From positions 1 through 64,000 of the forward strand of contig NZ_QAAD01000002.1 of the NCBI RefSeq assembly GCF_003046625.1: a stretch of 64,000 nucleotides of DNA. The letters run 5' to 3'. A program made the translations under genes and the position numbers. A model generated the notes under the pieces. That model saw only the letters and a program-made list of their open reading frames with translations. It was not told the DNA's origin and ran no database searches. Positions 1-64,000 of the stretch are shown here, piece after piece; within the stretch, counting starts at the first letter, position 1; each line of letters opens with the position of its first letter. This stretch comes from Mangrovibacterium marinum. Lineage in GTDB: Bacteria; Bacteroidota; Bacteroidia; Bacteroidales; Prolixibacteraceae.

Positions 1-65
1 GTACAAAACAATAATCGAATTTGAACAACTAAATAATAATCAAAGAATAGCAGCGTAGCGCTTAA

Positions 66-353
66 CTAGCCGTACAGTTTTTTGTTGCATATCCAAAACC
101 CACTAAATTCGACAAAGACATCAGGTTCAACATAGCGTAAATTCGATGTTCCGTCAGAACTCCACTTTTCCCAGAACCTAATCCCAATCAACTCACCACT
201 TATCCCTGGGAGTTTATCGTGGTATAACGACTTCTTCAAGATCTTCCAAAAGATTTCTGTTGGGAGATATTTTAGCAAATCGAACACGCTGGCTGTAAGG
301 CTATCTTCGCAAATCTTCAGATGCCCTTTGCTTTTTGTAAAAAAACTTATCAC
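66..353 (-). pseudogene. Truncated PD-(D/E)XK-nuclease-like gene fragment
   Basis: A 95-aa reading frame resembles the N-terminal part of a hypothetical restriction-nuclease-like family that I know from pattern: a motif around LPxExFWxIL near residue 31, then FWxKW, then VEPDVFVEF near residue 77. In that family the next residues form an IIEAK-type beta strand that carries the catalytic E and K. Here the frame runs instead into FWICNKKLYG and stops, so the catalytic half is missing. I infer a decayed remnant of a defence or DNA-processing gene in an accessory region. Family assignment is from memory and only moderately secure; a short intact protein cannot be excluded. Confidence 0.4.
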
Positions 354-684
354 TGGTTATTCTTTTATTTAATGTCCTGTCTATAGATTGTTTACTCCCC
401 TGTCCGGGAATCCCCACCTTCGCTGTCCCACTTTTGTAAAGCTGCCTCTGTTTCTCACCTTGCTTGTTTGTTCCAAACAAAGCACGAATCACAGATTCGC
501 GCTAGCGAGGGGCATCAGAAATCACTAACTTTTCAAGCCGCTAGGTAGCCGAGACGCAGGTTTGACACCTGTAATTTGGACTCGCCGTCGAAACTGCGTT
601 TCGGCGGTGCTATAGAAAGCACCCATGCCTCAAATACTCACTTCACGCCCTATGCACTATGACAGATTGTTAGCTGTTCGGCAT
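354..684. other. Gene-poor stretch with a REP-like palindrome
   Basis: No supported gene. Bases 461-512 (from CTTGTTTGTTCCAAAC onward) contain a small palindrome CGAATC-tgt-GATTCG type and recur in diverged form at 4441-4491. The remainder shows nothing I can assign. Confidence 0.4.
461..512. repeat. REP-like dispersed repeat, copy 1
   Basis: Shares the order CTTGTTTG, CAAACAAA, CAC, AATCACAGATT, then a GGGG end with 4441-4491. It contains a short inverted repeat (GAATC...GATTC). The two copies bracket the accessory block with the IS-split gene and the Y1 transposase remnant. A transposase-mobilised REP origin is an inference. Confidence 0.5.
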
Positions 685-865
685 TTATTCACAGTATTTT
701 TTTGCATCATTAATTTCATAGCTATCATCTCTTGGTATTGTACTATAACAATTAATTATTACTTGGTCTTTTATCGATAATTTTTCAAATGGAACAAGTA
801 ATTTGGGAAATAGATTAATGTAATCTGCGATAAAAATCCCTCCCAAAAAAGCTGTTATTTTTAAA

Positions 866-874
866 TTAAAGTTT
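866..874. repeat. Target-site duplication TTAAAGTTT, left copy
   Basis: The 9-mer TTAAAGTTT occurs immediately outside the left inverted repeat and again immediately outside the right one (2192-2200), as expected for a recent DDE transposition. Confidence 0.85.
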
Positions 875-2191
875 CATTACTGTCCCATTAAATTCTAATA
901 ACGTTCTTTGAAAACACTGAAGTTTAGTTAGTTGCAGGCGATTTTCGATTAAACGGATTTCAATTTGCATTTTCGCTATTCATCAACAGATTAGCAAATG
1001 CATAAGGATAAATACGTTTTTGCTCAGTTAGCATCGTTCCTTGATAGGAATAAGTTCAACTACATCGTTCGTAAGTATGACGGAGACAAATACGTGAAGC
1101 ATTTCACTTGTTGGAACCAATTGCTTGCTCTGATGTTCGGGCAATTATCAAATCGTGAAAGTTTGAGAGATCTAATTGTCGCACTTGATGCTCATCATTC
1201 CAAATCTTATCATTTGGGCCTAGGCAAGAATGTTTCAAAATCTTCCCTAGCCAGAGCTAATCAGAACAGAGACTATCACATCTTTGAAGAGTATGCGTAC
1301 TATCTGGTAAACGAAGCCAGGCAGAAACGAGTTTCTGACATCTTCAAGCTTGATGGTAATGTCTACGCTTTTGATTCAACCACCATTGACTTGTGCCTTT
1401 CCGTATTTTGGTGGGCGAAGTTTCGTAAGAAGAAAGGTGGAATCAAAGTACATACATTATATGATGTCGAGACGCAGATCCCAGCATTCTTTCACATTAC
1501 TGAAGCTTCTGTACACGACTCTACAGCGATGAAAGAAATTCCATATGAATCGGGTTCTTATTACATATTTGATCGTGCATATAATCACTTCAAGATGTTG
1601 TATAAGATTCGTCAGATAGAAGCTTTTTTCGTTGTCAGAGCAAAGAAGAACCTTCAATACAAGATAGTCAAATGGAAACGAAGGTTGCCCAAGAACGTGC
1701 TTTCAGATCTTACCATTGAATTGACTGGCTTTTATCCCAGCCAATACTACCCTAAACATCTTCGCTTAGTCAGATATTGGGATGAAGAACAAAAGCGTGA
1801 GTTTGTATTTTTAACCAATGCAGTGCACATTTCTGCTCTTCAAGTTGCTGACCTTTATAAGAACCGATGGCAAGTCGAGCTGTTCTTTAAATGGCTAAAG
1901 CAACATTTGAAAATCAAGAAATTCTGGGGAACCACTGAAAATGCTGTTCGGATACAGATTTACGTTGCTTTATGTACCTATTGCTTGATTGCAATTGTCC
2001 AAACAGACATGCAACTTGACAGAAGTACACATGAGGTTTTACAAATATTGAGTATATCATTGACCGACAAAACTCATCTTCGAGACCTCTTTGAGAGAAC
2101 TAAATTTCAAAATGACAAAGAACGTTTTAGGCTTAATGAGCCAAATTTGTTTAATTATTAATAACGTCCCAATTTTAATGGGACACTAGTG
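875..2191 (+). mobile_element. IS4-family insertion sequence, 1,317 bp
   Basis: Ends are imperfect 18-bp inverted repeats: left CATTACTGTCCCATTAAA, right (complement) CACTAGTGTCCCATTAAA, 16 of 18 matching. They are flanked by a 9-bp direct repeat. The single gene is an intact DDE transposase reading away from the left end. The insertion interrupts a minus-strand gene, and removing the element plus one repeat restores that frame. The complete ends, intact transposase and perfect target duplication suggest a recent, possibly still mobile insertion. Confidence 0.9.
998..2161 (+). CDS. IS4-family DDE transposase with DUF4372-type N-terminus
   Basis: Catalyses cut-and-paste movement of the surrounding element. 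The 387-aa protein opens with the MxKDKYVFAQL...DGDKYVKHFTCWNQL block typical of DUF4372. Catalytic residues are visible as D126 (YAFDST), D192 (YIFDRAY) and E294 within the Y-x2-R-x3-E-x6-K signature (Y287, R290, E294, K301). Length matches the family. It starts at the ATG at 998, about 120 bp inside the left inverted repeat, and ends about 30 bp before the right end. No frameshift or missing catalytic residue is seen, so the enzyme is probably functional. Confidence 0.93.
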   Translation: MHKDKYVFAQLASFLDRNKFNYIVRKYDGDKYVKHFTCWNQLLALMFGQLSNRESLRDLIVALDAHHSKSYHLGLGKNVSKSSLARANQNRDYHIFEEYAYYLVNEARQKRVSDIFKLDGNVYAFDSTTIDLCLSVFWWAKFRKKKGGIKVHTLYDVETQIPAFFHITEASVHDSTAMKEIPYESGSYYIFDRAYNHFKMLYKIRQIEAFFVVRAKKNLQYKIVKWKRRLPKNVLSDLTIELTGFYPSQYYPKHLRLVRYWDEEQKREFVFLTNAVHISALQVADLYKNRWQVELFFKWLKQHLKIKKFWGTTENAVRIQIYVALCTYCLIAIVQTDMQLDRSTHEVLQILSISLTDKTHLRDLFERTKFQNDKERFRLNEPNLFNY

Positions 2192-2200
2192 TTAAAGTTT
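2192..2200. repeat. Target-site duplication TTAAAGTTT, right copy
   Basis: Second copy of the 9-bp duplication flanking the IS4-family element; see the left copy. Confidence 0.85.
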
Positions 2201-3016
2201 GTTAAATCAAGAAAAGTCATTTCTTCTCTCTTAAACATATCGGCATATTGAAATACCGAAACATTTGTCGGATGAGCATACAATGAAAAATAAGAATAGA
2301 AGTTGTCAAAAAGTCCCTCTTTTATTTCCATTGTTTCTGTAAGTCTTTGCCAATGGAGAATCTCAATTTTATCACCATTAAAATGTAATAAATATTTTTT
2401 CTCTTTGATTGCTTGTTCTATTACACTTTTCTCACTATCTCCTTGTTCTAAGTATATTTTACTATTCCTAATTTCATCAATTATATTGTCTATGTCTTGT
2501 TTTTCTTGTGCTATTTTATTTAAGTTTTCTTCCATTATGGCTTGTTGTTCAAATCGTTGTCGATATTTCAGTCCAGAAAGAACCCATAATAAATAAATGA
2601 TGTATCTAAAGTCACGATTATCTGTAGCTCTAAACATTAGGTTAAAAAGACCAACAGTTTCAAATATGTTTCGAACAAGTGATACAACAACTGTAGGGTC
2701 AATAATTCTATTAAGTTTTACTCCAGTGTTGTTTGAATAAGTAATTCCAGACACAGCACTTTTAAGGTGTAGTATCTTAGTGAAAATCATTTGTGAAATC
2801 ATTGCAGCATCAGCTTCTTCTTGACTTGAAAAATCTAATTTATCGTGGTAATCTATAGATGATAATAGAAAGTTACTATAGATGTCTAGTAATTCACAAC
2901 TATCTTCAATATTTCTACACATCATAAGTCTAAATACTGTTGCTCTTAATTCTAATAAATTTATCTTTTCCATATCTGAATAACTTATCTTGATGCACTG
3001 TTTTATGCTGACAGCT

Positions 3017-3195
3017 AACTAATATATGTGTATGATCAGGATTGCAATAAATCGCCAGAGGTTTTGATTTCTTGTTCGTGATCGTACCACAATGTATTTT
3101 TCTAACCGTTCCCGATGCTTTTCCGCAATTAGATTTTGTTTACCATATACTGCAAATACAATTTGAACAATTAGTTGGGTGTATGTATTGGCCAT
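3017..3195 (-). pseudogene. Frameshifted, truncated Y1 (IS200/REP-type) transposase remnant
   Basis: Begins MANTYTQLIVQIVFAVYG, the recognisable start of an IS200-like HUH/Y1 transposase, continuing through KHRERLEKYI. One base appears lost after codon YI. In the next frame the expected CGTITNKKSKPLAIYC then NPDHTHILV follows, including the metal-binding H-x-H, after which homology ends. The gene is therefore dead by a 1-nt frameshift and a missing C-terminus with the catalytic tyrosine. It lies beside several GC-rich palindromes (3269-3386) that are plausible REP substrates. Confidence 0.75.
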
Positions 3196-3268
3196 GATCG
3201 TTTCGTATAAATCAGTTAAGCTATTCTTTTTTTAAGAAACTAGCTCTATTGAATTTTATTGTATCTCC

Positions 3269-3386
3269 AGCTCCGGAGGAGCGCCATCTTTGTAGCTCAA
3301 TCGCCCGATGCTGAAATCCGAGCTCCGGAGGAGCGGCACTTGCCAGGCTGTTGGTTTTAGTTACGCTCCTACGGAGCTCCTGGCGC
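3269..3386. repeat. Cluster of GCTCCGGAGGAGC-type palindromes
   Basis: Near-identical palindromic cores AGCTCCGGAGGAGCG lie at about 3269-3284 and 3320-3336, with an inverted relative (ACGCTCCTACGGAGCTCC) at about 3363-3381 and a further GTCCCTCCGGGAC at 3415-3428. Such GC-rich cores in AT-rich spacer next to a Y1 transposase remnant fit REP/BIME-like elements. Nothing else supported lies between 3196 and 3483. Confidence 0.55.
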
Positions 3387-3483
3387 TCAACGCCCGAGCT
3401 TTTTACAAAGATGCCGTCCCTCCGGGACTGGACCATGATTTTTTACTCCCTTCAATTGTTTGCACTCCGAAACAGACATCGAG

Positions 3484-4350
3484 TCACTCATCTTCAACTA
3501 CTTTCTTATTCCGAATTGCATGCACCTCGTTTAGCAATTCAATGTTTTTCTTTATTGATTTGATGTCAACATTCAGCATAAATTCTTTATATCGATTATA
3601 AGTATACCCAATGTCGTTCTCCTCGAATTTCTTTTTTATTGCCTCAACTTTTTCATCATCTTTCACTGAAAAGAAAAGGGCTGAAGTTGGTTTCATTCTT
3701 TTACAAAGCCAATAAGCATTTCGTCCGTCAATATTAATGCTGATATAGCTTTGCGTATAACGAAGGTCAATTCGATCATGCTTATCTTTTAATAAACCAT
3801 ATATTTCTTTTGCATTTACATTAGTCCATGGAGAATCAGAATTCCACGTTGCTTCATTTACTTGTTTTGTATCCTCTTCATCTTCCTCCGGTTCAATATA
3901 AATATCAATGATTTTTGAAAAATTTAAAATTTTCTCTCCATTAACTTCCAACAAATCCGCTTGAATTGCAACCATTGGAATATTTAAACTCATTAATTGT
4001 ATAACATTAAAATATCTTCGATCAAATGATTCTGCTATCAATACGCAGAAATGTTGTCTCTGCGGATATTTTCGCTTTTCATTATCCCAATATTCAATCG
4101 AACGAATGATATGAGAAGGATCTGTTTCTCCTAACATGACTTCTACTTCATACATCAAGTTCTCTGTTGGTTCCTTCAATAAAATATCTAGTCGTCCCCC
4201 GCTTGATTGCTTCTTTTCTTTATTTACAGCAACTAAATCTCCAAGACCTAAAACTTTAGGATTTTCATAAATAATATCTTGAAGCCAATATTCATCTTTT
4301 CCCGCATTCCGAATAAATATCTTTTTCCCGATTTTAATTTCACTTTCCAT
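3484..4350 (-). CDS. PD-(D/E)XK-nuclease-like protein of unknown function
   Basis: 288 aa. The central segment reads GGRLDILL (about residue 51), then MYEVEVMLGETDPSHIIRSIE (about 66) and later HFCVLIAESFDRRYFNVI. The D...ExE arrangement after two beta strands fits a PD-(D/E)XK-fold core; I recall similar hypothetical proteins containing EVMLGETDPSHIIR. The C-terminal half may bind DNA or substrate. No signal peptide or membrane segment. The gene stands alone between repeats and remnants, so no operon context helps. A role in DNA repair or defence is inference; the biochemical function is unknown. Confidence 0.6.
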   Translation of the reverse strand: MESEIKIGKKIFIRNAGKDEYWLQDIIYENPKVLGLGDLVAVNKEKKQSSGGRLDILLKEPTENLMYEVEVMLGETDPSHIIRSIEYWDNEKRKYPQRQHFCVLIAESFDRRYFNVIQLMSLNIPMVAIQADLLEVNGEKILNFSKIIDIYIEPEEDEEDTKQVNEATWNSDSPWTNVNAKEIYGLLKDKHDRIDLRYTQSYISINIDGRNAYWLCKRMKPTSALFFSVKDDEKVEAIKKKFEENDIGYTYNRYKEFMLNVDIKSIKKNIELLNEVHAIRNKKVVEDE

Positions 4351-4440
4351 TTTGATCGTTTTTGATTATCGTTATGATTATTGCCTTGATCCCTCCTAGC
4401 TGGCGCACTTGTATAACAAGTACCTCAATCTGTCAACTTA

Positions 4441-4491
4441 CTTGTTTGCTTCAAACAAAACACAAATCACAGATTTATGCCAGCAGAAGGG
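4441..4491. repeat. REP-like dispersed repeat, copy 2
   Basis: Diverged copy of 461-512 (CTTGTTTG, CAAACAAA, AATCACAGATT, GGGG). It lies just upstream of the nuclease-like gene. Confidence 0.45.
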
Positions 4492-4503
4492 GGATTCTAT
4501 TTA

Positions 4504-4620
4504 TTAAGCTCTTTTTCTAATTTGTTCAGCCACCCAATTTACAAAATCCCTCCAAAACTTACCATAAGCTCCATTCAATTTAGCTTGATTCTTAATAATT
4601 ATATTAATGCCTGATTAACA
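4504..4620 (-). pseudogene. C-terminal gene fragment (about 36 codons)
   Basis: An open frame without a start codon ends ...KLNGAYGKFWRDFVNWVAEQIRKRA then TAA. The composition is protein-like (amphipathic, aromatic-rich) and unlike the repeats on either side, so it is probably the tail of a deleted gene. The family is not recognised. Confidence 0.3.
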
Positions 4621-4659
4621 AGAATCCGGCAAGTCTTCATTTAAAAAAAATAGAGGCGA

Positions 4660-4740
4660 TAAACCCTCCGGGTCCGATTAAAATCGGACGCTTCCGCTCT
4701 TTTAAGGCATCCCCGATGCGGTTGGAAACCATCACCCAAA
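4660..4740. repeat. Repeat module A, copy 1 (GCATCCCCGATGC core)
   Basis: Contains the small palindrome GCATCCCCGATGC followed by GGTTGGAAACC and CATCACCC. The same order recurs at about 5630-5725 and 50030-50146. Confidence 0.55.
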
Positions 4741-4772
4741 TAGATGTTTACAACAAACACAAACGCCTTTTT

Positions 4773-5120
4773 ACTCTCCCCTGAATTAAATCAATCCGAA
4801 CGGATCGATTTAATTCTGTCCCCTCTCTGCGGGCAGAGCGGGGAAATCCAGAAGCTACAAGTAGACTACAAAAAACACCATCAACGAATAAAAATGAAGT
4901 TTGATCAATTCCGAAAAGTCGGGAGGCGGTTGGCCTGGTTTTATCGAGACCGGAATCAAACGGAAAGCTTAGTGAACCCGGGAAGCTCAGACGCGAGTCG
5001 GAGATCACCCGGATGAACTTAGCTTTTCGGCAGATGGCGGTTGAAGATAAAAATCAGCCATGACCTTTTTGTTTCGTTTTTGTGTCACTACAAAAATGAA
5101 AACCCGTCCGGTAGGACAAA
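4773..5120. repeat. 348-bp direct repeat, copy 1
   Basis: Aligns along its whole length with 5214-5561 (offset 441). Shared parts include the start CTCTCCCCTGAATTAAATC, an inner palindrome AATCAATCCGAACGGATCGATT, CCTCTCTGCGGGCAGAGCGGG, AAAGCTTAG, GCTTTTCGGCAGATGGCGG and the end GTCCGGTAGGACAAA. The frames inside share protein only because the DNA is duplicated, with no conserved start or codon bias, so I treat the unit as non-coding. Confidence 0.85.
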
Positions 5121-5213
5121 AGATCCGCGTTGATCAAGAGTAGGCGAAAAAAACAGCAGGCTCTGATACGCCCTAGAAGGAACTTTCAAAGTGCATACCA
5201 GCAGCCCGCTGTA

Positions 5214-5561
5214 ACTCTCCCCTGAATTAAATCAATCCGAACGGATTGATTTAATTCTGTCCCCTCTCTGCGGGCAGAGCGGGGGAATCCAGAAGCTACA
5301 AGTAGATTACAAAAAACATCATCAACGCACAAGAATGAGGTTCGTTCAATGCCAAAAAGTCGGGAGGCGGTTGGCCTATTTTTATCAAAGCCGAAATCAA
5401 ACGAAAAGCTTAGTGAATCCGGGAAGCTCCGCCGATAGAAGGAGATCACCCGGCTGAACTTAGCTTTTCGGCAGATGGCGGTTGAAGATAAAAATCAGCC
5501 ATGACCTTTTTGTTTCGTTTTTGTGTCACTACAAAAATGAAAACCCGTCCGGTAGGACAAA
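5214..5561. repeat. 348-bp direct repeat, copy 2
   Basis: Second copy of the 348-bp unit, with scattered substitutions but no large gaps. A third, partial copy with the AAAGCTTAG and GGTTGAAGATAAAAATCAG parts lies at about 51756-51845, some 46 kb away, so this is a dispersed family and not merely a tandem duplication. Confidence 0.85.
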
Positions 5562-5629
5562 GTTCCTCTTTAATCAAAAGTAGAAATAGAAAAAGCAGTC
5601 GCGTTTGGAACAACGCCCACCAACACAAG

Positions 5630-5725
5630 GTTGCTACGAAATGAGTCGTGGCTTTTGATTGGAGCAGAATCGACATTCAAAGCATCCCCGATGCAGTTGA
5701 AAATCGCATCACCCGGAGCGATTTT
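5630..5725. repeat. Repeat module A, copy 2
   Basis: Contains TGAGTCGTGGCTT, ATTCAAAGCATCCCCGATGC and CGCATCACCCGG, in the same order as at 50030-50146. It runs directly into the roughly 170-bp module B at 5728. Confidence 0.6.
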
Positions 5726-5727
5726 CA

Positions 5728-5896
5728 CAAAAGACCTTCATGATTCGGAGGAAATCACCAACAAGAATGAAAGTTTAGTCTGTTTCGACGATGCTGTTGT
5801 CGTTGTCTCGAAAAGTTATCGGGTTGTCGTTCCTCATCTAATGCAAAACCAGTTATTGGCATGGCAATTTAGCCCCGCTGCGTCGTAATATATTCA
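5728..5896. repeat. 170-bp dispersed repeat (module B), copy 1
   Basis: Begins CCTTCATGATTC, continues AATCACCAACA, GAATGAAAGTTTAG, CTGTTGTCGTTGT, GTTGTCGTTCCTCATCT and AACCAGTTATTG, and ends near the CGTCGTAATA region. The same ordered blocks occur near 50.1, 51.4, 51.6, 54.6 and 55.8 kb, plus a reversed fragment at 44.3 kb. No conserved reading frame survives in all copies. Confidence 0.7.
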
Positions 5897-5982
5897 AAAA
5901 AAAAAGAGTAGATCTCTATCTACCCTTTTCAAACCTAACTAAACCAATAAAACTAATCAAACCTAAACTTATGAAATAAAAT
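5896..5982 (-). ncRNA. Candidate small RNA unit, copy 1 of 3
   Basis: On the minus strand a -7 box TATCTTTG (5996-5989) is followed by about 87 nt that end in a hairpin GGGTAGAT-agag-ATCTACTC and a run of T (5896-5930). No ORF is visible. The sequence from the box to the T-run is nearly identical at 6951-7051 and 15344-15444, and similarity continues upstream through a conserved GTTAA about 22 bases before the -7 box. Expression and the exact start are inferred. Confidence 0.55.
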
Positions 5983-5988
5983 CTACGA

Positions 5989-5996
5989 CAAAGATA
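5989..5996 (-). promoter_or_regulatory. Bacteroidota -7 box for small-RNA unit 1
   Basis: TATCTTTG on the minus strand fits TAnnTTTG. The upstream region (GTTAAC, AACATTAA) is conserved with copy 2. Confidence 0.5.
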
Positions 5997-6251
5997 AAGC
6001 AGAATGCCGGTGTGTGCGTTAACACAGCGTTAAGGAAACATTAAAGAAATTGTAACTCGTACACGAAGCAATCGGCATTTCTGCCCGGAAAGCGCTTGTT
6101 CCCGCCTTATCGGGCTAAGGCAACCGAAGATTGCTCATGCCATCCCCGTTAAAACTCCGGGACCAATTGCGAGCTTCCGGCTTGTTAACCTCCCCAAACC
6201 GGAAAATAACGAGCCTAAACTGTTTTGCTCACCGCAATTGCTCATTTTCGA

Positions 6252-6285
6252 TAAAAAGGTCCGGACATCGCTTCCGGACCTTTTA
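6252..6285 (-). terminator. Intrinsic terminator of mscL
   Basis: Stem AGGTCCGGA / TCCGGACCT with loop AGCGATG, followed on the minus strand by TTTTTAT, about 50 bp after the mscL stop. The complementary strand also has a short T-run, so it may work in both directions. Confidence 0.8.
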
Positions 6286-6336
6286 AGTCTATTCCATTTT
6301 GATAAAAGTACCAATCAATTTATGGTAAAAACAGCA

Positions 6337-6765
6337 CTATTTCTGCTTCAGTAAATCACGAATTTCAGTTAGTAACAGCTCTTCCTTGCTGGGAGCCGGA
6401 GGTGCAGGAGGAGCTACGGGCTTGGCTTCCTCTTTTTTCTTCATATTGTTCATGGCCTTGATCATCATGAAGATTGCAAAAGCAATGATGATAAAATCGA
6501 TGGCCGTTTGAATAAAGTTACCATACAGAATTGTCGCGCCCTTGGTAACGACCTCGCCGGCCTCATTCAACACATCTTCCCGAAGCACGTATTTGAACTC
6601 TTTAAAGTCAACACCTCCCAGAAGCATTCCGATCGGAGGCATTAATACGTCGTTGACAAAAGATGCAACAATTTTGCCGAATGCACCACCGATGATGATA
6701 CCAACGGCCATGTCGACCACATTGCCTTTCATGGCAAATGTCTTGAATTCTTTCATAAAACTCAT
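6337..6765 (-). CDS. mscL: Large-conductance mechanosensitive channel MscL
   Basis: Forms the homopentameric inner-membrane channel that opens under hypo-osmotic stress and releases solutes. The 142-aa protein starts [20 protein letters not shown], followed by the glycine-rich first membrane helix [12 protein letters not shown], a periplasmic loop, the second helix [20 protein letters not shown] and a charged C-terminal helix after a proline/alanine linker. Length is standard. The upstream in-frame extension (to 6987) is rejected because it translates the small-RNA repeat and includes its terminator hairpin. Monocistronic, with a strong terminator downstream. Confidence 0.95.
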
Positions 6766-6950
6766 AAGTGAAGATTTAGGTAAAACAATATCTTCAAAAG
6801 GTACGATATAGATGTATGAAAAACAATAGGCTTTCAATGCCTTACAGCAGAAATACAAGATGGTTCCGGCATGCTGTTCGTAACATCGCCAACGGCTGGC
6901 ATGGTACATAAAACCTAAATTTGGGAAGTGGAAGGTTCTTCGGTTTAGAG

Positions 6951-7037
6951 CAAAAAAAAAGAGTAGATCTCTATCTACCCTTTTCAAACCTAACTAAACC
7001 AATAAAACTAATCAAACCTAAACTTATGAAATAAAAT
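6951..7037 (-). ncRNA. Candidate small RNA unit, copy 2 of 3
   Basis: Same unit as at 5896-5982: -7 box TATCTTTG at 7051-7044, a U/G-rich body, then the GGGTAGAT/ATCTACTC hairpin and a T-run at 6951-6984. It lies 186 bp upstream of the mscL start on the same strand, so read-through could reach mscL if termination is incomplete. Upstream homology with copy 1 extends to about 7107. The rest of 7108-7279 shows nothing. Confidence 0.55.
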
Positions 7038-7043
7038 CTACGA

Positions 7044-7051
7044 CAAAGATA
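7044..7051 (-). promoter_or_regulatory. Bacteroidota -7 box for small-RNA unit 2
   Basis: TATCTTTG on the minus strand, in the same context as copies 1 and 3. Confidence 0.5.
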
Positions 7052-7279
7052 AGGCAGAATAGAAGTGTGTGCATTAACACAGCGTTAAGGAAACATTAAA
7101 GAAAATGTAACTCGTACAAGAAGTAGCGTAGCCCACTAGCGGCTACAAAAGCGTAACAAACTATACGGCAAGGCATTAAACCAACAGCCCGGATTTAATC
7201 GTCAGCAGAAAAATAACGTTCGGTATTTGTTGTTGAAACAATCGGCTTGCTAAAAACGAATCAACTTGTAGCAAACAGG

Positions 7280-8953
7280 CTAAAACGGTACGGGAGCGGT
7301 AAATTTCATTCGTTGCCCGGTTTGGGGATGAATGATTTCGATCGACTCAGCGTGCAAGTATAAACGATCGGCAGCAGTTCCGTACAGTTCGTCGCCGACA
7401 ATCGGCGTGTTCAATCCATCGATATGCGCTGCATGAACGCGCAGCTGGTGGGTACGTCCGGTTATGGGGTAAAAGTAAACGCGCGTTTTGCCATTTTGCC
7501 GGGCAATAACTTCCCAGCGGGTTCGCGCCGACTTGCCGTGTTCGAAACAAACCAGCTGTTGCGGGCGGTTGTCCAGATCAACCCGAAGCGGCAAATCGAT
7601 CACTCCCTGCTCCTGCTCCAATAAACCATTTAAAACAGCCACATAGCGTTTTCGGGTTGTTCGCTTCATAAACTGGCTCTGCAAGGCCTTGTGAGTTACC
7701 GGATCTTTGGCGACCAGCAAAATGCCCGAGGTCGACATATCCAACCGATGCACCAGCAGAGGTCCCTGTGCATCGGGGCGCATCTGCCGTACCCGTTGAA
7801 GCACCGAGTCGGTAATTTGCTTGCCCGGAACCGACAAAAACTGCCCCGGTTTATTGACCACCATAATCCAGGCGTCTTCGAAAAGAATTTCCAGCTCCCG
7901 CGGCTGGTTCAATTGACTGGTCAGCGGATCGGGCTCCATGTCCAGCCCTTTCAGCATCTGCTTCATAAGGGGAGCACACTTACTGCGGCAAGGCGGATAA
8001 AACTGTTTGTGTTTGCGAACTGCCGACTTTGGCGAGGCCCCCCACCAAAACTCGGCCAGCGCAATGGGTTTCAACTGTTGCTGAAAAGCGTATTGCAACA
8101 ACTTGGGTCCGGCACAATCGCCGGCGCCAGCGGGCGGCAGCTCCTCGCCCTGCTCCCGAAAAATGGCGGATACGGTTTTCAGTTCCTGCCGGTAGTTCAA
8201 CAAGCGAAACTGGTCGAATATTTCGCCCTGTAAGCGGGCTGATTGCTCTTTTCGTTGCTGCTTCATGGCCTCGAGAGGAGCCAGCAAACCGGCCAGTTGC
8301 TTTTGCAGCTGCTCCAATTGTTGCTTATGTTCCGCGATTGCTTTTTTCGAAGCCAGCTTCTCCAGCTGACTGTCGCGGTTTAGTTTTTCAAGTCGTTCTT
8401 CCAAAGCTGCGCCATCCAACATTGCTGCAGCTTCCATGCGCTGTTTTTTGCGCGCTTTCTTTCCGGCTTTCAATCGAGCTTTCCACTGGGTCTGAACAAA
8501 CTCCAGCTCTTGTTGGCAAGCCCCCAGGCGTTCTTTCGCGGATCGAAGCTCATCGCTGTTTTCCAACTTCCCGATCGCCCTGTTTAATTCGTTCAGTTGC
8601 CGCTCTCCAAGCTTGAAAAAGCCCTGCGGATTGAGTAAATCGTAAACCGGAGGCACAAAGCCGGGAATAGCGTTCCGTCCGTCAATGGCTCCGGAAAAAC
8701 CTGCCAGATAACCAAGCGAACCATCCGCGGCCTGTACCACCAAAACGCCAAACATTTTTCCAACACCGATACTTCCCTGCCCCAACCCAAACCAATCGTT
8801 CCATTCCGGATGCGATTGGATCGTTTGCTGCAACTCTTCCGCCGCAACACGGCACAAGGAATGCGGTTCGTAAGTAAACACATAAGGAAACCGTTGGGGA
8901 AGAGCGATATCACCAATATCGGATTTGAAAGCTGTAAAGGACGCTGTTTGCAC
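7280..8953 (-). CDS. Large RluA-family RNA pseudouridine synthase
   Basis: Isomerises a uridine in structured RNA, probably rRNA or tRNA; the target is not predictable here. The 557-aa protein has a C-terminal PseudoU_synth_2 domain (about 355-550) with the catalytic aspartate D405 in VHRLDMSTSGILLVAKD, and later the GRTHQLRVH motif. The first 300 residues are a Bacteroidota-type extension with a long charged coiled coil (about 130-265). Start is GTG at 8953: a -7 box TACCTTTG (8980-8973) lies just upstream and no better ATG exists. Monocistronic. The extension is roughly as long as the catalytic part and may bind RNA or the ribosome (inference). Confidence 0.88.
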   Translation of the reverse strand: MQTASFTAFKSDIGDIALPQRFPYVFTYEPHSLCRVAAEELQQTIQSHPEWNDWFGLGQGSIGVGKMFGVLVVQAADGSLGYLAGFSGAIDGRNAIPGFVPPVYDLLNPQGFFKLGERQLNELNRAIGKLENSDELRSAKERLGACQQELEFVQTQWKARLKAGKKARKKQRMEAAAMLDGAALEERLEKLNRDSQLEKLASKKAIAEHKQQLEQLQKQLAGLLAPLEAMKQQRKEQSARLQGEIFDQFRLLNYRQELKTVSAIFREQGEELPPAGAGDCAGPKLLQYAFQQQLKPIALAEFWWGASPKSAVRKHKQFYPPCRSKCAPLMKQMLKGLDMEPDPLTSQLNQPRELEILFEDAWIMVVNKPGQFLSVPGKQITDSVLQRVRQMRPDAQGPLLVHRLDMSTSGILLVAKDPVTHKALQSQFMKRTTRKRYVAVLNGLLEQEQGVIDLPLRVDLDNRPQQLVCFEHGKSARTRWEVIARQNGKTRVYFYPITGRTHQLRVHAAHIDGLNTPIVGDELYGTAADRLYLHAESIEIIHPQTGQRMKFTAPVPF

Positions 8954-9351
8954 GATTCTGAAAATATTTTTGCAAAGGTAGGGATTAAAGACAAGACTTG
9001 CTTAAATAGCCATCAGTATCGGGAGTGAAGTTAGAGTCGCTGCATTAAAGTGCCTCTGCACTTCGTTATTAGCTTGACCGGCACTTTCGGTTCCGGTCTT
9101 TTGAAACAACAGGACCCTCAAGCATGCGAGTTGACCTTCTTGGATCCCTTCTGCAACGAACAAGGCAACTGGCATGCAGTTATTGATATCAATTCTAAAT
9201 AGATATCGTTTAGCGTTTGTCGACACCGAAGAAAAATCAACTCTTTAAACACGATACAACAACCACTTACACACAGCAACCACAATAAACAGCACCGAAA
9301 AAACAGCAATTATCCGAAATAAAACCGAATATGTTTTAGAACACTTATCGA
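8954..9351. other. Intergenic, divergent promoters only
   Basis: Apart from the -7 box TACCTTTG (8973-8980, minus strand) of the pseudouridine synthase gene I see no gene or repeat in these 400 bases. Confidence 0.5.
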
Positions 9352-9380
9352 TTTGCTTAAACGTTTAAGCATTATTTTTG
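9352..9380 (+). promoter_or_regulatory. lacI-type gene promoter with embedded operator
   Basis: TTTG (9352-9355) and TATTTTTG (9373-9380) are spaced 17 bases and fit the Bacteroidota -33/-7 promoter. The perfect 18-bp palindrome TGCTTAAACGTTTAAGCA (9354-9371) fills the spacer. This is the classic arrangement for autorepression by a LacI-family protein. The core TTTAAACGTTTAAA is repeated at 10436 and 12821. Confidence 0.8.
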
Positions 9381-9428
9381 AACTATCAATCGTTGAAAGC
9401 TAATATTAAACATCGAATTCTGCCTGAT

Positions 9429-10418
9429 ATGAAAAAGACCGTTTCACTGAAAGACATAGCCGCTAAAGTTGGAGTTTCGACAGCTTTGGTTTCATACGTT
9501 CTGAACGGAAAGATGGAAGGCCGAATTAGTAAAGAAGTTGCTGCCCGCATTAAGGCTGTTGCCAAAGAATTAAACTACAGCCCCAACCAAATAGCCAAAA
9601 GCCTGAAAACAAACAGGACCCATACGCTGGGACTGCTACTGGCAGATATTGCCAACCCTTTCTCTTCGCAAATAGCTCGCATTGTTGAGAACGAAGCAAA
9701 CAAGATCGGCTACACGGTTATTATTGGAAGCTCTGACGAGCAAGTCGATAAATCGAGAACCTTAATCGAATTATTCCTGAACCGGCAGGTTGATGGTTTA
9801 ATCCTTTCATTACCGGATCACTCGGAGGAAATTGTTACCGACCTGAAAGAACGGGAGATTCCTTTTGTATTGCTTGACCGATACTTCCCGGAGATTCCTT
9901 GCAATACCGTTGCCGTTGACAATTACGCTGCTGCCAAAATAGCCGTAAAACACCTGTTGGATAATAAGAAAAGTAAAATCGGACTGATCAACTACGATAC
10001 TAGCTTGGCTCATTTGAATGAACGCTTACGCGGTGCGGTTGACATCTGCCAGGGCAATGAAATGGTTGGTCTGGTTCGCTTGGGACATATTCAGGAAGAT
10101 GTAGAGGCAGCGCTTAAAAGCTTCCTTGCAAACAATGTAGAAGCAATCTTCTTCATGTCCAACTTATTAGCGATATCCGGCCTGAAATATTTAAATAAAC
10201 ACCAAATTGCAATTCCTGAGCAACTTGCTGTTATCGCCTTCGATAAAACAGATGCTTTCGACCTGTTCTATACAACAATCACCTATATCAATCAACCACT
10301 GAGCGAACTGGGCGCCGAAGCAGTCAATCTGTTGAATGAATCCATCAAAAGGAAAGGCATCAACAAAACAGTTTATTTAAAAGCTGAGCTTGTAAAGCAA
10401 AACTCGACAGCTACTTAA
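9429..10418 (+). CDS. LacI-family transcriptional repressor of the ketose locus
   Basis: DNA-binding regulator of 329 aa. The N-terminal helix-turn-helix reads VSLKDIAAKVGVSTALVSYVLNG, followed by the hinge helix YSPNQIAKSLK and a periplasmic-binding-protein-like effector domain starting HTLGLLLADIANPFSS. The ATG at 9429 is chosen because upstream frame codons overlap the promoter. The gene is preceded by a palindromic operator in its own promoter, and two further copies precede the fructokinase and porin genes, so I infer it represses itself and both downstream units. The effector is probably a ketose or its phosphate. Confidence 0.9.
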   Translation: MKKTVSLKDIAAKVGVSTALVSYVLNGKMEGRISKEVAARIKAVAKELNYSPNQIAKSLKTNRTHTLGLLLADIANPFSSQIARIVENEANKIGYTVIIGSSDEQVDKSRTLIELFLNRQVDGLILSLPDHSEEIVTDLKEREIPFVLLDRYFPEIPCNTVAVDNYAAAKIAVKHLLDNKKSKIGLINYDTSLAHLNERLRGAVDICQGNEMVGLVRLGHIQEDVEAALKSFLANNVEAIFFMSNLLAISGLKYLNKHQIAIPEQLAVIAFDKTDAFDLFYTTITYINQPLSELGAEAVNLLNESIKRKGINKTVYLKAELVKQNSTAT

Positions 10419-10435
10419 TATTTTTTTGCAAAACT

Positions 10436-10451
10436 GTTTAAACGTTTAAAC
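10436..10451 (+). promoter_or_regulatory. LacI-type operator in front of the fructokinase gene
   Basis: Perfect palindrome GTTTAAACGTTTAAAC, 27 bp before the fructokinase ATG and just after a TTTG that could be the -33 element. Same core as the operators at 9354 and 12821. Confidence 0.8.
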
Positions 10452-10477
10452 TAAGTACACTTAAATACACAAGAATT

Positions 10478-11398
10478 ATGGACGCCAAAAAATCAAACTT
10501 AAAAACAATCGTATGTTACGGTGAAGTCTTATGGGATATCTTCCCTGATGCCACAAAACCGGGCGGGGCCCCGATGAATGTCGCATATCATCTGAAGAAA
10601 TTTGGCATTGACAGCCAAATGATCAGTAGTGTTGGTTCAGACTCGCTTGGTGAGGCGCTTTTAAACCAGCTGCAAGACTGGAATATCCCAACCGAAAACT
10701 GCCAGGTGAATGAAAACTTCCGCACCGGCTTTGTTGAAGCCATCGCTGGTGAAGATCATGAAATGACCTATGTGATTCACGAGGATGTTGCCTGGGATCA
10801 AATTCAACCGTCAACCGCTTATGATACGCTGGTTGAGCAAGCTGATGCCTTTATTTTTGGCACTTTGGTATGCCGGAATGAAAGGTCGCGCAACACACTT
10901 TACAAACTGCTGGATAAAGCCACGTATAAAGTGTTCGACATCAACCTGCGCCCTCCGTTCTACTCGCAGGAAATAATTGAGCATTTATTGGGCCAGTGTA
11001 ACCTTTTGAAATTAAATCACTCGGAACTGGAACTGATTATCTCGTGGTACACTAGTAACCATCGCGATGAAGCGAGTGCCGTTCAGTTTCTTCAGGAGAA
11101 ATTTGATATTGGTGAAGTGATTGTTACCAAAGGAAGTCGTGGGGCTACCTACTACGATGGCAATCAATCGCATACGTCCCCTGCCTGCAAGGTCGAAGTA
11201 AAAGATACTGTTGGCGCCGGCGATTCTTTTCTGGCTGCTTTCCTCTCGAAAAAAATTCAAAATGAAAGCATTGAAACAAGCATGAGCTACGCAACAGCTC
11301 TTGGAGCCTTTGTAGCCTCTAACGAAGGAGCTTGCCCTGCCTATACAATCGATCAAGTTGAGCGATTTGCAAACCTGAACACACGCGTTTCCGCTTAA
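10478..11398 (+). CDS. PfkB-family fructokinase
   Basis: Phosphorylates fructose, probably to fructose 6-phosphate, with ATP in the cytoplasm. The 306-aa protein has the ribokinase-fold signatures: GGAPMNVAYHLKKFG near residue 28, SVGSDSLG, and the anion-hole/catalytic-base motif DTVGAGDSFLAAF near residue 246. The early VCYGEVLWDIFP start is typical of bacterial fructokinases. It lies 31 bp upstream of the FHS permease and behind a LacI operator, so uptake and phosphorylation are co-expressed. Substrate (fructose versus a related ketose) is inferred from the neighbouring 3-epimerase. Confidence 0.88.
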   Translation: MDAKKSNLKTIVCYGEVLWDIFPDATKPGGAPMNVAYHLKKFGIDSQMISSVGSDSLGEALLNQLQDWNIPTENCQVNENFRTGFVEAIAGEDHEMTYVIHEDVAWDQIQPSTAYDTLVEQADAFIFGTLVCRNERSRNTLYKLLDKATYKVFDINLRPPFYSQEIIEHLLGQCNLLKLNHSELELIISWYTSNHRDEASAVQFLQEKFDIGEVIVTKGSRGATYYDGNQSHTSPACKVEVKDTVGAGDSFLAAFLSKKIQNESIETSMSYATALGAFVASNEGACPAYTIDQVERFANLNTRVSA

Positions 11399-11428
11399 AA
11401 TCAATACATAAACCTTAACGAATCAATC

Positions 11429-12802
11429 ATGACAACACTTAATTTAGCAGCAAAATTAAAATCAAAAAATTATGGGCAGATTCTTACCGAGTCCATGAGC
11501 ATTTCCCGGAATAACATCATTCCTTTCATTTTGGTGACCCTTCTATTTGGCCTTTGGGGCTTTGCGAATGCAGTAACCGACCCCATGGTACAAGCTTTCA
11601 AAAAAGTGCTGGAGTTGTCAAACTCACAGGCTGCCTGGGTTCAGATGGCTTTTTATGGTGGTTACTTTTGTATGGCACTTCCCGCGTCCATCTTTATGAA
11701 AAAATACTCCTATAAAGTTGGGATCCTGATCGGATTAGGATTATATGCAACAGGCGCCTTATTATTTTACCCCGCTGCAATAAACGAACAGTTTTGGTTC
11801 TTCTGCTTAAGCCTCTATGTTTTAACATTTGGATTAGCTTTTCTTGAAACAGCGGCTAATCCGTACGTGCTTGCCCTGGGAAGTCAAAAAACAGCAACAA
11901 GACGTTTAAACTTAGCCCAGTCTTTCAATCCACTGGGGTTACTTGCCGGATTGCTGGTTGCCCAACAATTTGTTCTTCGGAATTTAAAATCAGATGATAT
12001 TGCTGATTTCAGAGTCTTGGATGAGGTTTCTAAAGTAATGATAAGAACCACTGATTTAATGACGATCCGTAATCCCTATGTTATACTGGGATTGGTGATT
12101 ATTGGCGTTTTTGTTTTGTTTCTTGTCAATAAAATGCCACAGTCTAGGGATAACAATGAAAGTAGCTCTGAAAATACTTCACAGTCGATTAAGGCTCTGG
12201 TCAGAAATAAGAAATACATCACCGGAGTCTTGGCTCAAACCTTATATATTGGTGCCCAAATTATGAGCTGGACTTATATTTATCACTATGCTGAAGCAAT
12301 AAACATCGATAATCTAACTGCCGGCTATTATCAATTCGCTGCATTTGTCCTGTTTACTGTTGGCCGACTGGTCGGCACGTTCCTATTAAAATACATTAGC
12401 GGTGCAAAACTGCTGGCTCTGTTTAGTCTGTTAGCCGCTTCCTGTATAGCCGGAGCAGTATGCATAAACAGTGGTGTCGGATTGTATTGCATTGTGTTGA
12501 CCTCTTTCTTCATGTCGATTATGTATCCAACCATTTTCGCGACCAGCCTTGGAGGCTTATCGGAAGAAGAAGCGAAGATCGGTTCGGCAGGTTTGGTGAT
12601 GGGAATCGTTGGTGGTGCTTTAATGCCCAAATTACAAGGTATGATCATTGATATTGCCGGTACAGGTGTAGCCGATATTCGAATCATGGGCCTCCCGGAA
12701 GTCAACCTCTCATTCATACTTCCCTTGATTAGCTTCGCTTATATTACCTGGTATGCGTTATATGGCTGCAAGGATAAGTCGGCAACTAAACTTCAGTTCT
12801 AA
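11429..12802 (+). CDS. FHS-family sugar:H+ symporter (FucP-like MFS permease)
   Basis: Inner-membrane sugar importer of 457 aa with about twelve hydrophobic helices. Motifs of the fucose/glucose/galactose permease family are visible: LLFGLWGFANAVTDPMV near residue 39, AFYGGYFCMALPASI and later FLETAANPYVLALG. It follows the fructokinase gene in the same operon. With the kinase and a 3-epimerase nearby it probably carries fructose or a rare ketose rather than fucose. The first 25 residues before SISRNNIIPF are poorly conserved, so a slightly later start is possible. Nothing is truncated. Confidence 0.88.
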   Translation: MTTLNLAAKLKSKNYGQILTESMSISRNNIIPFILVTLLFGLWGFANAVTDPMVQAFKKVLELSNSQAAWVQMAFYGGYFCMALPASIFMKKYSYKVGILIGLGLYATGALLFYPAAINEQFWFFCLSLYVLTFGLAFLETAANPYVLALGSQKTATRRLNLAQSFNPLGLLAGLLVAQQFVLRNLKSDDIADFRVLDEVSKVMIRTTDLMTIRNPYVILGLVIIGVFVLFLVNKMPQSRDNNESSSENTSQSIKALVRNKKYITGVLAQTLYIGAQIMSWTYIYHYAEAINIDNLTAGYYQFAAFVLFTVGRLVGTFLLKYISGAKLLALFSLLAASCIAGAVCINSGVGLYCIVLTSFFMSIMYPTIFATSLGGLSEEEAKIGSAGLVMGIVGGALMPKLQGMIIDIAGTGVADIRIMGLPEVNLSFILPLISFAYITWYALYGCKDKSATKLQF

Positions 12803-12820
12803 TTTTTATTTGACCGATTT

Positions 12821-12836
12821 GTTTAAACGTTTAAAC
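12821..12836 (+). promoter_or_regulatory. LacI-type operator in front of the porin gene
   Basis: Perfect palindrome GTTTAAACGTTTAAAC identical to the one at 10436, located about 95 bp before the porin ATG. TTTG motifs just upstream (12809-12812 and 12818-12821) could serve as -33 element. Confidence 0.78.
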
Positions 12837-12931
12837 TTTTCCAAAAATATCATTCATTAAAACGATTCAATAAACAAAAATCACCGACAGGATCTCACCC
12901 CGTTTGGACTGTCAAACAAGGAGACCTTATT

Positions 12932-14317
12932 ATGAAATTCAAAATCCAACTTATAGCAATGATGATCACATTTTGTCTCTCAGCGGGAGCACAAGTTGTG
13001 ATAACCAACACAAACTTTTCGATGGGAACCACCGGCCGAATTGGTATCGGCATGTCTCCCAACGGAGAGGGAAATCAATGGAAACCTTTAAACCTGTCGG
13101 GACAGGGTTCATTGGCTGGTCGTATGGAACAATACGATTATATGGACTTATTACCGGCCATCCATTTTACACCGCAAACGGAGGATCAGGATGCGACGGA
13201 TGTTACACTGCAGGTTCGTTTGGGAATGTACTCGGCCAATGGCCAGTTTATGGGTAATGTGAGCACCCGTTCTCCCGAAGGTTTAACCTTTATTCTGCCC
13301 GAAACTTATGTTGAAGCACGAAATATTATGGGAAGTGATTGGTCGGCCTGGGTAGGCGTTCGTTTCCGTCGTTACGACGACATCCACATCTGCGATTATT
13401 TCTATTTTGACGATCACTCGGCACAAGGAGCAGGCGTTAGCTATAAAGATACCGAATTCGCCATCTACATGCCTTCCTCTTCTGACTCTGCCGGCGTTTA
13501 CCCTTACAATTATGAAGTTACTGTTGAAGGTGCCACAAACCCGGCCATTCGCCAACGGATGGTGTTCGTCGGTGAACATACCCTGCGCTTCCCGAATGGC
13601 AATTCTCTTAAGCTGTTGGGTGAATATCACACCGTTGCTGCAAATTCCTTAAACGCAAATTATTCCTATCCGTCGGATTATGGTTGGGTACTGGGAGCTA
13701 AATTCAATTCACTCCTAAAAACCAGAATGCCCGGATCGTTCAACCAGCTTGCGGTACGCTACGGTGCCGGAATTGCCAACGGTGGCGACAACGGGAATAC
13801 CTGGACATGGGCGACTTACGGTGCACCTAACAGCTCGGGCAAATATACCGGCGCTTACTCATTCACGGCAGTCGAACACTTCCTGCTAAATCTTCACAAA
13901 CGATTTAGTTTAAACGGATATGCTGTGTTTACCCAAAGTAAAGGTGGCGCATCAAGCATCAATAAAGCAGAGTTCTTCAACGGGAACCAAATTTTTAACC
14001 GCAAAAGAGATTTTGTGGTTGGCTTCCGCTCACTCTACTACGCAACCGACTGGTTGCACTTAATTAATGAAGCACATTATGCAACACGCAGAGATGGTGA
14101 TAATCCTACGGCTGCAATGCTGAAATTTTCGTTCGCGCCGACGATTGTCCCTCTGGGGAAAAAGAATCCCTGGTGCCGTCCTCATATTCGCCTGGTATTC
14201 TCAGCTGCACGTTACAACGATTATGCCCGCGACAATCAATACTCGCCCTACCTGAGTATAAATCATCAGCGTTGGGGAACATACATCGGGATAAAAACGG
14301 AAATGTGGTTATTCTAA
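12932..14317 (+). CDS. LamB/carbohydrate-porin-like outer-membrane protein
   Basis: 461 aa with an N-terminal signal peptide (MKFKIQLIAMMITFCLSAGAQ). It is rich in alternating aromatic beta strands and ends in EMWLF, a C-terminal aromatic residue typical of barrels. The segment VEARNIMGSDWSAWVGVRFRR then HICDYFYFDDHSAQGAGV closely resembles maltoporin-type carbohydrate porins. It probably lets the sugar used by this regulon cross the outer membrane without TonB. A Shine-Dalgarno-like AAGGAG precedes the ATG. It is transcribed with the epimerase gene 27 bp downstream, and the operator upstream puts it under the LacI regulator. Confidence 0.75.
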   Translation: MKFKIQLIAMMITFCLSAGAQVVITNTNFSMGTTGRIGIGMSPNGEGNQWKPLNLSGQGSLAGRMEQYDYMDLLPAIHFTPQTEDQDATDVTLQVRLGMYSANGQFMGNVSTRSPEGLTFILPETYVEARNIMGSDWSAWVGVRFRRYDDIHICDYFYFDDHSAQGAGVSYKDTEFAIYMPSSSDSAGVYPYNYEVTVEGATNPAIRQRMVFVGEHTLRFPNGNSLKLLGEYHTVAANSLNANYSYPSDYGWVLGAKFNSLLKTRMPGSFNQLAVRYGAGIANGGDNGNTWTWATYGAPNSSGKYTGAYSFTAVEHFLLNLHKRFSLNGYAVFTQSKGGASSINKAEFFNGNQIFNRKRDFVVGFRSLYYATDWLHLINEAHYATRRDGDNPTAAMLKFSFAPTIVPLGKKNPWCRPHIRLVFSAARYNDYARDNQYSPYLSINHQRWGTYIGIKTEMWLF

Positions 14318-14344
14318 CTTTTATTGACAATCAAATTTACAATC

Positions 14345-15187
14345 ATGCCCAAATTCGGAACCTCTTATTTATCATTTATACCGTCCTGGTCGCCTGAAGG
14401 AGGCGCCTATGCCATCGGGAAAACAGCGGAATACGGATTCGACATGCTCGAAATCAGCCTGCCTCCCTCGCTAAACTTTGATACCCCAACGGTGAAGAAA
14501 CAGTTGAAGACAGCAGGCATCGACTGTCGGTTAACCTTAAACATTCCGCGCAATTGTCATCTGCCGGCGCAGCCTAAAAAGGCGCTCCAGATGATCAAAG
14601 GTGCTCTCGACATCGTTGCTGAGATGGAAGGTGATTTTCTCGGGGGGGTATTGCATTCCGCTATTGGAGAATTCACGCGCAAACCGTGCTCTGCTAATGA
14701 GCGTGAAATCGTTAAAGAAGTCTTTTTTGAACTGGCCTCTTATGCTGCCGAGCGTGAAATTACAATCGCTCCCGAACCCATTAACCGCTATGAAAGCTAT
14801 GTCCTTACTTCGGCGAGAGAGGTGTTAGATCTGATCGATGCGACACAAGCGAAAAATATCGGGGTTCACCTCGACACCTTTCACATGAATATTGAAGAAG
14901 CCAATTTCTACGATCCGGTTATTAGCTGCGGAAATCGCTTAAAGCATCTCCATATTACGGAGAGTGACCGGGGAATGACCGGGGAAGGAAACGTTTGTTG
15001 GGATGACTTTTTCAAAGCACTCAGCGAAATCAATTACCAAGGTCCACTGGTGCTGGAAAACTTTTCATCACAAATAAAAGAACTGGTTGGTCCAACTTCG
15101 TTGTGGCGCCCCTCAAAATACAATTCAGAAGACTTGGCGAAAGGGAGCCTTGCTTTCATGAAAGCAATGGTAGAAAAGTGGTATTAA
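14345..15187 (+). CDS. D-tagatose/D-psicose 3-epimerase family enzyme
   Basis: Interconverts ketoses at C3 (for example allulose and fructose), feeding the fructokinase of the same regulon. The 280-aa TIM barrel has all four metal ligands of the family: E144 (APEPINRYE), D177 (HLDTFHMN), H203 (KHLHITESDRG) and E238 (LVLENFSS). Their spacings (33, 26 and 35) equal those I recall for the characterised tagatose/psicose epimerases. The ATG at 14345 is preferred to the TTG at 14324. The gene ends shortly before small-RNA unit 3, which lies on the opposite strand. True substrate is inferred. Confidence 0.88.
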   Translation: MPKFGTSYLSFIPSWSPEGGAYAIGKTAEYGFDMLEISLPPSLNFDTPTVKKQLKTAGIDCRLTLNIPRNCHLPAQPKKALQMIKGALDIVAEMEGDFLGGVLHSAIGEFTRKPCSANEREIVKEVFFELASYAAEREITIAPEPINRYESYVLTSAREVLDLIDATQAKNIGVHLDTFHMNIEEANFYDPVISCGNRLKHLHITESDRGMTGEGNVCWDDFFKALSEINYQGPLVLENFSSQIKELVGPTSLWRPSKYNSEDLAKGSLAFMKAMVEKWY

Positions 15188-15343
15188 TACAGAGCGGGGC
15201 TAATCTTACCTCGCTCTTTTTGTTTACATCCAGATCGAACGCGTCCTTTTCGATATTCGAGATTGGCAAGAGAGATGTTCTGCCCGAAAAAGATGAGCCT
15301 GCTTTCTCAAATTCTCGCAGCTGGCCTTTCCTTCGGTTTGGAG

Positions 15344-15430
15344 CAAAAAAAAAGAGTAGATCTCTATCTACCCTTTTCAAACCTAACTAAACCAATAAAA
15401 CTAATCAAACCTAAACTTATGAAATAAAAT
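15344..15430 (-). ncRNA. Candidate small RNA unit, copy 3 of 3
   Basis: Same body and terminator as copies 1 and 2, with the -7 box TATCTTTG at 15444-15437. The region upstream of the box is more diverged but keeps TTAAC at the same distance. It converges on the epimerase gene. The sequence after the hairpin (GCTCC/GCTCT then AAACCGAAG) is also shared with copy 2, so duplication covered more than the transcript. Remaining sequence in 15188-15701 shows only the promoter of the next gene. Confidence 0.55.
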
Positions 15431-15436
15431 CTACGA

Positions 15437-15444
15437 CAAAGATA
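15437..15444 (-). promoter_or_regulatory. Bacteroidota -7 box for small-RNA unit 3
   Basis: TATCTTTG on the minus strand, with TTAAC about 21 bases upstream as in the other copies. Confidence 0.5.
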
Positions 15445-15615
15445 TGCTGAAAAACACAAACATCTGTTAAGCCAACATTAAGAAATGTGCTGCGCAGCAT
15501 ATTTTCAAATTTTGAGATTTCAATCCAATCATTTTCCCGGAAAGTTATCATCTCCCAAAAACCAGGAGGACCGTAAACCTGCTTCCCGTTCCCGCGGGTC
15601 GCCCGCAAAATCTTT

Positions 15616-15623
15616 TATCTTTG
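15616..15623 (+). promoter_or_regulatory. -7 box for the kinase-RapZ fusion gene
   Basis: TATCTTTG on the plus strand. Because transcription should begin near 15630, in-frame starts at 15621 or 15630 are unlikely, which favours the GTG at 15702. Confidence 0.6.
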
Positions 15624-15701
15624 CCTGCAATGGTCTTTGTTGACGCAAAAGCCATAGATCATCATCGATCGTTAAGGTATAAAACGCTAAATCATATTCC
15701 C

Positions 15702-17129
15702 GTGGATTTACAGATAAAAGAAGAAGTTATTGGCTTATACGAAAATCATTTTGGCGAAGAAATGACCGCCTTTGAATTATTGCCGGGCTCGGGCTCCTAT
15801 CGCGAATATTGCCGGATGAAAAGTAAAAACCATCAGGCTATTGGCGCCTACAATGCCGATGTGAAGGAAAATCGCGCCTTCATCAGCTTTAGCCATCACT
15901 TTTTTACCCAGGGGATGCCGGTTCCGGAAATTTATGCTGTCAATGCCGACGAGACCTGCTACTTACAGGAAGATCTGGGCGATTTAACCCTCTTCGATTA
16001 TCTGAGTAAGACGCGTGAGCGCGAAGGTTTTTCGCCGAAGATTGTGCAGGTCTACAAGCGTGTTTTGCAAGAACTCCCCCGGCTGCAAATTTTTGCTGGC
16101 CAGGGCATTGACTACAGCGCCTGTTACCCGCGTGCTGCCTTCGATGAGCAATCGATGATGTGGGACTTAAATTATTTCAAATATTACTTTCTGAAGCTGG
16201 CCAAAATTCCCTTCGACGAACAACTGCTGGAAGACGATTTCAAGACTTTCACCCAATACTTGTTGCAAGCTGAGAACAATTACTTTTTGTACCGCGATTT
16301 CCAGTCGCGCAACATTATGCTTCGCGACAACAAAGTTGCTTTCATCGATTATCAGGGCGGACGTAAAGGGCCGCTGCAGTACGATCTGGCATCGCTGCTT
16401 TACGATGCCAAGGCGGATATCCCACAGGATATTCGCAACCAGCTGCTGGACTTCTACCTGGATGAACTGGAGAAATACCAGGCCGTGGATCGCGATCGTT
16501 TCAAGGCTTTTTACTCGGCCTATGTGCTGATTCGCATTATGCAGGCCATGGGCGCTTATGGTTTCCGTGGTTTTTACGAGAAAAAAGAACATTTCCTGAA
16601 GAGCATTCCTTTTGCGCTGGACAACTTGGACTATCTGTTGGCCAATCACAGCATTCCGGTTCCGCTCAAGGAGCTTTTCAAGGTTTTAAAGGCTGTTTCA
16701 GAATCGGATTACCTGCGCGAAATCGGGCAGCAGAAACAAGAGCTCACCGTTCGTGTGTGCAGTTTCTCGTACAAAAAGGGACTGCCCGAGGACCCGTCAG
16801 GAAACGGGGGCGGCTATGTGTTCGATTGCCGGGCCATTCACAATCCGGGTCGTTACGACGAATATAAGCAGCTGACCGGCAGAGACCAGGAGGTAATCGA
16901 CTTTTTGGAAAGCCGCTCGGAGATTGCCGATTTCCTGAAGCATGTTTACGCTTTGGTCGATCAGTCGGTGGGAGTTTACCAAAAACGTGGTTTCACCAAT
17001 CTTTCCGTCAGCTTTGGCTGTACCGGCGGCCAACATCGCTCGGTGTATGCAGCTGAACAAATGGCCAGGCATTTGGAGAACAATTTCAAGCTGAAGGTTG
17101 TTTTAACTCACCGGGAACAGGATTTTTAA
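15702..17129 (+). CDS. Phosphotransferase fused to a RapZ C-terminal domain
   Basis: 475-aa two-domain protein. The first 330 residues form an aminoglycoside-phosphotransferase-like fold: a GSGSYREYCRM nucleotide loop, the catalytic-loop motif YRDFQSRNIML and the metal-binding IDYQGG. The rest matches the RapZ C-terminal domain, with VRVCSFSYKKGLP, GGYVFDCRAIHNPGRY and SFGCTGGQHRSVY. In proteobacteria RapZ senses aminosugar metabolites and guides RNase E; here the P-loop half of RapZ is replaced by a kinase-like domain. Natural substrate unknown; a cell-wall sugar kinase is one possibility. GTG start at 15702 is inferred from the promoter position and is uncertain. Confidence 0.82.
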   Translation: MDLQIKEEVIGLYENHFGEEMTAFELLPGSGSYREYCRMKSKNHQAIGAYNADVKENRAFISFSHHFFTQGMPVPEIYAVNADETCYLQEDLGDLTLFDYLSKTREREGFSPKIVQVYKRVLQELPRLQIFAGQGIDYSACYPRAAFDEQSMMWDLNYFKYYFLKLAKIPFDEQLLEDDFKTFTQYLLQAENNYFLYRDFQSRNIMLRDNKVAFIDYQGGRKGPLQYDLASLLYDAKADIPQDIRNQLLDFYLDELEKYQAVDRDRFKAFYSAYVLIRIMQAMGAYGFRGFYEKKEHFLKSIPFALDNLDYLLANHSIPVPLKELFKVLKAVSESDYLREIGQQKQELTVRVCSFSYKKGLPEDPSGNGGGYVFDCRAIHNPGRYDEYKQLTGRDQEVIDFLESRSEIADFLKHVYALVDQSVGVYQKRGFTNLSVSFGCTGGQHRSVYAAEQMARHLENNFKLKVVLTHREQDF

Positions 17130-17176
17130 GTTCGCTGGTTCCCGCCGATCATTAAAGAGAAAGAGGAATAGCAAGA

Positions 17177-17311
17177 ATGGGAAAGACAGCATGTAAGAAA
17201 GACGACTACAAAGAACCGGAAAACCCGAAATACAGATGTAAAAAGTGCGGAAGCAAGGCCAAAAAAGAAGACAAACTCTGCAAACCGAAAAAAATAAAAG
17301 ACGAAGACTAG
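17177..17311 (+). CDS. 44-aa zinc-ribbon-like small protein
   Basis: A short gene with a purine-rich stretch (AAAGAGAAAGAGGAA) ahead of its ATG. The protein starts MGKTACKKDDYKEPEN and continues YRCKKCGSKAKKEDKLCKPK. The CxxC and the two flanking cysteines could bind one zinc ion; the rest is highly charged. It lies 47 bp after the RapZ-fusion gene, and its stop codon TAG shares a base with a GTG that could start the receptor gene. I recall similar tiny CxxC proteins in Bacteroidota but know no function. Confidence 0.6.
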   Translation: MGKTACKKDDYKEPENPKYRCKKCGSKAKKEDKLCKPKKIKDED

Positions 17312-19371
17312 TGCCAACCGGCCTTCTGGGGGCAGCCATGCTTGTTATGACTGCCTGGGGACCGCTTCCGGCCCAAACAAATGGCCGGCAAGCAAACAAG
17401 GCACCTGCCGACAGTATTCAACTTACCGAAATCAGGGTGCAGGCCTTCCACTATGGACAACGGTTAACTGAAACGCCCGGAGCCATCAGCCTGATTGGCA
17501 ACGAAGAGATTTCGGCTGTTCCTTCGCAACAAATCGACCATGTACTCAATCAGCTGCCCGGCGTCGATATGCAAAGTGGCAGCCTGAATACCAACCGACT
17601 GAGCATTCGCGGTGTTGGCAGCCGATCGCCCTACGCCTCCAACAAGGTACGGGCCTATTTCGAATCGATCCCCCTGACCAACGGGAGTGGCGAAACCACG
17701 CTGGAAGATCTGGATCTTTCGCTGATTGGATTGGTTGAAGTTGTAAAAGGCCCCAGCTCGGGCTATTACGGCTCGGGACTGGGAGGCACCATCCTCATCC
17801 GGACGGATGACCGGCAAAACAGCGGATTTTATACCGAAGGAAGCCTGGCAAGCTATAACCGCCAAAACTACCGGGCTGGCATCCGCCTGAAGGAAACGTC
17901 CTGGAGCCACGCCTTCTTTATTGATCGGTTACAAGCGGATGGCTATCGGGAGAATAATGAGACCGAGCGAAGTAATTTCAGCTATCTTGGAACGTTTCGT
18001 AACGAAGATCATCGCTTTAAGCTCATCTTGTTGCAAACCGATCTGAAAGCCTTCATCCCCAGTTCGCTCGACTGGGATACCTTTCACGATAATCCGAGAG
18101 CTGCTGCTGCAAACTGGGCTGCGATAAAAGGTTATGAAGATTATCAAAAGCAACTCGCCGGCCTGTCGGTGCAGTCGAACTGGCATCATGGCCTAAACAG
18201 TACGATCAGCCTTTTTGGCCAGCGAAAGGCTCAGGAAGAGCAGCGTCCGTTCAACTTTCTCGAAGAAGACAACCACTACCAGGGCTTTCGCGCAATTATC
18301 GAAAAAGAGTATCCACTAAACGCCGTCCTGTTGACCACCAGTTTGGGCAACGAAAGCTTTTGGGAAAACTACAACTGGCACACATTCGAGGCTACTGACC
18401 ATCGCAGGATCCTGAGCGACAACAAGGAGAAGCGCAGCTATGCCAACTTCTTTGCGCAAATCCTGCTCAAAACCGAAACGCTCCGACTATCGGGAGGCAT
18501 CAACCTGAATACAACCAACTATCGCTATGGCGACCAACAAACTAACGACGGCGACCAATCGGCCAGCCATCGTTTCAATCCGGTGGTCTCCCCTCGCCTT
18601 GCTGCAAGCTATTCCGTATCGCCTGCTGTCGCGTTTTATGCAACAATGAGTCATGGCTTTTCGCCTCCCAGCCTGGAGGAAACGCTGCTTCCCGACGGTG
18701 AACGAAACCCGGACATTCAACCCGAAACAGGATGGAACTACGAATTGGGCAGCCGGGGAACGATCGGCACTTCTCTTTATTACGATCTTTCGGTTTATTA
18801 CATGAAGATCGAAAACCTGCTGGTTGCCCGCCGGACTGCGGAAGATGCTTATATGGGAATAAATGCGGGAACAAGTGAGCACCCCGGAATTGAACTGCGA
18901 CTGAACTACCGATGGATCAATCAGCCAACAATAAGCAGCAAGTTTCAGTTTAGCGGAAGCTACAGTCCCTATCGCTTTAAAAACTTCGTAGATGATACAA
19001 ACGACTACAGTGGCAACGATTTAACCGGAAGTCCCAAAGAGCGATTCAGCGTGGCGCTGGATTCGAGCTGGCTGCAAAAGCTGCGGCTACTGATTCAGTA
19101 CCGGTATACAGGCGCGATCCCGTTACGCGACGATAACAGGATTTATGCCGATGCCTGGCAGGTGGTTCATGTAACCGCGAGCTACAAAAAAAGCTGGAAA
19201 CAGTTCGAGTTGAATTGCAGCGCATCGGCACTGAACCTACTGGATGAAAAGTATGCGTCGATGCTGCTAATCAATGCTTCTTCGTTTGGAGGACAACAGC
19301 CCCGGTACTATTACCCGGCTATGCCCCGCAGCTTTGCAGCCCGCATCAGCCTGAAGTATTTATTCCGTTAG
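17245..19371 (+). CDS. TonB-dependent outer-membrane receptor
   Basis: Imports a bound ligand (siderophore, cofactor or sugar; not predictable) across the outer membrane with TonB energy. The 708-aa protein has a hydrophobic signal segment (GLLGAAMLVMTAWGPLPAQ), a plug domain (IDHVLNQLPGVDMQSG, LSIRGVG, IGLVEVVKGPSSGYYGSGLGGTILIRT) and a beta barrel ending SLKYLFR. No SusD partner is nearby, which argues for a siderophore- or metal-type receptor. The start is ambiguous: GTG 17245 gives a basic n-region but overlaps the small zinc-ribbon gene by 67 nt; GTG 17311 overlaps its stop by one base. Confidence 0.88.
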   Translation: MRKQGQKRRQTLQTEKNKRRRLVPTGLLGAAMLVMTAWGPLPAQTNGRQANKAPADSIQLTEIRVQAFHYGQRLTETPGAISLIGNEEISAVPSQQIDHVLNQLPGVDMQSGSLNTNRLSIRGVGSRSPYASNKVRAYFESIPLTNGSGETTLEDLDLSLIGLVEVVKGPSSGYYGSGLGGTILIRTDDRQNSGFYTEGSLASYNRQNYRAGIRLKETSWSHAFFIDRLQADGYRENNETERSNFSYLGTFRNEDHRFKLILLQTDLKAFIPSSLDWDTFHDNPRAAAANWAAIKGYEDYQKQLAGLSVQSNWHHGLNSTISLFGQRKAQEEQRPFNFLEEDNHYQGFRAIIEKEYPLNAVLLTTSLGNESFWENYNWHTFEATDHRRILSDNKEKRSYANFFAQILLKTETLRLSGGINLNTTNYRYGDQQTNDGDQSASHRFNPVVSPRLAASYSVSPAVAFYATMSHGFSPPSLEETLLPDGERNPDIQPETGWNYELGSRGTIGTSLYYDLSVYYMKIENLLVARRTAEDAYMGINAGTSEHPGIELRLNYRWINQPTISSKFQFSGSYSPYRFKNFVDDTNDYSGNDLTGSPKERFSVALDSSWLQKLRLLIQYRYTGAIPLRDDNRIYADAWQVVHVTASYKKSWKQFELNCSASALNLLDEKYASMLLINASSFGGQQPRYYYPAMPRSFAARISLKYLFR

Positions 19372-19379
19372 TTGCGTTT

Positions 19380-19540
19380 TTTATCCGTTGCCCTCATCAA
19401 TTGCCCCTGTTCCTGGATGGGTTTATCCATTTTCAAGTTCACGATCCAGCTAATTTCCCCGGCTCGGCAGGCAGCATAAATGCGTGAAGCATTCCGCAAC
19501 GAAGGCCTGTTCGGTTTATCGTCCGTACCCCGATTTAACA
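19380..19540 (-). pseudogene. Possible gene remnant, about 50 codons
   Basis: A minus-strand frame without an ATG encodes RPSLRNASRIYAACRAGEIS then WIVNLKMDKPIQEQGQLMRA and ends at a TAA beside the receptor gene stop. It looks protein-like but I cannot name the family; it may be chance. Confidence 0.25.
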
Positions 19541-19578
19541 ATGATTAGCGGGACGTGCCGACATTGGGCAACGGACAT

Positions 19579-19609
19579 CAAAAAAGGGCAAGCCATTGGC
19601 TCACCCTTT
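19579..19609 (-). terminator. Intrinsic terminator of the TPR-protein gene
   Basis: Minus strand: AAAGGGTGAGCCAATGGCTTGCCCTTTTTT, a strong stem-loop followed by T residues, about 20 bp past the stop. Confidence 0.8.
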
Positions 19610-19631
19610 CATATATTCTCATGAAGATCGC

Positions 19632-20483
19632 TTACAATACTGTTTTACAAGCTTCAATCAATTTCTTCGCATTGGCGTTTCCGGCATCCAAAGCAACGGC
19701 TTTTTGCAGTACATCATAAGCCGCCTGGAACTCCACTTTAGAATCAGCTACAGCCTTTGTATAAGCCTCATCCGTTGTTTTGATGGTTCCGGCCTGAACT
19801 TGCTGGTTAGCACCATTCAGGATCTTCACACCTTTTTTATACAGCGAGTTCCCTTCGCCAACATAAACATTGGCCAGGGCACCTGTAATTTTATCGTTAC
19901 CCGGGAATTTTTCAGCTCCAGCTACCAATACCGCTTTATACTCGTCGTTCTTTTTCAACTTACGCAAAGCCATCGCTTGATAGAAGATCGCATTTTCGCT
20001 GTTGTAAGCACCGGCATCGGCAGCAGCGAAGAAGGTTGCAGCCGCAGCATATTTTTTCGCTTTGTAGGCAACAATCCCTGCATTGTAGTTCAAAGCAGGA
20101 GCTTTGTCGGCATCAGCAGCAGCAATTGCTTCTTTGTAAGCGGCAATCGCGTCATCGTCTTTATCCAATTTAGCCAGCGAGTTCGCTTTATATTCCAGTG
20201 CCGAAGCCTTGTTGGCATCTGCGGCAATCGCTTTATCGAAATATTTTACGGCAGCGTCGTATTTCTCAGCTTGCATGGCAGCAAAGCCAATATTAAAGTT
20301 GATGGCGTCGTCAACCTGTACCTCTCCCAGATTATTCATCGCTTTGTCGTACAATTCGAAAGCTTTGGCATAATCTTTTGCCGTCAATGCGTCGTTCCCT
20401 TGGTTAATCAATTCTGCTGCATCCTGCGCAAATACGGTGAAAGCCCCCAACAAGAATACAACTCCTAATAAAATACGTTTCAT
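19632..20483 (-). CDS. Periplasmic tetratricopeptide-repeat protein
   Basis: 283 aa with a signal peptide (MKRILLGVVFLLGAFTVFAQ) and successive TPR-like helices (AKDYAKAFELYDKAMN, AEKYDAAVKYFDKAIAAD, DKDDDAIAAYKEAIAA, AKKYAAAATFFAAA). Such repeats act as a protein-protein scaffold in the envelope; no specific partner is visible. The ATG at 20483 is used, since the frame upstream starts only with TTG. A -33/-7 promoter lies at 20556-20584, and a hairpin terminator follows, so the gene is a single transcription unit. Confidence 0.85.
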   Translation of the reverse strand: MKRILLGVVFLLGAFTVFAQDAAELINQGNDALTAKDYAKAFELYDKAMNNLGEVQVDDAINFNIGFAAMQAEKYDAAVKYFDKAIAADANKASALEYKANSLAKLDKDDDAIAAYKEAIAAADADKAPALNYNAGIVAYKAKKYAAAATFFAAADAGAYNSENAIFYQAMALRKLKKNDEYKAVLVAGAEKFPGNDKITGALANVYVGEGNSLYKKGVKILNGANQQVQAGTIKTTDEAYTKAVADSKVEFQAAYDVLQKAVALDAGNANAKKLIEACKTVL

Positions 20484-20555
20484 AAACAATTCTTTTTTAG
20501 ATATTTTAGATTACTTATTCAATTAATGTTTTCTGATTTTTTTTCGCGTGATTCC

Positions 20556-20584
20556 CAAAAATAGCAATAATGATGAAAAATCAA
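20556..20584 (-). promoter_or_regulatory. Promoter of the TPR-protein gene
   Basis: Minus strand TTG (20584-20582), 18-base spacer, then TATTTTTG (20563-20556), which fits the Bacteroidota -33/-7 pattern about 73 bp before the start codon. The rest of 20585-20943 shows no gene. Confidence 0.65.
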
Positions 20585-20943
20585 GCTTAAAAAAGCTTAA
20601 GAGTGAGATTTAGATAAACAAAACAGAGCTCGCCAGCCAGTGAACAGGCGAAATGAATATCGGAAAGCAAGGCTGTATACGGTCAGCAACATCCGCTAAA
20701 AATGTGCATTTGGCACCCCTCATCATCTCCCTCCCATTGAACATGGCAAAGCTGCTCGGCCTTTACGTTCGCCAACATTCAGTGGAAAAGCCGAACTGTG
20801 GGCACAGCTCGATTATTTAACGATGTCGGCAAGTTACGGACTGCAATCTTTCATGCCGGGCGAGTTTACAGGAACGAATAGTCTGGTGGGACTGCCCCGC
20901 ACAGTGCAACAATTTGCTTGCGGGAGTTGAAGCTACAACAGGC

Positions 20944-21654
20944 TCATTGCTGTTCGATGGTGCCAAGCCCATCAACCGATTGGTTCACCTGCGGCGTACC
21001 GGAATAGCTTATTTTACCCATTCCTTCCAAGCGGGCATTCAGGTATTGGTTTACATGGATCGCAGCAAAGCCCACCCCCTCGATATGAATATCGGCTGTG
21101 TCGGTTTCAAATTCGGAAGCTTTCAAATACGACGCCCCCGACAAGCGAGCCGTAAGCTGCCGGCTCACGCCTTGCAGCTCGTAAACAACACCACCCTCCC
21201 CGCTCAGGTCGAGCTTACGGGCTTTCATCTTCATTTTAATATTGGCACCACCTTCAACGCTAACGGCCAAATCCTGCAAATCCAGATAACCGTCGGTTTT
21301 AATCGTTGCCCCGCCCTCAATGCGAATCTGGTTCAGATCGAGAAAGCGAAGGATCACTCTGGGACTATTCAAACTGAATTTATCGCGGGTTAAACGAAGC
21401 CATCCGGTGGAAGGATCACTTTTCACATCAACGGTTTCGAGCGTTTCTTTCAGCCCCCGAATCCGCAAACCGCTCTGCGGACCTTGTTCGAGCAGAATGT
21501 TGAAATTTCCCTTTACGTATAACTTATCGAAGGTTCCAGGGGCGAAAATCTTTTCTTCTTCATCCTCAACACGAGCGTAGTTGCAGGACGATAAAGAGAT
21601 TCCCAACATCAGAATCCAGCATATTGAAATAAACAGGCGCATATTAATTTTCAT
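20944..21654 (-). CDS. DUF2807 (GIN-domain) lipoprotein
   Basis: 236 aa with a lipoprotein signal ending LSSC (cysteine about residue 24), so it is probably anchored in the outer membrane or periplasm. The rest is a repetitive beta-helix: FDKLYVKGNFNILLEQG, LNQIRIEGGATIKTDG, LAVSVEGGANIKM, LDLSGEGGVVYEL, IHIEGVGFAAIHV. This is the DUF2807 fold common in Bacteroidota and often described as an autotransporter-adhesin-like head; function unknown. It stands alone between two unlinked genes. Confidence 0.85.
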   Translation of the reverse strand: MKINMRLFISICWILMLGISLSSCNYARVEDEEEKIFAPGTFDKLYVKGNFNILLEQGPQSGLRIRGLKETLETVDVKSDPSTGWLRLTRDKFSLNSPRVILRFLDLNQIRIEGGATIKTDGYLDLQDLAVSVEGGANIKMKMKARKLDLSGEGGVVYELQGVSRQLTARLSGASYLKASEFETDTADIHIEGVGFAAIHVNQYLNARLEGMGKISYSGTPQVNQSVDGLGTIEQQ

Positions 21655-21770
21655 GACGGCTTAAAGCTAGTTCGAAAAAACTCCTCCTCCGCGTCCCAAT
21701 CGACTAAGAACGGATTAAAACAGGTAAGCTGCGCCAGAGGGCCGTATGTTGACCGAAAGCCGAAGCTGCC

Positions 21771-22340
21771 CTAGCGCAGGTAATCGCGGATCAGAATTTT
21801 AAAATAAACCAGCAGATAAACAATGCTAAGCAGAATGATACCGTAAATCAGCCAGTCGACCGTTTGCACCGCGGGCGGAAAACCGGTTGTCATGTAGCGG
21901 GTAACAAGCATAAAAATAAGCAGCAAAAACTGGAACAACACCATCTGATGCTTTTTGCGCTGAACGGCGAAAAACGCCACGGCAGCCCACAAAACAGCAA
22001 TACCGCCATACACCAGCGCCAGCGACGGATAGCCATCAGCAAAACTTAGCGCACCGGTAATGAATGGAATTAACGCAACAAAATAAAACAGGCGCTGAAT
22101 ACTTTTAATCAAGTTCCGGGCCTTCGCGGCATCGGTAAAACGCGGGAAAATCCCTCCCCGGGAAGATGCCCCGGCAGCTTTCCCTTCCTCCGGGCTGAGA
22201 CCTCGATCGTGGGCAAGCTCGCGCGCAACCTCCAGTGCAAGATCCTGATAGCCTTCGGGATGTTTCAGGATATGTAACAACTCCTGGTCGGTATACTTTT
22301 GGTAACGTTCAATTAATTCAGCCTTTTCGGGAAACTCCAT
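21771..22340 (-). CDS. Hypothetical membrane protein with four predicted helices
   Basis: 189 aa. The first 70 residues are soluble and helical (ELIERYQKYTDQELLHILKH, LALEVARELAHDRGLSPEE), a pattern I have seen in small Bacteroidota proteins preceding a membrane part. Four hydrophobic stretches follow (FYFVALIPFITGALSF, ALVYGGIAVLWAAVAFFAV, FQFLLLIFMLVT, WLIYGIILLSIVYLLVYF). I know no function. It is divergent from yqhD, sharing a 107-bp intergenic region. Confidence 0.7.
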   Translation of the reverse strand: MEFPEKAELIERYQKYTDQELLHILKHPEGYQDLALEVARELAHDRGLSPEEGKAAGASSRGGIFPRFTDAAKARNLIKSIQRLFYFVALIPFITGALSFADGYPSLALVYGGIAVLWAAVAFFAVQRKKHQMVLFQFLLLIFMLVTRYMTTGFPPAVQTVDWLIYGIILLSIVYLLVYFKILIRDYLR

Positions 22341-22406
22341 GGTACGTATTTTCGGGTAAAAGTAAAGCTTTAAAACTTATTAACGGGAACAATGCCGCTG
22401 ATTTTA

Positions 22407-22414
22407 TACCTTTG
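22407..22414 (+). promoter_or_regulatory. -7 box of the yqhD-like gene
   Basis: TACCTTTG matches TAnnTTTG and lies 33 bp before the ATG; no clear -33 TTG is present. Confidence 0.45.
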
Positions 22415-22447
22415 AAGATAGCCATAAAAAGTATAAAATTTAAAACG

Positions 22448-23602
22448 ATGAACAATTTTACATTTCAAAACCCGGTAAAGGTTTTGTTCGGCAAAGGACA
22501 AATCGCTCAAATTCGGGAACAACTTCCGGCGAACAGTAAAATCTTGCTGACCTACGGCGGAGGAAGTATTTTTAAAAACGGTGTTTACCAACAGGTTAAA
22601 GAAGCCACAAACGGTTTTAACATTTTGGAGTTCGGCGGCATTGAGGCAAATCCAAAATTCGAAACACTGATGAAAGCCGTGGCGATCTGCAAAGATGAGC
22701 AAATTGATTATCTGCTGGCAGTGGGCGGCGGCTCGGTGCTGGATGGCACCAAATTTATCGCCGCTGCGGTTTGTTTTGAAGGTGCCGACCCCTGGGACAT
22801 TCTGGCCAAACAAGCTGAAGTGAAAGCCGCCTTGCCCATCGGTGCAGTGCTTACGCTACCCGCAACCGGCTCGGAAATGAATGGCAACTCGGTTGTCTCG
22901 CGTATCGAAACCCAGGAAAAGCTGGCATTCGGTTCGCCGATGGTGATGCCTCAGTTTTCTGTGCTCGATCCGGAAGTGATCTTTTCGCTTCCCGACCGTC
23001 AGGTTGCCAATGGTGTTGTTGATGCTTTCGTCCACGTGATGGAACAATACCTAACCTACCCGGTGAATGCCCCTTTGCAGGATCGCATGGCCGAAGGTAT
23101 TCTGCACACATTAATCGAAGAAGGCCCCAAAGTACTAGCCAACCGCAACGATTACGATGCAGCTGCCAACTTTATGTGGAGCGCTACCATGGCACTAAAC
23201 GGACTAATTGCTGTTGGTGTTCCGCAGGATTGGGCCACCCACCTGATTGGCCACGAACTGACGGCTTACCATGGCATTGACCACGCCCGCACGCTGGCTA
23301 TTGTTCTGCCGGGAATGATGGATTTAAAACGCGAAAATAAAGAAGCTAAACTGCTGCAGTACGGCGAGCGCATCTGGGGCATCAACCAGGGTACAACGAA
23401 TGAGCGAATTGACGCAGCCATTGCCAAAACCGTGGAATTTTTCGAATCAGTCGGCATCAAAACCAAACTTCCCGATTATGATGTGCCCTCTGAAACCATC
23501 GGTAAAATTGCGGAACGTTTCGAGCAACGAGGATACAAAGTTGGAGAACACGGCGACATTGGCCCAAAAGAAGTAAGTGAAATTCTGGAATCACGCTTGT
23601 AA
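22448..23602 (+). CDS. yqhD: Iron-containing, NADPH-dependent alcohol/aldehyde reductase (YqhD-like)
   Basis: Reduces aldehydes to alcohols in the cytoplasm. The 384-aa group III iron ADH starts MNNFTFQNPVKVLFGKGQI. It has the cofactor loop GGGSVLDGTKFIA (about residue 95), and the metal-ligand region DAFVHVMEQYLTYP followed by HLIGHELTAYHGIDHARTLAIVLP with the conserved histidines. Length and motifs match E. coli YqhD. The in-frame upstream extension (from 22235) overlaps the promoter and the divergent gene and is rejected. Monocistronic. Confidence 0.92.
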   Translation: MNNFTFQNPVKVLFGKGQIAQIREQLPANSKILLTYGGGSIFKNGVYQQVKEATNGFNILEFGGIEANPKFETLMKAVAICKDEQIDYLLAVGGGSVLDGTKFIAAAVCFEGADPWDILAKQAEVKAALPIGAVLTLPATGSEMNGNSVVSRIETQEKLAFGSPMVMPQFSVLDPEVIFSLPDRQVANGVVDAFVHVMEQYLTYPVNAPLQDRMAEGILHTLIEEGPKVLANRNDYDAAANFMWSATMALNGLIAVGVPQDWATHLIGHELTAYHGIDHARTLAIVLPGMMDLKRENKEAKLLQYGERIWGINQGTTNERIDAAIAKTVEFFESVGIKTKLPDYDVPSETIGKIAERFEQRGYKVGEHGDIGPKEVSEILESRL

Positions 23603-23674
23603 CCCAACTTCATATTTAATGAGCGGAGCGGGCGGTTCGGCATCACCCGCTCGTTAAATCCATTTGAGATCCCC

Positions 23675-25327
23675 TTAGTCCAACAGTTCGCGAGCTGTTT
23701 TTCGGGCGGTCTCCGAAGCATTGGCTCCACTCAGCATTTGCGCCAGCTCGTCAATCCGTTCATCAACGCCCAATTGCCGAATGGATGTATAGGTGCGGTC
23801 TGCTTCGTCATATTTATAAACCTTAAAGTGATGTTCGCCCTTGCCGGCGATCTGCGGCAGATGGGTAATGTTGATGATTTGCACATCGGTTGACATTTCC
23901 TTCAGAATTGCTCCCATCTTCAGAGCCACCTCGCCGGAGATTCCGGTGTCAATTTCGTCGAAAATAATTGTCGGCAGCGACTTACTACTGGCAACCAATG
24001 CCTTTAGAGCGAGCATTACCCGCGAAATTTCACCACCGGACGCAATCCGGGCGATGTCCTGAAGCGGCGCATTTTTATTGGCCGAAAAGGTGAAACTCAG
24101 ATCATCCGTTCCCCAGGGGCCGGGCTGTTTTAGGTCGTCGAATTTTAAGCGAAAGACGGCATTCTCCATGCCCAGTTTTTGGAGCCCCTGCTCCACCATC
24201 TGTGAAATTTTTGCAGCCACCGCCCGCCGACGCGTGCTCAACTCGGCGGCCTGTTCATCCACCCGGGCTTTCAACTCGTTCAACCGGCTGGCTGCCGCTT
24301 CTATTTCCTCATCAAAAGAGCCAATCTGGCTAATCTTCTGATCATATTCATCTTTCAGTTGCAACAACTCATCTACCGAGTCGACCCGGAATTTTTGCTG
24401 CAAGGTGTAAAGGGTATCCAGACGATCGGCAACAAACTGAATGCGAGCCGAATCGTGCTCCGTACTTTCGGCCACATCGGTACTATCTCCAACCAAATCT
24501 TTCAATTCAAGATAGCAGGATTCGAGCCGTTCGGTTAGCTCGCTGGCTTTGGGCAACACATCCGCCAACTTAGCAAACTGACTGATATGTTCTTTTAAAC
24601 GAACCAACAAAGCCCCTTCGTCGCCATCCATATCGGTCGCAAACTGTCCAAAGGTTGTTTTGATATCCTCGGCATGCTCCAGGGTTGCCTGCTCGGCTTC
24701 GAGTTCGTCCTGCTCGCCACTTTTTAAGCGGGCATCGTCCAGTTGCTGAAACTGAAACTGAAAATAATCCAGATCAGCTTTCGCCTTCCCGGCCTCTTCC
24801 TGTAAATTCTTTAAAAGTTGTGTTTGCTTTTGGCTGGCACGAAATGATTGACCGTATTCTTCTAAAAGCAGGCTGTTTTCGGCAACCAAGTCGACGAGGT
24901 TCATCTGAAAAGATTGATTCCCCAACTGCATGTTTTGATGCTGCGAGTGAATATCAATCAAACACACCGCCAGCTCTTGCAGTACCTTCAAGGTCACCGG
25001 CGTATCGTTAATAAAAGCACGCGATTTTCCCGCGGGGCTAATCTCGCGACGCAAGATCGTTTGGTCGTCGTAATCCAACTCCTCGCGCTCGAAAAAAGCC
25101 TGCAACCGGTAATCCTGAATATTGAAAATACTTTCAACCGTACATTTTCGCTCTTTATCCCGCAAGACGTTCAGATCGGCGCGTTGCCCCATAACAAGGC
25201 CCAGGGCTCCCAACACAATCGACTTCCCGGCACCGGTTTCCCCCGTAATAATATTGAAGCCCTTGAAAAACTGAATATGCAGTTCATCGATCAGGGCATA
25301 ATTGGAAATATGCAACTCTAAAAGCAC
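23675..25327 (-). CDS. recN: DNA repair protein RecN
   Basis: SMC-like ATPase that acts on DNA double-strand breaks. The 550-aa protein has the Walker A loop GETGAGKS (29-36), a long central coiled coil (about 155-370), the signature region LSFTFSANKNAPLQDIARIASGGEISRVML and the Walker B IIFDEIDTGISGEVALKMG. The length is normal. It is the last gene of a conserved Bacteroidota cluster and starts 12 bp after porD (DUF4835), so it is probably co-transcribed with porD and coaBC. Convergent with yqhD. Confidence 0.95.
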   Translation of the reverse strand: MLLELHISNYALIDELHIQFFKGFNIITGETGAGKSIVLGALGLVMGQRADLNVLRDKERKCTVESIFNIQDYRLQAFFEREELDYDDQTILRREISPAGKSRAFINDTPVTLKVLQELAVCLIDIHSQHQNMQLGNQSFQMNLVDLVAENSLLLEEYGQSFRASQKQTQLLKNLQEEAGKAKADLDYFQFQFQQLDDARLKSGEQDELEAEQATLEHAEDIKTTFGQFATDMDGDEGALLVRLKEHISQFAKLADVLPKASELTERLESCYLELKDLVGDSTDVAESTEHDSARIQFVADRLDTLYTLQQKFRVDSVDELLQLKDEYDQKISQIGSFDEEIEAAASRLNELKARVDEQAAELSTRRRAVAAKISQMVEQGLQKLGMENAVFRLKFDDLKQPGPWGTDDLSFTFSANKNAPLQDIARIASGGEISRVMLALKALVASSKSLPTIIFDEIDTGISGEVALKMGAILKEMSTDVQIINITHLPQIAGKGEHHFKVYKYDEADRTYTSIRQLGVDERIDELAQMLSGANASETARKTARELLD

Positions 25328-25339
25328 CTGTGATTCTTT

Positions 25340-26263
25340 TTATTCGTTATCTAAATTGAAGGTATTGTCCTGCTTAATTTTCTCGTATTTCGACCCGTTC
25401 GACGGATCAATCTCATTCAATATCGACAATACGCGATCCTTTTCGGAGGTATAGGAACCCGAGAAGATGTTTACAAGTTCATCGGCTTTGGCATCAAAAA
25501 ATATGGGAAACAGGTAGATATTGGGTCTGTTTCGATACACGCGCTGCAACAACCGCAGCGACTCGGCAATTTCCGAGCGTCCATCTTCCAGCTTGTCGCT
25601 CATCAGATCGAGCCCCAGCCGATGGTAGCGGTAAATACATTGTCGAAAGCCGGAGTACGAGCGATTTAGCAAGTTCTCGGCCAGCCAATAGCGATTTCGT
25701 TCACTCTCGTAAGCTTTCCAGCCGGCATAAATCGAACTTTGCGAATTGTTGACAATCTGCTGCGCTTTCTGGAAATACTCGGTTCCTCCTTCCGGGGCAA
25801 ACGAATCGTAATCCATACCAATAATAATATAGGCGTAGAAGGCCATAATATTGGTCAGGTTATCCCTGTTGGAGGTGATGTTGAAATCCATCGGCTGAAA
25901 CTCTTCGTAACGCACGCGGAACTCCTTATCCTTAATATTGAGTAAGGTTGTTTCGTAGGTGGAATTGAAGACGGGGCGGCGCAGCTGTACGGTCATCGAG
26001 CCTTTGAACTCGTCGGACGAGATCATCTCGTCGAGCTGAATAAAAATGTTGCACTCAATACGTTCGTCGATATCGTAAACGTGATCGGTCCATTTTCGGT
26101 TGTTCATAAACTCGTACAAATCGGCCTGCATTGTACGGAAGACATTTCGATTGACTCCCTGAATTTTGGAAGCTGAAACACTCACATTACAACGCAATTC
26201 CTGCGCATGTACGGCGGAAAGCGCAAGTATAAAAACGACAAGCAGACTACTCAGTTTCTTCAT
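25340..26263 (-). CDS. porD: DUF4835 protein, PorD-like (type IX secretion associated)
   Basis: 307 aa with a signal peptide (MKKLSSLLVVFILALSAVHAQ). It starts ELRCNVSVSASKIQGVNRNVFRTMQ, the DUF4835 signature, and retains the later motif NIMAFYAYIIIGMDYDSFAPEGG. DUF4835 proteins are annotated as PorD, linked to type IX secretion in Bacteroidota; the mechanism is not established. The position between coaBC and recN is conserved in the phylum and supports the assignment. Confidence 0.85.
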   Translation of the reverse strand: MKKLSSLLVVFILALSAVHAQELRCNVSVSASKIQGVNRNVFRTMQADLYEFMNNRKWTDHVYDIDERIECNIFIQLDEMISSDEFKGSMTVQLRRPVFNSTYETTLLNIKDKEFRVRYEEFQPMDFNITSNRDNLTNIMAFYAYIIIGMDYDSFAPEGGTEYFQKAQQIVNNSQSSIYAGWKAYESERNRYWLAENLLNRSYSGFRQCIYRYHRLGLDLMSDKLEDGRSEIAESLRLLQRVYRNRPNIYLFPIFFDAKADELVNIFSGSYTSEKDRVLSILNEIDPSNGSKYEKIKQDNTFNLDNE

Positions 26264-26322
26264 AGCAGTTCGTTAGGGCGATGAAGTAAAATTAAGATAA
26301 AAATCCGGAAGTCGTACGGTAA

Positions 26323-27522
26323 TTAAAAACAGCTTGCCAGCTGATCGACAATATCGCAGGCTACTTCCGTCTTCATCTTTAACTGAAAATCAATCGCTTT
26401 ATTGTCTTTTGTTAAGATGGAAATTTTGTTGGTATCCACGCCAAAACCGGCACCTTTATCCTGTAAGGAATTCAAGACGATGAAGTCCAGATTTTTGCGT
26501 TTCATTTTCTTAAGTGCATTGGCCTGCTCGTCGCGGGTTTCGAGCGCAAAACCAACCAATACCTGCCCTTCCTTTTTCATTTGGCCCAGGCAGGCGGCAA
26601 TGTCATCATTGGCCTCCAGCTCAATGGTCATGTCGGAATTTTGTCGTTTGATTTTTTCTGTTGCCGGAAATTTGGGCCGGTAGTCCGCTACGGCGGCGCA
26701 CATCACCGCGCCATCGGTTTGAGGAAATATTTCCAGCGCGGCTTGTTTCATTTCCTCTGCCGACACTACATCAATCCGCTCAATATTGGGATGTTGAACT
26801 TGCAGGCTTACCGGTCCGCAAACCAGGCTCACACGGGCTCCCTGCTGTGCCAGCTCCTCTGCCAGCGCAAAGCCCATCTTGCCCGATGAAAAATTGCCGA
26901 TGAAACGCACCGGGTCGATCTTCTCATAAGTAGGTCCGGCCGTTACCAGGAAGTGCTTATTCAGAAGCTTTTTTTTTTCGTCGAAGTAAGCGACAACCTC
27001 TTCAACAATCTTTTCGGGCTCCTGCATCCGGCCTTTACCATGCAGGCCACTGGCCAACTCTCCTTCGCCAGGCTCCAGGATGATATTCCCGAACGACTTC
27101 AAGGTCTCCAGATTGTTCAATGTTGAAGGATGCTGAAACATATCCAGGTCCATGGCAGGTGCAATCATTACCGGGCATTTAGCCGACATATAAGTTGTCA
27201 CCAACAGGTTATCGGCAATTCCGGTGACGAATTTCCCCATCGTGGCAGCCGTTATCGGGGCTATCAACATCAAGTCGGCCCACATTCCCATATCGACATG
27301 CGAGTGCCAGGTACCATCGTTTGCGGCAAAAAATTCAGAGGCAACCGGTCTGGTCGACAAAGCACTCATCGTAACGGGGGTAATAAACTCTTTGGCTGCT
27401 GGGGTCATCACCACCTGCACTTCGGCGCCTTCTTTCACCAGTAACCTTAAAAGATAAGCCGCCTTGTAGGCAGCTATACTTCCGGTTACACCTAAAATGA
27501 TATGTTTTCCTTGAAGCCTCAT
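26323..27522 (-). CDS. coaBC: Bifunctional phosphopantothenoylcysteine synthetase/decarboxylase
   Basis: Carries out two steps of coenzyme A synthesis: coupling of phosphopantothenate with cysteine, then decarboxylation. The 399-aa protein begins with the flavoprotein decarboxylase (LGVTGSIAAYKAAYLLRLL, ATMGKFVTGIADNLL, CPVMIAPAMDLDM; the active-site H is in WHSHVDMG). The C-terminal ligase begins near residue 193 (FLVTAGPTYEKIDPVRFIGN and SSGKMGFALAEE). Full length. It follows rpoZ after a 174-bp gap and precedes porD; the cluster order is typical of Bacteroidota. Confidence 0.95.
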   Translation of the reverse strand: MRLQGKHIILGVTGSIAAYKAAYLLRLLVKEGAEVQVVMTPAAKEFITPVTMSALSTRPVASEFFAANDGTWHSHVDMGMWADLMLIAPITAATMGKFVTGIADNLLVTTYMSAKCPVMIAPAMDLDMFQHPSTLNNLETLKSFGNIILEPGEGELASGLHGKGRMQEPEKIVEEVVAYFDEKKKLLNKHFLVTAGPTYEKIDPVRFIGNFSSGKMGFALAEELAQQGARVSLVCGPVSLQVQHPNIERIDVVSAEEMKQAALEIFPQTDGAVMCAAVADYRPKFPATEKIKRQNSDMTIELEANDDIAACLGQMKKEGQVLVGFALETRDEQANALKKMKRKNLDFIVLNSLQDKGAGFGVDTNKISILTKDNKAIDFQLKMKTEVACDIVDQLASCF

Positions 27523-27696
27523 AAAGGCTGTATTTTTTGTTTGACGATTATTTGCTTCTTTCTTATTAACGTCCTGCTCAGCCGTTCCTTCTTATCATTC
27601 AATCGTGATTGCGAAATCTAAGCTTCAACAATGACAACAAATGATAATTCAGTGGCCTTCAGACGCGACAAGAAAACAGAAGCTTTCAATCTGAAA

Positions 27697-28032
27697 TTAT
27701 AATCCTTTGCGGTTTTCTTTAGCAGGGTTACGGTGATAAATCTGCTTTTGTTTATATTCTTCGCAAGCAATCAAAGTAGGCTTAGGCAAACGCTCGTAGT
27801 ACTTTGAAATTTCAATTTGCTCACGGTTTTCAAAAACTTCTTCCAGATTATCAGAGTACGAAGCAAATTCCTGCAATTTTTGGCTCAGTTCTTCCTTCAT
27901 TTCCGAAGAAATTTGGTTGGCACGTTTGGCAAGAATCATAACAGTCTCATAAACATTGCCTGTTTGTGATTCCAACTGCGTTAAATCTCGTGGAACTGTA
28001 GTGCTTTCAGCTTTGATCTTTTTGAAATCCAT
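27697..28032 (-). CDS. rpoZ: RNA polymerase omega subunit (Bacteroidota type)
   Basis: 111 aa, beginning MDFKKIKAESTTVPRDL, with NVYETVMILAKRANQISSEMKEELSQKL, the conserved omega/Rpb6 helix. It helps assemble the core polymerase. The protein is longer than the E. coli omega, as usual in this phylum. It starts 9 bp after bamD, so the two share a transcript. Confidence 0.88.
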   Translation of the reverse strand: MDFKKIKAESTTVPRDLTQLESQTGNVYETVMILAKRANQISSEMKEELSQKLQEFASYSDNLEEVFENREQIEISKYYERLPKPTLIACEEYKQKQIYHRNPAKENRKGL

Positions 28033-28041
28033 ATTCTAATA

Positions 28042-28857
28042 TTAATTAATATCTTCTTCGTAATGTAATAAGTTGGCCAGCGTTTTGTAGAACTTTTCAG
28101 CCTCTTTTCGGTGGTCACTACCGGGGTATTCGTCGACAAAGGTAAAATATTCATCCAAAGCATCGCTTAAACGAAGCTCCTTTTTTTCCTCTACCGATCT
28201 GGTTGCCAGATAATACTTCGCCCGCAGCAACATAAACATCAGCTCTTCGCGATACTTGGTATCCGGAAAATCTTTCAGCGAATTGGTCAAGGCAACAGTT
28301 GCAGCCTTGTAGTTTTCCAGGTCGTAATACAGTTTACCGGTCAGATAGGATTTGAAAACAAGCTTATCGCGCAATTCAATAATCAGGCGGTTGGCCTCTT
28401 CAACCTTATCGCTGTGCGGATACAGGTTAATAAATAATTGCAGGGCATCAATGGCCTGTTGCGACACTTGCTGATCGAGCCGCGGATTGGGGGATTGCTG
28501 GTAAAAACAATAGCCCACCATATATTGCGATTCTTCGGCGTATTTACTTTTCGGGAACTCGTTCAGCAAGGTCCGGAACCAGTGTCCGGCCATCATGTAA
28601 TCTTGCATGCCCAGGAAACTTTTGGCATAATAATAATAGACCTCATCAGCCCGGCTGGTTCCCCGATATATATTCACCAGCTCTTTCAATAAAGTTGACG
28701 AACGAACATACTCGCCGTCCTCGTAGTATTCAAGAGCCTTTTTGTATTTAAATTCGTAATCAGTACTTTTTACGATCTTGTTAAAATCGCCACAAGCCGT
28801 TGTTAACAGCAGTAACATCAGACTTATGAATCCGTATTTCTTCAGACTTTTTAGCAT
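28042..28857 (-). CDS. bamD: Outer-membrane assembly lipoprotein BamD
   Basis: Component of the BAM complex that inserts beta-barrel proteins. The 271-aa protein has a lipoprotein signal (LMLLLLTTACG, cysteine about residue 22) and BamD-type TPRs: YKKALEYYEDGEYVRSSTLL, DEVYYYYAKSFLGMQDY, FPKSKYAEESQYMVGYC and YPHSDKVEEA. It leads the bamD-rpoZ-coaBC-porD-recN cluster. A -7 box TATCTTTG ends only six bases before the ATG, so the transcript would be leaderless or nearly so, unless an unseen upstream promoter is used. Confidence 0.92.
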   Translation of the reverse strand: MLKSLKKYGFISLMLLLLTTACGDFNKIVKSTDYEFKYKKALEYYEDGEYVRSSTLLKELVNIYRGTSRADEVYYYYAKSFLGMQDYMMAGHWFRTLLNEFPKSKYAEESQYMVGYCFYQQSPNPRLDQQVSQQAIDALQLFINLYPHSDKVEEANRLIIELRDKLVFKSYLTGKLYYDLENYKAATVALTNSLKDFPDTKYREELMFMLLRAKYYLATRSVEEKKELRLSDALDEYFTFVDEYPGSDHRKEAEKFYKTLANLLHYEEDIN

Positions 28858-28862
28858 GGCGG

Positions 28863-28870
28863 CAAAGATA
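28863..28870 (-). promoter_or_regulatory. -7 box abutting the bamD start codon
   Basis: TATCTTTG (minus strand 28870-28863) followed by CCGCC and the ATG. Expected transcription start falls at or within a few bases of the start codon. Confidence 0.55.
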
Positions 28871-28946
28871 CATTTTTATTAAAAATTGAACGCTAAAATA
28901 GAGAAGAAAACTCTTTAAACGGAAAGCTTTAGTATAATTTAACAGA

Positions 28947-28977
28947 TTTGGAGAGTGATTAAAAAAAATTACTTTTG
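28947..28977 (+). promoter_or_regulatory. Promoter of the KBL/SPT-family gene
   Basis: TTTG (28947-28950), 19-base spacer, TACTTTTG (28970-28977): a very good -33/-7 pair. It places the transcription start near 28984 and supports the GTG start at 29005. Confidence 0.75.
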
Positions 28978-29004
28978 TACCGTTTAATTTTAAAGCAAAT
29001 AGAA

Positions 29005-30255
29005 GTGGATATTTTTGATAAGTTTACATCTAACAAAGGAAATATCGGCCAGTATATGAAGCGGGCTCATGGCTATTTCGCATTCCCCAAGCTGGAAGGT
29101 GAAATCGGACCTCGCATGAAATTTCAGGGTAAAGAAGTACTGACCTGGAGTTTAAACAACTATATCGGTTTAGCGAACCATCCTGAAGTTCGCGAAGCAG
29201 ACGCCAAGGCAGCTGCTGAGTGGGGACTAGCTTACCCAATGGGAGCACGCATGATGTCGGGGCAAACCAACTATCACGAACAGTTGGAGCACGACCTGGC
29301 GGCTTTCGTAAATAAAGAAGATGCCTTCCTGTTAAACTTCGGCTACCAGGGGATGCTCTCGATTATCGATGCGGTATGTGGCCGTAACGATGTGATCGTA
29401 TACGATAGCGAAGCTCACGCTTGTATTCTGGATGGTGTTCGTTTGCACATGGGTAAACGTTATGTATTCCCGCACAACGATATTGAAAACCTCAAAAAAC
29501 AACTGGAGCGTGCTACCAAATTAGCCGAAAAACAAGGTGGTGGTATTTTAGTTATCACCGAAGGTGTTTTCGGTATGTCGGGCGACCTTGGAAAATTGGA
29601 CGAGATTGCCGCACTGAAAAAAGACTTCAACTTCCGCCTGTTGGTTGACGATGCTCACGGATTTGGAACAATGGGTGCTACCGGCGCCGGTTCTGCCGAA
29701 CATTTCCACGTTCAGGACGAAGTAGATATCTTATTCTGCACTTTCGCCAAATCAATGGCTTCAATCGGTGCTTTTGTTGCAGCTAAACGCGATGTGGTAA
29801 ACTACCTTCGCTACAATATGCGTTCGCAAACATTTGCCAAATCATTACCAATGCCTTTGGTTATCGGAGCTCAAAAACGCCTGGAATTGTTAAAAAACAA
29901 ACCTGAGCTGCGCGAGAAACTATGGACAATCGTTGATGCCCTTCAATCGGGATTGAAAGCTGAAGGTTTCGACCTGGGCCGCACCAACACGCCGGTAACT
30001 CCGGTTTACATGAAAGGTGGCGTTGTTGAAGCAACCAACGTTGTTGTTGACCTGCGCGAAAATTACCAGATTTTCTGTTCGGTTGTTGTTTATCCGGTTA
30101 TCCCGAAAGGTGAAATCATCCTTCGTTTGATCCCGACAGCAACACACAGCCTGGAAGATGTTGCATACACCATTAAAGCTTTTGCTGAAGTACGCGACAA
30201 ATTAGCTGCCGGCGAATATAGCGGCGAAGAGATTCAGGCTATGGGACACCTGTAG
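29005..30255 (+). CDS. PLP-dependent alpha-oxoamine synthase family enzyme (KBL/SPT-like)
   Basis: Condenses an amino acid with an acyl-CoA, as in 8-amino-7-oxononanoate synthase, glycine C-acetyltransferase or serine palmitoyltransferase. The 416-aa protein shows the family motifs ARMMSGQTNYHEQLEHDLA, YDSEAHACILDG, EGVFGMSGDLGKL, LLVDDAHGFGTMG and the PLP-lysine region FCTFAKSMASIGAF (lysine in FAKS). GTG start at 29005 is chosen because a strong promoter sits at 28947-28977. It is a single gene with its own terminator and has no biotin neighbours, so a sphingolipid or other lipid role is plausible; substrate is inferred. Confidence 0.85.
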   Translation: MDIFDKFTSNKGNIGQYMKRAHGYFAFPKLEGEIGPRMKFQGKEVLTWSLNNYIGLANHPEVREADAKAAAEWGLAYPMGARMMSGQTNYHEQLEHDLAAFVNKEDAFLLNFGYQGMLSIIDAVCGRNDVIVYDSEAHACILDGVRLHMGKRYVFPHNDIENLKKQLERATKLAEKQGGGILVITEGVFGMSGDLGKLDEIAALKKDFNFRLLVDDAHGFGTMGATGAGSAEHFHVQDEVDILFCTFAKSMASIGAFVAAKRDVVNYLRYNMRSQTFAKSLPMPLVIGAQKRLELLKNKPELREKLWTIVDALQSGLKAEGFDLGRTNTPVTPVYMKGGVVEATNVVVDLRENYQIFCSVVVYPVIPKGEIILRLIPTATHSLEDVAYTIKAFAEVRDKLAAGEYSGEEIQAMGHL

Positions 30256-30282
30256 TTCGAAAATCACGTTTACAACACAATA

Positions 30283-30324
30283 AAAAAATCCCCTCGGAGC
30301 AAATTCCGAGGGGATTTTTTGTTT
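30283..30324. terminator. Bidirectional intrinsic terminator
   Basis: AAAAAAATCCCCTCGGAG, short loop, then CCGAGGGGATTTTTTG: long GC-rich stem with A and T tracts on both sides, between the convergent KBL/SPT-like and trxB genes. Confidence 0.9.
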
Positions 30325-30339
30325 TATCAGCAAGGCGGC

Positions 30340-31338
30340 TTAGGCGTTTTTTTCGGACAAATACCGCTCGGCATCAATAGCAGCCATACAGCCCGAGCCG
30401 GCCGCAGTAACCGCCTGCCGGTAGTGCGAATCCTGTACATCGCCACAGGCAAATACACCAGCCACGTTGGTTTTCGAAGTTCCGGGAATTGTTTTAATGT
30501 ATCCAACCTCGTCGGTGTCCAAATATTCGGCTACAAAATCTGAATTGGGTTTATGGCCAATAGCCAAGAAGAAACCATCGATTTTGATTTTCACCTCTTC
30601 CTCTCCTTCTTCTCCTTTATTCTTCACCAGCGTAGCTCCTTCAACCACACCATTACCAAATAACCCCTTGGTTTGGTGCTTCCACAGGATCTCCACATTG
30701 GCTGTATTTTGCACACGCTCGGCCATCACTTTGGAAGCACGGAGCTCATCGCGACGAACAATCATATAGACCTTATTGCACAAGCCGGCCAAATACATGG
30801 CCTCTTCAGCAGCCGTATCGCCACCACCAACAACAGCCACATCTTTTCCCCGATAAAAGAAACCATCGCAAGTTGCACAGGCCGAAACACCACTACCGGC
30901 ATATTTTTGCTCATCTTCGAGCCCCAGGTATTTGGCCGTTGCTCCGGTTGCCAAAATCACCGTCTCAGCCTCAATCAGCTTCTTATCATCAATCCAAACT
31001 TTGTGAATCTCCCCGGAGAAGTCAACCTTCGTAGCCAAGCCAAAGCGAATATCGGTTCCGAAGCGCTCAGCCTGCTTCTTCAAATCTTCCATCATAGCCG
31101 GCCCAGTGATACCTTCGGGATAACCGGGGAAATTCTCCACTTCGGTGGTTGTTGTCAACTGACCGCCGGGCTGCAAGCCTTCATACATTACGGGACTCAG
31201 ATTGGCACGTGCCGCATAAATTGCTGCCGTATATCCAGCCGGACCGGAGCCTACAATTAAACATCTTACCTTTTCAGCTCCTTCAGCAGGATTTGTATTT
31301 GATTTTTCACTTTCACTAAGATCTAATGACTTGAACAT
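30340..31338 (-). CDS. trxB: Thioredoxin-disulfide reductase
   Basis: NADPH:thioredoxin oxidoreductase. The 332-aa protein has the FAD-binding loop IVGSGPAGYTAAIYAA (28-43), the redox-active CATCDG (154-159), the NADPH-binding VVGGGDTAAEEAMYLA and the C-terminal FACGDVQDSHYRQA. About 20 N-terminal residues before the FAD loop are extra and poorly conserved. Preceded by its own promoter; convergent with the KBL/SPT-like gene. Confidence 0.95.
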   Translation of the reverse strand: MFKSLDLSESEKSNTNPAEGAEKVRCLIVGSGPAGYTAAIYAARANLSPVMYEGLQPGGQLTTTTEVENFPGYPEGITGPAMMEDLKKQAERFGTDIRFGLATKVDFSGEIHKVWIDDKKLIEAETVILATGATAKYLGLEDEQKYAGSGVSACATCDGFFYRGKDVAVVGGGDTAAEEAMYLAGLCNKVYMIVRRDELRASKVMAERVQNTANVEILWKHQTKGLFGNGVVEGATLVKNKGEEGEEEVKIKIDGFFLAIGHKPNSDFVAEYLDTDEVGYIKTIPGTSKTNVAGVFACGDVQDSHYRQAVTAAGSGCMAAIDAERYLSEKNA

Positions 31339-31364
31339 GTTTTACGCTTTAATAATTTTTCAGA

Positions 31365-31394
31365 CAAAAATACACTTAAGCTCGCTAATTTCAA
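31365..31394 (-). promoter_or_regulatory. trxB promoter
   Basis: Minus strand -7 box TATTTTTG (31372-31365) with a TTG about 19 bases upstream (near 31394-31392). Confidence 0.6.
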
Positions 31395-31472
31395 CATTCA
31401 GATCTTCAATAATATTGAATATCTCATAGATTTGGTTTATTTAAAATTCTTCTGATTTTAATTCATTTTTAT

Positions 31473-31503
31473 TTTGAAGTAAAGGATGGAATACTTACTT
31501 TCG
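31473..31503 (+). promoter_or_regulatory. Promoter of tRNA-Pro(GGG)
   Basis: TTTG (31473-31476), 19-base spacer and TACTTTCG (31496-31503), 19 bp before the tRNA. Confidence 0.65.
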
Positions 31504-31522
31504 CAGCACATTAATCAGAACA

Positions 31523-31596
31523 CGGGATGTAGCGCAGCCTGGTAGCGCACTCGTCTGGGGGGCGAGGGGTCGCAAGTTCAAATCTTGTCATCCCGA
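31523..31596 (+). tRNA. tRNA-Pro, anticodon GGG
   Basis: Acceptor stem CGGGATG/CATCCCG, D arm AGCGCAGCCTGGTAGCGC, anticodon arm CTCGT-CTGGGGG-GCGAG with GGG, T arm ending TTCAAATC and discriminator A. CCA is not encoded, as usual in Bacteroidota. The acceptor and D-stem bases are the same as in the inverted tRNA-Pro(CGG) at 44529-44601. Confidence 0.92.
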
Positions 31597-31609
31597 CAGA
31601 TTGAAAGAC

Positions 31610-31643
31610 AAAGAGTTACGAATTTATTTCGTAGCTCTTTTTT
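31610..31643 (+). terminator. Terminator of tRNA-Pro(GGG)
   Basis: AAAGAGTTACGAA, loop TTTAT, TTCGTAGCTCTTTTTT: stem with one mismatch and a T-run, starting 14 bp after the tRNA. Confidence 0.75.
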
Positions 31644-32005
31644 GTTTTCCTTGTCGCAGTTTTGTCGCGATATTCGTAAAACTAGATGCAAATAAATATT
31701 AACTCGGAACCTGTTAATGTGTGCTTTAAGAGCAGCTTTATTAATTATGCCGTCAGAGCAAGCACCCCTCACAAGCGCAAAAAGGAAATGATCTACTTGC
31801 CTTAAATCGGGTGGAATCTTCGTTAATGAAATCCAAATTTTTCCACAAACGTTATAAGCATCATATCAACCTAATCCTTGTTATTCCAGTAATTCACCGA
31901 AAACCTTAAACGATATCAGCCAATGCAAAAAGAACAGGAAGCAATTTCGAACTATCAAAAATGATTCAATTTCAAGTATAATAGGCTTTCAGTTTTCTCT
32001 CATAT
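31644..32005. other. Gene-poor gap after tRNA-Pro with a possible 39-aa ORF
   Basis: A plus-strand frame at 31686-31805 starts MQININSEPVNVCFKSSF and ends after HKRKKEMIYLP. Its position next to a tRNA is where an integrase N-terminus could be, but the match is too weak to call. Nothing else is seen. Confidence 0.25.
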
Positions 32006-35000
32006 TCACCCTACTCCGGCATCTCCTGCTCCGTTAATCTTATCAATAATACTTACAAGCTTAACGACCTGGCCATCATCAAAAACACCTACTATCCCCT
32101 GATCATTGATATCGGTAAACGGAGGCTCAAATAACATTGCTTTATCGATTGTTCCGTTTTTCGTCAGATAACTGATGATGCTATTAATGAAAGTAACCTG
32201 ATCGGCCGACAATGTTCCACTTTGAATGAAGTCAGCGAAAAGCTCGTTAGCTGTATTGATATCCAAGCCCAGAATACTGCGAATAAACGTCACCAGAGGT
32301 AGATCTCCATACTCCTTTTTAAAGTCGTCTTTCGTGCCAAGGCCATCTGCAAACAACAAATTCTCCAGCAGCTTGAGTTCGTCCTTCGTGATTACTTCAT
32401 TCTTCTTGATCTTTTGAATGACCAGGAAGCTGGCATTATTCCGAACAAAACTTTCGACACGTTCCCGGTAACCAGGCATCGTTGAGACCTTTGGAATCAG
32501 CTCGTATTCCTGTATATCTGCATCGTGAATTTCATCCTGGAAATTTGTATAAACATCCTTGGTCTTATCGCGGTCCAAAAACTTGATCAACTCCCGCATA
32601 TCCGTCCTCACTTGTTCCAGTCGCCGCATATTAACCTCTGACCAAAACTCATCAGTTTGCACAGCATTAAGTGTGACCATCTTATCTGCAATCGCAGGAA
32701 TATTCTTTTTCTTAACCAGCTTTCTTGCTACACCGGCTATTCTTGTGATCAAATTCTGTTGTCGAGGTGATGTGTTGACAATCGCAAGCTGCAAGTCCAG
32801 GATGATCATATCAAATCGTTTCGCCAGCTCATCGCTATCTTCATTTAGTGCCGGAAGATTCGATAAGTGTTCACAGATTTCGGCGAAGTCAGTTTGACTT
32901 ATCAACTCCCACCTGGCGCGGTTCTTAAATTCTTCGACATAGCGAATCTCTTTGCGAACGATAAAACGCTCACGATTAAGATTTGCGATTTGCTGATGAA
33001 GCTCATCCAACAAGACTTTAACATGTTTCAGATCGTCGTCTGTTGATTGTTCTGCGGCAACGAGTGCCAGTGCGAGTTCTAACTTGGCCTCGAATATCCG
33101 TTGAGAAAGGCTCTTGCCTACTGTTTGCAACACACCCTCCGGGAATTGATCGAAGAACTCGAAGTTCTCACAAAAATCAAAAATCAGGAAATAAGTTTTA
33201 TCCTCATCAGGAGCAAACAGATCGGGGCACAGACGGGTTCCGCGGCCGATCATTTGCCAATACTTAGCAGCTGATTTTACAGGTTTGAAAAATACCAGAT
33301 TCACAACACGCGGCGCATCCACACCGGTGTCCATCATATCAACCGACACAGCAATTTGCGGATCAATCTCTTCCTTTGGCAAACAAAAGCTTTCCAGTAA
33401 ATCCTGAGCTTTCGTCTCATAATTGTCGATCACCCTTAAGAACTTACCACTGTACTCCGGATAGTTTTTATTAAACCGATCTTCAATAAACAACGCATGC
33501 TTATGACTCTTAGCGAAAATAATCGTCTTCCCGAGCTGATCACCACCATGCGTTTTGACCCCATTGGTCATCAAAAACTCTAGGACTTTGTCTACAGTAT
33601 CGTTATTAAAGAGCCAGCTATTTAAGGCACTACCCTCAATTTCATCAGGTGATTCACCTTCTGTAGGATCTCCAAACTTCTCTTCATATTCTTCTTTTTC
33701 CGCTTCTGAAAGATCTTTATAACGAATACCTTCACGCGGAAACTTTATAGGAACTGATAACGCCTTCGGCGGCACTAAATATTTATCCCGAACCGCTTGA
33801 TTGAGCTCATAAGCAAAAGTTGGATTATTATCCTCAATATCGAACAAGCTGTATGTGTTTCTGTCTACATCAGTCTTTGGTGTTGCTGTCAAACCAATCA
33901 GCAAGGAGTCAAAATATTCAAAAATGGCTTTATACTTCTGGTAGACCGAGCGGTGCGCTTCATCAATAATAATCAAATCGAAATGGCCCGGGCTATAAAA
34001 CCGTCCGTTTTCCATCTTCAGACTATCAATTTTATTCATGATCGTCGGATAGGTTGAAAACACGACCCGGGTTCCAATATCTTCCTTCTCCTGGGTTAAG
34101 TCAATTGCTGAAAGATTCGGAACATGTTCCTTGAAGGCGTTCTTTGCTTGTGTCACCAAAGCATTCCGATCTGCCAGGAACAACACGCGCTTCACCCAAT
34201 TACACTTGGTAAATAGATCGACCATGGCTGCTGCAGTCCGGGTTTTCCCGCTACCTGTAGCCATTACCAATAAAGCTTTTCTGGATCTGCCTTTTAGTTT
34301 CGAATGGTACTTATAAGCAAATGCTTCAGATACCCTTTTGATTGCTTCAAGCTGATACGGTCGCCCGACAATGCTTGTATTAACTTTGAAAGTCCGCAGA
34401 TCCGTGCGTGATTTACGACGGTCAACTGCCAGCTGTAATTCCTCTTTTGTATAGAATCCCGAAACCTGACGCTCCGGATAAAAAGTATCATCCCACAGGT
34501 ACGTTTCAAAGCCATTCGTATAGAAAATTATCGGCCGTTGCCCTGTCATCTGCTCTAAGCACTTCGCATACAGTTCAGCCTGATGCTTTCCTTTACGCGG
34601 ATCCACCATGGTCTTCTTTGCTTCGATAACTGCTAAGGGCAATCCGTCATCGCCCCACAGCACATAGTCGGCATAACCAATACCGCTCGGATTTGTAGAA
34701 AGCGGCATACCTGTCACCTCAAATTCCAGCTCCCTACCGTTCCGCAATTTTTCCCAGCCGGAATCTTTGAGCAAAATATCTATAAAAGCCCTGCGAGTTT
34801 CAGCCTCAGACGGGCCTCCTGGGATTGCCTGTTCAGCAACCGAAAGTTTCTCACGCTGAGCTTTCCGTTCAGCAATAATCTCTAGTTGCTTTTCCTGTTG
34901 TAACTTTAACAGATCATTTTCACTGGCTAATTCCTTGGCTCTTTTTTGTTGCTCAACCAATTGCTTCTGCTGCTCTTCCAACTCCAGCAACAAGCGATCC

Positions 35001-35452
35001 CGTTCAGCCTTTTGCTTCTCTTGTTCTTTTCCGTCCGGAATCAACGTCTCATCAAAAGGTGGAATGACCGGGTTATCTTCACTATAATATCGGCTCAGGA
35101 AACCTAAAAAGTGGAATAGTGACTTTAAGGCAATTAGCGACTCATTGCGGCTGACAGTTTTCCCATGTGCAGCATTGTTGCCGGTCAACCGTATTAAATC
35201 AATTTCTTTTGATAAGCCAGTCCCCAATAAAGTGGTAAAATGGAAATCCTTGATTAAGCCAACCAAGTTCGGTTTATAAGGCAGTTCGAGGGAATGTTCG
35301 TTCTCGTATAACCAATAGACTGCTTGCTCCAATACACTTCGGCACAAAATTGCTCCGTACTTTGGAGCCGTAAACGCATACTTTTCTGCCTCTGCTGCAT
35401 CATTCGCAATCTTAAACCAGTTATTCTTTAAAAAGTCAAAATTTGAAGCCAT
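32006..35452 (-). CDS. hsdR: Type I restriction enzyme R subunit
   Basis: ATP-dependent translocase and endonuclease of the HsdRMS complex. The 1,148-aa protein has an N-terminal DUF4145-like helical domain (about 1-130), a charged coiled coil (140-205), the PD-(D/E)XK nuclease with D262 and E277-x-K279 (YADYVLW, AVIEAKK), the Walker A MATGSGKT (397-404), DEAH (497-500), the GLTATPK motif and helicase motif VI in MIGRGTRLCPDL. All key residues are intact. It is separated from hsdS by a REP-associated transposase and its arrays, so expression with hsdMS may be altered. Confidence 0.95.
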   Translation of the reverse strand: MASNFDFLKNNWFKIANDAAEAEKYAFTAPKYGAILCRSVLEQAVYWLYENEHSLELPYKPNLVGLIKDFHFTTLLGTGLSKEIDLIRLTGNNAAHGKTVSRNESLIALKSLFHFLGFLSRYYSEDNPVIPPFDETLIPDGKEQEKQKAERDRLLLELEEQQKQLVEQQKRAKELASENDLLKLQQEKQLEIIAERKAQREKLSVAEQAIPGGPSEAETRRAFIDILLKDSGWEKLRNGRELEFEVTGMPLSTNPSGIGYADYVLWGDDGLPLAVIEAKKTMVDPRKGKHQAELYAKCLEQMTGQRPIIFYTNGFETYLWDDTFYPERQVSGFYTKEELQLAVDRRKSRTDLRTFKVNTSIVGRPYQLEAIKRVSEAFAYKYHSKLKGRSRKALLVMATGSGKTRTAAAMVDLFTKCNWVKRVLFLADRNALVTQAKNAFKEHVPNLSAIDLTQEKEDIGTRVVFSTYPTIMNKIDSLKMENGRFYSPGHFDLIIIDEAHRSVYQKYKAIFEYFDSLLIGLTATPKTDVDRNTYSLFDIEDNNPTFAYELNQAVRDKYLVPPKALSVPIKFPREGIRYKDLSEAEKEEYEEKFGDPTEGESPDEIEGSALNSWLFNNDTVDKVLEFLMTNGVKTHGGDQLGKTIIFAKSHKHALFIEDRFNKNYPEYSGKFLRVIDNYETKAQDLLESFCLPKEEIDPQIAVSVDMMDTGVDAPRVVNLVFFKPVKSAAKYWQMIGRGTRLCPDLFAPDEDKTYFLIFDFCENFEFFDQFPEGVLQTVGKSLSQRIFEAKLELALALVAAEQSTDDDLKHVKVLLDELHQQIANLNRERFIVRKEIRYVEEFKNRARWELISQTDFAEICEHLSNLPALNEDSDELAKRFDMIILDLQLAIVNTSPRQQNLITRIAGVARKLVKKKNIPAIADKMVTLNAVQTDEFWSEVNMRRLEQVRTDMRELIKFLDRDKTKDVYTNFQDEIHDADIQEYELIPKVSTMPGYRERVESFVRNNASFLVIQKIKKNEVITKDELKLLENLLFADGLGTKDDFKKEYGDLPLVTFIRSILGLDINTANELFADFIQSGTLSADQVTFINSIISYLTKNGTIDKAMLFEPPFTDINDQGIVGVFDDGQVVKLVSIIDKINGAGDAGVG

Positions 35453-35554
35453 CTAAACTTATTCATTAGGGTGAAGCCGGCGCGTGCTTCGATAGCCCGA
35501 AGCAAAACGTGGACAAGCAATGGCGTAATTTATATATTTTTTTTGTTGCCTCCC

Positions 35555-35719
35555 AATATCGGGTGGCGGGAACTCCGCTTCCCGGCAATATCGGGTGGCG
35601 GGAACTCCGCTTCCCGGCAAATTGGGTGGCGGGAACTCTGCTTCCCGGCAATATCGGGTGGCAGGAACTCCGCTTCCCGGCGTTTTTTAAAAGCGGCGAA
35701 AAGGAATTCGCCGCACCCG
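35555..35719. repeat. REP array (four units) downstream of the REP-associated transposase
   Basis: Four contiguous units of 31-32 bp at 35555, 35587, 35619 and 35650. Each holds GGGTGGCGGGAACTCCGC and TTCCCGGC, an imperfect hairpin (GGCGGGAA...TTCCCGGC). A second hairpin follows (GCGGCGAA...TTCGCCGC) at about 35692-35714. The same composite, with two units, occurs in the same orientation at 36456-36554 on the other side of the transposase gene. Confidence 0.88.
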
Positions 35720-35739
35720 GAATCCGCCTAACCCGAAAT

Positions 35740-36393
35740 TCAACCACACGCCCACGAACCAGGCCATTGCCGCCAATCGTCCACCCACCCGGCTTTTACC
35801 GGATTATTCAGCGTATACATTACGGAACGATACAAATGCACATCATCGCGGATAGTGGTATCGAAATTCTCGGGCTGCCAGATGGATCCGCGGCGTCCGG
35901 CAAGCTGATTGATTTGGGTAGCCATGAATTTCTTCACCGAGTGCATCAGATCCTGCAAATAAACGGGCTTCCCGGCTTCATCGACAGGCAACGTTCGCAA
36001 CACCCAATGAACATGGTTCGGCATGACACAGAAAGCAATGTTCTCAATTCGTTTGTCATTCCAAAAAGATAGTGTTTGGCGCATAATCGGGAGGTTTTCT
36101 GCGCTCACCAGGTTAATGGTAGGGTGTGTGCCACGGTCGAGCAGGCGGTTGTAGGCGGCCACATACTTTTTCCGGGTCGAACGATAGTCAGCCAGTATTT
36201 TGTTAATGACGTAGCTTGACGCACGCTGCTGTTTCAGCATTTGAAGTTGATTATCCAGCTCCTGCAAACGTTTGGTATACCGGGCACACGCTTTGGGTGG
36301 GACAGACTCCAGCAAACACCAGGTAACAAAATACGCTTGCCCGGGCTGCTGAAAATGGGGCAAATCGTTTCTGTAGTGTTCTTTTTTTTCCAT
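35740..36393 (-). CDS. REP-associated tyrosine transposase (RAYT)
   Basis: Single-strand DNA transposase of the HUH/Y1 class that binds and nicks REP hairpins. The 217-aa protein has the early block PGQAYFVTWCLLES (17-30), the metal-binding H-V-H in FCVMPNHVHWVL (127-129), and the C-terminal WQPENFDTTIRDDVHLYRSV then MYTLNNPVKAGW typical of RAYTs; the catalytic tyrosine is likely Y188 or Y193. The gene is intact, reads in the same direction as hsdS and hsdR, and has REP arrays on both sides. It appears to have inserted into, or arisen within, the restriction operon. Confidence 0.9.
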   Translation of the reverse strand: MEKKEHYRNDLPHFQQPGQAYFVTWCLLESVPPKACARYTKRLQELDNQLQMLKQQRASSYVINKILADYRSTRKKYVAAYNRLLDRGTHPTINLVSAENLPIMRQTLSFWNDKRIENIAFCVMPNHVHWVLRTLPVDEAGKPVYLQDLMHSVKKFMATQINQLAGRRGSIWQPENFDTTIRDDVHLYRSVMYTLNNPVKAGWVDDWRQWPGSWACG

Positions 36394-36455
36394 GTCGGGC
36401 TATCATTTTAAAAAAAAGATACGCATTTTTTACAACAGCATCGGCTGCCGGGAAC

Positions 36456-36554
36456 AAATTGGGTGGCGGGAACTCCGCTTCCCGGCAAATCGGGTGGCGG
36501 GAAATCCGCTTCCCGGCGTTTTTAAAAGCGGCGAAAAGGAATTCGCCGCACCCG
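36456..36554. repeat. REP array (two units) upstream of the REP-associated transposase
   Basis: Two 31-bp REP units (36456-36486 and 36487-36517) followed by the same second hairpin GCGGCGAA...TTCGCCGC as in the array at 35555-35719, in the same orientation. It abuts the 3' end of hsdS. Confidence 0.88.
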
Positions 36555-36574
36555 AAAAGGAGCCGCAGCCTAAC

Positions 36575-37708
36575 TCATACCAACTCCCCTTTAAACGCCC
36601 GTTGTAACAAACTTTGAAACAACTCCTCTGCTTTTTGCAGGCTGGCTTGTGCTTTTGCTTTTTGAGATGAAATTACCTCCAATGCCTCCTTGAAATCCAC
36701 TTGTCTTTTTAATGGAGGAAGTATCATCTCAAATGATTTCATAATTGATGTATTCAAATTTGGTTGGGTACCATCAGGAGCTGACCTTCTAAAATATTCA
36801 GTGATTGAATTCAACGATTTCAACAAAAATATCTTGTCTAATTTTGTTTCATCAATATCTGACATAGCCAACCAACCATCATGAATACACCCCTCAAAAG
36901 AAATAATCCTCGCAAAACCTAGGCTAACACCACAATTCGCAAATATCAAACTTCCCGGAGGTAATAATCTTGTCTTTTTAAGACCTTCTTCTATAATATG
37001 CTCCTTGGTACTATGCAAATAAATATCATCTCCTTTTGTTGCATCGCCAATCTTTATCCATGGGTAAGATCCTCCCAAATAATTATCGATCGGCCTTGGT
37101 GACCCCCCACGAACAATTGTCATCAATTTTTCCAAGGGTTGTTTCTCCCACCCCTTCGGATTGCTAACCGGGTCGCCAAACAGATCCAGGAAGAGCGATT
37201 GGGCGAGTTGGTCGTATTTGGCCACCAAGGCTTTGGTTTTTTGCCGGTATTCGTCGGCTGCATCCAAAATCGCCGCTATCTTTTGCTGAACTGGTAATGG
37301 CGGGAGTGGAATTTGAATAGAATTTAATGCAGATTTGGTAAGCTTGCCTCGCGTTGCTCCGTTGATATAAAGATTAAGATCCGAATGATTTAGATAATAC
37401 AAAAGGAACTCCAGATTCAAGTTATTCTTAGCTGTAAGGACATGTGCGTGGTTGTTGACCCATACCTTACCATTGTATATTGTTGCACATTTCTCATTGC
37501 GCCCCCAACTTCCACCATCTTCTGCGACACATAAAATTTTCTCGTCAAAAATATATTCGTCAATATATCCCATGATATTGTTTGCCCCGATGTAAGGATA
37601 GACAGGATTACTTTCTTTTTCGGCTCTTTGAGTCGAGTTAAGAGGAATCCTTCTGCTGTCTAGGTTATTAGTTACATCCTTAAGTTCTGTAAATTTCCAA
37701 CCTTTCAT
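36575..37708 (-). CDS. hsdS: Type I restriction enzyme specificity subunit
   Basis: Recognises the bipartite DNA target for HsdM and HsdR. The 377-aa protein has two target-recognition domains: the first starts MKGWKFTELKDVT and ends in IPLPPLPVQQKIAAILDAADE, the conserved spacer helix; the second starts NPKGWEKQPLEKLM and ends in ILPPLKRQVDFKEALEVI. The length is a little below the family average but both domains are complete. The start overlaps the hsdM stop by 4 bp (ATGA), showing translational coupling. Recognition sequence cannot be deduced. Confidence 0.93.
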   Translation of the reverse strand: MKGWKFTELKDVTNNLDSRRIPLNSTQRAEKESNPVYPYIGANNIMGYIDEYIFDEKILCVAEDGGSWGRNEKCATIYNGKVWVNNHAHVLTAKNNLNLEFLLYYLNHSDLNLYINGATRGKLTKSALNSIQIPLPPLPVQQKIAAILDAADEYRQKTKALVAKYDQLAQSLFLDLFGDPVSNPKGWEKQPLEKLMTIVRGGSPRPIDNYLGGSYPWIKIGDATKGDDIYLHSTKEHIIEEGLKKTRLLPPGSLIFANCGVSLGFARIISFEGCIHDGWLAMSDIDETKLDKIFLLKSLNSITEYFRRSAPDGTQPNLNTSIMKSFEMILPPLKRQVDFKEALEVISSQKAKAQASLQKAEELFQSLLQRAFKGELV

Positions 37709-39168
37709 CCCAACAACTCCTCCAACTTTTTTAGAGCGTCTGCACGTTCAGCATCCAATTGGCGTAACTCAACCATAATTTCTAATGGCGAATCGAACTG
37801 CACTTCCTCATGTTCAATTTCCTTATAGCGATTAATCGAGAGATCCCAATCGTTTGCCTTAATTTCCGCAAAAGGCACTAGAAACGACCGCTCGGTACGT
37901 TCGCGCTTAGCTTCGTTTTCTAGTTCGCTCCAGCGTTTCAGGATATCGGGAATATCGTTCTCCTTAATCGGGTTGCGCTTATCGTCGAGCGAGAGGCCGT
38001 CGGCTCGCATATCGTAAAACCAAACCTTATCTGTACCGCCCGAGTTGGTTTTTGTAAAAATAAGTACGGCTGTGCTCACCCCGGCATAAGGTTTAAACAC
38101 CCCGCTGGGCATCGAGATCACAGCCTGCAAACGTTGCCCTTCAACCAACTCCTGACGGATCTGCTTATGCGCTTTCGACGAGCCAAACAGCACGCCATCG
38201 GGCACAATCACCGCACAACGGCCACCGGTTTTCAAGGCCCGTAACATGAGGCCCAGGAAGAGCAATTCCGTTTTCTTGGTTTTCACCTTTTTCAGAATGC
38301 TGCTTTCCACCGAGTCGTAGTCCAGGCTTCCTTTAAAAGGAGGATTTGCGAGAATCAGCGTAAACTGGTCGTCCATATCGGCATTGGCTTCACTCAGCGC
38401 ATCCTTGCTAATCAAGGTCGGCGTTTCAATGCCGTGCAGCTGCAGGTTCATGGCTGCAATGCGCATCATGGTAGCATCGAACTCCGAACCGGTAAACATG
38501 CCGTTGTTGTAATGCTCGCGAAATGCCGCATCGTTAAACCAGTCCTTGTGGTTTTCGTGAATGTATTCACCGGCAGCCACCAGGAAACCCGCCGTACCGC
38601 AAGCCGGGTCGCATATTGTATCGTCCTGCTTGGGCTGCATCATCTCCACCATCATTTTAATAATGTGCCGAGGCGTGCGGAATTGCCCGTTGGTGCCCGC
38701 CGTAGCCGTTTTCGACAGCAGGTACTCGTACAGGTCGCCCTTGGTGTCGCGGTCTTCCATCTTAATCTTGTCGATCTGCTGCACCACCATATCAAGCAGG
38801 CGCGGCGTGGGAATCATAAAGGTGGCCCCTTTCATAAATCCGGCAAACACCGAGCCTTTGGCACCCACATTCTTCATAAAGTCGAATACACCATTCTCCT
38901 TTTGAAACAGGTGGTACATAACTTCAGGATCTGCATTTTTAAACGAACTCCATCGCAGCTCCTTTTGTTCGTCGGTATAAATCGGATCTTTTAAGGGTAC
39001 TCCTACCAGGTTCGCCTTTTTCTCTTTCAGCAGCTGAATCTCGTCGAGCCGACGGATAAACAGCAGGTAAGTAAACTGTTCGATGACGGTGAGCGGGTTG
39101 GCAATACCTCCCGTCCAGAAGTCCGTCCATATCTTATCAATCTGTGATTTGATTTCTCCGGTTATCAT
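37705..39168 (-). CDS. hsdM: Type I restriction-modification DNA methyltransferase subunit
   Basis: N6-adenine methyltransferase of the HsdMS complex. The 487-aa protein has the helical N-terminal HsdM domain, the SAM-binding DPACGTAGFL (187-196) and the catalytic NPPF (275-278). GTNGQFRTPRHI before the SAM motif is typical. It is the first gene of the operon hsdM-hsdS-(RAYT)-hsdR on the minus strand. The 5' flank (39169-39493) shows no gene. Confidence 0.95.
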   Translation of the reverse strand: MITGEIKSQIDKIWTDFWTGGIANPLTVIEQFTYLLFIRRLDEIQLLKEKKANLVGVPLKDPIYTDEQKELRWSSFKNADPEVMYHLFQKENGVFDFMKNVGAKGSVFAGFMKGATFMIPTPRLLDMVVQQIDKIKMEDRDTKGDLYEYLLSKTATAGTNGQFRTPRHIIKMMVEMMQPKQDDTICDPACGTAGFLVAAGEYIHENHKDWFNDAAFREHYNNGMFTGSEFDATMMRIAAMNLQLHGIETPTLISKDALSEANADMDDQFTLILANPPFKGSLDYDSVESSILKKVKTKKTELLFLGLMLRALKTGGRCAVIVPDGVLFGSSKAHKQIRQELVEGQRLQAVISMPSGVFKPYAGVSTAVLIFTKTNSGGTDKVWFYDMRADGLSLDDKRNPIKENDIPDILKRWSELENEAKRERTERSFLVPFAEIKANDWDLSINRYKEIEHEEVQFDSPLEIMVELRQLDAERADALKKLEELLG

Positions 39169-39493
39169 GGGTTGTTGATTTTCAAAATTCAGGTAAAAAT
39201 AGCCTTTTCAGCGGGCTTTGAAGCCGTTTATTTCGCTAAATCAACCCTGCTCGTGCGGACTTATTGACTGCGACTGATTTACCAGTCAGACGCAGCCATC
39301 ATTCCACTATCAAGAGTTCGCTTATTTCTGACATCTTTGATCACGCTTTGTCATTCGAATCATCGTAGAATCCTTTTCTAAATCCTTATTCTGACGGTAT
39401 GAAATTGAATACGACATCGAAAATCAGAGATATACAATGAACAAGAACGACATTAACCTTTTTAAAGAATATCAAGATCAAAATAACCCTAAT
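39169..39493. other. Upstream region of hsdM
   Basis: No gene or clear repeat seen; it should hold the hsdM promoter but I could not identify a convincing -33/-7 pair. Confidence 0.4.
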
Positions 39494-39739
39494 TTAGGAA
39501 AAGGAAGTCCGACAGGCTCCTATCATTCTGGTATATTTATCGTATTGGTTATAATCGGAGTCGGCTTGAGACTGAATAAAATGTTTAATCTCGTGCAGCA
39601 CAGTATCAACCAACTGTTCCGGTGTCGTATGGTTTTTTGTATAGATGCAAATTGAACCATTTAAATAGCCACTCCGACTTTTGCACTCATAATATCGAAT
39701 TTCGAAACCAGATAAAACAAACCAAGTTGTGCCACCCAT
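39494..39739 (-). pseudogene. Truncated zinc-metalloprotease-like fragment (HEIKH)
   Basis: 81-aa frame with TTPEQLVDTVLHEIKHFIQS, the H-E-x-x-H helix of a small SprT-like or minigluzincin-type family. After YDKYTRMIG the expected continuation of such proteins (a NPFE-type segment that holds the third ligand) is missing and the frame stops. The first residues MGGTTW come from sequence resembling the adjacent IS remnant, so the 5' end also seems replaced. Probably dead. Confidence 0.5.
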
Positions 39740-39810
39740 TTCGGGAGAAAGTGTGCCACTAATTTTAGATGTTTAACTTTCGTTTCGGATCAAGATGTTC
39801 GTAAGCAGTC

Positions 39811-40140
39811 GCTAAACTACCCCGTTATCATCCGGACGGCAAATTGAAAATGGACAACAAGCTAACCGAAAATGCCATCCGCCCCATCGCCCCGGGACGG
39901 AAGAACTGGTTGTTCTGTGGTAACGACAGCGCTGCCGAAAATGCGGCTGTTATCTATTCCATGATGGATTGCTGCCAGGCTGCCGGCGTGAACTTCCGAG
40001 ACTGGATGGTTTTCGTGCTGGAAAATACCCACCACTACGACCATGATTACACGAAAGACTTGGCCAAACGACTGCCGCACAACTTCTCCCCCAAAGCCAA
40101 AGTCACTCTTAAACCGCTCAAAGTTCTCCGAACATTTTAG
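39811..40140 (+). pseudogene. IS66-family transposase, C-terminal remnant
   Basis: The frame RYHPDGKLKMDNKLTENAIR then PIAPGRKNWLFCGND, NAAVIYSMMDCCQAAGVNFR and the end DLAKRLPHNF matches the last part of IS66 TnpC transposases, including the catalytic E in LTENAIRP. The N-terminal 400 or so residues and both companion genes are missing. A leftover of an ancient IS66 insertion. Confidence 0.8.
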
Positions 40141-40318
40141 AGAAACCCGGATAGAAAACGACTCGGTTTATAAAAACAAGACGGGTTTTAGCCGAATGGT
40201 TAACCTCAATCCGTCAAAAACGCCGAATATCCAACAATCCGACTACCTGAACATCCGAGCATCACGCCATACAATTCCTTCGGAGATCCTCTAGAGATCC
40301 TTTACGGAAAGTCCGGGG

Positions 40319-40361
40319 TTTCTGTATGGTTTCTGTATGCTTTCTGTATGGTTCCTGTATT
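40319..40361 (+). repeat. Tandem repeat, 11-bp unit, four copies
   Basis: Four imperfect copies of TTTCTGTATGG (variants end in GC or contain TTCCTG). Function unknown. Confidence 0.8.
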
Positions 40362-40644
40362 CTTCGATATAGAAAGCTAATAGAAACCTAAGCGTTATCT
40401 ACTAAAAAGTACAGACCTTTCAAGAAGGATCTCTACGGCAAGGGTAAAGCTATCAGGATGATTTCAGCGAAGCAGTGAGCTGCGAAGCTCGCTGGCTTTT
40501 GTTCCTTATGGCGATGAAGTGCTTGTTCGGATCGGTTTCCATGTCGCAAGAGCTTCGGATGGCCCAATCTGCGGACGATTCGCCAGTTGCCCGTTTTCGA
40601 TAGAGGATCAACCAGCTGAGCCGGCAAGCCCGAAAGGACGATGG

Positions 40645-40765
40645 CCTGCTGGGGAAATCGACCAGCAGCTTGAGTTCGTCGTTCGTGCTTCCTTCTTCTT
40701 GATCTTTTGAACAACCAGGATATTGTCCTTATTCGAGCAACACTCGCTACAATTTACCGGCGCCA
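40645..40765 (-). pseudogene. Fragment of a second hsdR gene
   Basis: Minus-strand coding SNKDNILVVQKIKKKE, followed in another frame by DELKLL, matches the intact HsdR segment FVRNNASFLVIQKIKKNEV then TKDELKLLENLL (32360-32460), including DNA identity over CAGCAGCTTGAGTTCGTC and TTCTTCTTGATCTTTTGAA. The surrounding sequence has lost homology. It shows that another type I R subunit gene once lay here, or that part of hsdR was copied. Confidence 0.7.
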
Positions 40766-40941
40766 GACATCGTTCATACCTCTGAAAATTCACCATCCTT
40801 TCATGGCCTGCCCATACTTCAAAACGCCCCCCAACGCCCCTCCACTGTGATTCGCAACGAAAAATTGACACAAAAAAACGAGTAATTACAAGAATGTGTT
40901 TGCAGGCAGGTTGTGAACTCCTTATTTTTTACCGAACTTGA

Positions 40942-44172
<3,231 letters not shown>

Positions 44173-44200
44173 ACCAAACCGGATTAAACATTTTATTCCG

Positions 44201-44240
44201 AAAAGGATGAATCTCACTTCTGAGGTTCATCCTTTTTTCT
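44201..44240 (+). terminator. Terminator of the beta-galactosidase gene
   Basis: AAGGATGAATCTCA, short loop, TGAGGTTCATCCTTTTTTC: stem with a run of T. Confidence 0.85.
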
Positions 44241-44254
44241 TAAAGTCTCACCAC

Positions 44255-44345
44255 GCTGAAGCGCTAACTTGCCATGCCAATAACTGGTTCTGATTAGAGG
44301 TGAAACGACAACCCGACAACTTTTGAGAACAACGAGAACAACAGA
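44255..44345 (-). repeat. 170-bp repeat family (module B), reversed partial copy
   Basis: Contains CCAATAACTGGTT, GACAACCCGACAACTTTTGA and AACAACGAGAACAACAG, the reverse complement of the module B core. The 5' block with CCTTCATGATTC is missing. The rest of 44346-44468 shows nothing. Confidence 0.6.
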
Positions 44346-44468
44346 GGCGAGAAACACGACCAGAATTTAAAAAACGCATCAAACGAGGCTACCAAAACAC
44401 TAAAAATCAAGGCATCTCAAACATCTAAAATCTAAAAACCCAACGATCTATTGGTTAAGAAACGACAT

Positions 44469-44503
44469 AAAAAAAGCCTGCAAATCGATTGACTTACAGG
44501 CCT
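44469..44503 (-). terminator. Terminator of tRNA-Pro(CGG)
   Basis: Minus strand AAGGCCTGTAAG, loop, TTTGCAGGCTTTTTTT, about 26 bp after the tRNA 3' end. Confidence 0.75.
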
Positions 44504-44528
44504 TCATTATTTTTTATCTTTCAAATTG

Positions 44529-44601
44529 TCGGGATGACTGGATTCGAACCAGCGACCCCCACGTCCCGAACGTGGTACGCTACCAACTGCGCTACATCCC
44601 G
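44529..44601 (-). tRNA. tRNA-Pro, anticodon CGG
   Basis: Minus strand CGGGATGTAGCGCAGTTGG start, anticodon arm CCACG-TTCGGGA-CGTGG, T arm with GGTTCGAATCC, acceptor CATCCCG and discriminator A. CCA not encoded. Inverted relative to the tRNA-Pro(GGG) at 31523. Confidence 0.93.
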
Positions 44602-44851
44602 ATCGCTTAACGGGAGGCAAAAATAGTATTTTCATCGAAAACAAAATCAAATCTGCCGATTTAATTTCAGTCGAATTCAATATTTTTTTGATGGCTTCAC
44701 CCCACGCCTCCACCGCTCTGTTCGCTTATCCAGACGTTTATTCCTGATTTATAATTCGTTTTAAATCGAACTTGTGCTCAACCGCGATAGTCGCCGCAAC
44801 CGGGCGACGATCCTCAACGATTCCCGCTTTTCGGACCGAAGTAAGATTCGG

Positions 44852-46057
44852 CTATCCCTTTCCGTTCAAATAATCGCTCAGGTAGCGGTATTCTTCGGTC
44901 AGCTGACCATCTTTCAAAATAGTCGCCCGCTTTATAACCCCCTCCTCATCGGTTCCGAAAAGCGCCGGAAACACCTTGGTATACATATCTCGGGCAAACG
45001 ATCGCGAAGCATCCATAGGTAGTGCTGTCGGTAAATTATCGACCGCCATAACGGTGATGTGTTGCGGGCTACTGAAAGGCGGCTGCTCTGTCAAATCATC
45101 CGGCTTAATATCGTAAAACGGATCGTCGATAGAGCTGGTTCGGATGGTTGTCGGAATTGGCCCCTCCAGGTCGCAGCTTATGTCGGCAATCAACGAAATG
45201 CCAAAATCCTTTTCATTCAAATCGTCGGCCGTAAAAAATACCGGCGATTTATCATTCCAAAAATGGCAGGCAACAAACACATCGGCCACCGCCAGGTAGG
45301 GATGAAAGTTGGAAATATAATCGATCGGATCATTATAAAACTCGTGCAGATTAAACGAGCCATCTTTCTTCACAACATAATCCTCCGGATCGAGGCGCGT
45401 AAAAACAGCGTGATCATACTTGTGTTCCAGAAAGTCGCGCGGGCTAACCTCTGCGATACCTTTCTCGCGGATAATCTCCAATGCCCCGGCTGCAACACGG
45501 CCGCCGCCCGTAACAACGATCTTTAACGGAGGCATTTCAAACTGCCTCAACTGGTGGTGCAACTCCTGCATATCGCGACACTGATCCGGTCCGGGAATGT
45601 CCAGTTTCAGAAAACGCCGGGCAATTCCTTTAAAGGCATAATAAGCCCCAACAACGCCGGCCCAAAACCCAAAGGCCACGAGACGGTTACCACTCGTATC
45701 GGTAAAATATTCGTAGTCGATCAGGCTGATTTTCTTTTCTGCCATCGCCGCAAAAAAAGACTGATTGTAGCCTTGCTTCTTGGCGACATGGGCAAACATG
45801 ATGTATGTTTTGCCGGCTGTCATTGTCGCGGGTTCAACCTCTTTCACGCCGATTAACACATCGCAGTGCGATACATCTTCCACCACCGGAAATCCCAGAG
45901 CCTTATACTCTTCATCCGTGTGAACCCGCAACTCACTGGTTTGAACAAATAACTCAACGTCGGGGTAATTTTCCCGGATCCATACGGCAGTCTCGGGGGT
46001 AATAGCCACCCGTCGGTCCTTCCATCTTCTGGTTTCTCTCAATATACCAATTTTCAT
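44852..46057 (-). CDS. Saccharopine/alanine dehydrogenase-family NAD(P)-dependent oxidoreductase
   Basis: 401 aa. The N-terminus MKIGILRETRRWKDRRVAITPE and the VGVKEV-like strand (VLIGVKEVEP) are those of the alanine dehydrogenase/saccharopine dehydrogenase fold. The nucleotide-binding loop is VVTGGGRVAAGALEI near residue 180. LIADISCDLEGPIPTT resembles the saccharopine dehydrogenase signature with D and the substrate-binding region. Probably oxidises or forms an amino-acid adduct such as saccharopine; the exact substrate is not deducible. Monocistronic; it is divergent from tmRNA. Confidence 0.75.
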   Translation of the reverse strand: MKIGILRETRRWKDRRVAITPETAVWIRENYPDVELFVQTSELRVHTDEEYKALGFPVVEDVSHCDVLIGVKEVEPATMTAGKTYIMFAHVAKKQGYNQSFFAAMAEKKISLIDYEYFTDTSGNRLVAFGFWAGVVGAYYAFKGIARRFLKLDIPGPDQCRDMQELHHQLRQFEMPPLKIVVTGGGRVAAGALEIIREKGIAEVSPRDFLEHKYDHAVFTRLDPEDYVVKKDGSFNLHEFYNDPIDYISNFHPYLAVADVFVACHFWNDKSPVFFTADDLNEKDFGISLIADISCDLEGPIPTTIRTSSIDDPFYDIKPDDLTEQPPFSSPQHITVMAVDNLPTALPMDASRSFARDMYTKVFPALFGTDEEGVIKRATILKDGQLTEEYRYLSDYLNGKG

Positions 46058-46184
46058 AGGCTGTACTCACGTTACGTTTAGCAGCAAGATACTCAAAAAG
46101 CGGTGCCCGACAAAGGCTGCAATCGATTTACAAACAGTAAAACCTTTTGAAATTGCACCAGTAAAACCGAATAGAGAGGCGTTC

Positions 46185-46216
46185 TTGCATATATTCCGGA
46201 AAATATGCTAAATTTG
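46185..46216 (+). promoter_or_regulatory. ssrA promoter
   Basis: TTG (46185-46187), 21-base spacer, TAAATTTG (46209-46216), 14 bp before the mature RNA 5' end. Confidence 0.75.
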
Positions 46217-46230
46217 CAGCCCATTCTACC

Positions 46231-46625
46231 GGGGATGACTGGTTTTGACAGCGGGTAGAAGAGGTATGTAAGCATGCCGAGCTTTGTTTGTTGGCTCGCA
46301 AATCCTAATGATCAAACTTTTAATTGGCGAAAATAACTACGCTCTTGCTGCGTAATTCTACCGAGTAGATTACACTTAATCCCGGCACAAGGTGCCAGGA
46401 CAAGACATTACCCGGGTGCTATTTTCCTGAAGCGGCCCGATCCGGTGATGCAAGTAAATCGGGAATAGTGAAAGTTTTGCTTCGGAGCTTTTGCGAAAAT
46501 TTAGAAGCTAAGGCAGTGGTCGGTGGCCTTGATCCAGCCCCTGCTCGAAAATTAAGTCGAGGCTAAGCATGTAGAAAGCGTATTGCTTCCTCGTTTGGAC
46601 CCGGGTTCGACTCCCGGCATCTCCA
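46231..46625 (+). ncRNA. ssrA: Transfer-messenger RNA
   Basis: Rescues stalled ribosomes and adds a degradation tag. The 5' end GGGGATGACTGG pairs with CATCTCC near the 3' end, which also holds the T arm GGGTTCGACTCCC. The tag frame encodes GENNYALAA followed by TAA (about 46326-46352). Mature 3' end is at about 46625, CCA not encoded. The 15-bp 3' sequence TCCCGGCATCTCCAC is repeated at 48562-48576, marking an integration site. Confidence 0.96.
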
Positions 46626-46626
46626 C
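46612..46626 (+). repeat. Candidate attL (tmRNA 3' end)
   Basis: TCCCGGCATCTCCAC inside the tmRNA acceptor stem; identical copy at 48562-48576. tmRNA 3' ends are well-known targets of tyrosine integrases. Confidence 0.7.
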
Positions 46627-46646
46627 GAAAAACAAACGACACAACT

Positions 46647-46682
46647 GAAAGCGGGCACATTAAATGTGTTCGCTTTTGTTTT
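46647..46682 (+). terminator. Present terminator of ssrA
   Basis: AAAGCGGGCACAT-taa-ATGTGTTCGCTTTTGTTTT, 22 bp after the tmRNA end. It lies inside the inferred insertion and so would be supplied by it. Confidence 0.75.
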
Positions 46683-46761
46683 AGGCAACAATAAAAATTT
46701 AAAATACTGACCGAGTACATAATATATTCAAATCAATCCGCGAAAGGCGAATACTTTGATT

Positions 46762-48291
46762 TTAAAATATTTCATTGAAGATTCGTTCGATTTCAACTAC
46801 TTCCTCATCCGTCAGCTCCACAAATTCCTTCGTACGTGCCCTTTTCAAGAGCGTGCCTCTCCCCTGCTCCAAAAATCGGACTAATGTTGCCACCAACTTA
46901 TCCGGCATTTCAAACTGATCGTCGATGTACCGCTTAAATTCATCGTACTTTAGAATATAGTCCACCTCTTCCGGGATTATTCGATTGACGGTATCCAGTG
47001 CACATTCAAATAAGAACTCCGCTTGGCGAGTGCAGTCAAAATACCTGTAATAGTCAATCGTATCATTCAGAACTCTGACATTATTGTCCGGTGTCGCCTC
47101 CCAATCGATCAAGTCCAAAACCGGATGAGAATAGCTTTCCAAAACTTGTCGATACTCATCAATCTTATCCAGGATCGAAGCCGATATCGGGAAAATCACA
47201 CCTGGATGAGTCAAATTCAGTTTCGCCAAAATGTGATGAATCAGATAACGATGAATCCGGCCATTTCCATCGGAAAAGGGGTGAATAAAAACAAAGCCGA
47301 AAGCAATTGCCGCAGCTGTCAAAACAGGATCGAACTTTTCGCTCTCCAAATACTGACTTGTTGATATCAATCCATCAATTAATTGATCCAAGTCTTCCGC
47401 CTTCGCTGAGACATGATCTGGTATCGGTTCACCAGTTGCACGGTCCCGATCTCCAACAAAGCCACCTTCGGTCCGAAAGCCCATCTTTGTAAATCGTTTA
47501 CTTTCGATAATGATTTCCTGAAGGCGCAACAATTCCTCTTTTGTCAGTGAATGCACTCCCGCTTCTCCAATAGCTTTCCCCCATCGTAAAGCACGATTTG
47601 TTCCGGGATTTTCGCCTTCAATGGTAAACGATGCCTTGGAGTCCTTCAGCAACAAGAATGAAGCAGCCCGCTGCATAACATCTTTGTGAATACTACTTAA
47701 GTAATTGCTTTTCTGATCCTGCAATTTAGCCTCCAGGTAATTTTGAAGCTTTTCCGTTTTGTGAATTAACGGGCAAAAACCTGGAGTGCCCGGTAAATTA
47801 TTTAGAATACGGTGACGAGACGATCTCACGCCTGATACTGCATACTGAAGTTTCTCGTCAATGAGAGGCACAAAATTCCCCTGCTTCAAGTCAGGAATAT
47901 CAAGCATCTCTCCCATTAGCCATTCATACAGAAACCAAATTCTCCTGCTGTATTGGCTTGTTGGCTCTGACTGGACCATGCCAACAACACCTGCTGGCTG
48001 CAATTTTTGAAATAGTTTTTTGAAGATCAACAGGTTGATCCCTTCATACTTTAGGGCAAAAACTAATTTTCGATATAATGAATCATCTGTTTTATACTTC
48101 GGTGTAAAAACCATCCATCCATCGGCTTCATACTTTCTTCTTTTCTCACTAATCAAAGAAAGACTATCCGGGATAGGCACAGCCAATTCAAAATGATTAA
48201 TGATGGCTCCATAGCCTTCCAAATACCCAACCTCAGGTGTAAACCGTCCGTGAAAAACAGTTATCTTAGGAGAAATACAATTATCTATCAT
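46762..48291 (-). CDS. Fic-domain AMPylase with N-terminal inhibitory helix
   Basis: Fic enzymes transfer AMP (or another nucleotide part) to target-protein hydroxyls. The 509-aa protein has the canonical motif HPFSDGNGRIHR (337-348) with the catalytic histidine, and an inhibitory-helix-like SFTIEGE (221-227) matching (S/T)xxxE(G/N) on the N-terminal side, as in class II Fic proteins. The first 200 residues are a less common extension. The ATG at 48291 (MIDNCISP) is preferred to TTG 48336. It is the only gene between the two 15-bp tmRNA-end repeats, so it is probably cargo of an integrated element; toxin, antitoxin-containing or defence role is inference. Confidence 0.88.
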   Translation of the reverse strand: MIDNCISPKITVFHGRFTPEVGYLEGYGAIINHFELAVPIPDSLSLISEKRRKYEADGWMVFTPKYKTDDSLYRKLVFALKYEGINLLIFKKLFQKLQPAGVVGMVQSEPTSQYSRRIWFLYEWLMGEMLDIPDLKQGNFVPLIDEKLQYAVSGVRSSRHRILNNLPGTPGFCPLIHKTEKLQNYLEAKLQDQKSNYLSSIHKDVMQRAASFLLLKDSKASFTIEGENPGTNRALRWGKAIGEAGVHSLTKEELLRLQEIIIESKRFTKMGFRTEGGFVGDRDRATGEPIPDHVSAKAEDLDQLIDGLISTSQYLESEKFDPVLTAAAIAFGFVFIHPFSDGNGRIHRYLIHHILAKLNLTHPGVIFPISASILDKIDEYRQVLESYSHPVLDLIDWEATPDNNVRVLNDTIDYYRYFDCTRQAEFLFECALDTVNRIIPEEVDYILKYDEFKRYIDDQFEMPDKLVATLVRFLEQGRGTLLKRARTKEFVELTDEEVVEIERIFNEIF

Positions 48292-48561
48292 GATATTTCG
48301 TGAAAAACGATTATTCCAAAGATAAGAGAAAAACAATTATTTGCTGTGAAAATTGATTACAAATAGACACAATGGGAGAAATTTGATTAAAATCATTTAC
48401 CTAATTCATAAAACGGAAGAATAATTTGACTACCTTTAAAATGCCCGTGAAAGCAAATTGAAGTAGAAAAAGGCCTGTTTTCGAGGTGGCAATTCGGGAG
48501 CTTTCAGCTTATGTAAAAATAAAACATCAATATTTGCAGGGGTTTCAGGCTTAAGTTCCGT
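48292..48561. other. Upstream flank of the Fic gene inside the inferred insertion
   Basis: AT-rich for about 130 bp, then more GC-rich. A minus-strand frame at 48436-48560 (ANIDVLFLHKLKAPELPPRK...) is not recognised. No integrase is present. Confidence 0.35.
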
Positions 48562-48576
48562 TCCCGGCATCTCCAC
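48562..48576 (+). repeat. Candidate attR (duplicate of the tmRNA 3' end)
   Basis: TCCCGGCATCTCCAC, identical to 46612-46626 and in the same orientation. It is followed directly by a strong terminator, as if this was the original 3' end of ssrA. Confidence 0.7.
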
Positions 48577-48578
48577 AT

Positions 48579-48619
48579 TCGCCCTCCTGAGCTTTAGCAA
48601 CGGAGGGCTTTCCTTTTTT
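48579..48619 (+). terminator. Displaced original terminator of ssrA
   Basis: CGCCCTCC, loop, GGAGGGC then CTTTCCTTTTTTA, starting three bases after the attR copy. No gene reads into it now, which supports displacement by an insertion. Confidence 0.65.
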
Positions 48620-48847
48620 ATAGCCAATGCATTAAGCAAAAACACCCGAGAACTCCGACAAACACGATCCATCAACTCGCTAAACGACTCCTCATCTGGG
48701 CTGTTTCGTTTGTAATCGGATTGAATAGTCCCCGTCAACCAGGCTGATGCCGAACCCTGCATCCTACTAATCGCCCCCCTGTCCAATATGCAAGAAGCGC
48801 GCAATGTTCATTACGCGCTTCTTTGAAGAGGTTTACTACAAGCCGTA

Positions 48848-49837
48848 TTATTCAAAAATCTCCTTCTCGGTAACAAACCCTTCAGAAACAACAGTCATTT
48901 TAATGTTTTCCTTATAAACAACCTGGCCCTTCACTAAAACCGACGGCACCTGAACCTGCCCGTTGTTCACGGTAACCGCATAAACCGGCTCTTTGCCTTT
49001 AGCTAGTTTTATAGCAGCCTGTGCGGCATAATAGGCCATTTTTCCCAACGGTTTATACACGGTCATGGTTTGGCTTCCGATCGCAATGTTCTGCACCGCA
49101 TTCAAATCCGCATCCTGTCCGGCAATCAGCATGGTTCCATCCAAATCCCGTTCGCGCAGTGCATTAATAACTCCGGTAGCGAGCACATCGGCTCCGGTTA
49201 AAACGGCATCAATTGTCGTATCCTTCTGCATTAACTCATTCATCACACGATAACCTTCCTTCGCATCCCATTTATTGGTAAACCCACTATAAACAACATG
49301 AACATCCCCCTTGTCGACCAAAGGTTGAAGGATATCCATCCATCCCAAATAAAGTTGATAAGAGTTATTATCGGACTCCGGACCGGTCATTAACACATAG
49401 TTCCCCGCTGGTTTGATTTTCGTCAGGTAGCCTGCCTGTAGCTCACCAACCTGTATATTATCGGCCGACACATAGAAATCAAGATCGCAATCGCGAATGA
49501 TCCGGTCGTAAGCCACCACCGGAATATGACTTGACTTTGCCATCTTCACAATCCCTTGTGCAACAATCTTATCCGCGGGAATAATAACAAGAACATCAAT
49601 CCCGCCATTAATCATCTCGAGGGCTTGCTGAAACTGAAGATCAGGATCTCCCTGGGCATCTTTAACCACAACATTACCTTTGAGTTCGTCAACCATTTTA
49701 ACGAACGAATCCCGGTCCTTCGACCATCTTTCCACTTCGGTATTTGCTAACAAAAGCCCTATTTCCGGCTTTGTATTACAACTTGTCAAAATGATCAATA
49801 TCAAAAAAGCGGTGTATAAAAACGAGTGCGATTTCAT
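48848..49837 (-). CDS. Periplasmic sugar-binding lipoprotein (xylose/ribose-binding type)
   Basis: 329-aa type I periplasmic-binding protein. A lipoprotein signal ends LILTSC near residue 20. The body follows XylF/RbsB order: GLLLANTEVERWSKDRDSFV, ALEMINGGIDVLVIIPAD, IPVVAYDRIIRDCDLDFYVS, GPESDNNS, DAVLTGADVLATGVINAL and IAGQDADLNAVQNI. It probably binds an aldopentose or similar sugar at the membrane. No ABC permease or ATPase is adjacent, so it may serve a distant transporter or a sensor kinase (inference). The ATG at 49837 is used. Confidence 0.85.
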   Translation of the reverse strand: MKSHSFLYTAFLILIILTSCNTKPEIGLLLANTEVERWSKDRDSFVKMVDELKGNVVVKDAQGDPDLQFQQALEMINGGIDVLVIIPADKIVAQGIVKMAKSSHIPVVAYDRIIRDCDLDFYVSADNIQVGELQAGYLTKIKPAGNYVLMTGPESDNNSYQLYLGWMDILQPLVDKGDVHVVYSGFTNKWDAKEGYRVMNELMQKDTTIDAVLTGADVLATGVINALRERDLDGTMLIAGQDADLNAVQNIAIGSQTMTVYKPLGKMAYYAAQAAIKLAKGKEPVYAVTVNNGQVQVPSVLVKGQVVYKENIKMTVVSEGFVTEKEIFE

Positions 49838-50029
49838 AACGGAGAGGTTTGAATTAATACTATTCTCCATTACGAAGTACACAACGAATATGTTAAGATT
49901 TTAAAAACATCTTTTAAAACGAAACAGCAGGTTGATCACGTGCTCTTTGCCCTCACCCATGAACATCAGGCTGATTATAGACTTAGCAAACGAATAAAAC
50001 CAGATCGCACGAAGCTGAAGCCATACCAG

Positions 50030-50146
50030 TTTGTTACAATGTGAGTCGTGGCTTCAGCTTCAAGCTCAATCGCAATTCAAAGCATCCCCGATGCGGTTGG
50101 AAACCCTGCCTACCGCAGGCAGGCGCATCACCCGGAAGGACTTTCA
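50030..50146. repeat. Repeat module A, copy 3
   Basis: TGAGTCGTGGCTT, CAAAGCATCCCCGATGCGG, an inserted palindrome CTGCCTACCGCAGGCAG and GCATCACCCGG; same order as 5630-5725. Confidence 0.6.
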
Positions 50147-50318
50147 ATAAAGACACCGATGATTCCGGCGAATCACCAGCAGGGATGATAGTTTAGTATT
50201 TCTCGACGATGCTGTTGTCGTTGTTTTCAGCAGTTGTCGGGTTGTCGTCCCACCTCTGATCAACACCTTTATTGACATGACGCCTTAGCCCTCTGCGTAG
50301 TAAAACTTTCAGAAAAAA
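50147..50318. repeat. 170-bp dispersed repeat (module B), copy 2
   Basis: GATTCCGGCGAATCACCA, GATGATAGTTTAG, CGACGATGCTGTTGTCGTTG and CTCTGCGTAGTAAAACTTTC, as in the other copies. Confidence 0.65.
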
Positions 50319-50382
50319 GAAAGACTATTGAAATTGAACGAATAGAACAGTTTGCCTTTCGAGGTTTTACGAATGAACGACC

Positions 50383-51282
50383 TTATTTTTTATGCTGCCA
50401 GCAGTATTTCGAGCCTTGTGCCGCCATTCGCTTGCATCGGCTTCCGGATTTTGTTTTTGCCGCGCACTGCACCGGGCTGCCGCTCTTTGGCGTGGCTGCC
50501 TTTTGAGCCGGCGCCTTAGCATGAAGTTGCGAATGACCGGCAAAGCCCCAACTTGCCGGATCAACCGATGCTTCGAGTTGCTTTTCCCGGGCATCGGGCA
50601 GCTTTGCGAAAAGATCCAGCTTGGTCAGCTCCTCTATCCGGTCTACCGAAACAATAAAATCGCTAACAGGCCGGTTCGAGCCCTCGTTGGGAAGCACAAA
50701 GCCAATCATCCCCTTCCCGGGACAATACACCGCCTTATAATAGTATCCGGGCACGGTAACCCGACCGGGACCGATGTGCCCTTTATTATTTGCCAAAATA
50801 CCGCCAGTTACCACATAGGTCAGCTCGGCATCTTTTGCCCATTGCCGCACAAGAGCTTCGAGTTTCTTCCAAATGCCCCGATTAAATGAAGGTTCCTGCG
50901 GCGACATATTCGACAGATAGAACGATTCGGACATGGAGCGGGCATTAAACACCATGTCGCCGGCAGGGCACAAGTGCCCCCGATCGTAACCACTGCCGGA
51001 ATAATCGGCCAGGCTGGCAGAGCCGGTGCGCACTGCCGGATCGGCTCGAAAAGCATCCTTGCGTGGCTGACTGCCGGCCAAAAAGTCGGGTGTCAACACA
51101 TAATACACCCAATAAGGCTGTTCATCCTGCTCGGAATAGGCCAGGGTATAAAAACTATGCTTTACGATTTCGCCGCAGGCTGCCGGCGACAAATCAACAA
51201 CAGAACGGTTAACGGGAGCTTTTTGCGCAAATACAATTTGGCTGAGTAAGATCGCCCAAACGAGCGTCAGAAACTTATTCAT
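50383..51282 (-). CDS. Secreted DNA/RNA non-specific endonuclease (NucA type)
   Basis: 299 aa with a signal peptide (MNKFLTLVWAILLSQIVFAQ). The beta-beta-alpha-metal motif is seen as YDRGHLCPAGDM (about 114-125) with the catalytic histidine in DRGH, followed by FYLSNMSPQEPSFNRGIWKKLE with the metal-ligand asparagine. After residue 240 there is a basic linker and a short cysteine cluster, CAAKTKSGSRCKRMAAQG then YCWQHKK, which could bind zinc. Digests extracellular or periplasmic nucleic acid. The ATG at 51282 starts the signal peptide. Single gene between repeats. Confidence 0.9.
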   Translation of the reverse strand: MNKFLTLVWAILLSQIVFAQKAPVNRSVVDLSPAACGEIVKHSFYTLAYSEQDEQPYWVYYVLTPDFLAGSQPRKDAFRADPAVRTGSASLADYSGSGYDRGHLCPAGDMVFNARSMSESFYLSNMSPQEPSFNRGIWKKLEALVRQWAKDAELTYVVTGGILANNKGHIGPGRVTVPGYYYKAVYCPGKGMIGFVLPNEGSNRPVSDFIVSVDRIEELTKLDLFAKLPDAREKQLEASVDPASWGFAGHSQLHAKAPAQKAATPKSGSPVQCAAKTKSGSRCKRMAAQGSKYCWQHKK

Positions 51283-51417
51283 GGGGTGGTTGCTTCTAAA
51301 ATTTATCGGTGTAAACAAAAAATCGCTTGATCCGCCAAGCAAATGCCTCAACAAAACCAGAGGCGATTAGCGCAAATGTGCTGACACCCCAAAGATTATC
51401 AGCACCCGCACCAACAC

Positions 51418-51587
51418 AAAAAACCTTCATGATTCATGGGAATCACCAACAGGAGTGAAAGTCTACTATTTTAGACGATGCTGTTGTTGTTGTTTTCAAA
51501 AGTTGTCGGGTTGTCATTCCTCATCTAATCAGAACCAGTTATTGACATTGTGCCTTAGCATCTTTGCGTGGTGCACTTTCAGAAAAA
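51418..51587. repeat. 170-bp dispersed repeat (module B), copy 3
   Basis: Near-complete copy: AAAACCTTCATGATTC, GAATCACCAACAGG, CTGTTGTTGTTGTTTTC, GTTGTCGGGTTGTC, AACCAGTTATTGACATTG, CTTTCAGAAAAAA. Confidence 0.75.
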
Positions 51588-51686
51588 ACCTTCATGATTC
51601 ATGGGAATCACCAACAGGAATGAAAGTTTAGGATTTTCGACCAGGCTGTTGTCGTTGTTTTCAAAAGTTATCAAGTTGTTGTCCAC
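51583..51686. repeat. 170-bp dispersed repeat (module B), copy 4, truncated
   Basis: Tandem with copy 3, sharing the AAAAAACC junction; contains the first half through GTTGTCGTTGTTTTCAAAAG and then diverges. Confidence 0.7.
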
Positions 51687-51755
51687 AACAGCGTCAACGA
51701 GCAAGGAGATCTTTTGATCAACGAGGAGTCATGGAGATCGGTTTCCCCTTTCATT

Positions 51756-51845
51756 TTTATAAAGAACGGAATCAAACGAAAAGCTTAGATCAGCCGGCGA
51801 AATTAGCTTTTCGGAAGAGACAGGTTGAAGATAAAAATCAGTCAA
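51756..51845. repeat. 348-bp repeat family, partial copy 3
   Basis: Shares GAATCAAACGAAAAGCTTAG, TTAGCTTTTCGG and GGTTGAAGATAAAAATCAG with the copies at 4773 and 5214; the 5' half is missing. Confidence 0.65.
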
Positions 51846-52340
51846 TTGCTTCAGCCGATTACCCATCATTGTCTTATTCGCGCATCGCTTACATCAAAAG
51901 CCGGATTTAGCCCCCAGCCAACCGAAGAAAAAGCAAACAGACTGAACATCGGCCCGGCAATGTAAACTAAACCTTAACTAATCGATCTGTCAGCTAAGCT
52001 TGAATTAACACTACAAGACTCTCGACAAGCCCAGACTCAAACGACAATTTGCAAGCCATCTCGCCATTACAAATTCATTTAATCAGTCCGTGTACGAATC
52101 CGAATTACATTTCAAAACCAAGTACAACCTTAAACTATCAAAATGCCCGTTAGAGATCGATGAAAAGATGAAAACATGAACATTATTCTATATTTTCTAA
52201 GTGTAAATTTTAAAACATCTTATTGAAAAAGTCGATGAAAGTCATAAATAATTTCTATTGTTTCTTGTAATTTTGCCTTTGTAAAAACCAATAGGGTTAC
52301 AATTATAACTTCAATTCATTAACATTTTTGATCACTACCT

Positions 52341-54536
52341 ATGTCAAAAAAGCTTTTAATAAGAGATCTGACTCTGAGAGATGGCCAACAATCGTTGTTT
52401 GCCACTCGTTTGCGCCAGGAGCAAATCGACAGAGTTCTCCCATTTTACAAGTCTGCTAACTTTTACGCCATGGAGGTATGGGGTGGAGCGGTGCCGGATT
52501 CGGTTATGCGCTACCTAAACGAAAACCCGTGGACACGGTTACAAACCATTAAAAAAGCGGTGGGCGATGTTAGCAAACTAACTGCACTATCTCGTGGCCG
52601 TAACCTTTTTGGCTATACACCTTACACCGACGAAATCATTGATGGTTTCTCTCGCAATGCAATTCAATCGGGCTTGGGAATCATGCGTATTTTCGATGCC
52701 CTGAACGATATCAATAACGTTAAATCGACCATTAAATACGTCAAACAACACGGAGGTATTGCCGACTGTGCGGTTTGTTACACCATTGATCCGGAGCCGG
52801 AGAAAAAAGAAGAGCCGGTTGTTGAAGAACCTAAAAAAGGGTTCCTGGGCAAATTGTTCGGAAAAAAAGCACAAGCACCAGCAGCTGCTGCCGAGCCTGC
52901 TTACAAGCCCGTATTTACCGACGCTTACTTCCTGAACAAAGCCAAAGATCTGGAAAAGCTGGGTGCTGATATGATCACCATCAAGGATATGAGCGGTTTG
53001 ATTCCGCCGATGCGTGTTGCCAAATTGATCTCTGAGTTCAAGAAAACCCTGCAAATTCCGGTTGATTTCCACACACACTGTACACCAGGTTACGGTCTGG
53101 CAGCTGTTTTGGCCGCAATCATGAACGGTGTTGATATTGTAGACACCAATATCTGGAACTTCGCGGGTGGACCTGCTGCTCCAGCCATTGAACTGATTTA
53201 CATCTTCTGCCAAAAATTAGGCATCGAGTTGGATGTTAACATGGAAGCCGTTGCGAAGATCAACAAAGAATTGTACAATATCCGCAAAGAACTGGCCGAC
53301 ATCGATGCCGGCAAACAGTTCCCGAAAGCATTCAACCCATTAACCGATAAATTACCTGCTGAAGTAGATGCATTATTCAACAAGGCTATTGCAGAATGCA
53401 AAGCCGGAAACGAAGATGCTTTATTAGCCGCTTGCCACCAAATTGAAGCTTATTTCAACTTCCCAAAACCCAACAAACTGGTTCAAACAGCTCAGGTACC
53501 CGGAGGTATGTATACCAACATGGTTGCTCAGCTGAAAGCCTTGAAATCGGAAGACATTCTGGAAGATGCCATGAAACTGATTCCTCAGGTTCGTATGGAC
53601 GCCGGTTTGCCTCCGCTGGTAACACCAACATCTCAAATTGTAGGTGCACAGGCCGTTAACTGCGCAATGGACGTTAAAAACGGAAAACCGATGTACACCA
53701 ACGTATCCAACCAGTTTAAGAGCCTGGTAAAAGGTGAATACGGTGAAACACCAATTCCGGTAAACCCTGATTTCCGTGAGAAAATTTGTGGTCACCGCGA
53801 TGAGCGCCCATTCGACACGTCGACTTACAAAATGCAGCCAAACCCAACATTAGATGAATTTGGCGGTGTTAAATTAGCCGAAAACGAAGAAGAAGTACTG
53901 TTGCTGGAATTGTTCCCGATGGTTGCCAAAGGTTACCTGACAGGGGTGAAGAAAGCTGCCTGGGAAGCGAAAAAAGCGTCGGAACCTCAAGCTGCCGCAA
54001 CAACAGAAGCACCAAAAGCATCAGCTGCCAAGAAAATTGTTGGCGAAACAATTGTTACTCCACTGCCGGGTCGTTTACTGAACTACCTGGTTGCTCCGGG
54101 CGATAAAGTAAAAATGGGCCAGCCTGTGGCAATTGTTGAAGCAATGAAAATGGAAAATACCATTACCTCAACAGCTGAAGGTTATGTGAACAACCTGGTT
54201 GCTTCGGTTGGTGAAAACTTAGCCGGCGAAGCTGTTATCATGGACGTTGTTGCTGAGCCTGTAGCCAAAGCAAGTCAGGAAAAACCCAAAGCAGCAACAA
54301 AAGTAGCCGTAGGGCCTACAACCGGAGTTACAGTTCCGATGCCTGGTAAAATTCTGGACATCCAGGTGAACCCGGGCGACAAAGTACAACCGGGACAAGT
54401 TATCCTTGTATTGGAAGCTATGAAGATGGAAAACAGCATCACTGCTGAAGTTGGTGGTACTGTAAACGAAATCTTTGTTGAAGTTGGCGAAACGGTTGCC
54501 GCCGATACAAAAGTACTGGACCTGGTAGATGCTTAA
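52341..54536 (+). CDS. Biotin-dependent carboxyltransferase subunit (oxaloacetate decarboxylase alpha / pyruvate carboxylase B) with two biotinyl domains
   Basis: Transfers carboxyl groups between biotin and a 2-oxoacid. The 731-aa protein has the HMGL-like TIM barrel starting LLIRDLTLRDGQQSLFATR, with the metal-binding VDFHTHCTPGYG, and the PYC_OADA conserved domain. About 35 residues rich in K, E, P and A are inserted at about 154-190. Two biotinyl domains follow: EAMKMEN with K603 and EAMKMEN with K695. Most family members have one. It has no adjacent membrane (beta) or carboxylase subunit, so partners are elsewhere. A terminator follows. Confidence 0.92.
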   Translation: MSKKLLIRDLTLRDGQQSLFATRLRQEQIDRVLPFYKSANFYAMEVWGGAVPDSVMRYLNENPWTRLQTIKKAVGDVSKLTALSRGRNLFGYTPYTDEIIDGFSRNAIQSGLGIMRIFDALNDINNVKSTIKYVKQHGGIADCAVCYTIDPEPEKKEEPVVEEPKKGFLGKLFGKKAQAPAAAAEPAYKPVFTDAYFLNKAKDLEKLGADMITIKDMSGLIPPMRVAKLISEFKKTLQIPVDFHTHCTPGYGLAAVLAAIMNGVDIVDTNIWNFAGGPAAPAIELIYIFCQKLGIELDVNMEAVAKINKELYNIRKELADIDAGKQFPKAFNPLTDKLPAEVDALFNKAIAECKAGNEDALLAACHQIEAYFNFPKPNKLVQTAQVPGGMYTNMVAQLKALKSEDILEDAMKLIPQVRMDAGLPPLVTPTSQIVGAQAVNCAMDVKNGKPMYTNVSNQFKSLVKGEYGETPIPVNPDFREKICGHRDERPFDTSTYKMQPNPTLDEFGGVKLAENEEEVLLLELFPMVAKGYLTGVKKAAWEAKKASEPQAAATTEAPKASAAKKIVGETIVTPLPGRLLNYLVAPGDKVKMGQPVAIVEAMKMENTITSTAEGYVNNLVASVGENLAGEAVIMDVVAEPVAKASQEKPKAATKVAVGPTTGVTVPMPGKILDIQVNPGDKVQPGQVILVLEAMKMENSITAEVGGTVNEIFVEVGETVAADTKVLDLVDA

Positions 54537-54563
54537 TTGACGAAGTATTCTCGAAAAACAACC

Positions 54564-54602
54564 ATAAAAAAAGGTTTGGGGCTGAGCCTCAAACCTTTTT
54601 TA
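54564..54602 (+). terminator. Terminator of the carboxyltransferase gene
   Basis: AAAAAAAGGTTTGGGGCTGA then GCCTCAAACCTTTTTTAC: GC-containing stem followed by a T-run, 28 bp past the stop. Confidence 0.9.
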
Positions 54603-54624
54603 CATTACAGGGTATTATTGATGC

Positions 54625-54778
54625 AAAAACCTTCATGATTCCGGGGAATCACCAACAGGGATGAAAGGCGAGGGTTGTCGTGGTTGTCACAAATTGTCGG
54701 GTTGTCATTCCACCTCTCATCAAAACCAGTTATTGACATTCGACTTAGTGTCTTCGTGTGGTCGACTTTCACCGAAAA
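54625..54778. repeat. 170-bp dispersed repeat (module B), copy 5
   Basis: AAAACCTTCATGATTCCGG, GAATCACCAACAGGG, GTTGTCGTGGTTGTC, GGGTTGTCATTCCACCTCTC, AACCAGTTATTGACATTCG, CGACTTTCACCG; an internal block of about 15 bp is missing. Confidence 0.7.
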
Positions 54779-54871
54779 AGCGGGGCATAGTGGCGCCCCG
54801 GCTTCTCAGACTTGCACTCCAGTAAAGAAAAAAGAAGATTTTACGGAAGTGGTGGCCAATACAAAAAGAGC

Positions 54872-55513
54872 TTACTTCAGCTCCCCTACAATCTTTTTCC
54901 CGTGATACTCGCTTGCGCCAATCGTCCGGCAAAGCTCATCAATATTCTCGCTGGTCACCTTTCCGGCAACAACAACCTTCAGCTTATCGCCACCCAAAGC
55001 GGTCATCTGTTGAAGCAGCTCAGCCCCTTCGGCAGCCGTTTGCGCTCCTCCCGAAGTCAGCACGGCATCAACCTCGGGTACTTCCCGGTATAAACGTTGA
55101 AAATCGGCCCACGGGTCCTTCACGCCATCAATGGCTTTATGCACACAGACATTCATCGGCTTTGCCGCCTGCGCCAAACGTCGGATTGCCGCAATATCCA
55201 ATTCGTTATCGGCCGTGGTCATACCGAACACCACGCCATAAACGCCCTTGGCCTTAAAAAAAGCAATCTCTTGCTCCATTTGTCGGATCTCCTCTTCGGA
55301 ATACAGAAAGCCTCCGGCTCGCGGTCGCACCATTGCTTTAATCGGAATATTGACCTTAAGCATCACCTGCTCCAGCAGTTCTACCGATGGGCTAAGTCCA
55401 TCGTTGGCCAGATCGGAACAAAGCTCCAGGCGATTAGCCCCGTTTTGTTCGGCCAGCACACATTCTTCTACGGTCTCAACACATGCTTCGCGCACTAAAA
55501 TTTCTGACTTCAT
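54872..55513 (-). CDS. cutC: CutC-family copper homeostasis protein
   Basis: 213-aa TIM-barrel protein. Motifs of the CutC family: LVREACVETVEECVLAEQNGANRLELCSDL at the start, IKAMVRPRAGGFLYS near residue 58, GVVFGMTTADNELD and VHKAIDGVKDP. The family is linked to copper tolerance in E. coli and humans, but its biochemical activity is not settled. It is a little shorter than many homologues (about 230-250 aa). Single gene with module B repeats on both sides. Confidence 0.9.
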   Translation of the reverse strand: MKSEILVREACVETVEECVLAEQNGANRLELCSDLANDGLSPSVELLEQVMLKVNIPIKAMVRPRAGGFLYSEEEIRQMEQEIAFFKAKGVYGVVFGMTTADNELDIAAIRRLAQAAKPMNVCVHKAIDGVKDPWADFQRLYREVPEVDAVLTSGGAQTAAEGAELLQQMTALGGDKLKVVVAGKVTSENIDELCRTIGASEYHGKKIVGELK

Positions 55514-56005
55514 CTTTCATGTTGATTTAGGATATAATACGGCAAAGGTAAGAAGGAGAATGTTCAACGAAGAACCACAGCGGATAAATTTATCATTTTC
55601 GCAGCAATGAAAGTGGAGAATTTGCGGATACCGGGTTGTCGTGCTTGTCAGATGTTGCCGGCTTGTCGTCACAAAACATGCACCGAAGCAATTTCAGACT
55701 GGTTCTTATCGATGATGACAGGCGCCCCGGAAGCTTCGTGCTATCCCGGAGGGATGCTATTGGAGTAGATTCAAAAAAGACCTACATGATTCCGGGGAAT
55801 CACCAACAGGGATGAAAGTTTAGGATTCTTTCAACTATACTGTTGTCGTTGTTTTCACAAGTTGTCGGGTTGTCGTTCCACCTCTCATCAAAACCAAGTA
55901 TTGGCTTTGCAACTTAGCGCCTCTGGGTGGTAAGACTTTCAAAAAAAGGGCAGCTATCGTCATAGCCACCCTCTGCAATATCTACTCTATTTCTGAATCT
56001 GACAT
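55514..56005. other. Intergenic with one module B repeat
   Basis: Contains module B copy 6 (55772-55947) and a short GGGTTGTCGTGCTTGTC piece near 55632; no gene. Confidence 0.5.
55772..55947. repeat. 170-bp dispersed repeat (module B), copy 6
   Basis: AAAGACCTACATGATTCCGG, AATCACCAACAGGGATGAAAG, CTGTTGTCGTTGTTTTCAC, GTTGTCGTTCCACCTCTC, CTCTGGGTGGTAAGACTTTC. Confidence 0.75.
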
Positions 56006-57226
56006 TTATTTTGTATGCTGATCTAAATCTTTTTGCAATTCAATGGTTGCCATCACAAAGGGGCCAACACCCTTGGGGTCGTTATCCCGAATTTCTGTTG
56101 ACGTGTAGTACTCAAACGATCCGTCGCGATAGGGATTACCGCCCAAACCAGCCACAGCACAACATTGAGTGAGCGACAGACTTCCATCTTCCTCGGTTTT
56201 AATAAAATTCCTGACAATGCCGTCAAATCCCTTTTTCGCCGCTTCCATGTAGCTATCATCCACATAGCCCATCCGGTTTGCTTTAGCAAAAGCGTATACA
56301 AACATCGACGAGCAGGTCGACTCCAGATAGTTGCCTTCCCGACCGGGAGCATCCATTACCTGCCACCAAACACCTGTTGTGGGATCCTGCGCTTTCAGAA
56401 TTGCTGCATAAACCGATTTCAGGATCCCGATAAACTCGGCTCGTTGCGGATGATCTTCCGGCACAAAGTCGAGAATATCGACCAAAGCCATGGCATACCA
56501 ACCTTGTGCCCGTCCCCACACATGTTGCGAAAGACCGGTAACTGAGTCGGCCCACGCTTGTTCGCGACTTTCGTCCCAACCGTGAAAATTTAAGCCGGTA
56601 ATGCTGTCGTGGGTATGTTTCTGAATGGTGAAAACCTGATGCATGGCATGATCGATGGCCTCGGGCTTATTAAATACTTTGCCATACTGCGCATGGAAAG
56701 GGTCGGCCATATAAACACCATCTAGCCACATCTGGTAAGGATAGATTTTCTTATGCCAGTAACCGCCATCCGAGGTCGTTGGTTGACTTTCCAACTGGGC
56801 ATAAAGCGTATCCATAGCCGTTTTGAAGCGTTGTTCGCCGGTTTTCGCATAAATCTGGAAAAGAATCTTTCCCGAGTTCACCAAATCCAAATTATACTTT
56901 TCCTTCTTGTAGGTTTTAATCGAACCATCCTCGCCAATCATTTTATCGGCATAAGCAAAGCCATAATCGTAGTATTTCTGATCTCCTGTTTCATCGGTTA
57001 AACGCTGCAAGGCCAGGCTAACCAATCCCTGCGTGTAACTCCATTTGGGTTTCGAACTCCAGTCCAGCATCGAGGCATCCGGAAAGCGGGCCATATCCGA
57101 ATCAGCGAGTTTTATTCCCAACTCGATCGGACGTTGCTGATCTGCTTTTTTAGTTTGGCTACACGAAGTAGCAACAAAAAATGATGCGGCGAGCATCGTG
57201 GACAATAAAGGTTTAAATACGTTCAT
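56006..57226 (-). CDS. GH88/GH105 unsaturated rhamnogalacturonyl hydrolase
   Basis: Removes the unsaturated galacturonyl end produced by pectate or rhamnogalacturonan lyases. The 406-aa protein has a lipoprotein-type signal ending ATSC near residue 22, then an (alpha/alpha)6-barrel with WSYTQGLVSLALQRLTD, YPYQMWLDGVYMADPF (containing the catalytic aspartate region), HGWDESREQAWADSVTG, WGRAQGWYAMALVDIL and ESTCSSMFVYAFAKA. It probably acts on oligosaccharides at the cell envelope. It lies downstream of the GH78 rhamnosidase on the same strand (170-bp gap); together they would dismantle rhamnogalacturonan I fragments. Confidence 0.9.
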   Translation of the reverse strand: MNVFKPLLSTMLAASFFVATSCSQTKKADQQRPIELGIKLADSDMARFPDASMLDWSSKPKWSYTQGLVSLALQRLTDETGDQKYYDYGFAYADKMIGEDGSIKTYKKEKYNLDLVNSGKILFQIYAKTGEQRFKTAMDTLYAQLESQPTTSDGGYWHKKIYPYQMWLDGVYMADPFHAQYGKVFNKPEAIDHAMHQVFTIQKHTHDSITGLNFHGWDESREQAWADSVTGLSQHVWGRAQGWYAMALVDILDFVPEDHPQRAEFIGILKSVYAAILKAQDPTTGVWWQVMDAPGREGNYLESTCSSMFVYAFAKANRMGYVDDSYMEAAKKGFDGIVRNFIKTEEDGSLSLTQCCAVAGLGGNPYRDGSFEYYTSTEIRDNDPKGVGPFVMATIELQKDLDQHTK

Positions 57227-57396
57227 AGGTCTTCGCTTGTTAAAAAATATACACTCATCAACAATAGCAAAAATAGCGGGTCAACTGCTCTCGAACGACC
57301 GACATTTTACCTTTTTATGGGGGATAAACTACCGAAAAACAGGGAATATCAGCGTATTGATGAAATACACCAACAAACTGCCCGATTAGCGGCCAT

Positions 57397-60123
57397 CTAG
57401 CGGCTGATCTGAAACTCATAGTCCCCCGAGCCAAGCATCACCTCCACATAACCATCTACCTGACCGATCAGTTCCAGATCACGATGCGAACGCAGTGCTC
57501 TGCCATCCTCGCGAATCTGATCGACCGATTGCGCCGGGATAAAAACCCTGGCGCTTGTATTCACGGGTATGCTAAGCTGAAACAGCAGCTGCCCCTGCTC
57601 CCATTGCCAGTGCGACACAAGCTTGCCATAATAAGTTTGAAATTCGGCTTCTACAAAATTCAGCCTTCGCGTAACAACCGGTTTAATCTGAATTTCCTTA
57701 AATCCGGGCACTTCGGGTGCCGACTGAATACCCGCAGCAACGCCATACATCCACTCGCCGATTGCACCATAAGCATAATGATTAAAAGAATTCATCCCCG
57801 GGGTTTGGAGCGTTCCGTCAGGCTTAATGCCATCCCAGCGTTCCCAAATCGTGGTGGCCCCCATGGTAACCGGGTATAACCACGAAGGGTACGATTTCTC
57901 CAACAGCAGCTGATAAGCCAGATCGCTGTGCCCAAAACGCGACAAGACGTGACACAAATAGGGAGTGCCCAAAAATCCAGTCGTTAAGTGATCGCCATAG
58001 TCATGAATATTTTGCACCAGGCGCTCTACTGCATCGGCGCGCATGGCTTCGGGCAACATATCGAACTGCAAAGCCAGCACATAAGCTGTCTGTGTTCCGG
58101 AAACCATCCGCCCGGCAGGAGTGACATATTCGTGCAGAAAGGCATCTTTTATATGGGTCAGCAACGAATCGAAATAGCTCACTTCATAATTCTTTTCAAG
58201 CACTTTTGCCGCGTTGATCAACAGCTGCGTAGAATGGGCATAAAAACACTGCGCAATCAAATCTTTATCCGTTGCGGCGGCTCGCCCGCTGTTATCATCC
58301 TCGGGACGGTAAAACAACCAGTCGCCGAACGACTGCTTCGGCTTCCACAAATTATTCTGCGCACTGTTTTGGATGTACTTCACCCACTTTTTCATACTCT
58401 CGTACTGATTTTCCAGCAATACCTTATCGCCGTAGGTGCGATACATCACCCAAGGTGCAATCGTAGCCACATCGCCCCAGCCCGGGCTGCATTGCTCATC
58501 CAGTATGTTTGGGATCACATTGGGAACACTGCCATCGGCAGCCTGGTCGGCAGCCAGATCCTTCAGCCACTTGGCGTAAAAACTATTTACGTTGAAGTTG
58601 AAAGCTGCCGTTGCCGCAAAAGCCTGAGCATCGCCGGTCCAGCCCAGACGCTCGTCGCGCTGCGGACAATCAGTTGGCACATCCAGAAAATTGCCGCGCT
58701 GGCTCCATTGAATATTGTGCTGTAATCGGTTTACAAAGTCATCGGAACACGAAAAGCTGCCGGTTTGCTGCATATCCGAATAAAGCGCAAAAGCTGTAAA
58801 ATTCTCGGCTTTTAACTCGCCGGGATAGGCTTCAACTTTAATGTAACGAAAGCCCTGGAAGCAAAAATGAGGTTCAAAAATTTCCTCTCCTCCACCTTTC
58901 AGGATATAACTGTTGGTCTGCTTAGCCGTCCTCAGGTTGGCCGTGTAAAAATTTCCTTCTTTATCCAGCACTTCGGCGTGCTGAATGCGTATTTGATCGC
59001 CGGCTTTGCCTGTCGCTTTCACCTGCACCCAGCCCACCAGGTTTTGCCCAAAATCGAGCACCTTTTCGCCTTTGGGCGTGGTGAGTATTTTTACAGGCGA
59101 AAATTTCTCCTGCTTGCGAATCGGTTCATTTTCGGTGGTAACCAAGTTGATAACCGGGTAATTTGCCAACCGGATGGCCGCCCAATCAACATCCACAAAG
59201 CCCGGTTTCGACCAGCCCTCCTGCTCCAAACGGGCATCATACTGCTCGCCATCATAAATTTCGGACGATAAGATCGGCCCCCGCGATGAAAGCCAGCTGC
59301 CGTCGGAGATAATCTGCTCGGTAGTACCATCGGTATAAATCACCTGCATCTGAAACAACAGCGCCAACTCCTTCCCATAGTTGTCCGGTTTGGGGTTGAA
59401 ACCCAGTTTCCCGCGGTACCAACCGTCGCCCAGGGTCACACCAATGGCATTCTTACCTTCATTCAGCAAATCGGTCACATCGAAGGTTTGATACTGCAAT
59501 CGCTTATTATAGCTGGTCCACCCCGGGGTGAGGTATAAATCGCCAACGCGCTTTCCGTTTATCTCGGCTTCGTACATCCCGCGAGCTGTGACAAAAGCCA
59601 CCGCCAGCCGAACCGGCTTCTGAAGGGCAAACTCTTTGCGCATAATCGGAGATTGGCGACTGCTCCGGTCCTGCACTCCCGCCTCTATCCATTTGGCCTG
59701 CCAGTGCTGCGGGCCCATCAGCCCCATGATCCAGTAGTTAGGCGTGCTCCACTTCGAGGCTCTGTCATTCTGATCCCACACGCGCACCTGCCAATAATAC
59801 TTGCGTCCGGGCTTGAGCGTGTTACCGGTAAACTGGACAAAAACCGACTGATCGGAAGGGATCTTGCCGGTGCTGAAAATCAGATCGACTCCCTTCTGCA
59901 GCGACTCCAGGCTTTCGCTCACCCGAATGTCGAAAGCCGACTGCCTCATGTTCCGCTTCGACGATTCCAGGGTCCACGAAAGGCGCGGATACAACACATC
60001 AATCCCCGTCGGATTGATCTTATTTTCAACATATAACTGAGTGACTTCTACTTGAGCAATCGCCGGCATAAAAAACAATAGCGCAGCAAAAAGAAACAAG
60101 GATTTCTTGATACCTGATAGCAT
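57397..60123 (-). CDS. GH78 alpha-L-rhamnosidase
   Basis: Releases terminal alpha-L-rhamnose. The 908-aa protein has a signal peptide (MLSGIKKSLFLFAALLFFMPAIAQ), N-terminal beta-sandwich domains (NPTGIDVLYPRLSWTLES, ITPGWTSYNKRLQYQTFDVT), the carbohydrate-binding Bac_rhamnosid region (WLSSRGPILSSEIYDGEQYDAR) and the (alpha/alpha)6-barrel with DVPTDCPQRDERLGWTGDAQ, TIAPWVMYRTYGD and MGATTIWERWDGIKPDG; the acidic residues of DCPQRDER and TIWERWDG are the likely catalytic set. Length is normal. Partner of the GH105 gene downstream. Confidence 0.94.
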   Translation of the reverse strand: MLSGIKKSLFLFAALLFFMPAIAQVEVTQLYVENKINPTGIDVLYPRLSWTLESSKRNMRQSAFDIRVSESLESLQKGVDLIFSTGKIPSDQSVFVQFTGNTLKPGRKYYWQVRVWDQNDRASKWSTPNYWIMGLMGPQHWQAKWIEAGVQDRSSRQSPIMRKEFALQKPVRLAVAFVTARGMYEAEINGKRVGDLYLTPGWTSYNKRLQYQTFDVTDLLNEGKNAIGVTLGDGWYRGKLGFNPKPDNYGKELALLFQMQVIYTDGTTEQIISDGSWLSSRGPILSSEIYDGEQYDARLEQEGWSKPGFVDVDWAAIRLANYPVINLVTTENEPIRKQEKFSPVKILTTPKGEKVLDFGQNLVGWVQVKATGKAGDQIRIQHAEVLDKEGNFYTANLRTAKQTNSYILKGGGEEIFEPHFCFQGFRYIKVEAYPGELKAENFTAFALYSDMQQTGSFSCSDDFVNRLQHNIQWSQRGNFLDVPTDCPQRDERLGWTGDAQAFAATAAFNFNVNSFYAKWLKDLAADQAADGSVPNVIPNILDEQCSPGWGDVATIAPWVMYRTYGDKVLLENQYESMKKWVKYIQNSAQNNLWKPKQSFGDWLFYRPEDDNSGRAAATDKDLIAQCFYAHSTQLLINAAKVLEKNYEVSYFDSLLTHIKDAFLHEYVTPAGRMVSGTQTAYVLALQFDMLPEAMRADAVERLVQNIHDYGDHLTTGFLGTPYLCHVLSRFGHSDLAYQLLLEKSYPSWLYPVTMGATTIWERWDGIKPDGTLQTPGMNSFNHYAYGAIGEWMYGVAAGIQSAPEVPGFKEIQIKPVVTRRLNFVEAEFQTYYGKLVSHWQWEQGQLLFQLSIPVNTSARVFIPAQSVDQIREDGRALRSHRDLELIGQVDGYVEVMLGSGDYEFQISR

Positions 60124-60401
60124 AAGTTATTTGTTTCGTTAGGTTACAGCTTCTTCATCCTTCATCCAACACCCCTACAAGGCCATTATTACGGGATTAA
60201 GGGTGAAGAAGTGGACTCAAATGTACAAAGGATATTTTCAATTTAAAACCGGAAAAGTAAAACTTACTATTCTGAAAAGCCATTCACGTACTGGTTAATT
60301 GCCCAAGCTGATCGCAACCGATGCTTCGGTGCACCCGGCAACAGTTGCAAAATCCATCCGATGAGGACACCGGTCTCCGCCTTCGAAAATCGCCTTGCTC
60401 G

Positions 60402-61445
60402 CTAGCAATACCGTCTTAGGTCAACTTGTGGATGAAGTGGCACGGATGGATTAATCAGGTGGGCTGCCAACTGCCGGGAAAAATAGGGCGCGAGCATACA
60501 GCCTTTTGAGCCCAGGCCATTAAAAATTCCGAGCTGCGGATGATCGGGATGCAGCCCCGCAACAGGCCTGCGGTCGTGCGTAGTAGGACGAATGCCTGCC
60601 CGTTGACCGCTAATCCGGTAGTGTCCGTTGAAAACCTGCTCCAGCTTTCCCGTCAACTCATCTCGGGCGGCTTCCGTTGGTTCTTCATCCAAATTATCCC
60701 AATCATAGGTTGCGCCAAGCCGAAATTCGCCCCCGCCTGTGGGCATCAGGAAAAAAGCCTTATTCAGAATAAAATCTGCCCGGTAACGGTCTGCCACCAG
60801 ATTGAGCACTTCCCCTTTGGTATGTTTAAATTGAATCTGTTGAAAGAAGGGATTCTGCGAGGCCCGGTAACCTTCACAAAAAATGAGCTTGCGTCCTTCA
60901 AGCGGCCCGTACACCACCCGGCCAGGATGCAGGATCATCCGCTCGTATTCGAAATTAAGCTCGTACAACAAGCACTTTGCCTTCAACCACGACCGATAAG
61001 CGGCCAGGAATGTTTCCAGATCCACCCGTCCGGCTTTTTCAACCCAGCCGCTACCCTGCTCGAGTTTCAACTCCGGGTAGCGCGTAAAATCGGGCGCTGC
61101 GTTCAGGTATTCAGCCAACTCATTGTCGGCAACTTTCTTCTGCCAGAAGCTTGCCTCCCCCGAGCCAAAAACTTTGCGAATTTTCATCGGGTAAAAGATT
61201 CGGCAGCCCAGCAGCTCCTCCAGCTCGGCAAAGGTACTCGCCAACTGTGGATAGAGGTCATCCACCAGCCAGCTGCGCGTTAAACGTCGAAAAACAACCG
61301 GATTCACCAGACCGGCAGCCACTTCCGAGGCCTTCCGGTAATCCGGCGAATCAATCACCGCCACTTTTTGGCCCCGCTTTAACAGTTCATAGCTCAGTAA
61401 ACTTCCGGCAAGCCCCTGCCCAACAATTATAAAATCTGATTTCAT
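60402..61445 (-). CDS. FAD-dependent oxidoreductase (DAO family)
   Basis: 347 aa. The FAD-binding N-terminus reads FIIVGQGLAGSLLSYELL with the GxGxxG loop. The substrate-domain features are EVAAGLVNPVVFRRLTRSW, FMLMPTGGG-like (AFFLMPTGGGEFRLGATYDW) and the C-terminal NGLGSKGCMLAPYFS that closes the FAD site. Belongs to the glycine-oxidase/D-amino-acid oxidase superfamily and resembles the MnmC C-terminal type. Substrate unknown. It stands between two unrelated units on the same strand. Confidence 0.85.
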   Translation of the reverse strand: MKSDFIIVGQGLAGSLLSYELLKRGQKVAVIDSPDYRKASEVAAGLVNPVVFRRLTRSWLVDDLYPQLASTFAELEELLGCRIFYPMKIRKVFGSGEASFWQKKVADNELAEYLNAAPDFTRYPELKLEQGSGWVEKAGRVDLETFLAAYRSWLKAKCLLYELNFEYERMILHPGRVVYGPLEGRKLIFCEGYRASQNPFFQQIQFKHTKGEVLNLVADRYRADFILNKAFFLMPTGGGEFRLGATYDWDNLDEEPTEAARDELTGKLEQVFNGHYRISGQRAGIRPTTHDRRPVAGLHPDHPQLGIFNGLGSKGCMLAPYFSRQLAAHLINPSVPLHPQVDLRRYC

Positions 61446-61499
61446 AACCGTCAGGACAGTTTGCTGCGGAATTTGTTCAGCAAGAACAAGATTTTTGGA

Positions 61500-62348
61500 C
61501 TACTTAAACCACAGTTCAACAAAAACAGGCAGGTGATCCGATGGATATTTCTGATCGTACGAATCGGACAGCACACTGTATTTCCCGACGCCGTCAACCT
61601 TTCGGTTCACAAAAATGTAGTCGATACGTTTGTCGAGCGCACTGTTAAAATCGAACGCGTTGAACGTGCCTTCCGGGCCTAGCGGCTCGGCTGCTTCGTC
61701 GCGGCTATCGTTCATTTTGCGGGCTAACCATTTTATCGGATCGCTGTCGGGTTCCAGGTTGAAGTCGCCGGTCAGCATAACCGGAAGCTTATCCTTTCTA
61801 TTGAGTGTTCGGATCTTATCGAAAATTAATTTGGCCGCTTCCTTACGAGCCTGATCTCCCACGTGATCGAAATGGGTGTTAAACACCCAGAAGTTGCGGT
61901 GGCTGTCGTACTCTTCCAGTTTAATGTAAGTACAGATCCGGGGCAAGGCCGCATCCCAGCCTCTGCTGGGCACATCAGGCGTTTCGGATAGCCAAAACCA
62001 GCCCTGCTCCTTAAGCTGAAAGCGCCGTGAGTCGTAAAAAATCGGTGCATATTCGCCGGCATTTTTTCCGTCGTCGCGGCCTACCCCTACCCAATCGTAG
62101 CCAGGCAATTGAGAGGCAAGATCGTTCACCTGTCCCAGCAATGCTTCCTGCACGCCAAGCACATCGGGCGCATAGGTCAGCACCAGCTCGCTCACCTGCT
62201 TTTTGCGCAAAGGCCAGGCATTCTCACCATCATCCGGATTATTATAGCGGATATTCCAGCTCATCACTTTCAGATCGATTGCCTGTGCTGCAACTGACAC
62301 CAATAACATCAAAATCAGTAGGCTTTTCTTTTTATTCACGGGTATCAT
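61500..62348 (-). CDS. Endonuclease/exonuclease/phosphatase-fold secreted protein
   Basis: 282-aa protein with a signal peptide (MIPVNKKKSLLILMLLVSVAAQAI) and the EEP core: VMSWNIRYNN, VLGVQEALLGQ (metal-binding E), THFDHVGD, LTGDFNLEPDSDP and the end SDHLPVFVEL with the catalytic D-H. Such secreted members often hydrolyse phosphodiesters or sphingolipids. The start is taken at 62348, overlapping the end of the esterase gene by 17 bp (the esterase's aspartate run doubles as the start region), so translation is coupled. Confidence 0.85.
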   Translation of the reverse strand: MIPVNKKKSLLILMLLVSVAAQAIDLKVMSWNIRYNNPDDGENAWPLRKKQVSELVLTYAPDVLGVQEALLGQVNDLASQLPGYDWVGVGRDDGKNAGEYAPIFYDSRRFQLKEQGWFWLSETPDVPSRGWDAALPRICTYIKLEEYDSHRNFWVFNTHFDHVGDQARKEAAKLIFDKIRTLNRKDKLPVMLTGDFNLEPDSDPIKWLARKMNDSRDEAAEPLGPEGTFNAFDFNSALDKRIDYIFVNRKVDGVGKYSVLSDSYDQKYPSDHLPVFVELWFK

Positions 62349-63309
62349 CATCGTCGGAATTACATCTGTTAAAGGCAAATTTATGGGTAGATTGTTGCTG
62401 CTCAACAACCGTATTGCGTTGTTCGGCTGATCCCTTCAGCACATAGTCGTAACAAAATTGAATGATTTCATCCCGGTAATCGGTCATCGCCGAGCGATAC
62501 ACCTGGTGGTCGACTCCGCACAGTGTGAAAAACCAATAGGGCTTATCCAGCTGCTGCAAACGTTCTGCAATTGTTTGCGAACCATCTAAAAGCAGATAGC
62601 CCGGAGCAGTTTCATCACAAAAGTGATGCGGAGCCGTAGCATAGGGCACCAGCTCATCGTCGGTGCCATGAAACAAGAGCGCGGGAACGGCAGAGTCGTT
62701 ATAAATAAGGCTTGTATCCGGAATAGCTCCGGCCATGCTAATGACCCCGGCGTACGACACTGGCCCCGAGTCGAGCCCATAGCAATAAGGCGGCTGAAAA
62801 GCCGTGTTCAGTGCCGTTTCGGCTCCGGCACTACTGCCAGCCAGGATAATCTGATGGGGGTCGATGGCAAACTGCTCCCAACGCTCAATCAAAAAATAAG
62901 TCGCATCCTGCACATCCTCAACTGCGGACTGAAAGCTGTTCAGCTTTTCTTCTGCCGGGCACTCGCAGCCAAAGCCCGTATCCTTTCCGGCGCGCGTAAG
63001 CCGGTAGTCGACCGAAGCAACGACATAGCCACAGGCGGCCATCTGCCGACAAAAATCAACGATGTAGGCCTCGTTACGCGCGCCGCCAGCAAAACCTCCA
63101 CCATGAATATAAACCAGCACCGGCCGGTCGTAAGCGCCGTCGAAGGCAGGCTGGTACAAATCCAGATCCAGCACCTGCTCATCTTTTTCGGCATAACTGT
63201 AAGTGTCCATCACCACCGAATCGGCAATTTGTTCGCGATAGCGTTCTTGCGATAGCGAGGGCTTCCAAACCAACAGCAGCAAACAAAGCAAACAGGATGT
63301 GTAGTTCAT
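62332..63309 (-). CDS. Secreted alpha/beta-hydrolase (esterase/lipase)
   Basis: 325 aa with a signal peptide (MNYTSCLLCLLLLVWKPSLSQ). The oxyanion-hole motif is YIHGGGFAGGARN (about 68-80), the nucleophile elbow is GSSAGAE (about 156), and the acid and base are in FHGTDDELVP and GVDHQVY. The hormone-sensitive-lipase/carboxylesterase type HGGG fold fits deacetylation of carbohydrates or other ester substrates, but the substrate is unknown. Paired cysteines (GFGCECPAEE) suggest a disulfide. It is translationally coupled to the EEP protein downstream. Confidence 0.85.
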   Translation of the reverse strand: MNYTSCLLCLLLLVWKPSLSQERYREQIADSVVMDTYSYAEKDEQVLDLDLYQPAFDGAYDRPVLVYIHGGGFAGGARNEAYIVDFCRQMAACGYVVASVDYRLTRAGKDTGFGCECPAEEKLNSFQSAVEDVQDATYFLIERWEQFAIDPHQIILAGSSAGAETALNTAFQPPYCYGLDSGPVSYAGVISMAGAIPDTSLIYNDSAVPALLFHGTDDELVPYATAPHHFCDETAPGYLLLDGSQTIAERLQQLDKPYWFFTLCGVDHQVYRSAMTDYRDEIIQFCYDYVLKGSAEQRNTVVEQQQSTHKFAFNRCNSDDDDTRE

Positions 63310-63545
63310 AGCAAAACTTATCGTTGTAGAATTAAGGTTAACTGTGCAGACTTTGCTAAATTAGGAAAAAAATCTGCCGCATCAATTCCCCGGTGGAAGT
63401 AGCAGCTTTTGCAATCGAAATGAAAGGCCAACACGTGTTGAACGGGACGCCCCAATGCCTTTGCTCTTGAGTGCCCCGGGCAAGATGCCCTGGCATCATT
63501 CAATGTTATTGTTAATAAATATAAACCGGTATAATTCGATCGTTT

Positions 63546-64000
63546 ATGAAAATCTCTTATTCCCTAATACTGGCGGCCTTGCTGATTGGCGCCTGCCAGC
63601 CGCAGAAAAAGGCTGAAAACATGAAGAAAATGCAGCACCCCAGTCACAAGTACACTTTTGTCGACCTGCAATCGAACGCCGTTAATTACCTGGAGACCAA
63701 CTACGTCCCCATTTATTCTGACATTTACCATATCGATGGCACCAAGCGCTTTCTGCTCACCTCAACGCTTAGTATCCGCAATACATCACTAACCGATACG
63801 GCCTATGTTTTTAGCGCGAACTATAACGATTCGTACGGCAAGCAGTTACGGAAGTATATCGACTCAACGATTTTACTGAAGCCGCTGGAATCAATTGAAT
63901 TTGTAGTGGAATACCAGGAAGATCAAGGAGGAGCCGGCGCCAGCTTTTTAGTGGATTGGGGCGCCCGCGAAAATGCCGGCCAATTGCTGATTCAGGCTGT
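63546..64000 (+). CDS. DUF3124 lipoprotein, cut by the window end
   Basis: The first 151 residues are present. A lipoprotein signal MKISYSLILAALLIGACQ places the cysteine at residue 17. The body, FVDLQSNAVNYLETNYVPIYSDIYH, TSTLSIRNTSLTDTAYVFSANYND and PLESIEFVVEYQEDQGG, matches the DUF3124 family of unknown function with an immunoglobulin-like strand pattern. The gene continues beyond base 64000. Confidence 0.75.
   Translation, partial: MKISYSLILAALLIGACQPQKKAENMKKMQHPSHKYTFVDLQSNAVNYLETNYVPIYSDIYHIDGTKRFLLTSTLSIRNTSLTDTAYVFSANYNDSYGKQLRKYIDSTILLKPLESIEFVVEYQEDQGGAGASFLVDWGARENAGQLLIQA

Follow-up and report, generated by a model that had tools for sequence, protein, structure and literature searches.

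A probable multicopy small-RNA family of Prolixibacteraceae with a predicted seed against SusC starts and phosphate-type repeats before type-A copies

The part of PMC11697453 on which we rely describes FopS of Bacteroides thetaiotaomicron as a group of paralogous small RNAs (sRNAs), in which a 5' seed acting on susC starts blocks translation and RbpB antagonises this effect. GibS of the same species, in the sections of PMC7366714 used here, is a single gene with extra hairpins, a second seed named R2, the targets BT_0771 and BT_3893 and a stationary-phase promoter motif. The DonS-type cis-antisense RNAs of Bacteroides, treated in the same sections, likewise act against susC. RNAs of the kind to which FopS and GibS belong are already known. 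Here we describe a unit, present three times in a window of 64,000 nucleotides of Mangrovibacterium marinum DNA (the whole stretch analysed), which judging from its sequence most likely encodes one small regulatory RNA in three copies. The units are probably genes of a multicopy, trans-acting sRNA of about 87 nt that resembles FopS and GibS and whose type-A copies would be under PhoB-type control.

A preliminary description of the window had pointed out three near-identical promoter-to-terminator units, and these are borne out: 100 nt on the minus strand are identical in all three copies, an identity that is not due to chance. Of its coordinates for the units, the ends placed at 6951 and 15344 were one base too long. 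The -7 box TATCTTTG, the hairpin GGGTAGAT-AGAG-ATCTACTC and the T-run that it named are each found in the units. The conserved bases noticed about 22 nt upstream are also real and consist of half-sites at -26 and -37 from the -7 box, with a further one at -48 in copies 1 and 2. The features are as follows.

5897..5996, minus strand: sRNA unit copy 1, on the 3' side of mscL (102.4 bits with model R1, a score that is not independent because R1 was built partly from the sequence of copy 1 itself)
5996-5989, minus strand: -7 box of copy 1
about 5983-5897, minus strand: predicted RNA of copy 1 (87 nt)
5962..5983, minus strand: seed of copy 1, GATTTTATTTCATAAGTTTAGG, predicted from the pairing computation to be antisense to SusC start regions (its first 17 nt unpaired in the MFE fold)
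5906..5925, minus strand: terminator hairpin of copy 1, after which comes the T-run (an A-run on the plus strand at 5896-5905)
6018..6044, minus strand: half-sites TTAA[CT] with 11-bp spacing at -26/-37/-48, before copy 1
6952..7051, minus strand: sRNA unit copy 2, on the 5' side of mscL and on the same strand (sequence identity, R1)
7017-7038, minus strand: the same seed in copy 2
6961-6980, minus strand: terminator hairpin of copy 2
7073..7099, minus strand: half-sites TTAA[CT] with 11-bp spacing at -26/-37/-48, before copy 2
15345..15444, minus strand: sRNA unit copy 3 (sequence identity, R1)
15410-15431, minus strand: the same seed in copy 3
15354-15373, minus strand: terminator hairpin of copy 3
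15466..15481, minus strand: two half-sites TTAA[CT] with 11-bp spacing at -26/-37, before copy 3
5959-5976, 7014-7031 and 15407-15424, plus strand: the 18 letters AAACCTAAACTTATGAAA singled out in the preliminary description

Copies 2 and 3 also agree in the 14 nt beyond the T-run (6938-6951 and 15331-15344 of the window; minus-strand sequence GCTCYAAACCGAAG), which are also present in some copies elsewhere and absent from copy 1. Beside copy 3, genes for a LacI-type regulator, a PfkB kinase, a FucP-like permease, a LamB porin and an epimerase-like protein stand in a row (9378-15187) that looks like a sugar-use operon.

Promoters of Bacteroidota are characterised by a -7 box. Such a box, of the TAnnTTTG type, precedes the seed by 21–25 nt in all but two of the 45 distinct copies that have one (43 of 45). 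Two copies without a recognised end were set aside together with L007 and L089, which left 41, and the 17 of these picked for an 8-pair stem and a 4-base loop made up the alignment in which hairpin pairs were counted. On the sRNA strand all 187 cells of this alignment are paired, sixteen of them as G-U, whereas 171 of the 187 pair on the complementary strand. The minus strand therefore fits the hairpin better. Two-sided changes are seen at 6 of the 11 hairpin pairs, and the covariation score is reached by none of 500 shuffles. In the MFE fold of the 87-nt RNA the first 17 nt are unpaired and the terminator hairpin is formed, and the body contains a weak G-U-rich helix downstream of the seed (MFE -16.2; z -1.81; 9 of 200 shuffles fold equally well). 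The steady distance between -7 box and seed and the covariation of the hairpin with its strand-specific G-U pairs support the earlier suggestion that the units would produce paralogous RNAs of about 87 nt. The opposite reading, offered earlier in the form of a one-time leader, is that the plus strand matters as an mRNA leader, past or still in use, that includes a start codon (AAACCTAAACTTATGAAA), and that the RNA-like look of the minus strand is a by-product. The plus strand does resemble a SusC start there. However, in the window copies its ATG is followed by AAA and then by TAA, the better pairing of the hairpin on the sRNA strand counts against a leader, and so do the constant spacing of box and seed and the T-run, whose place after the minus-strand hairpin is shared by other genera. 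The plus-strand leader is thus disfavoured, and we consider it extremely improbable.

Nine members of the sRNA family are present in the genome, five identical and four diverged. Outside the window, a genome search detected two more identical copies and two at 75–76% identity, and contig 12 carries two further diverged members with R1 scores of 32.6 and 33.3 bits, one retaining the hairpin together with the beginning of the seed and the other having the seed CATAGATTTAGA. This count leaves out a weak R1 place at C4:168468 (37.3 bits). The diverged paralogs L089 and L368 have retained the seed and the hairpin and lost the remainder. BLAST matches were obtained in 34 of 37 genomes of Prolixibacteraceae and in none of 24 genomes from other families. 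The exact seed pattern CATAAG occurs in 121 of 140 Prolixibacteraceae genomes and its AGG version, CATAGG, in 34 of the 140; a scan of genome contigs for a promoter-spaced seed yielded at least 116 stretches. The genera named among the matches listed are Mariniphaga, Draconibacterium, Sunxiuqinia, Maribellus, Prolixibacter, Tangfeifania, Mangrovibacterium, Puteibacter and Gaoshiqia, all of Prolixibacteraceae, and one listed match lies in a MAG that bears the title Chitinophaga pinensis and agrees in its match places with G081, a Prolixibacteraceae genome. The covariance-type search of the genome and its relatives that had been proposed as a check is answered by the R1 and seed searches, with the nine members and a spread throughout Prolixibacteraceae.

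Across the order, as delimited by the search tool's own grouping (295 genomes), R1 matched 37 genomes at E <= 0.01, 5 of them in Prolixibacteraceae, where chance at E 0.01 would give about 3 of 295. The matches in other families mostly have E-values, which are rough, of 3e-4 to 0.01 per genome. Family f30 contains strong R1 matches of up to 58.9 bits with a T run, CATAGATTT and a hairpin. Among the 25 R1 places read outside Prolixibacteraceae, TTCATA occurs in 14 and CATGG in one, and neither of them in ten (L215, L218-L220, L223, L225, L231, L232, L234, L235). No Rfam family, FopS included, reaches its gathering score for the units in the window. In seven loci searched up to E 5, FopS did not appear and no match was judged real, the scores staying under the family cut-offs. 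Plasmid and phage records gave nothing better than E 0.8–0.9.

Near-identical dispersed copies and a transposase gene at 998-2161 could mean that the copies are remains of a small transposing mobile element. Against this, homologs of the gene at 15621, which stands beside copy 3, lie near copies in three further genomes of the genus (L008, L009, L010), so that the neighbourhood recurs in four genomes with that of the window included, and it was on this ground that the mobile-element reading was rejected. Moreover, copies in other genera form tandem arrays with differing flanks (five copies within 1.5 kb in L016), and the conserved parts are the promoter, the seed and the hairpin. Such an origin is very improbable.

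Many genes for SusC, a type of outer-membrane nutrient receptor, have a start region, AAAYTTATGAAAAAAAATC, to which the 5' seed is antisense. In this genome 42 SusC genes score above the family cut-off; their start codons were picked by hand as the farthest ATG with two exceptions. Against these 42 starts, the 5' body pairs with a mean energy of -22.7 kcal/mol (shuffled bodies: -15.2), a mean that 0 of 100 shuffles attained. SusC starts also pair more strongly than 38 other genes of the window (mean -22.2 vs -16.9, P 4.6e-6), a difference reproduced by none of 40 shuffled bodies; in a fixed register, 14.3 of 23 positions pair for SusC and 11.4 for the 38 window genes. The 22 long (STN-type) SusC pair more strongly than the other 20, and the signal of the non-STN SusC is weaker (P 0.012 in the fixed register, P 0.004 by energy). 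At two mismatches, the 18 letters matched two places other than the sRNAs, namely the start of a SusC gene at C6:229717 and a start of lipoprotein-like type at C13:12092. These comparisons lend computational support to the proposal of the preliminary description that the RNA base-pairs with SusC mRNA starts, and among the gene starts compared (42 of SusC and 38 others of the window), SusC starts appear to be favoured. Different seeds within one genome also seem, by computation, to fit different leaders, as for the CATAAG and CATAGA seeds: the pairing energy of SusC L066 (AAATCTATG) is -22.1 when the CATAGA paralog is the partner, as against -12.2 for the common seed.

As for the SusC frames themselves (L047-L088), 22 of the 42 start at least 90 aa ahead of the profile match. 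Many of the long ones have an MKK/MKKN-type extension of about 20 aa ahead of the usual signal peptide, and the coding letters of this extension share in the predicted pairing.

Being A-rich, the leaders of Bacteroidota are easy partners for a U-rich RNA. The seed might be mainly an RNA-chaperone site, a sponge or part of a special terminator, its match to SusC coming from A/U-rich composition. The body is indeed U/G-rich, some phage copies stand directly after genes and ahead of terminators, and covariation of the leaders is missing outside genus g7. However, shuffled bodies of the same composition lack the SusC preference in both sets of shuffles, and L089 and L368 kept the seed with the hairpin when the rest was lost. 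We regard an explanation of this type as quite unlikely and pairing with SusC starts as the preferred one.

Of the 140 genomes, 113 contain leader CAAAYTTATGAAAAAA and 76 contain leader CAAAYCTATGAAAAAA. In genus g7, where type-A seeds read CATAGG, 31 leaders are CAAAYC and 1 is CAAAYT (T1:C31). General covariation of seeds and leaders between genera was rejected on recount, the switch being confined to g7. Nine genera having CATAAG seeds only show T461:C80, and nine other genera with CATAGG copies in at least one genome, g7 apart, show T301:C56, so the leader shift is absent outside g7. The T:C sums per genus, added by hand and including some leader places that are not SusC, are as follows.

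Genera with CATAAG seeds only: g1 56:8, g3 40:2, g5 24:0, g8 25:9, g14 0:0, g17 41:2, g18 137:53, g21 117:4, g23 21:2
Genera with CATAGG copies: g2 13:8, g6 0:0, g9 25:4, g10 2:0, g11 211:34, g12 3:0, g13 24:4, g15 19:3, g20 4:3
Four genera without seed patterns, with few leaders: g4 2:0, g16 4:0, g19 1:1, g22 0:0

G-U pairing allows the CATAGG seed to accept both leader letters. The g7 seed pairs better with the leaders of g3 and g1 than their own seeds do, and the g3 seed likewise does so for g1. Thirteen of the 31 g7 leaders were read; 8 are STN-SusC-like by eye, 2 are those of a different protein, and in 3 a long frame is lacking.

The 210 seed matches, less 2 with short flanks, 4 without a box and 20 duplicates, gave 184 distinct promoters, 85 of type A and 99 of type B. 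In type A, two [GT]TAA[CT] half-sites stand 11 bp apart in 54 of 85 promoters, compared with 0.79 expected from shuffling, and three are present in 6. Pairs at spacings of 9, 10, 12 and 13 number 0–2, and 53 of the 85 have the exact register with both -26 and -37. In the porin-pst operons of Prolixibacteraceae (L330-L341), four [GT]TAA[CT] in a row at 11-bp steps are found in all 12 counted, and in 10 of these, 15 bp separate the last half-site from a -7-like box, giving -15, -26, -37 and -48; in the other two, no -7-like box was found. The 12 belong to 18 pst-type loci, of which L342-L347 were left out because no such porin was recognised before pst. A pattern TTAACA-N5-TTAACA tried for the pst sites missed most of them. 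The half-site [GT]TAA[CT] was chosen after inspection of the pst sequences, and its counts were then compared with those from shuffled sequence, from other spacings and from the regions upstream of SusC. Only 1 of 42 SusC upstream regions has a half-site pair, and in the 42 SusC loci the combination of a -26 and a -37 half-site is absent from all 134 TAnnTTTG boxes. Among 56 boxes in the window, the three units are the only ones with both. The four half-sites before porin-pst are a candidate Pho box of Prolixibacteraceae, and the type-A repeats, being in the same register, suggest PhoB-type control of these copies.

In type B, the 11-bp pair is present in 7 of 99 promoters, so Pho control cannot cover all members; a 10-bp pair is present in 37 of 99, perhaps owing to another regulator. 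OmpR-family response regulators often use repeats of 10–11 bp. The sRNAs may thus be real and the 11-bp repeats a common type of site, served by a member of this family other than PhoB; the 10-bp spacing of type B is in line with this, as is the general use of such repeats. On the other hand, the half-site letters, the spacing and the register to the -7 box in type A are identical to those of the porin-pst operons. A regulator other than PhoB is a serious contender, at somewhat less than an even chance. A link between phosphate and SusC does exist elsewhere in the phylum, in the opposite direction: according to the part of PMC8115612 used here, low phosphate induces some SusCD complexes of Flavobacterium and does not repress them.

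In viral contigs, the 18-letter seed occurs in 32 stretches, and in 11 of them (L240, L241, L242, L245, L246, L247, L250, L253, L260, L266, L268) it is followed by a terminator-like hairpin and a T-run. The corresponding counts are 0 of 29 for the reversed pattern (Fisher P 3.9e-4) and 0 of 32 for the opposite side (Fisher P 3.5e-4). The 11 cases are not all independent because L246 and L260 look near-identical. A -7-like box is present in four of nine viral loci examined closely (L242, L245, L246, L266). The seed directly follows a portal gene in L240 and a virion gene in L268. Some viral seed-terminator modules stand directly after phage structural genes or an apparent tRNA end.

We propose that the sRNA would be transcribed from a Bacteroidota -7 promoter and ended by the hairpin and the T-run, as the sequence and its covariation indicate. 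According to the computed pairing, its single-stranded 5' seed GAUUUUAUUUCAUAAGUUUAGG would bind SusC mRNAs across the start codon and the codons that follow it, most of all the mRNAs of the long N-terminal (STN-type) SusC, from genes starting like CAAAYTTATGAAAAAAAATC (MKKN), and by analogy with FopS this would block translation. Paralogs within a genome would carry different seed letters suiting different leaders. A PhoB-type response regulator may switch on the type-A copies via the 11-bp direct repeats in the pst register, in which case synthesis of some sugar receptors would fall when phosphate is scarce. An RRM-1 protein, the gene for which is present, may bind the sRNA as RbpB binds FopS.

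A broader reading, which we put forward as speculative and on balance unlikely, is an order-wide "anti-start" RNA code in which seeds match classes of SusC leaders, one class under PhoB control trades sugar uptake against phosphate, and phages use the seed-plus-terminator module to silence host receptors, for example those used by other phages. If the proposed mechanism is true, FopS-like control of SusC extends beyond Bacteroidaceae to two or more other families of the order, one of them Prolixibacteraceae, where it is tied to phosphate supply. The seed and leader variants inside one genome would offer a convenient means of testing target choice by sRNAs, and the phage copies suggest a receptor-silencing trick.

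Compared with FopS, as presented in the part of PMC11697453 cited above, the family described here is likewise multicopy (14 FopS; 9 members found here), has a predicted single-stranded 5' seed followed by a Rho-independent terminator, to which a weak body helix is added here, and has a seed complementary, by computation, to susC translation start regions. FopS has a canonical sigma-ABfr promoter; the comparison, made on the -7 box alone, sets against it a TAnnTTTG-type -7 box at a steady distance. Like the FopS host, this genome encodes RRM-1 protein (two RRM_1 matches above the cut-off), and as the FopS sequence occurs in a phage (PMC11697453), so the seed occurs in viral contigs. The predicted RNA, at about 87 nt, is longer than FopS (65–70 nt), and FopS is bile-salt induced and lies within Bacteroidaceae, whereas this family belongs to Prolixibacteraceae. 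Phosphate-type repeats like those of the type-A copies are not described for FopS in the available part of PMC11697453, where the word phosphate is absent, and the literature searched contains nothing that joins FopS-like sRNAs to phosphate or to Prolixibacteraceae. With GibS, as covered in part of PMC7366714, the RNAs share an extended unstructured 5' seed around target start codons and a terminator, and the single gene, extra hairpins, second seed, targets and promoter motif of GibS set it apart. DonS-type RNAs are encoded divergently to susC in the same source, and the members here are otherwise placed: there is no overlap between the nine and the 42 SusC genes, 3.2 kb being the shortest distance, and two members lie on a contig without any of the 42. 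On paper, the sRNAs described here would work like FopS and GibS in plan and predicted mechanism, and the new element is the phosphate-type repeats before the type-A copies, which match the porin-pst register.
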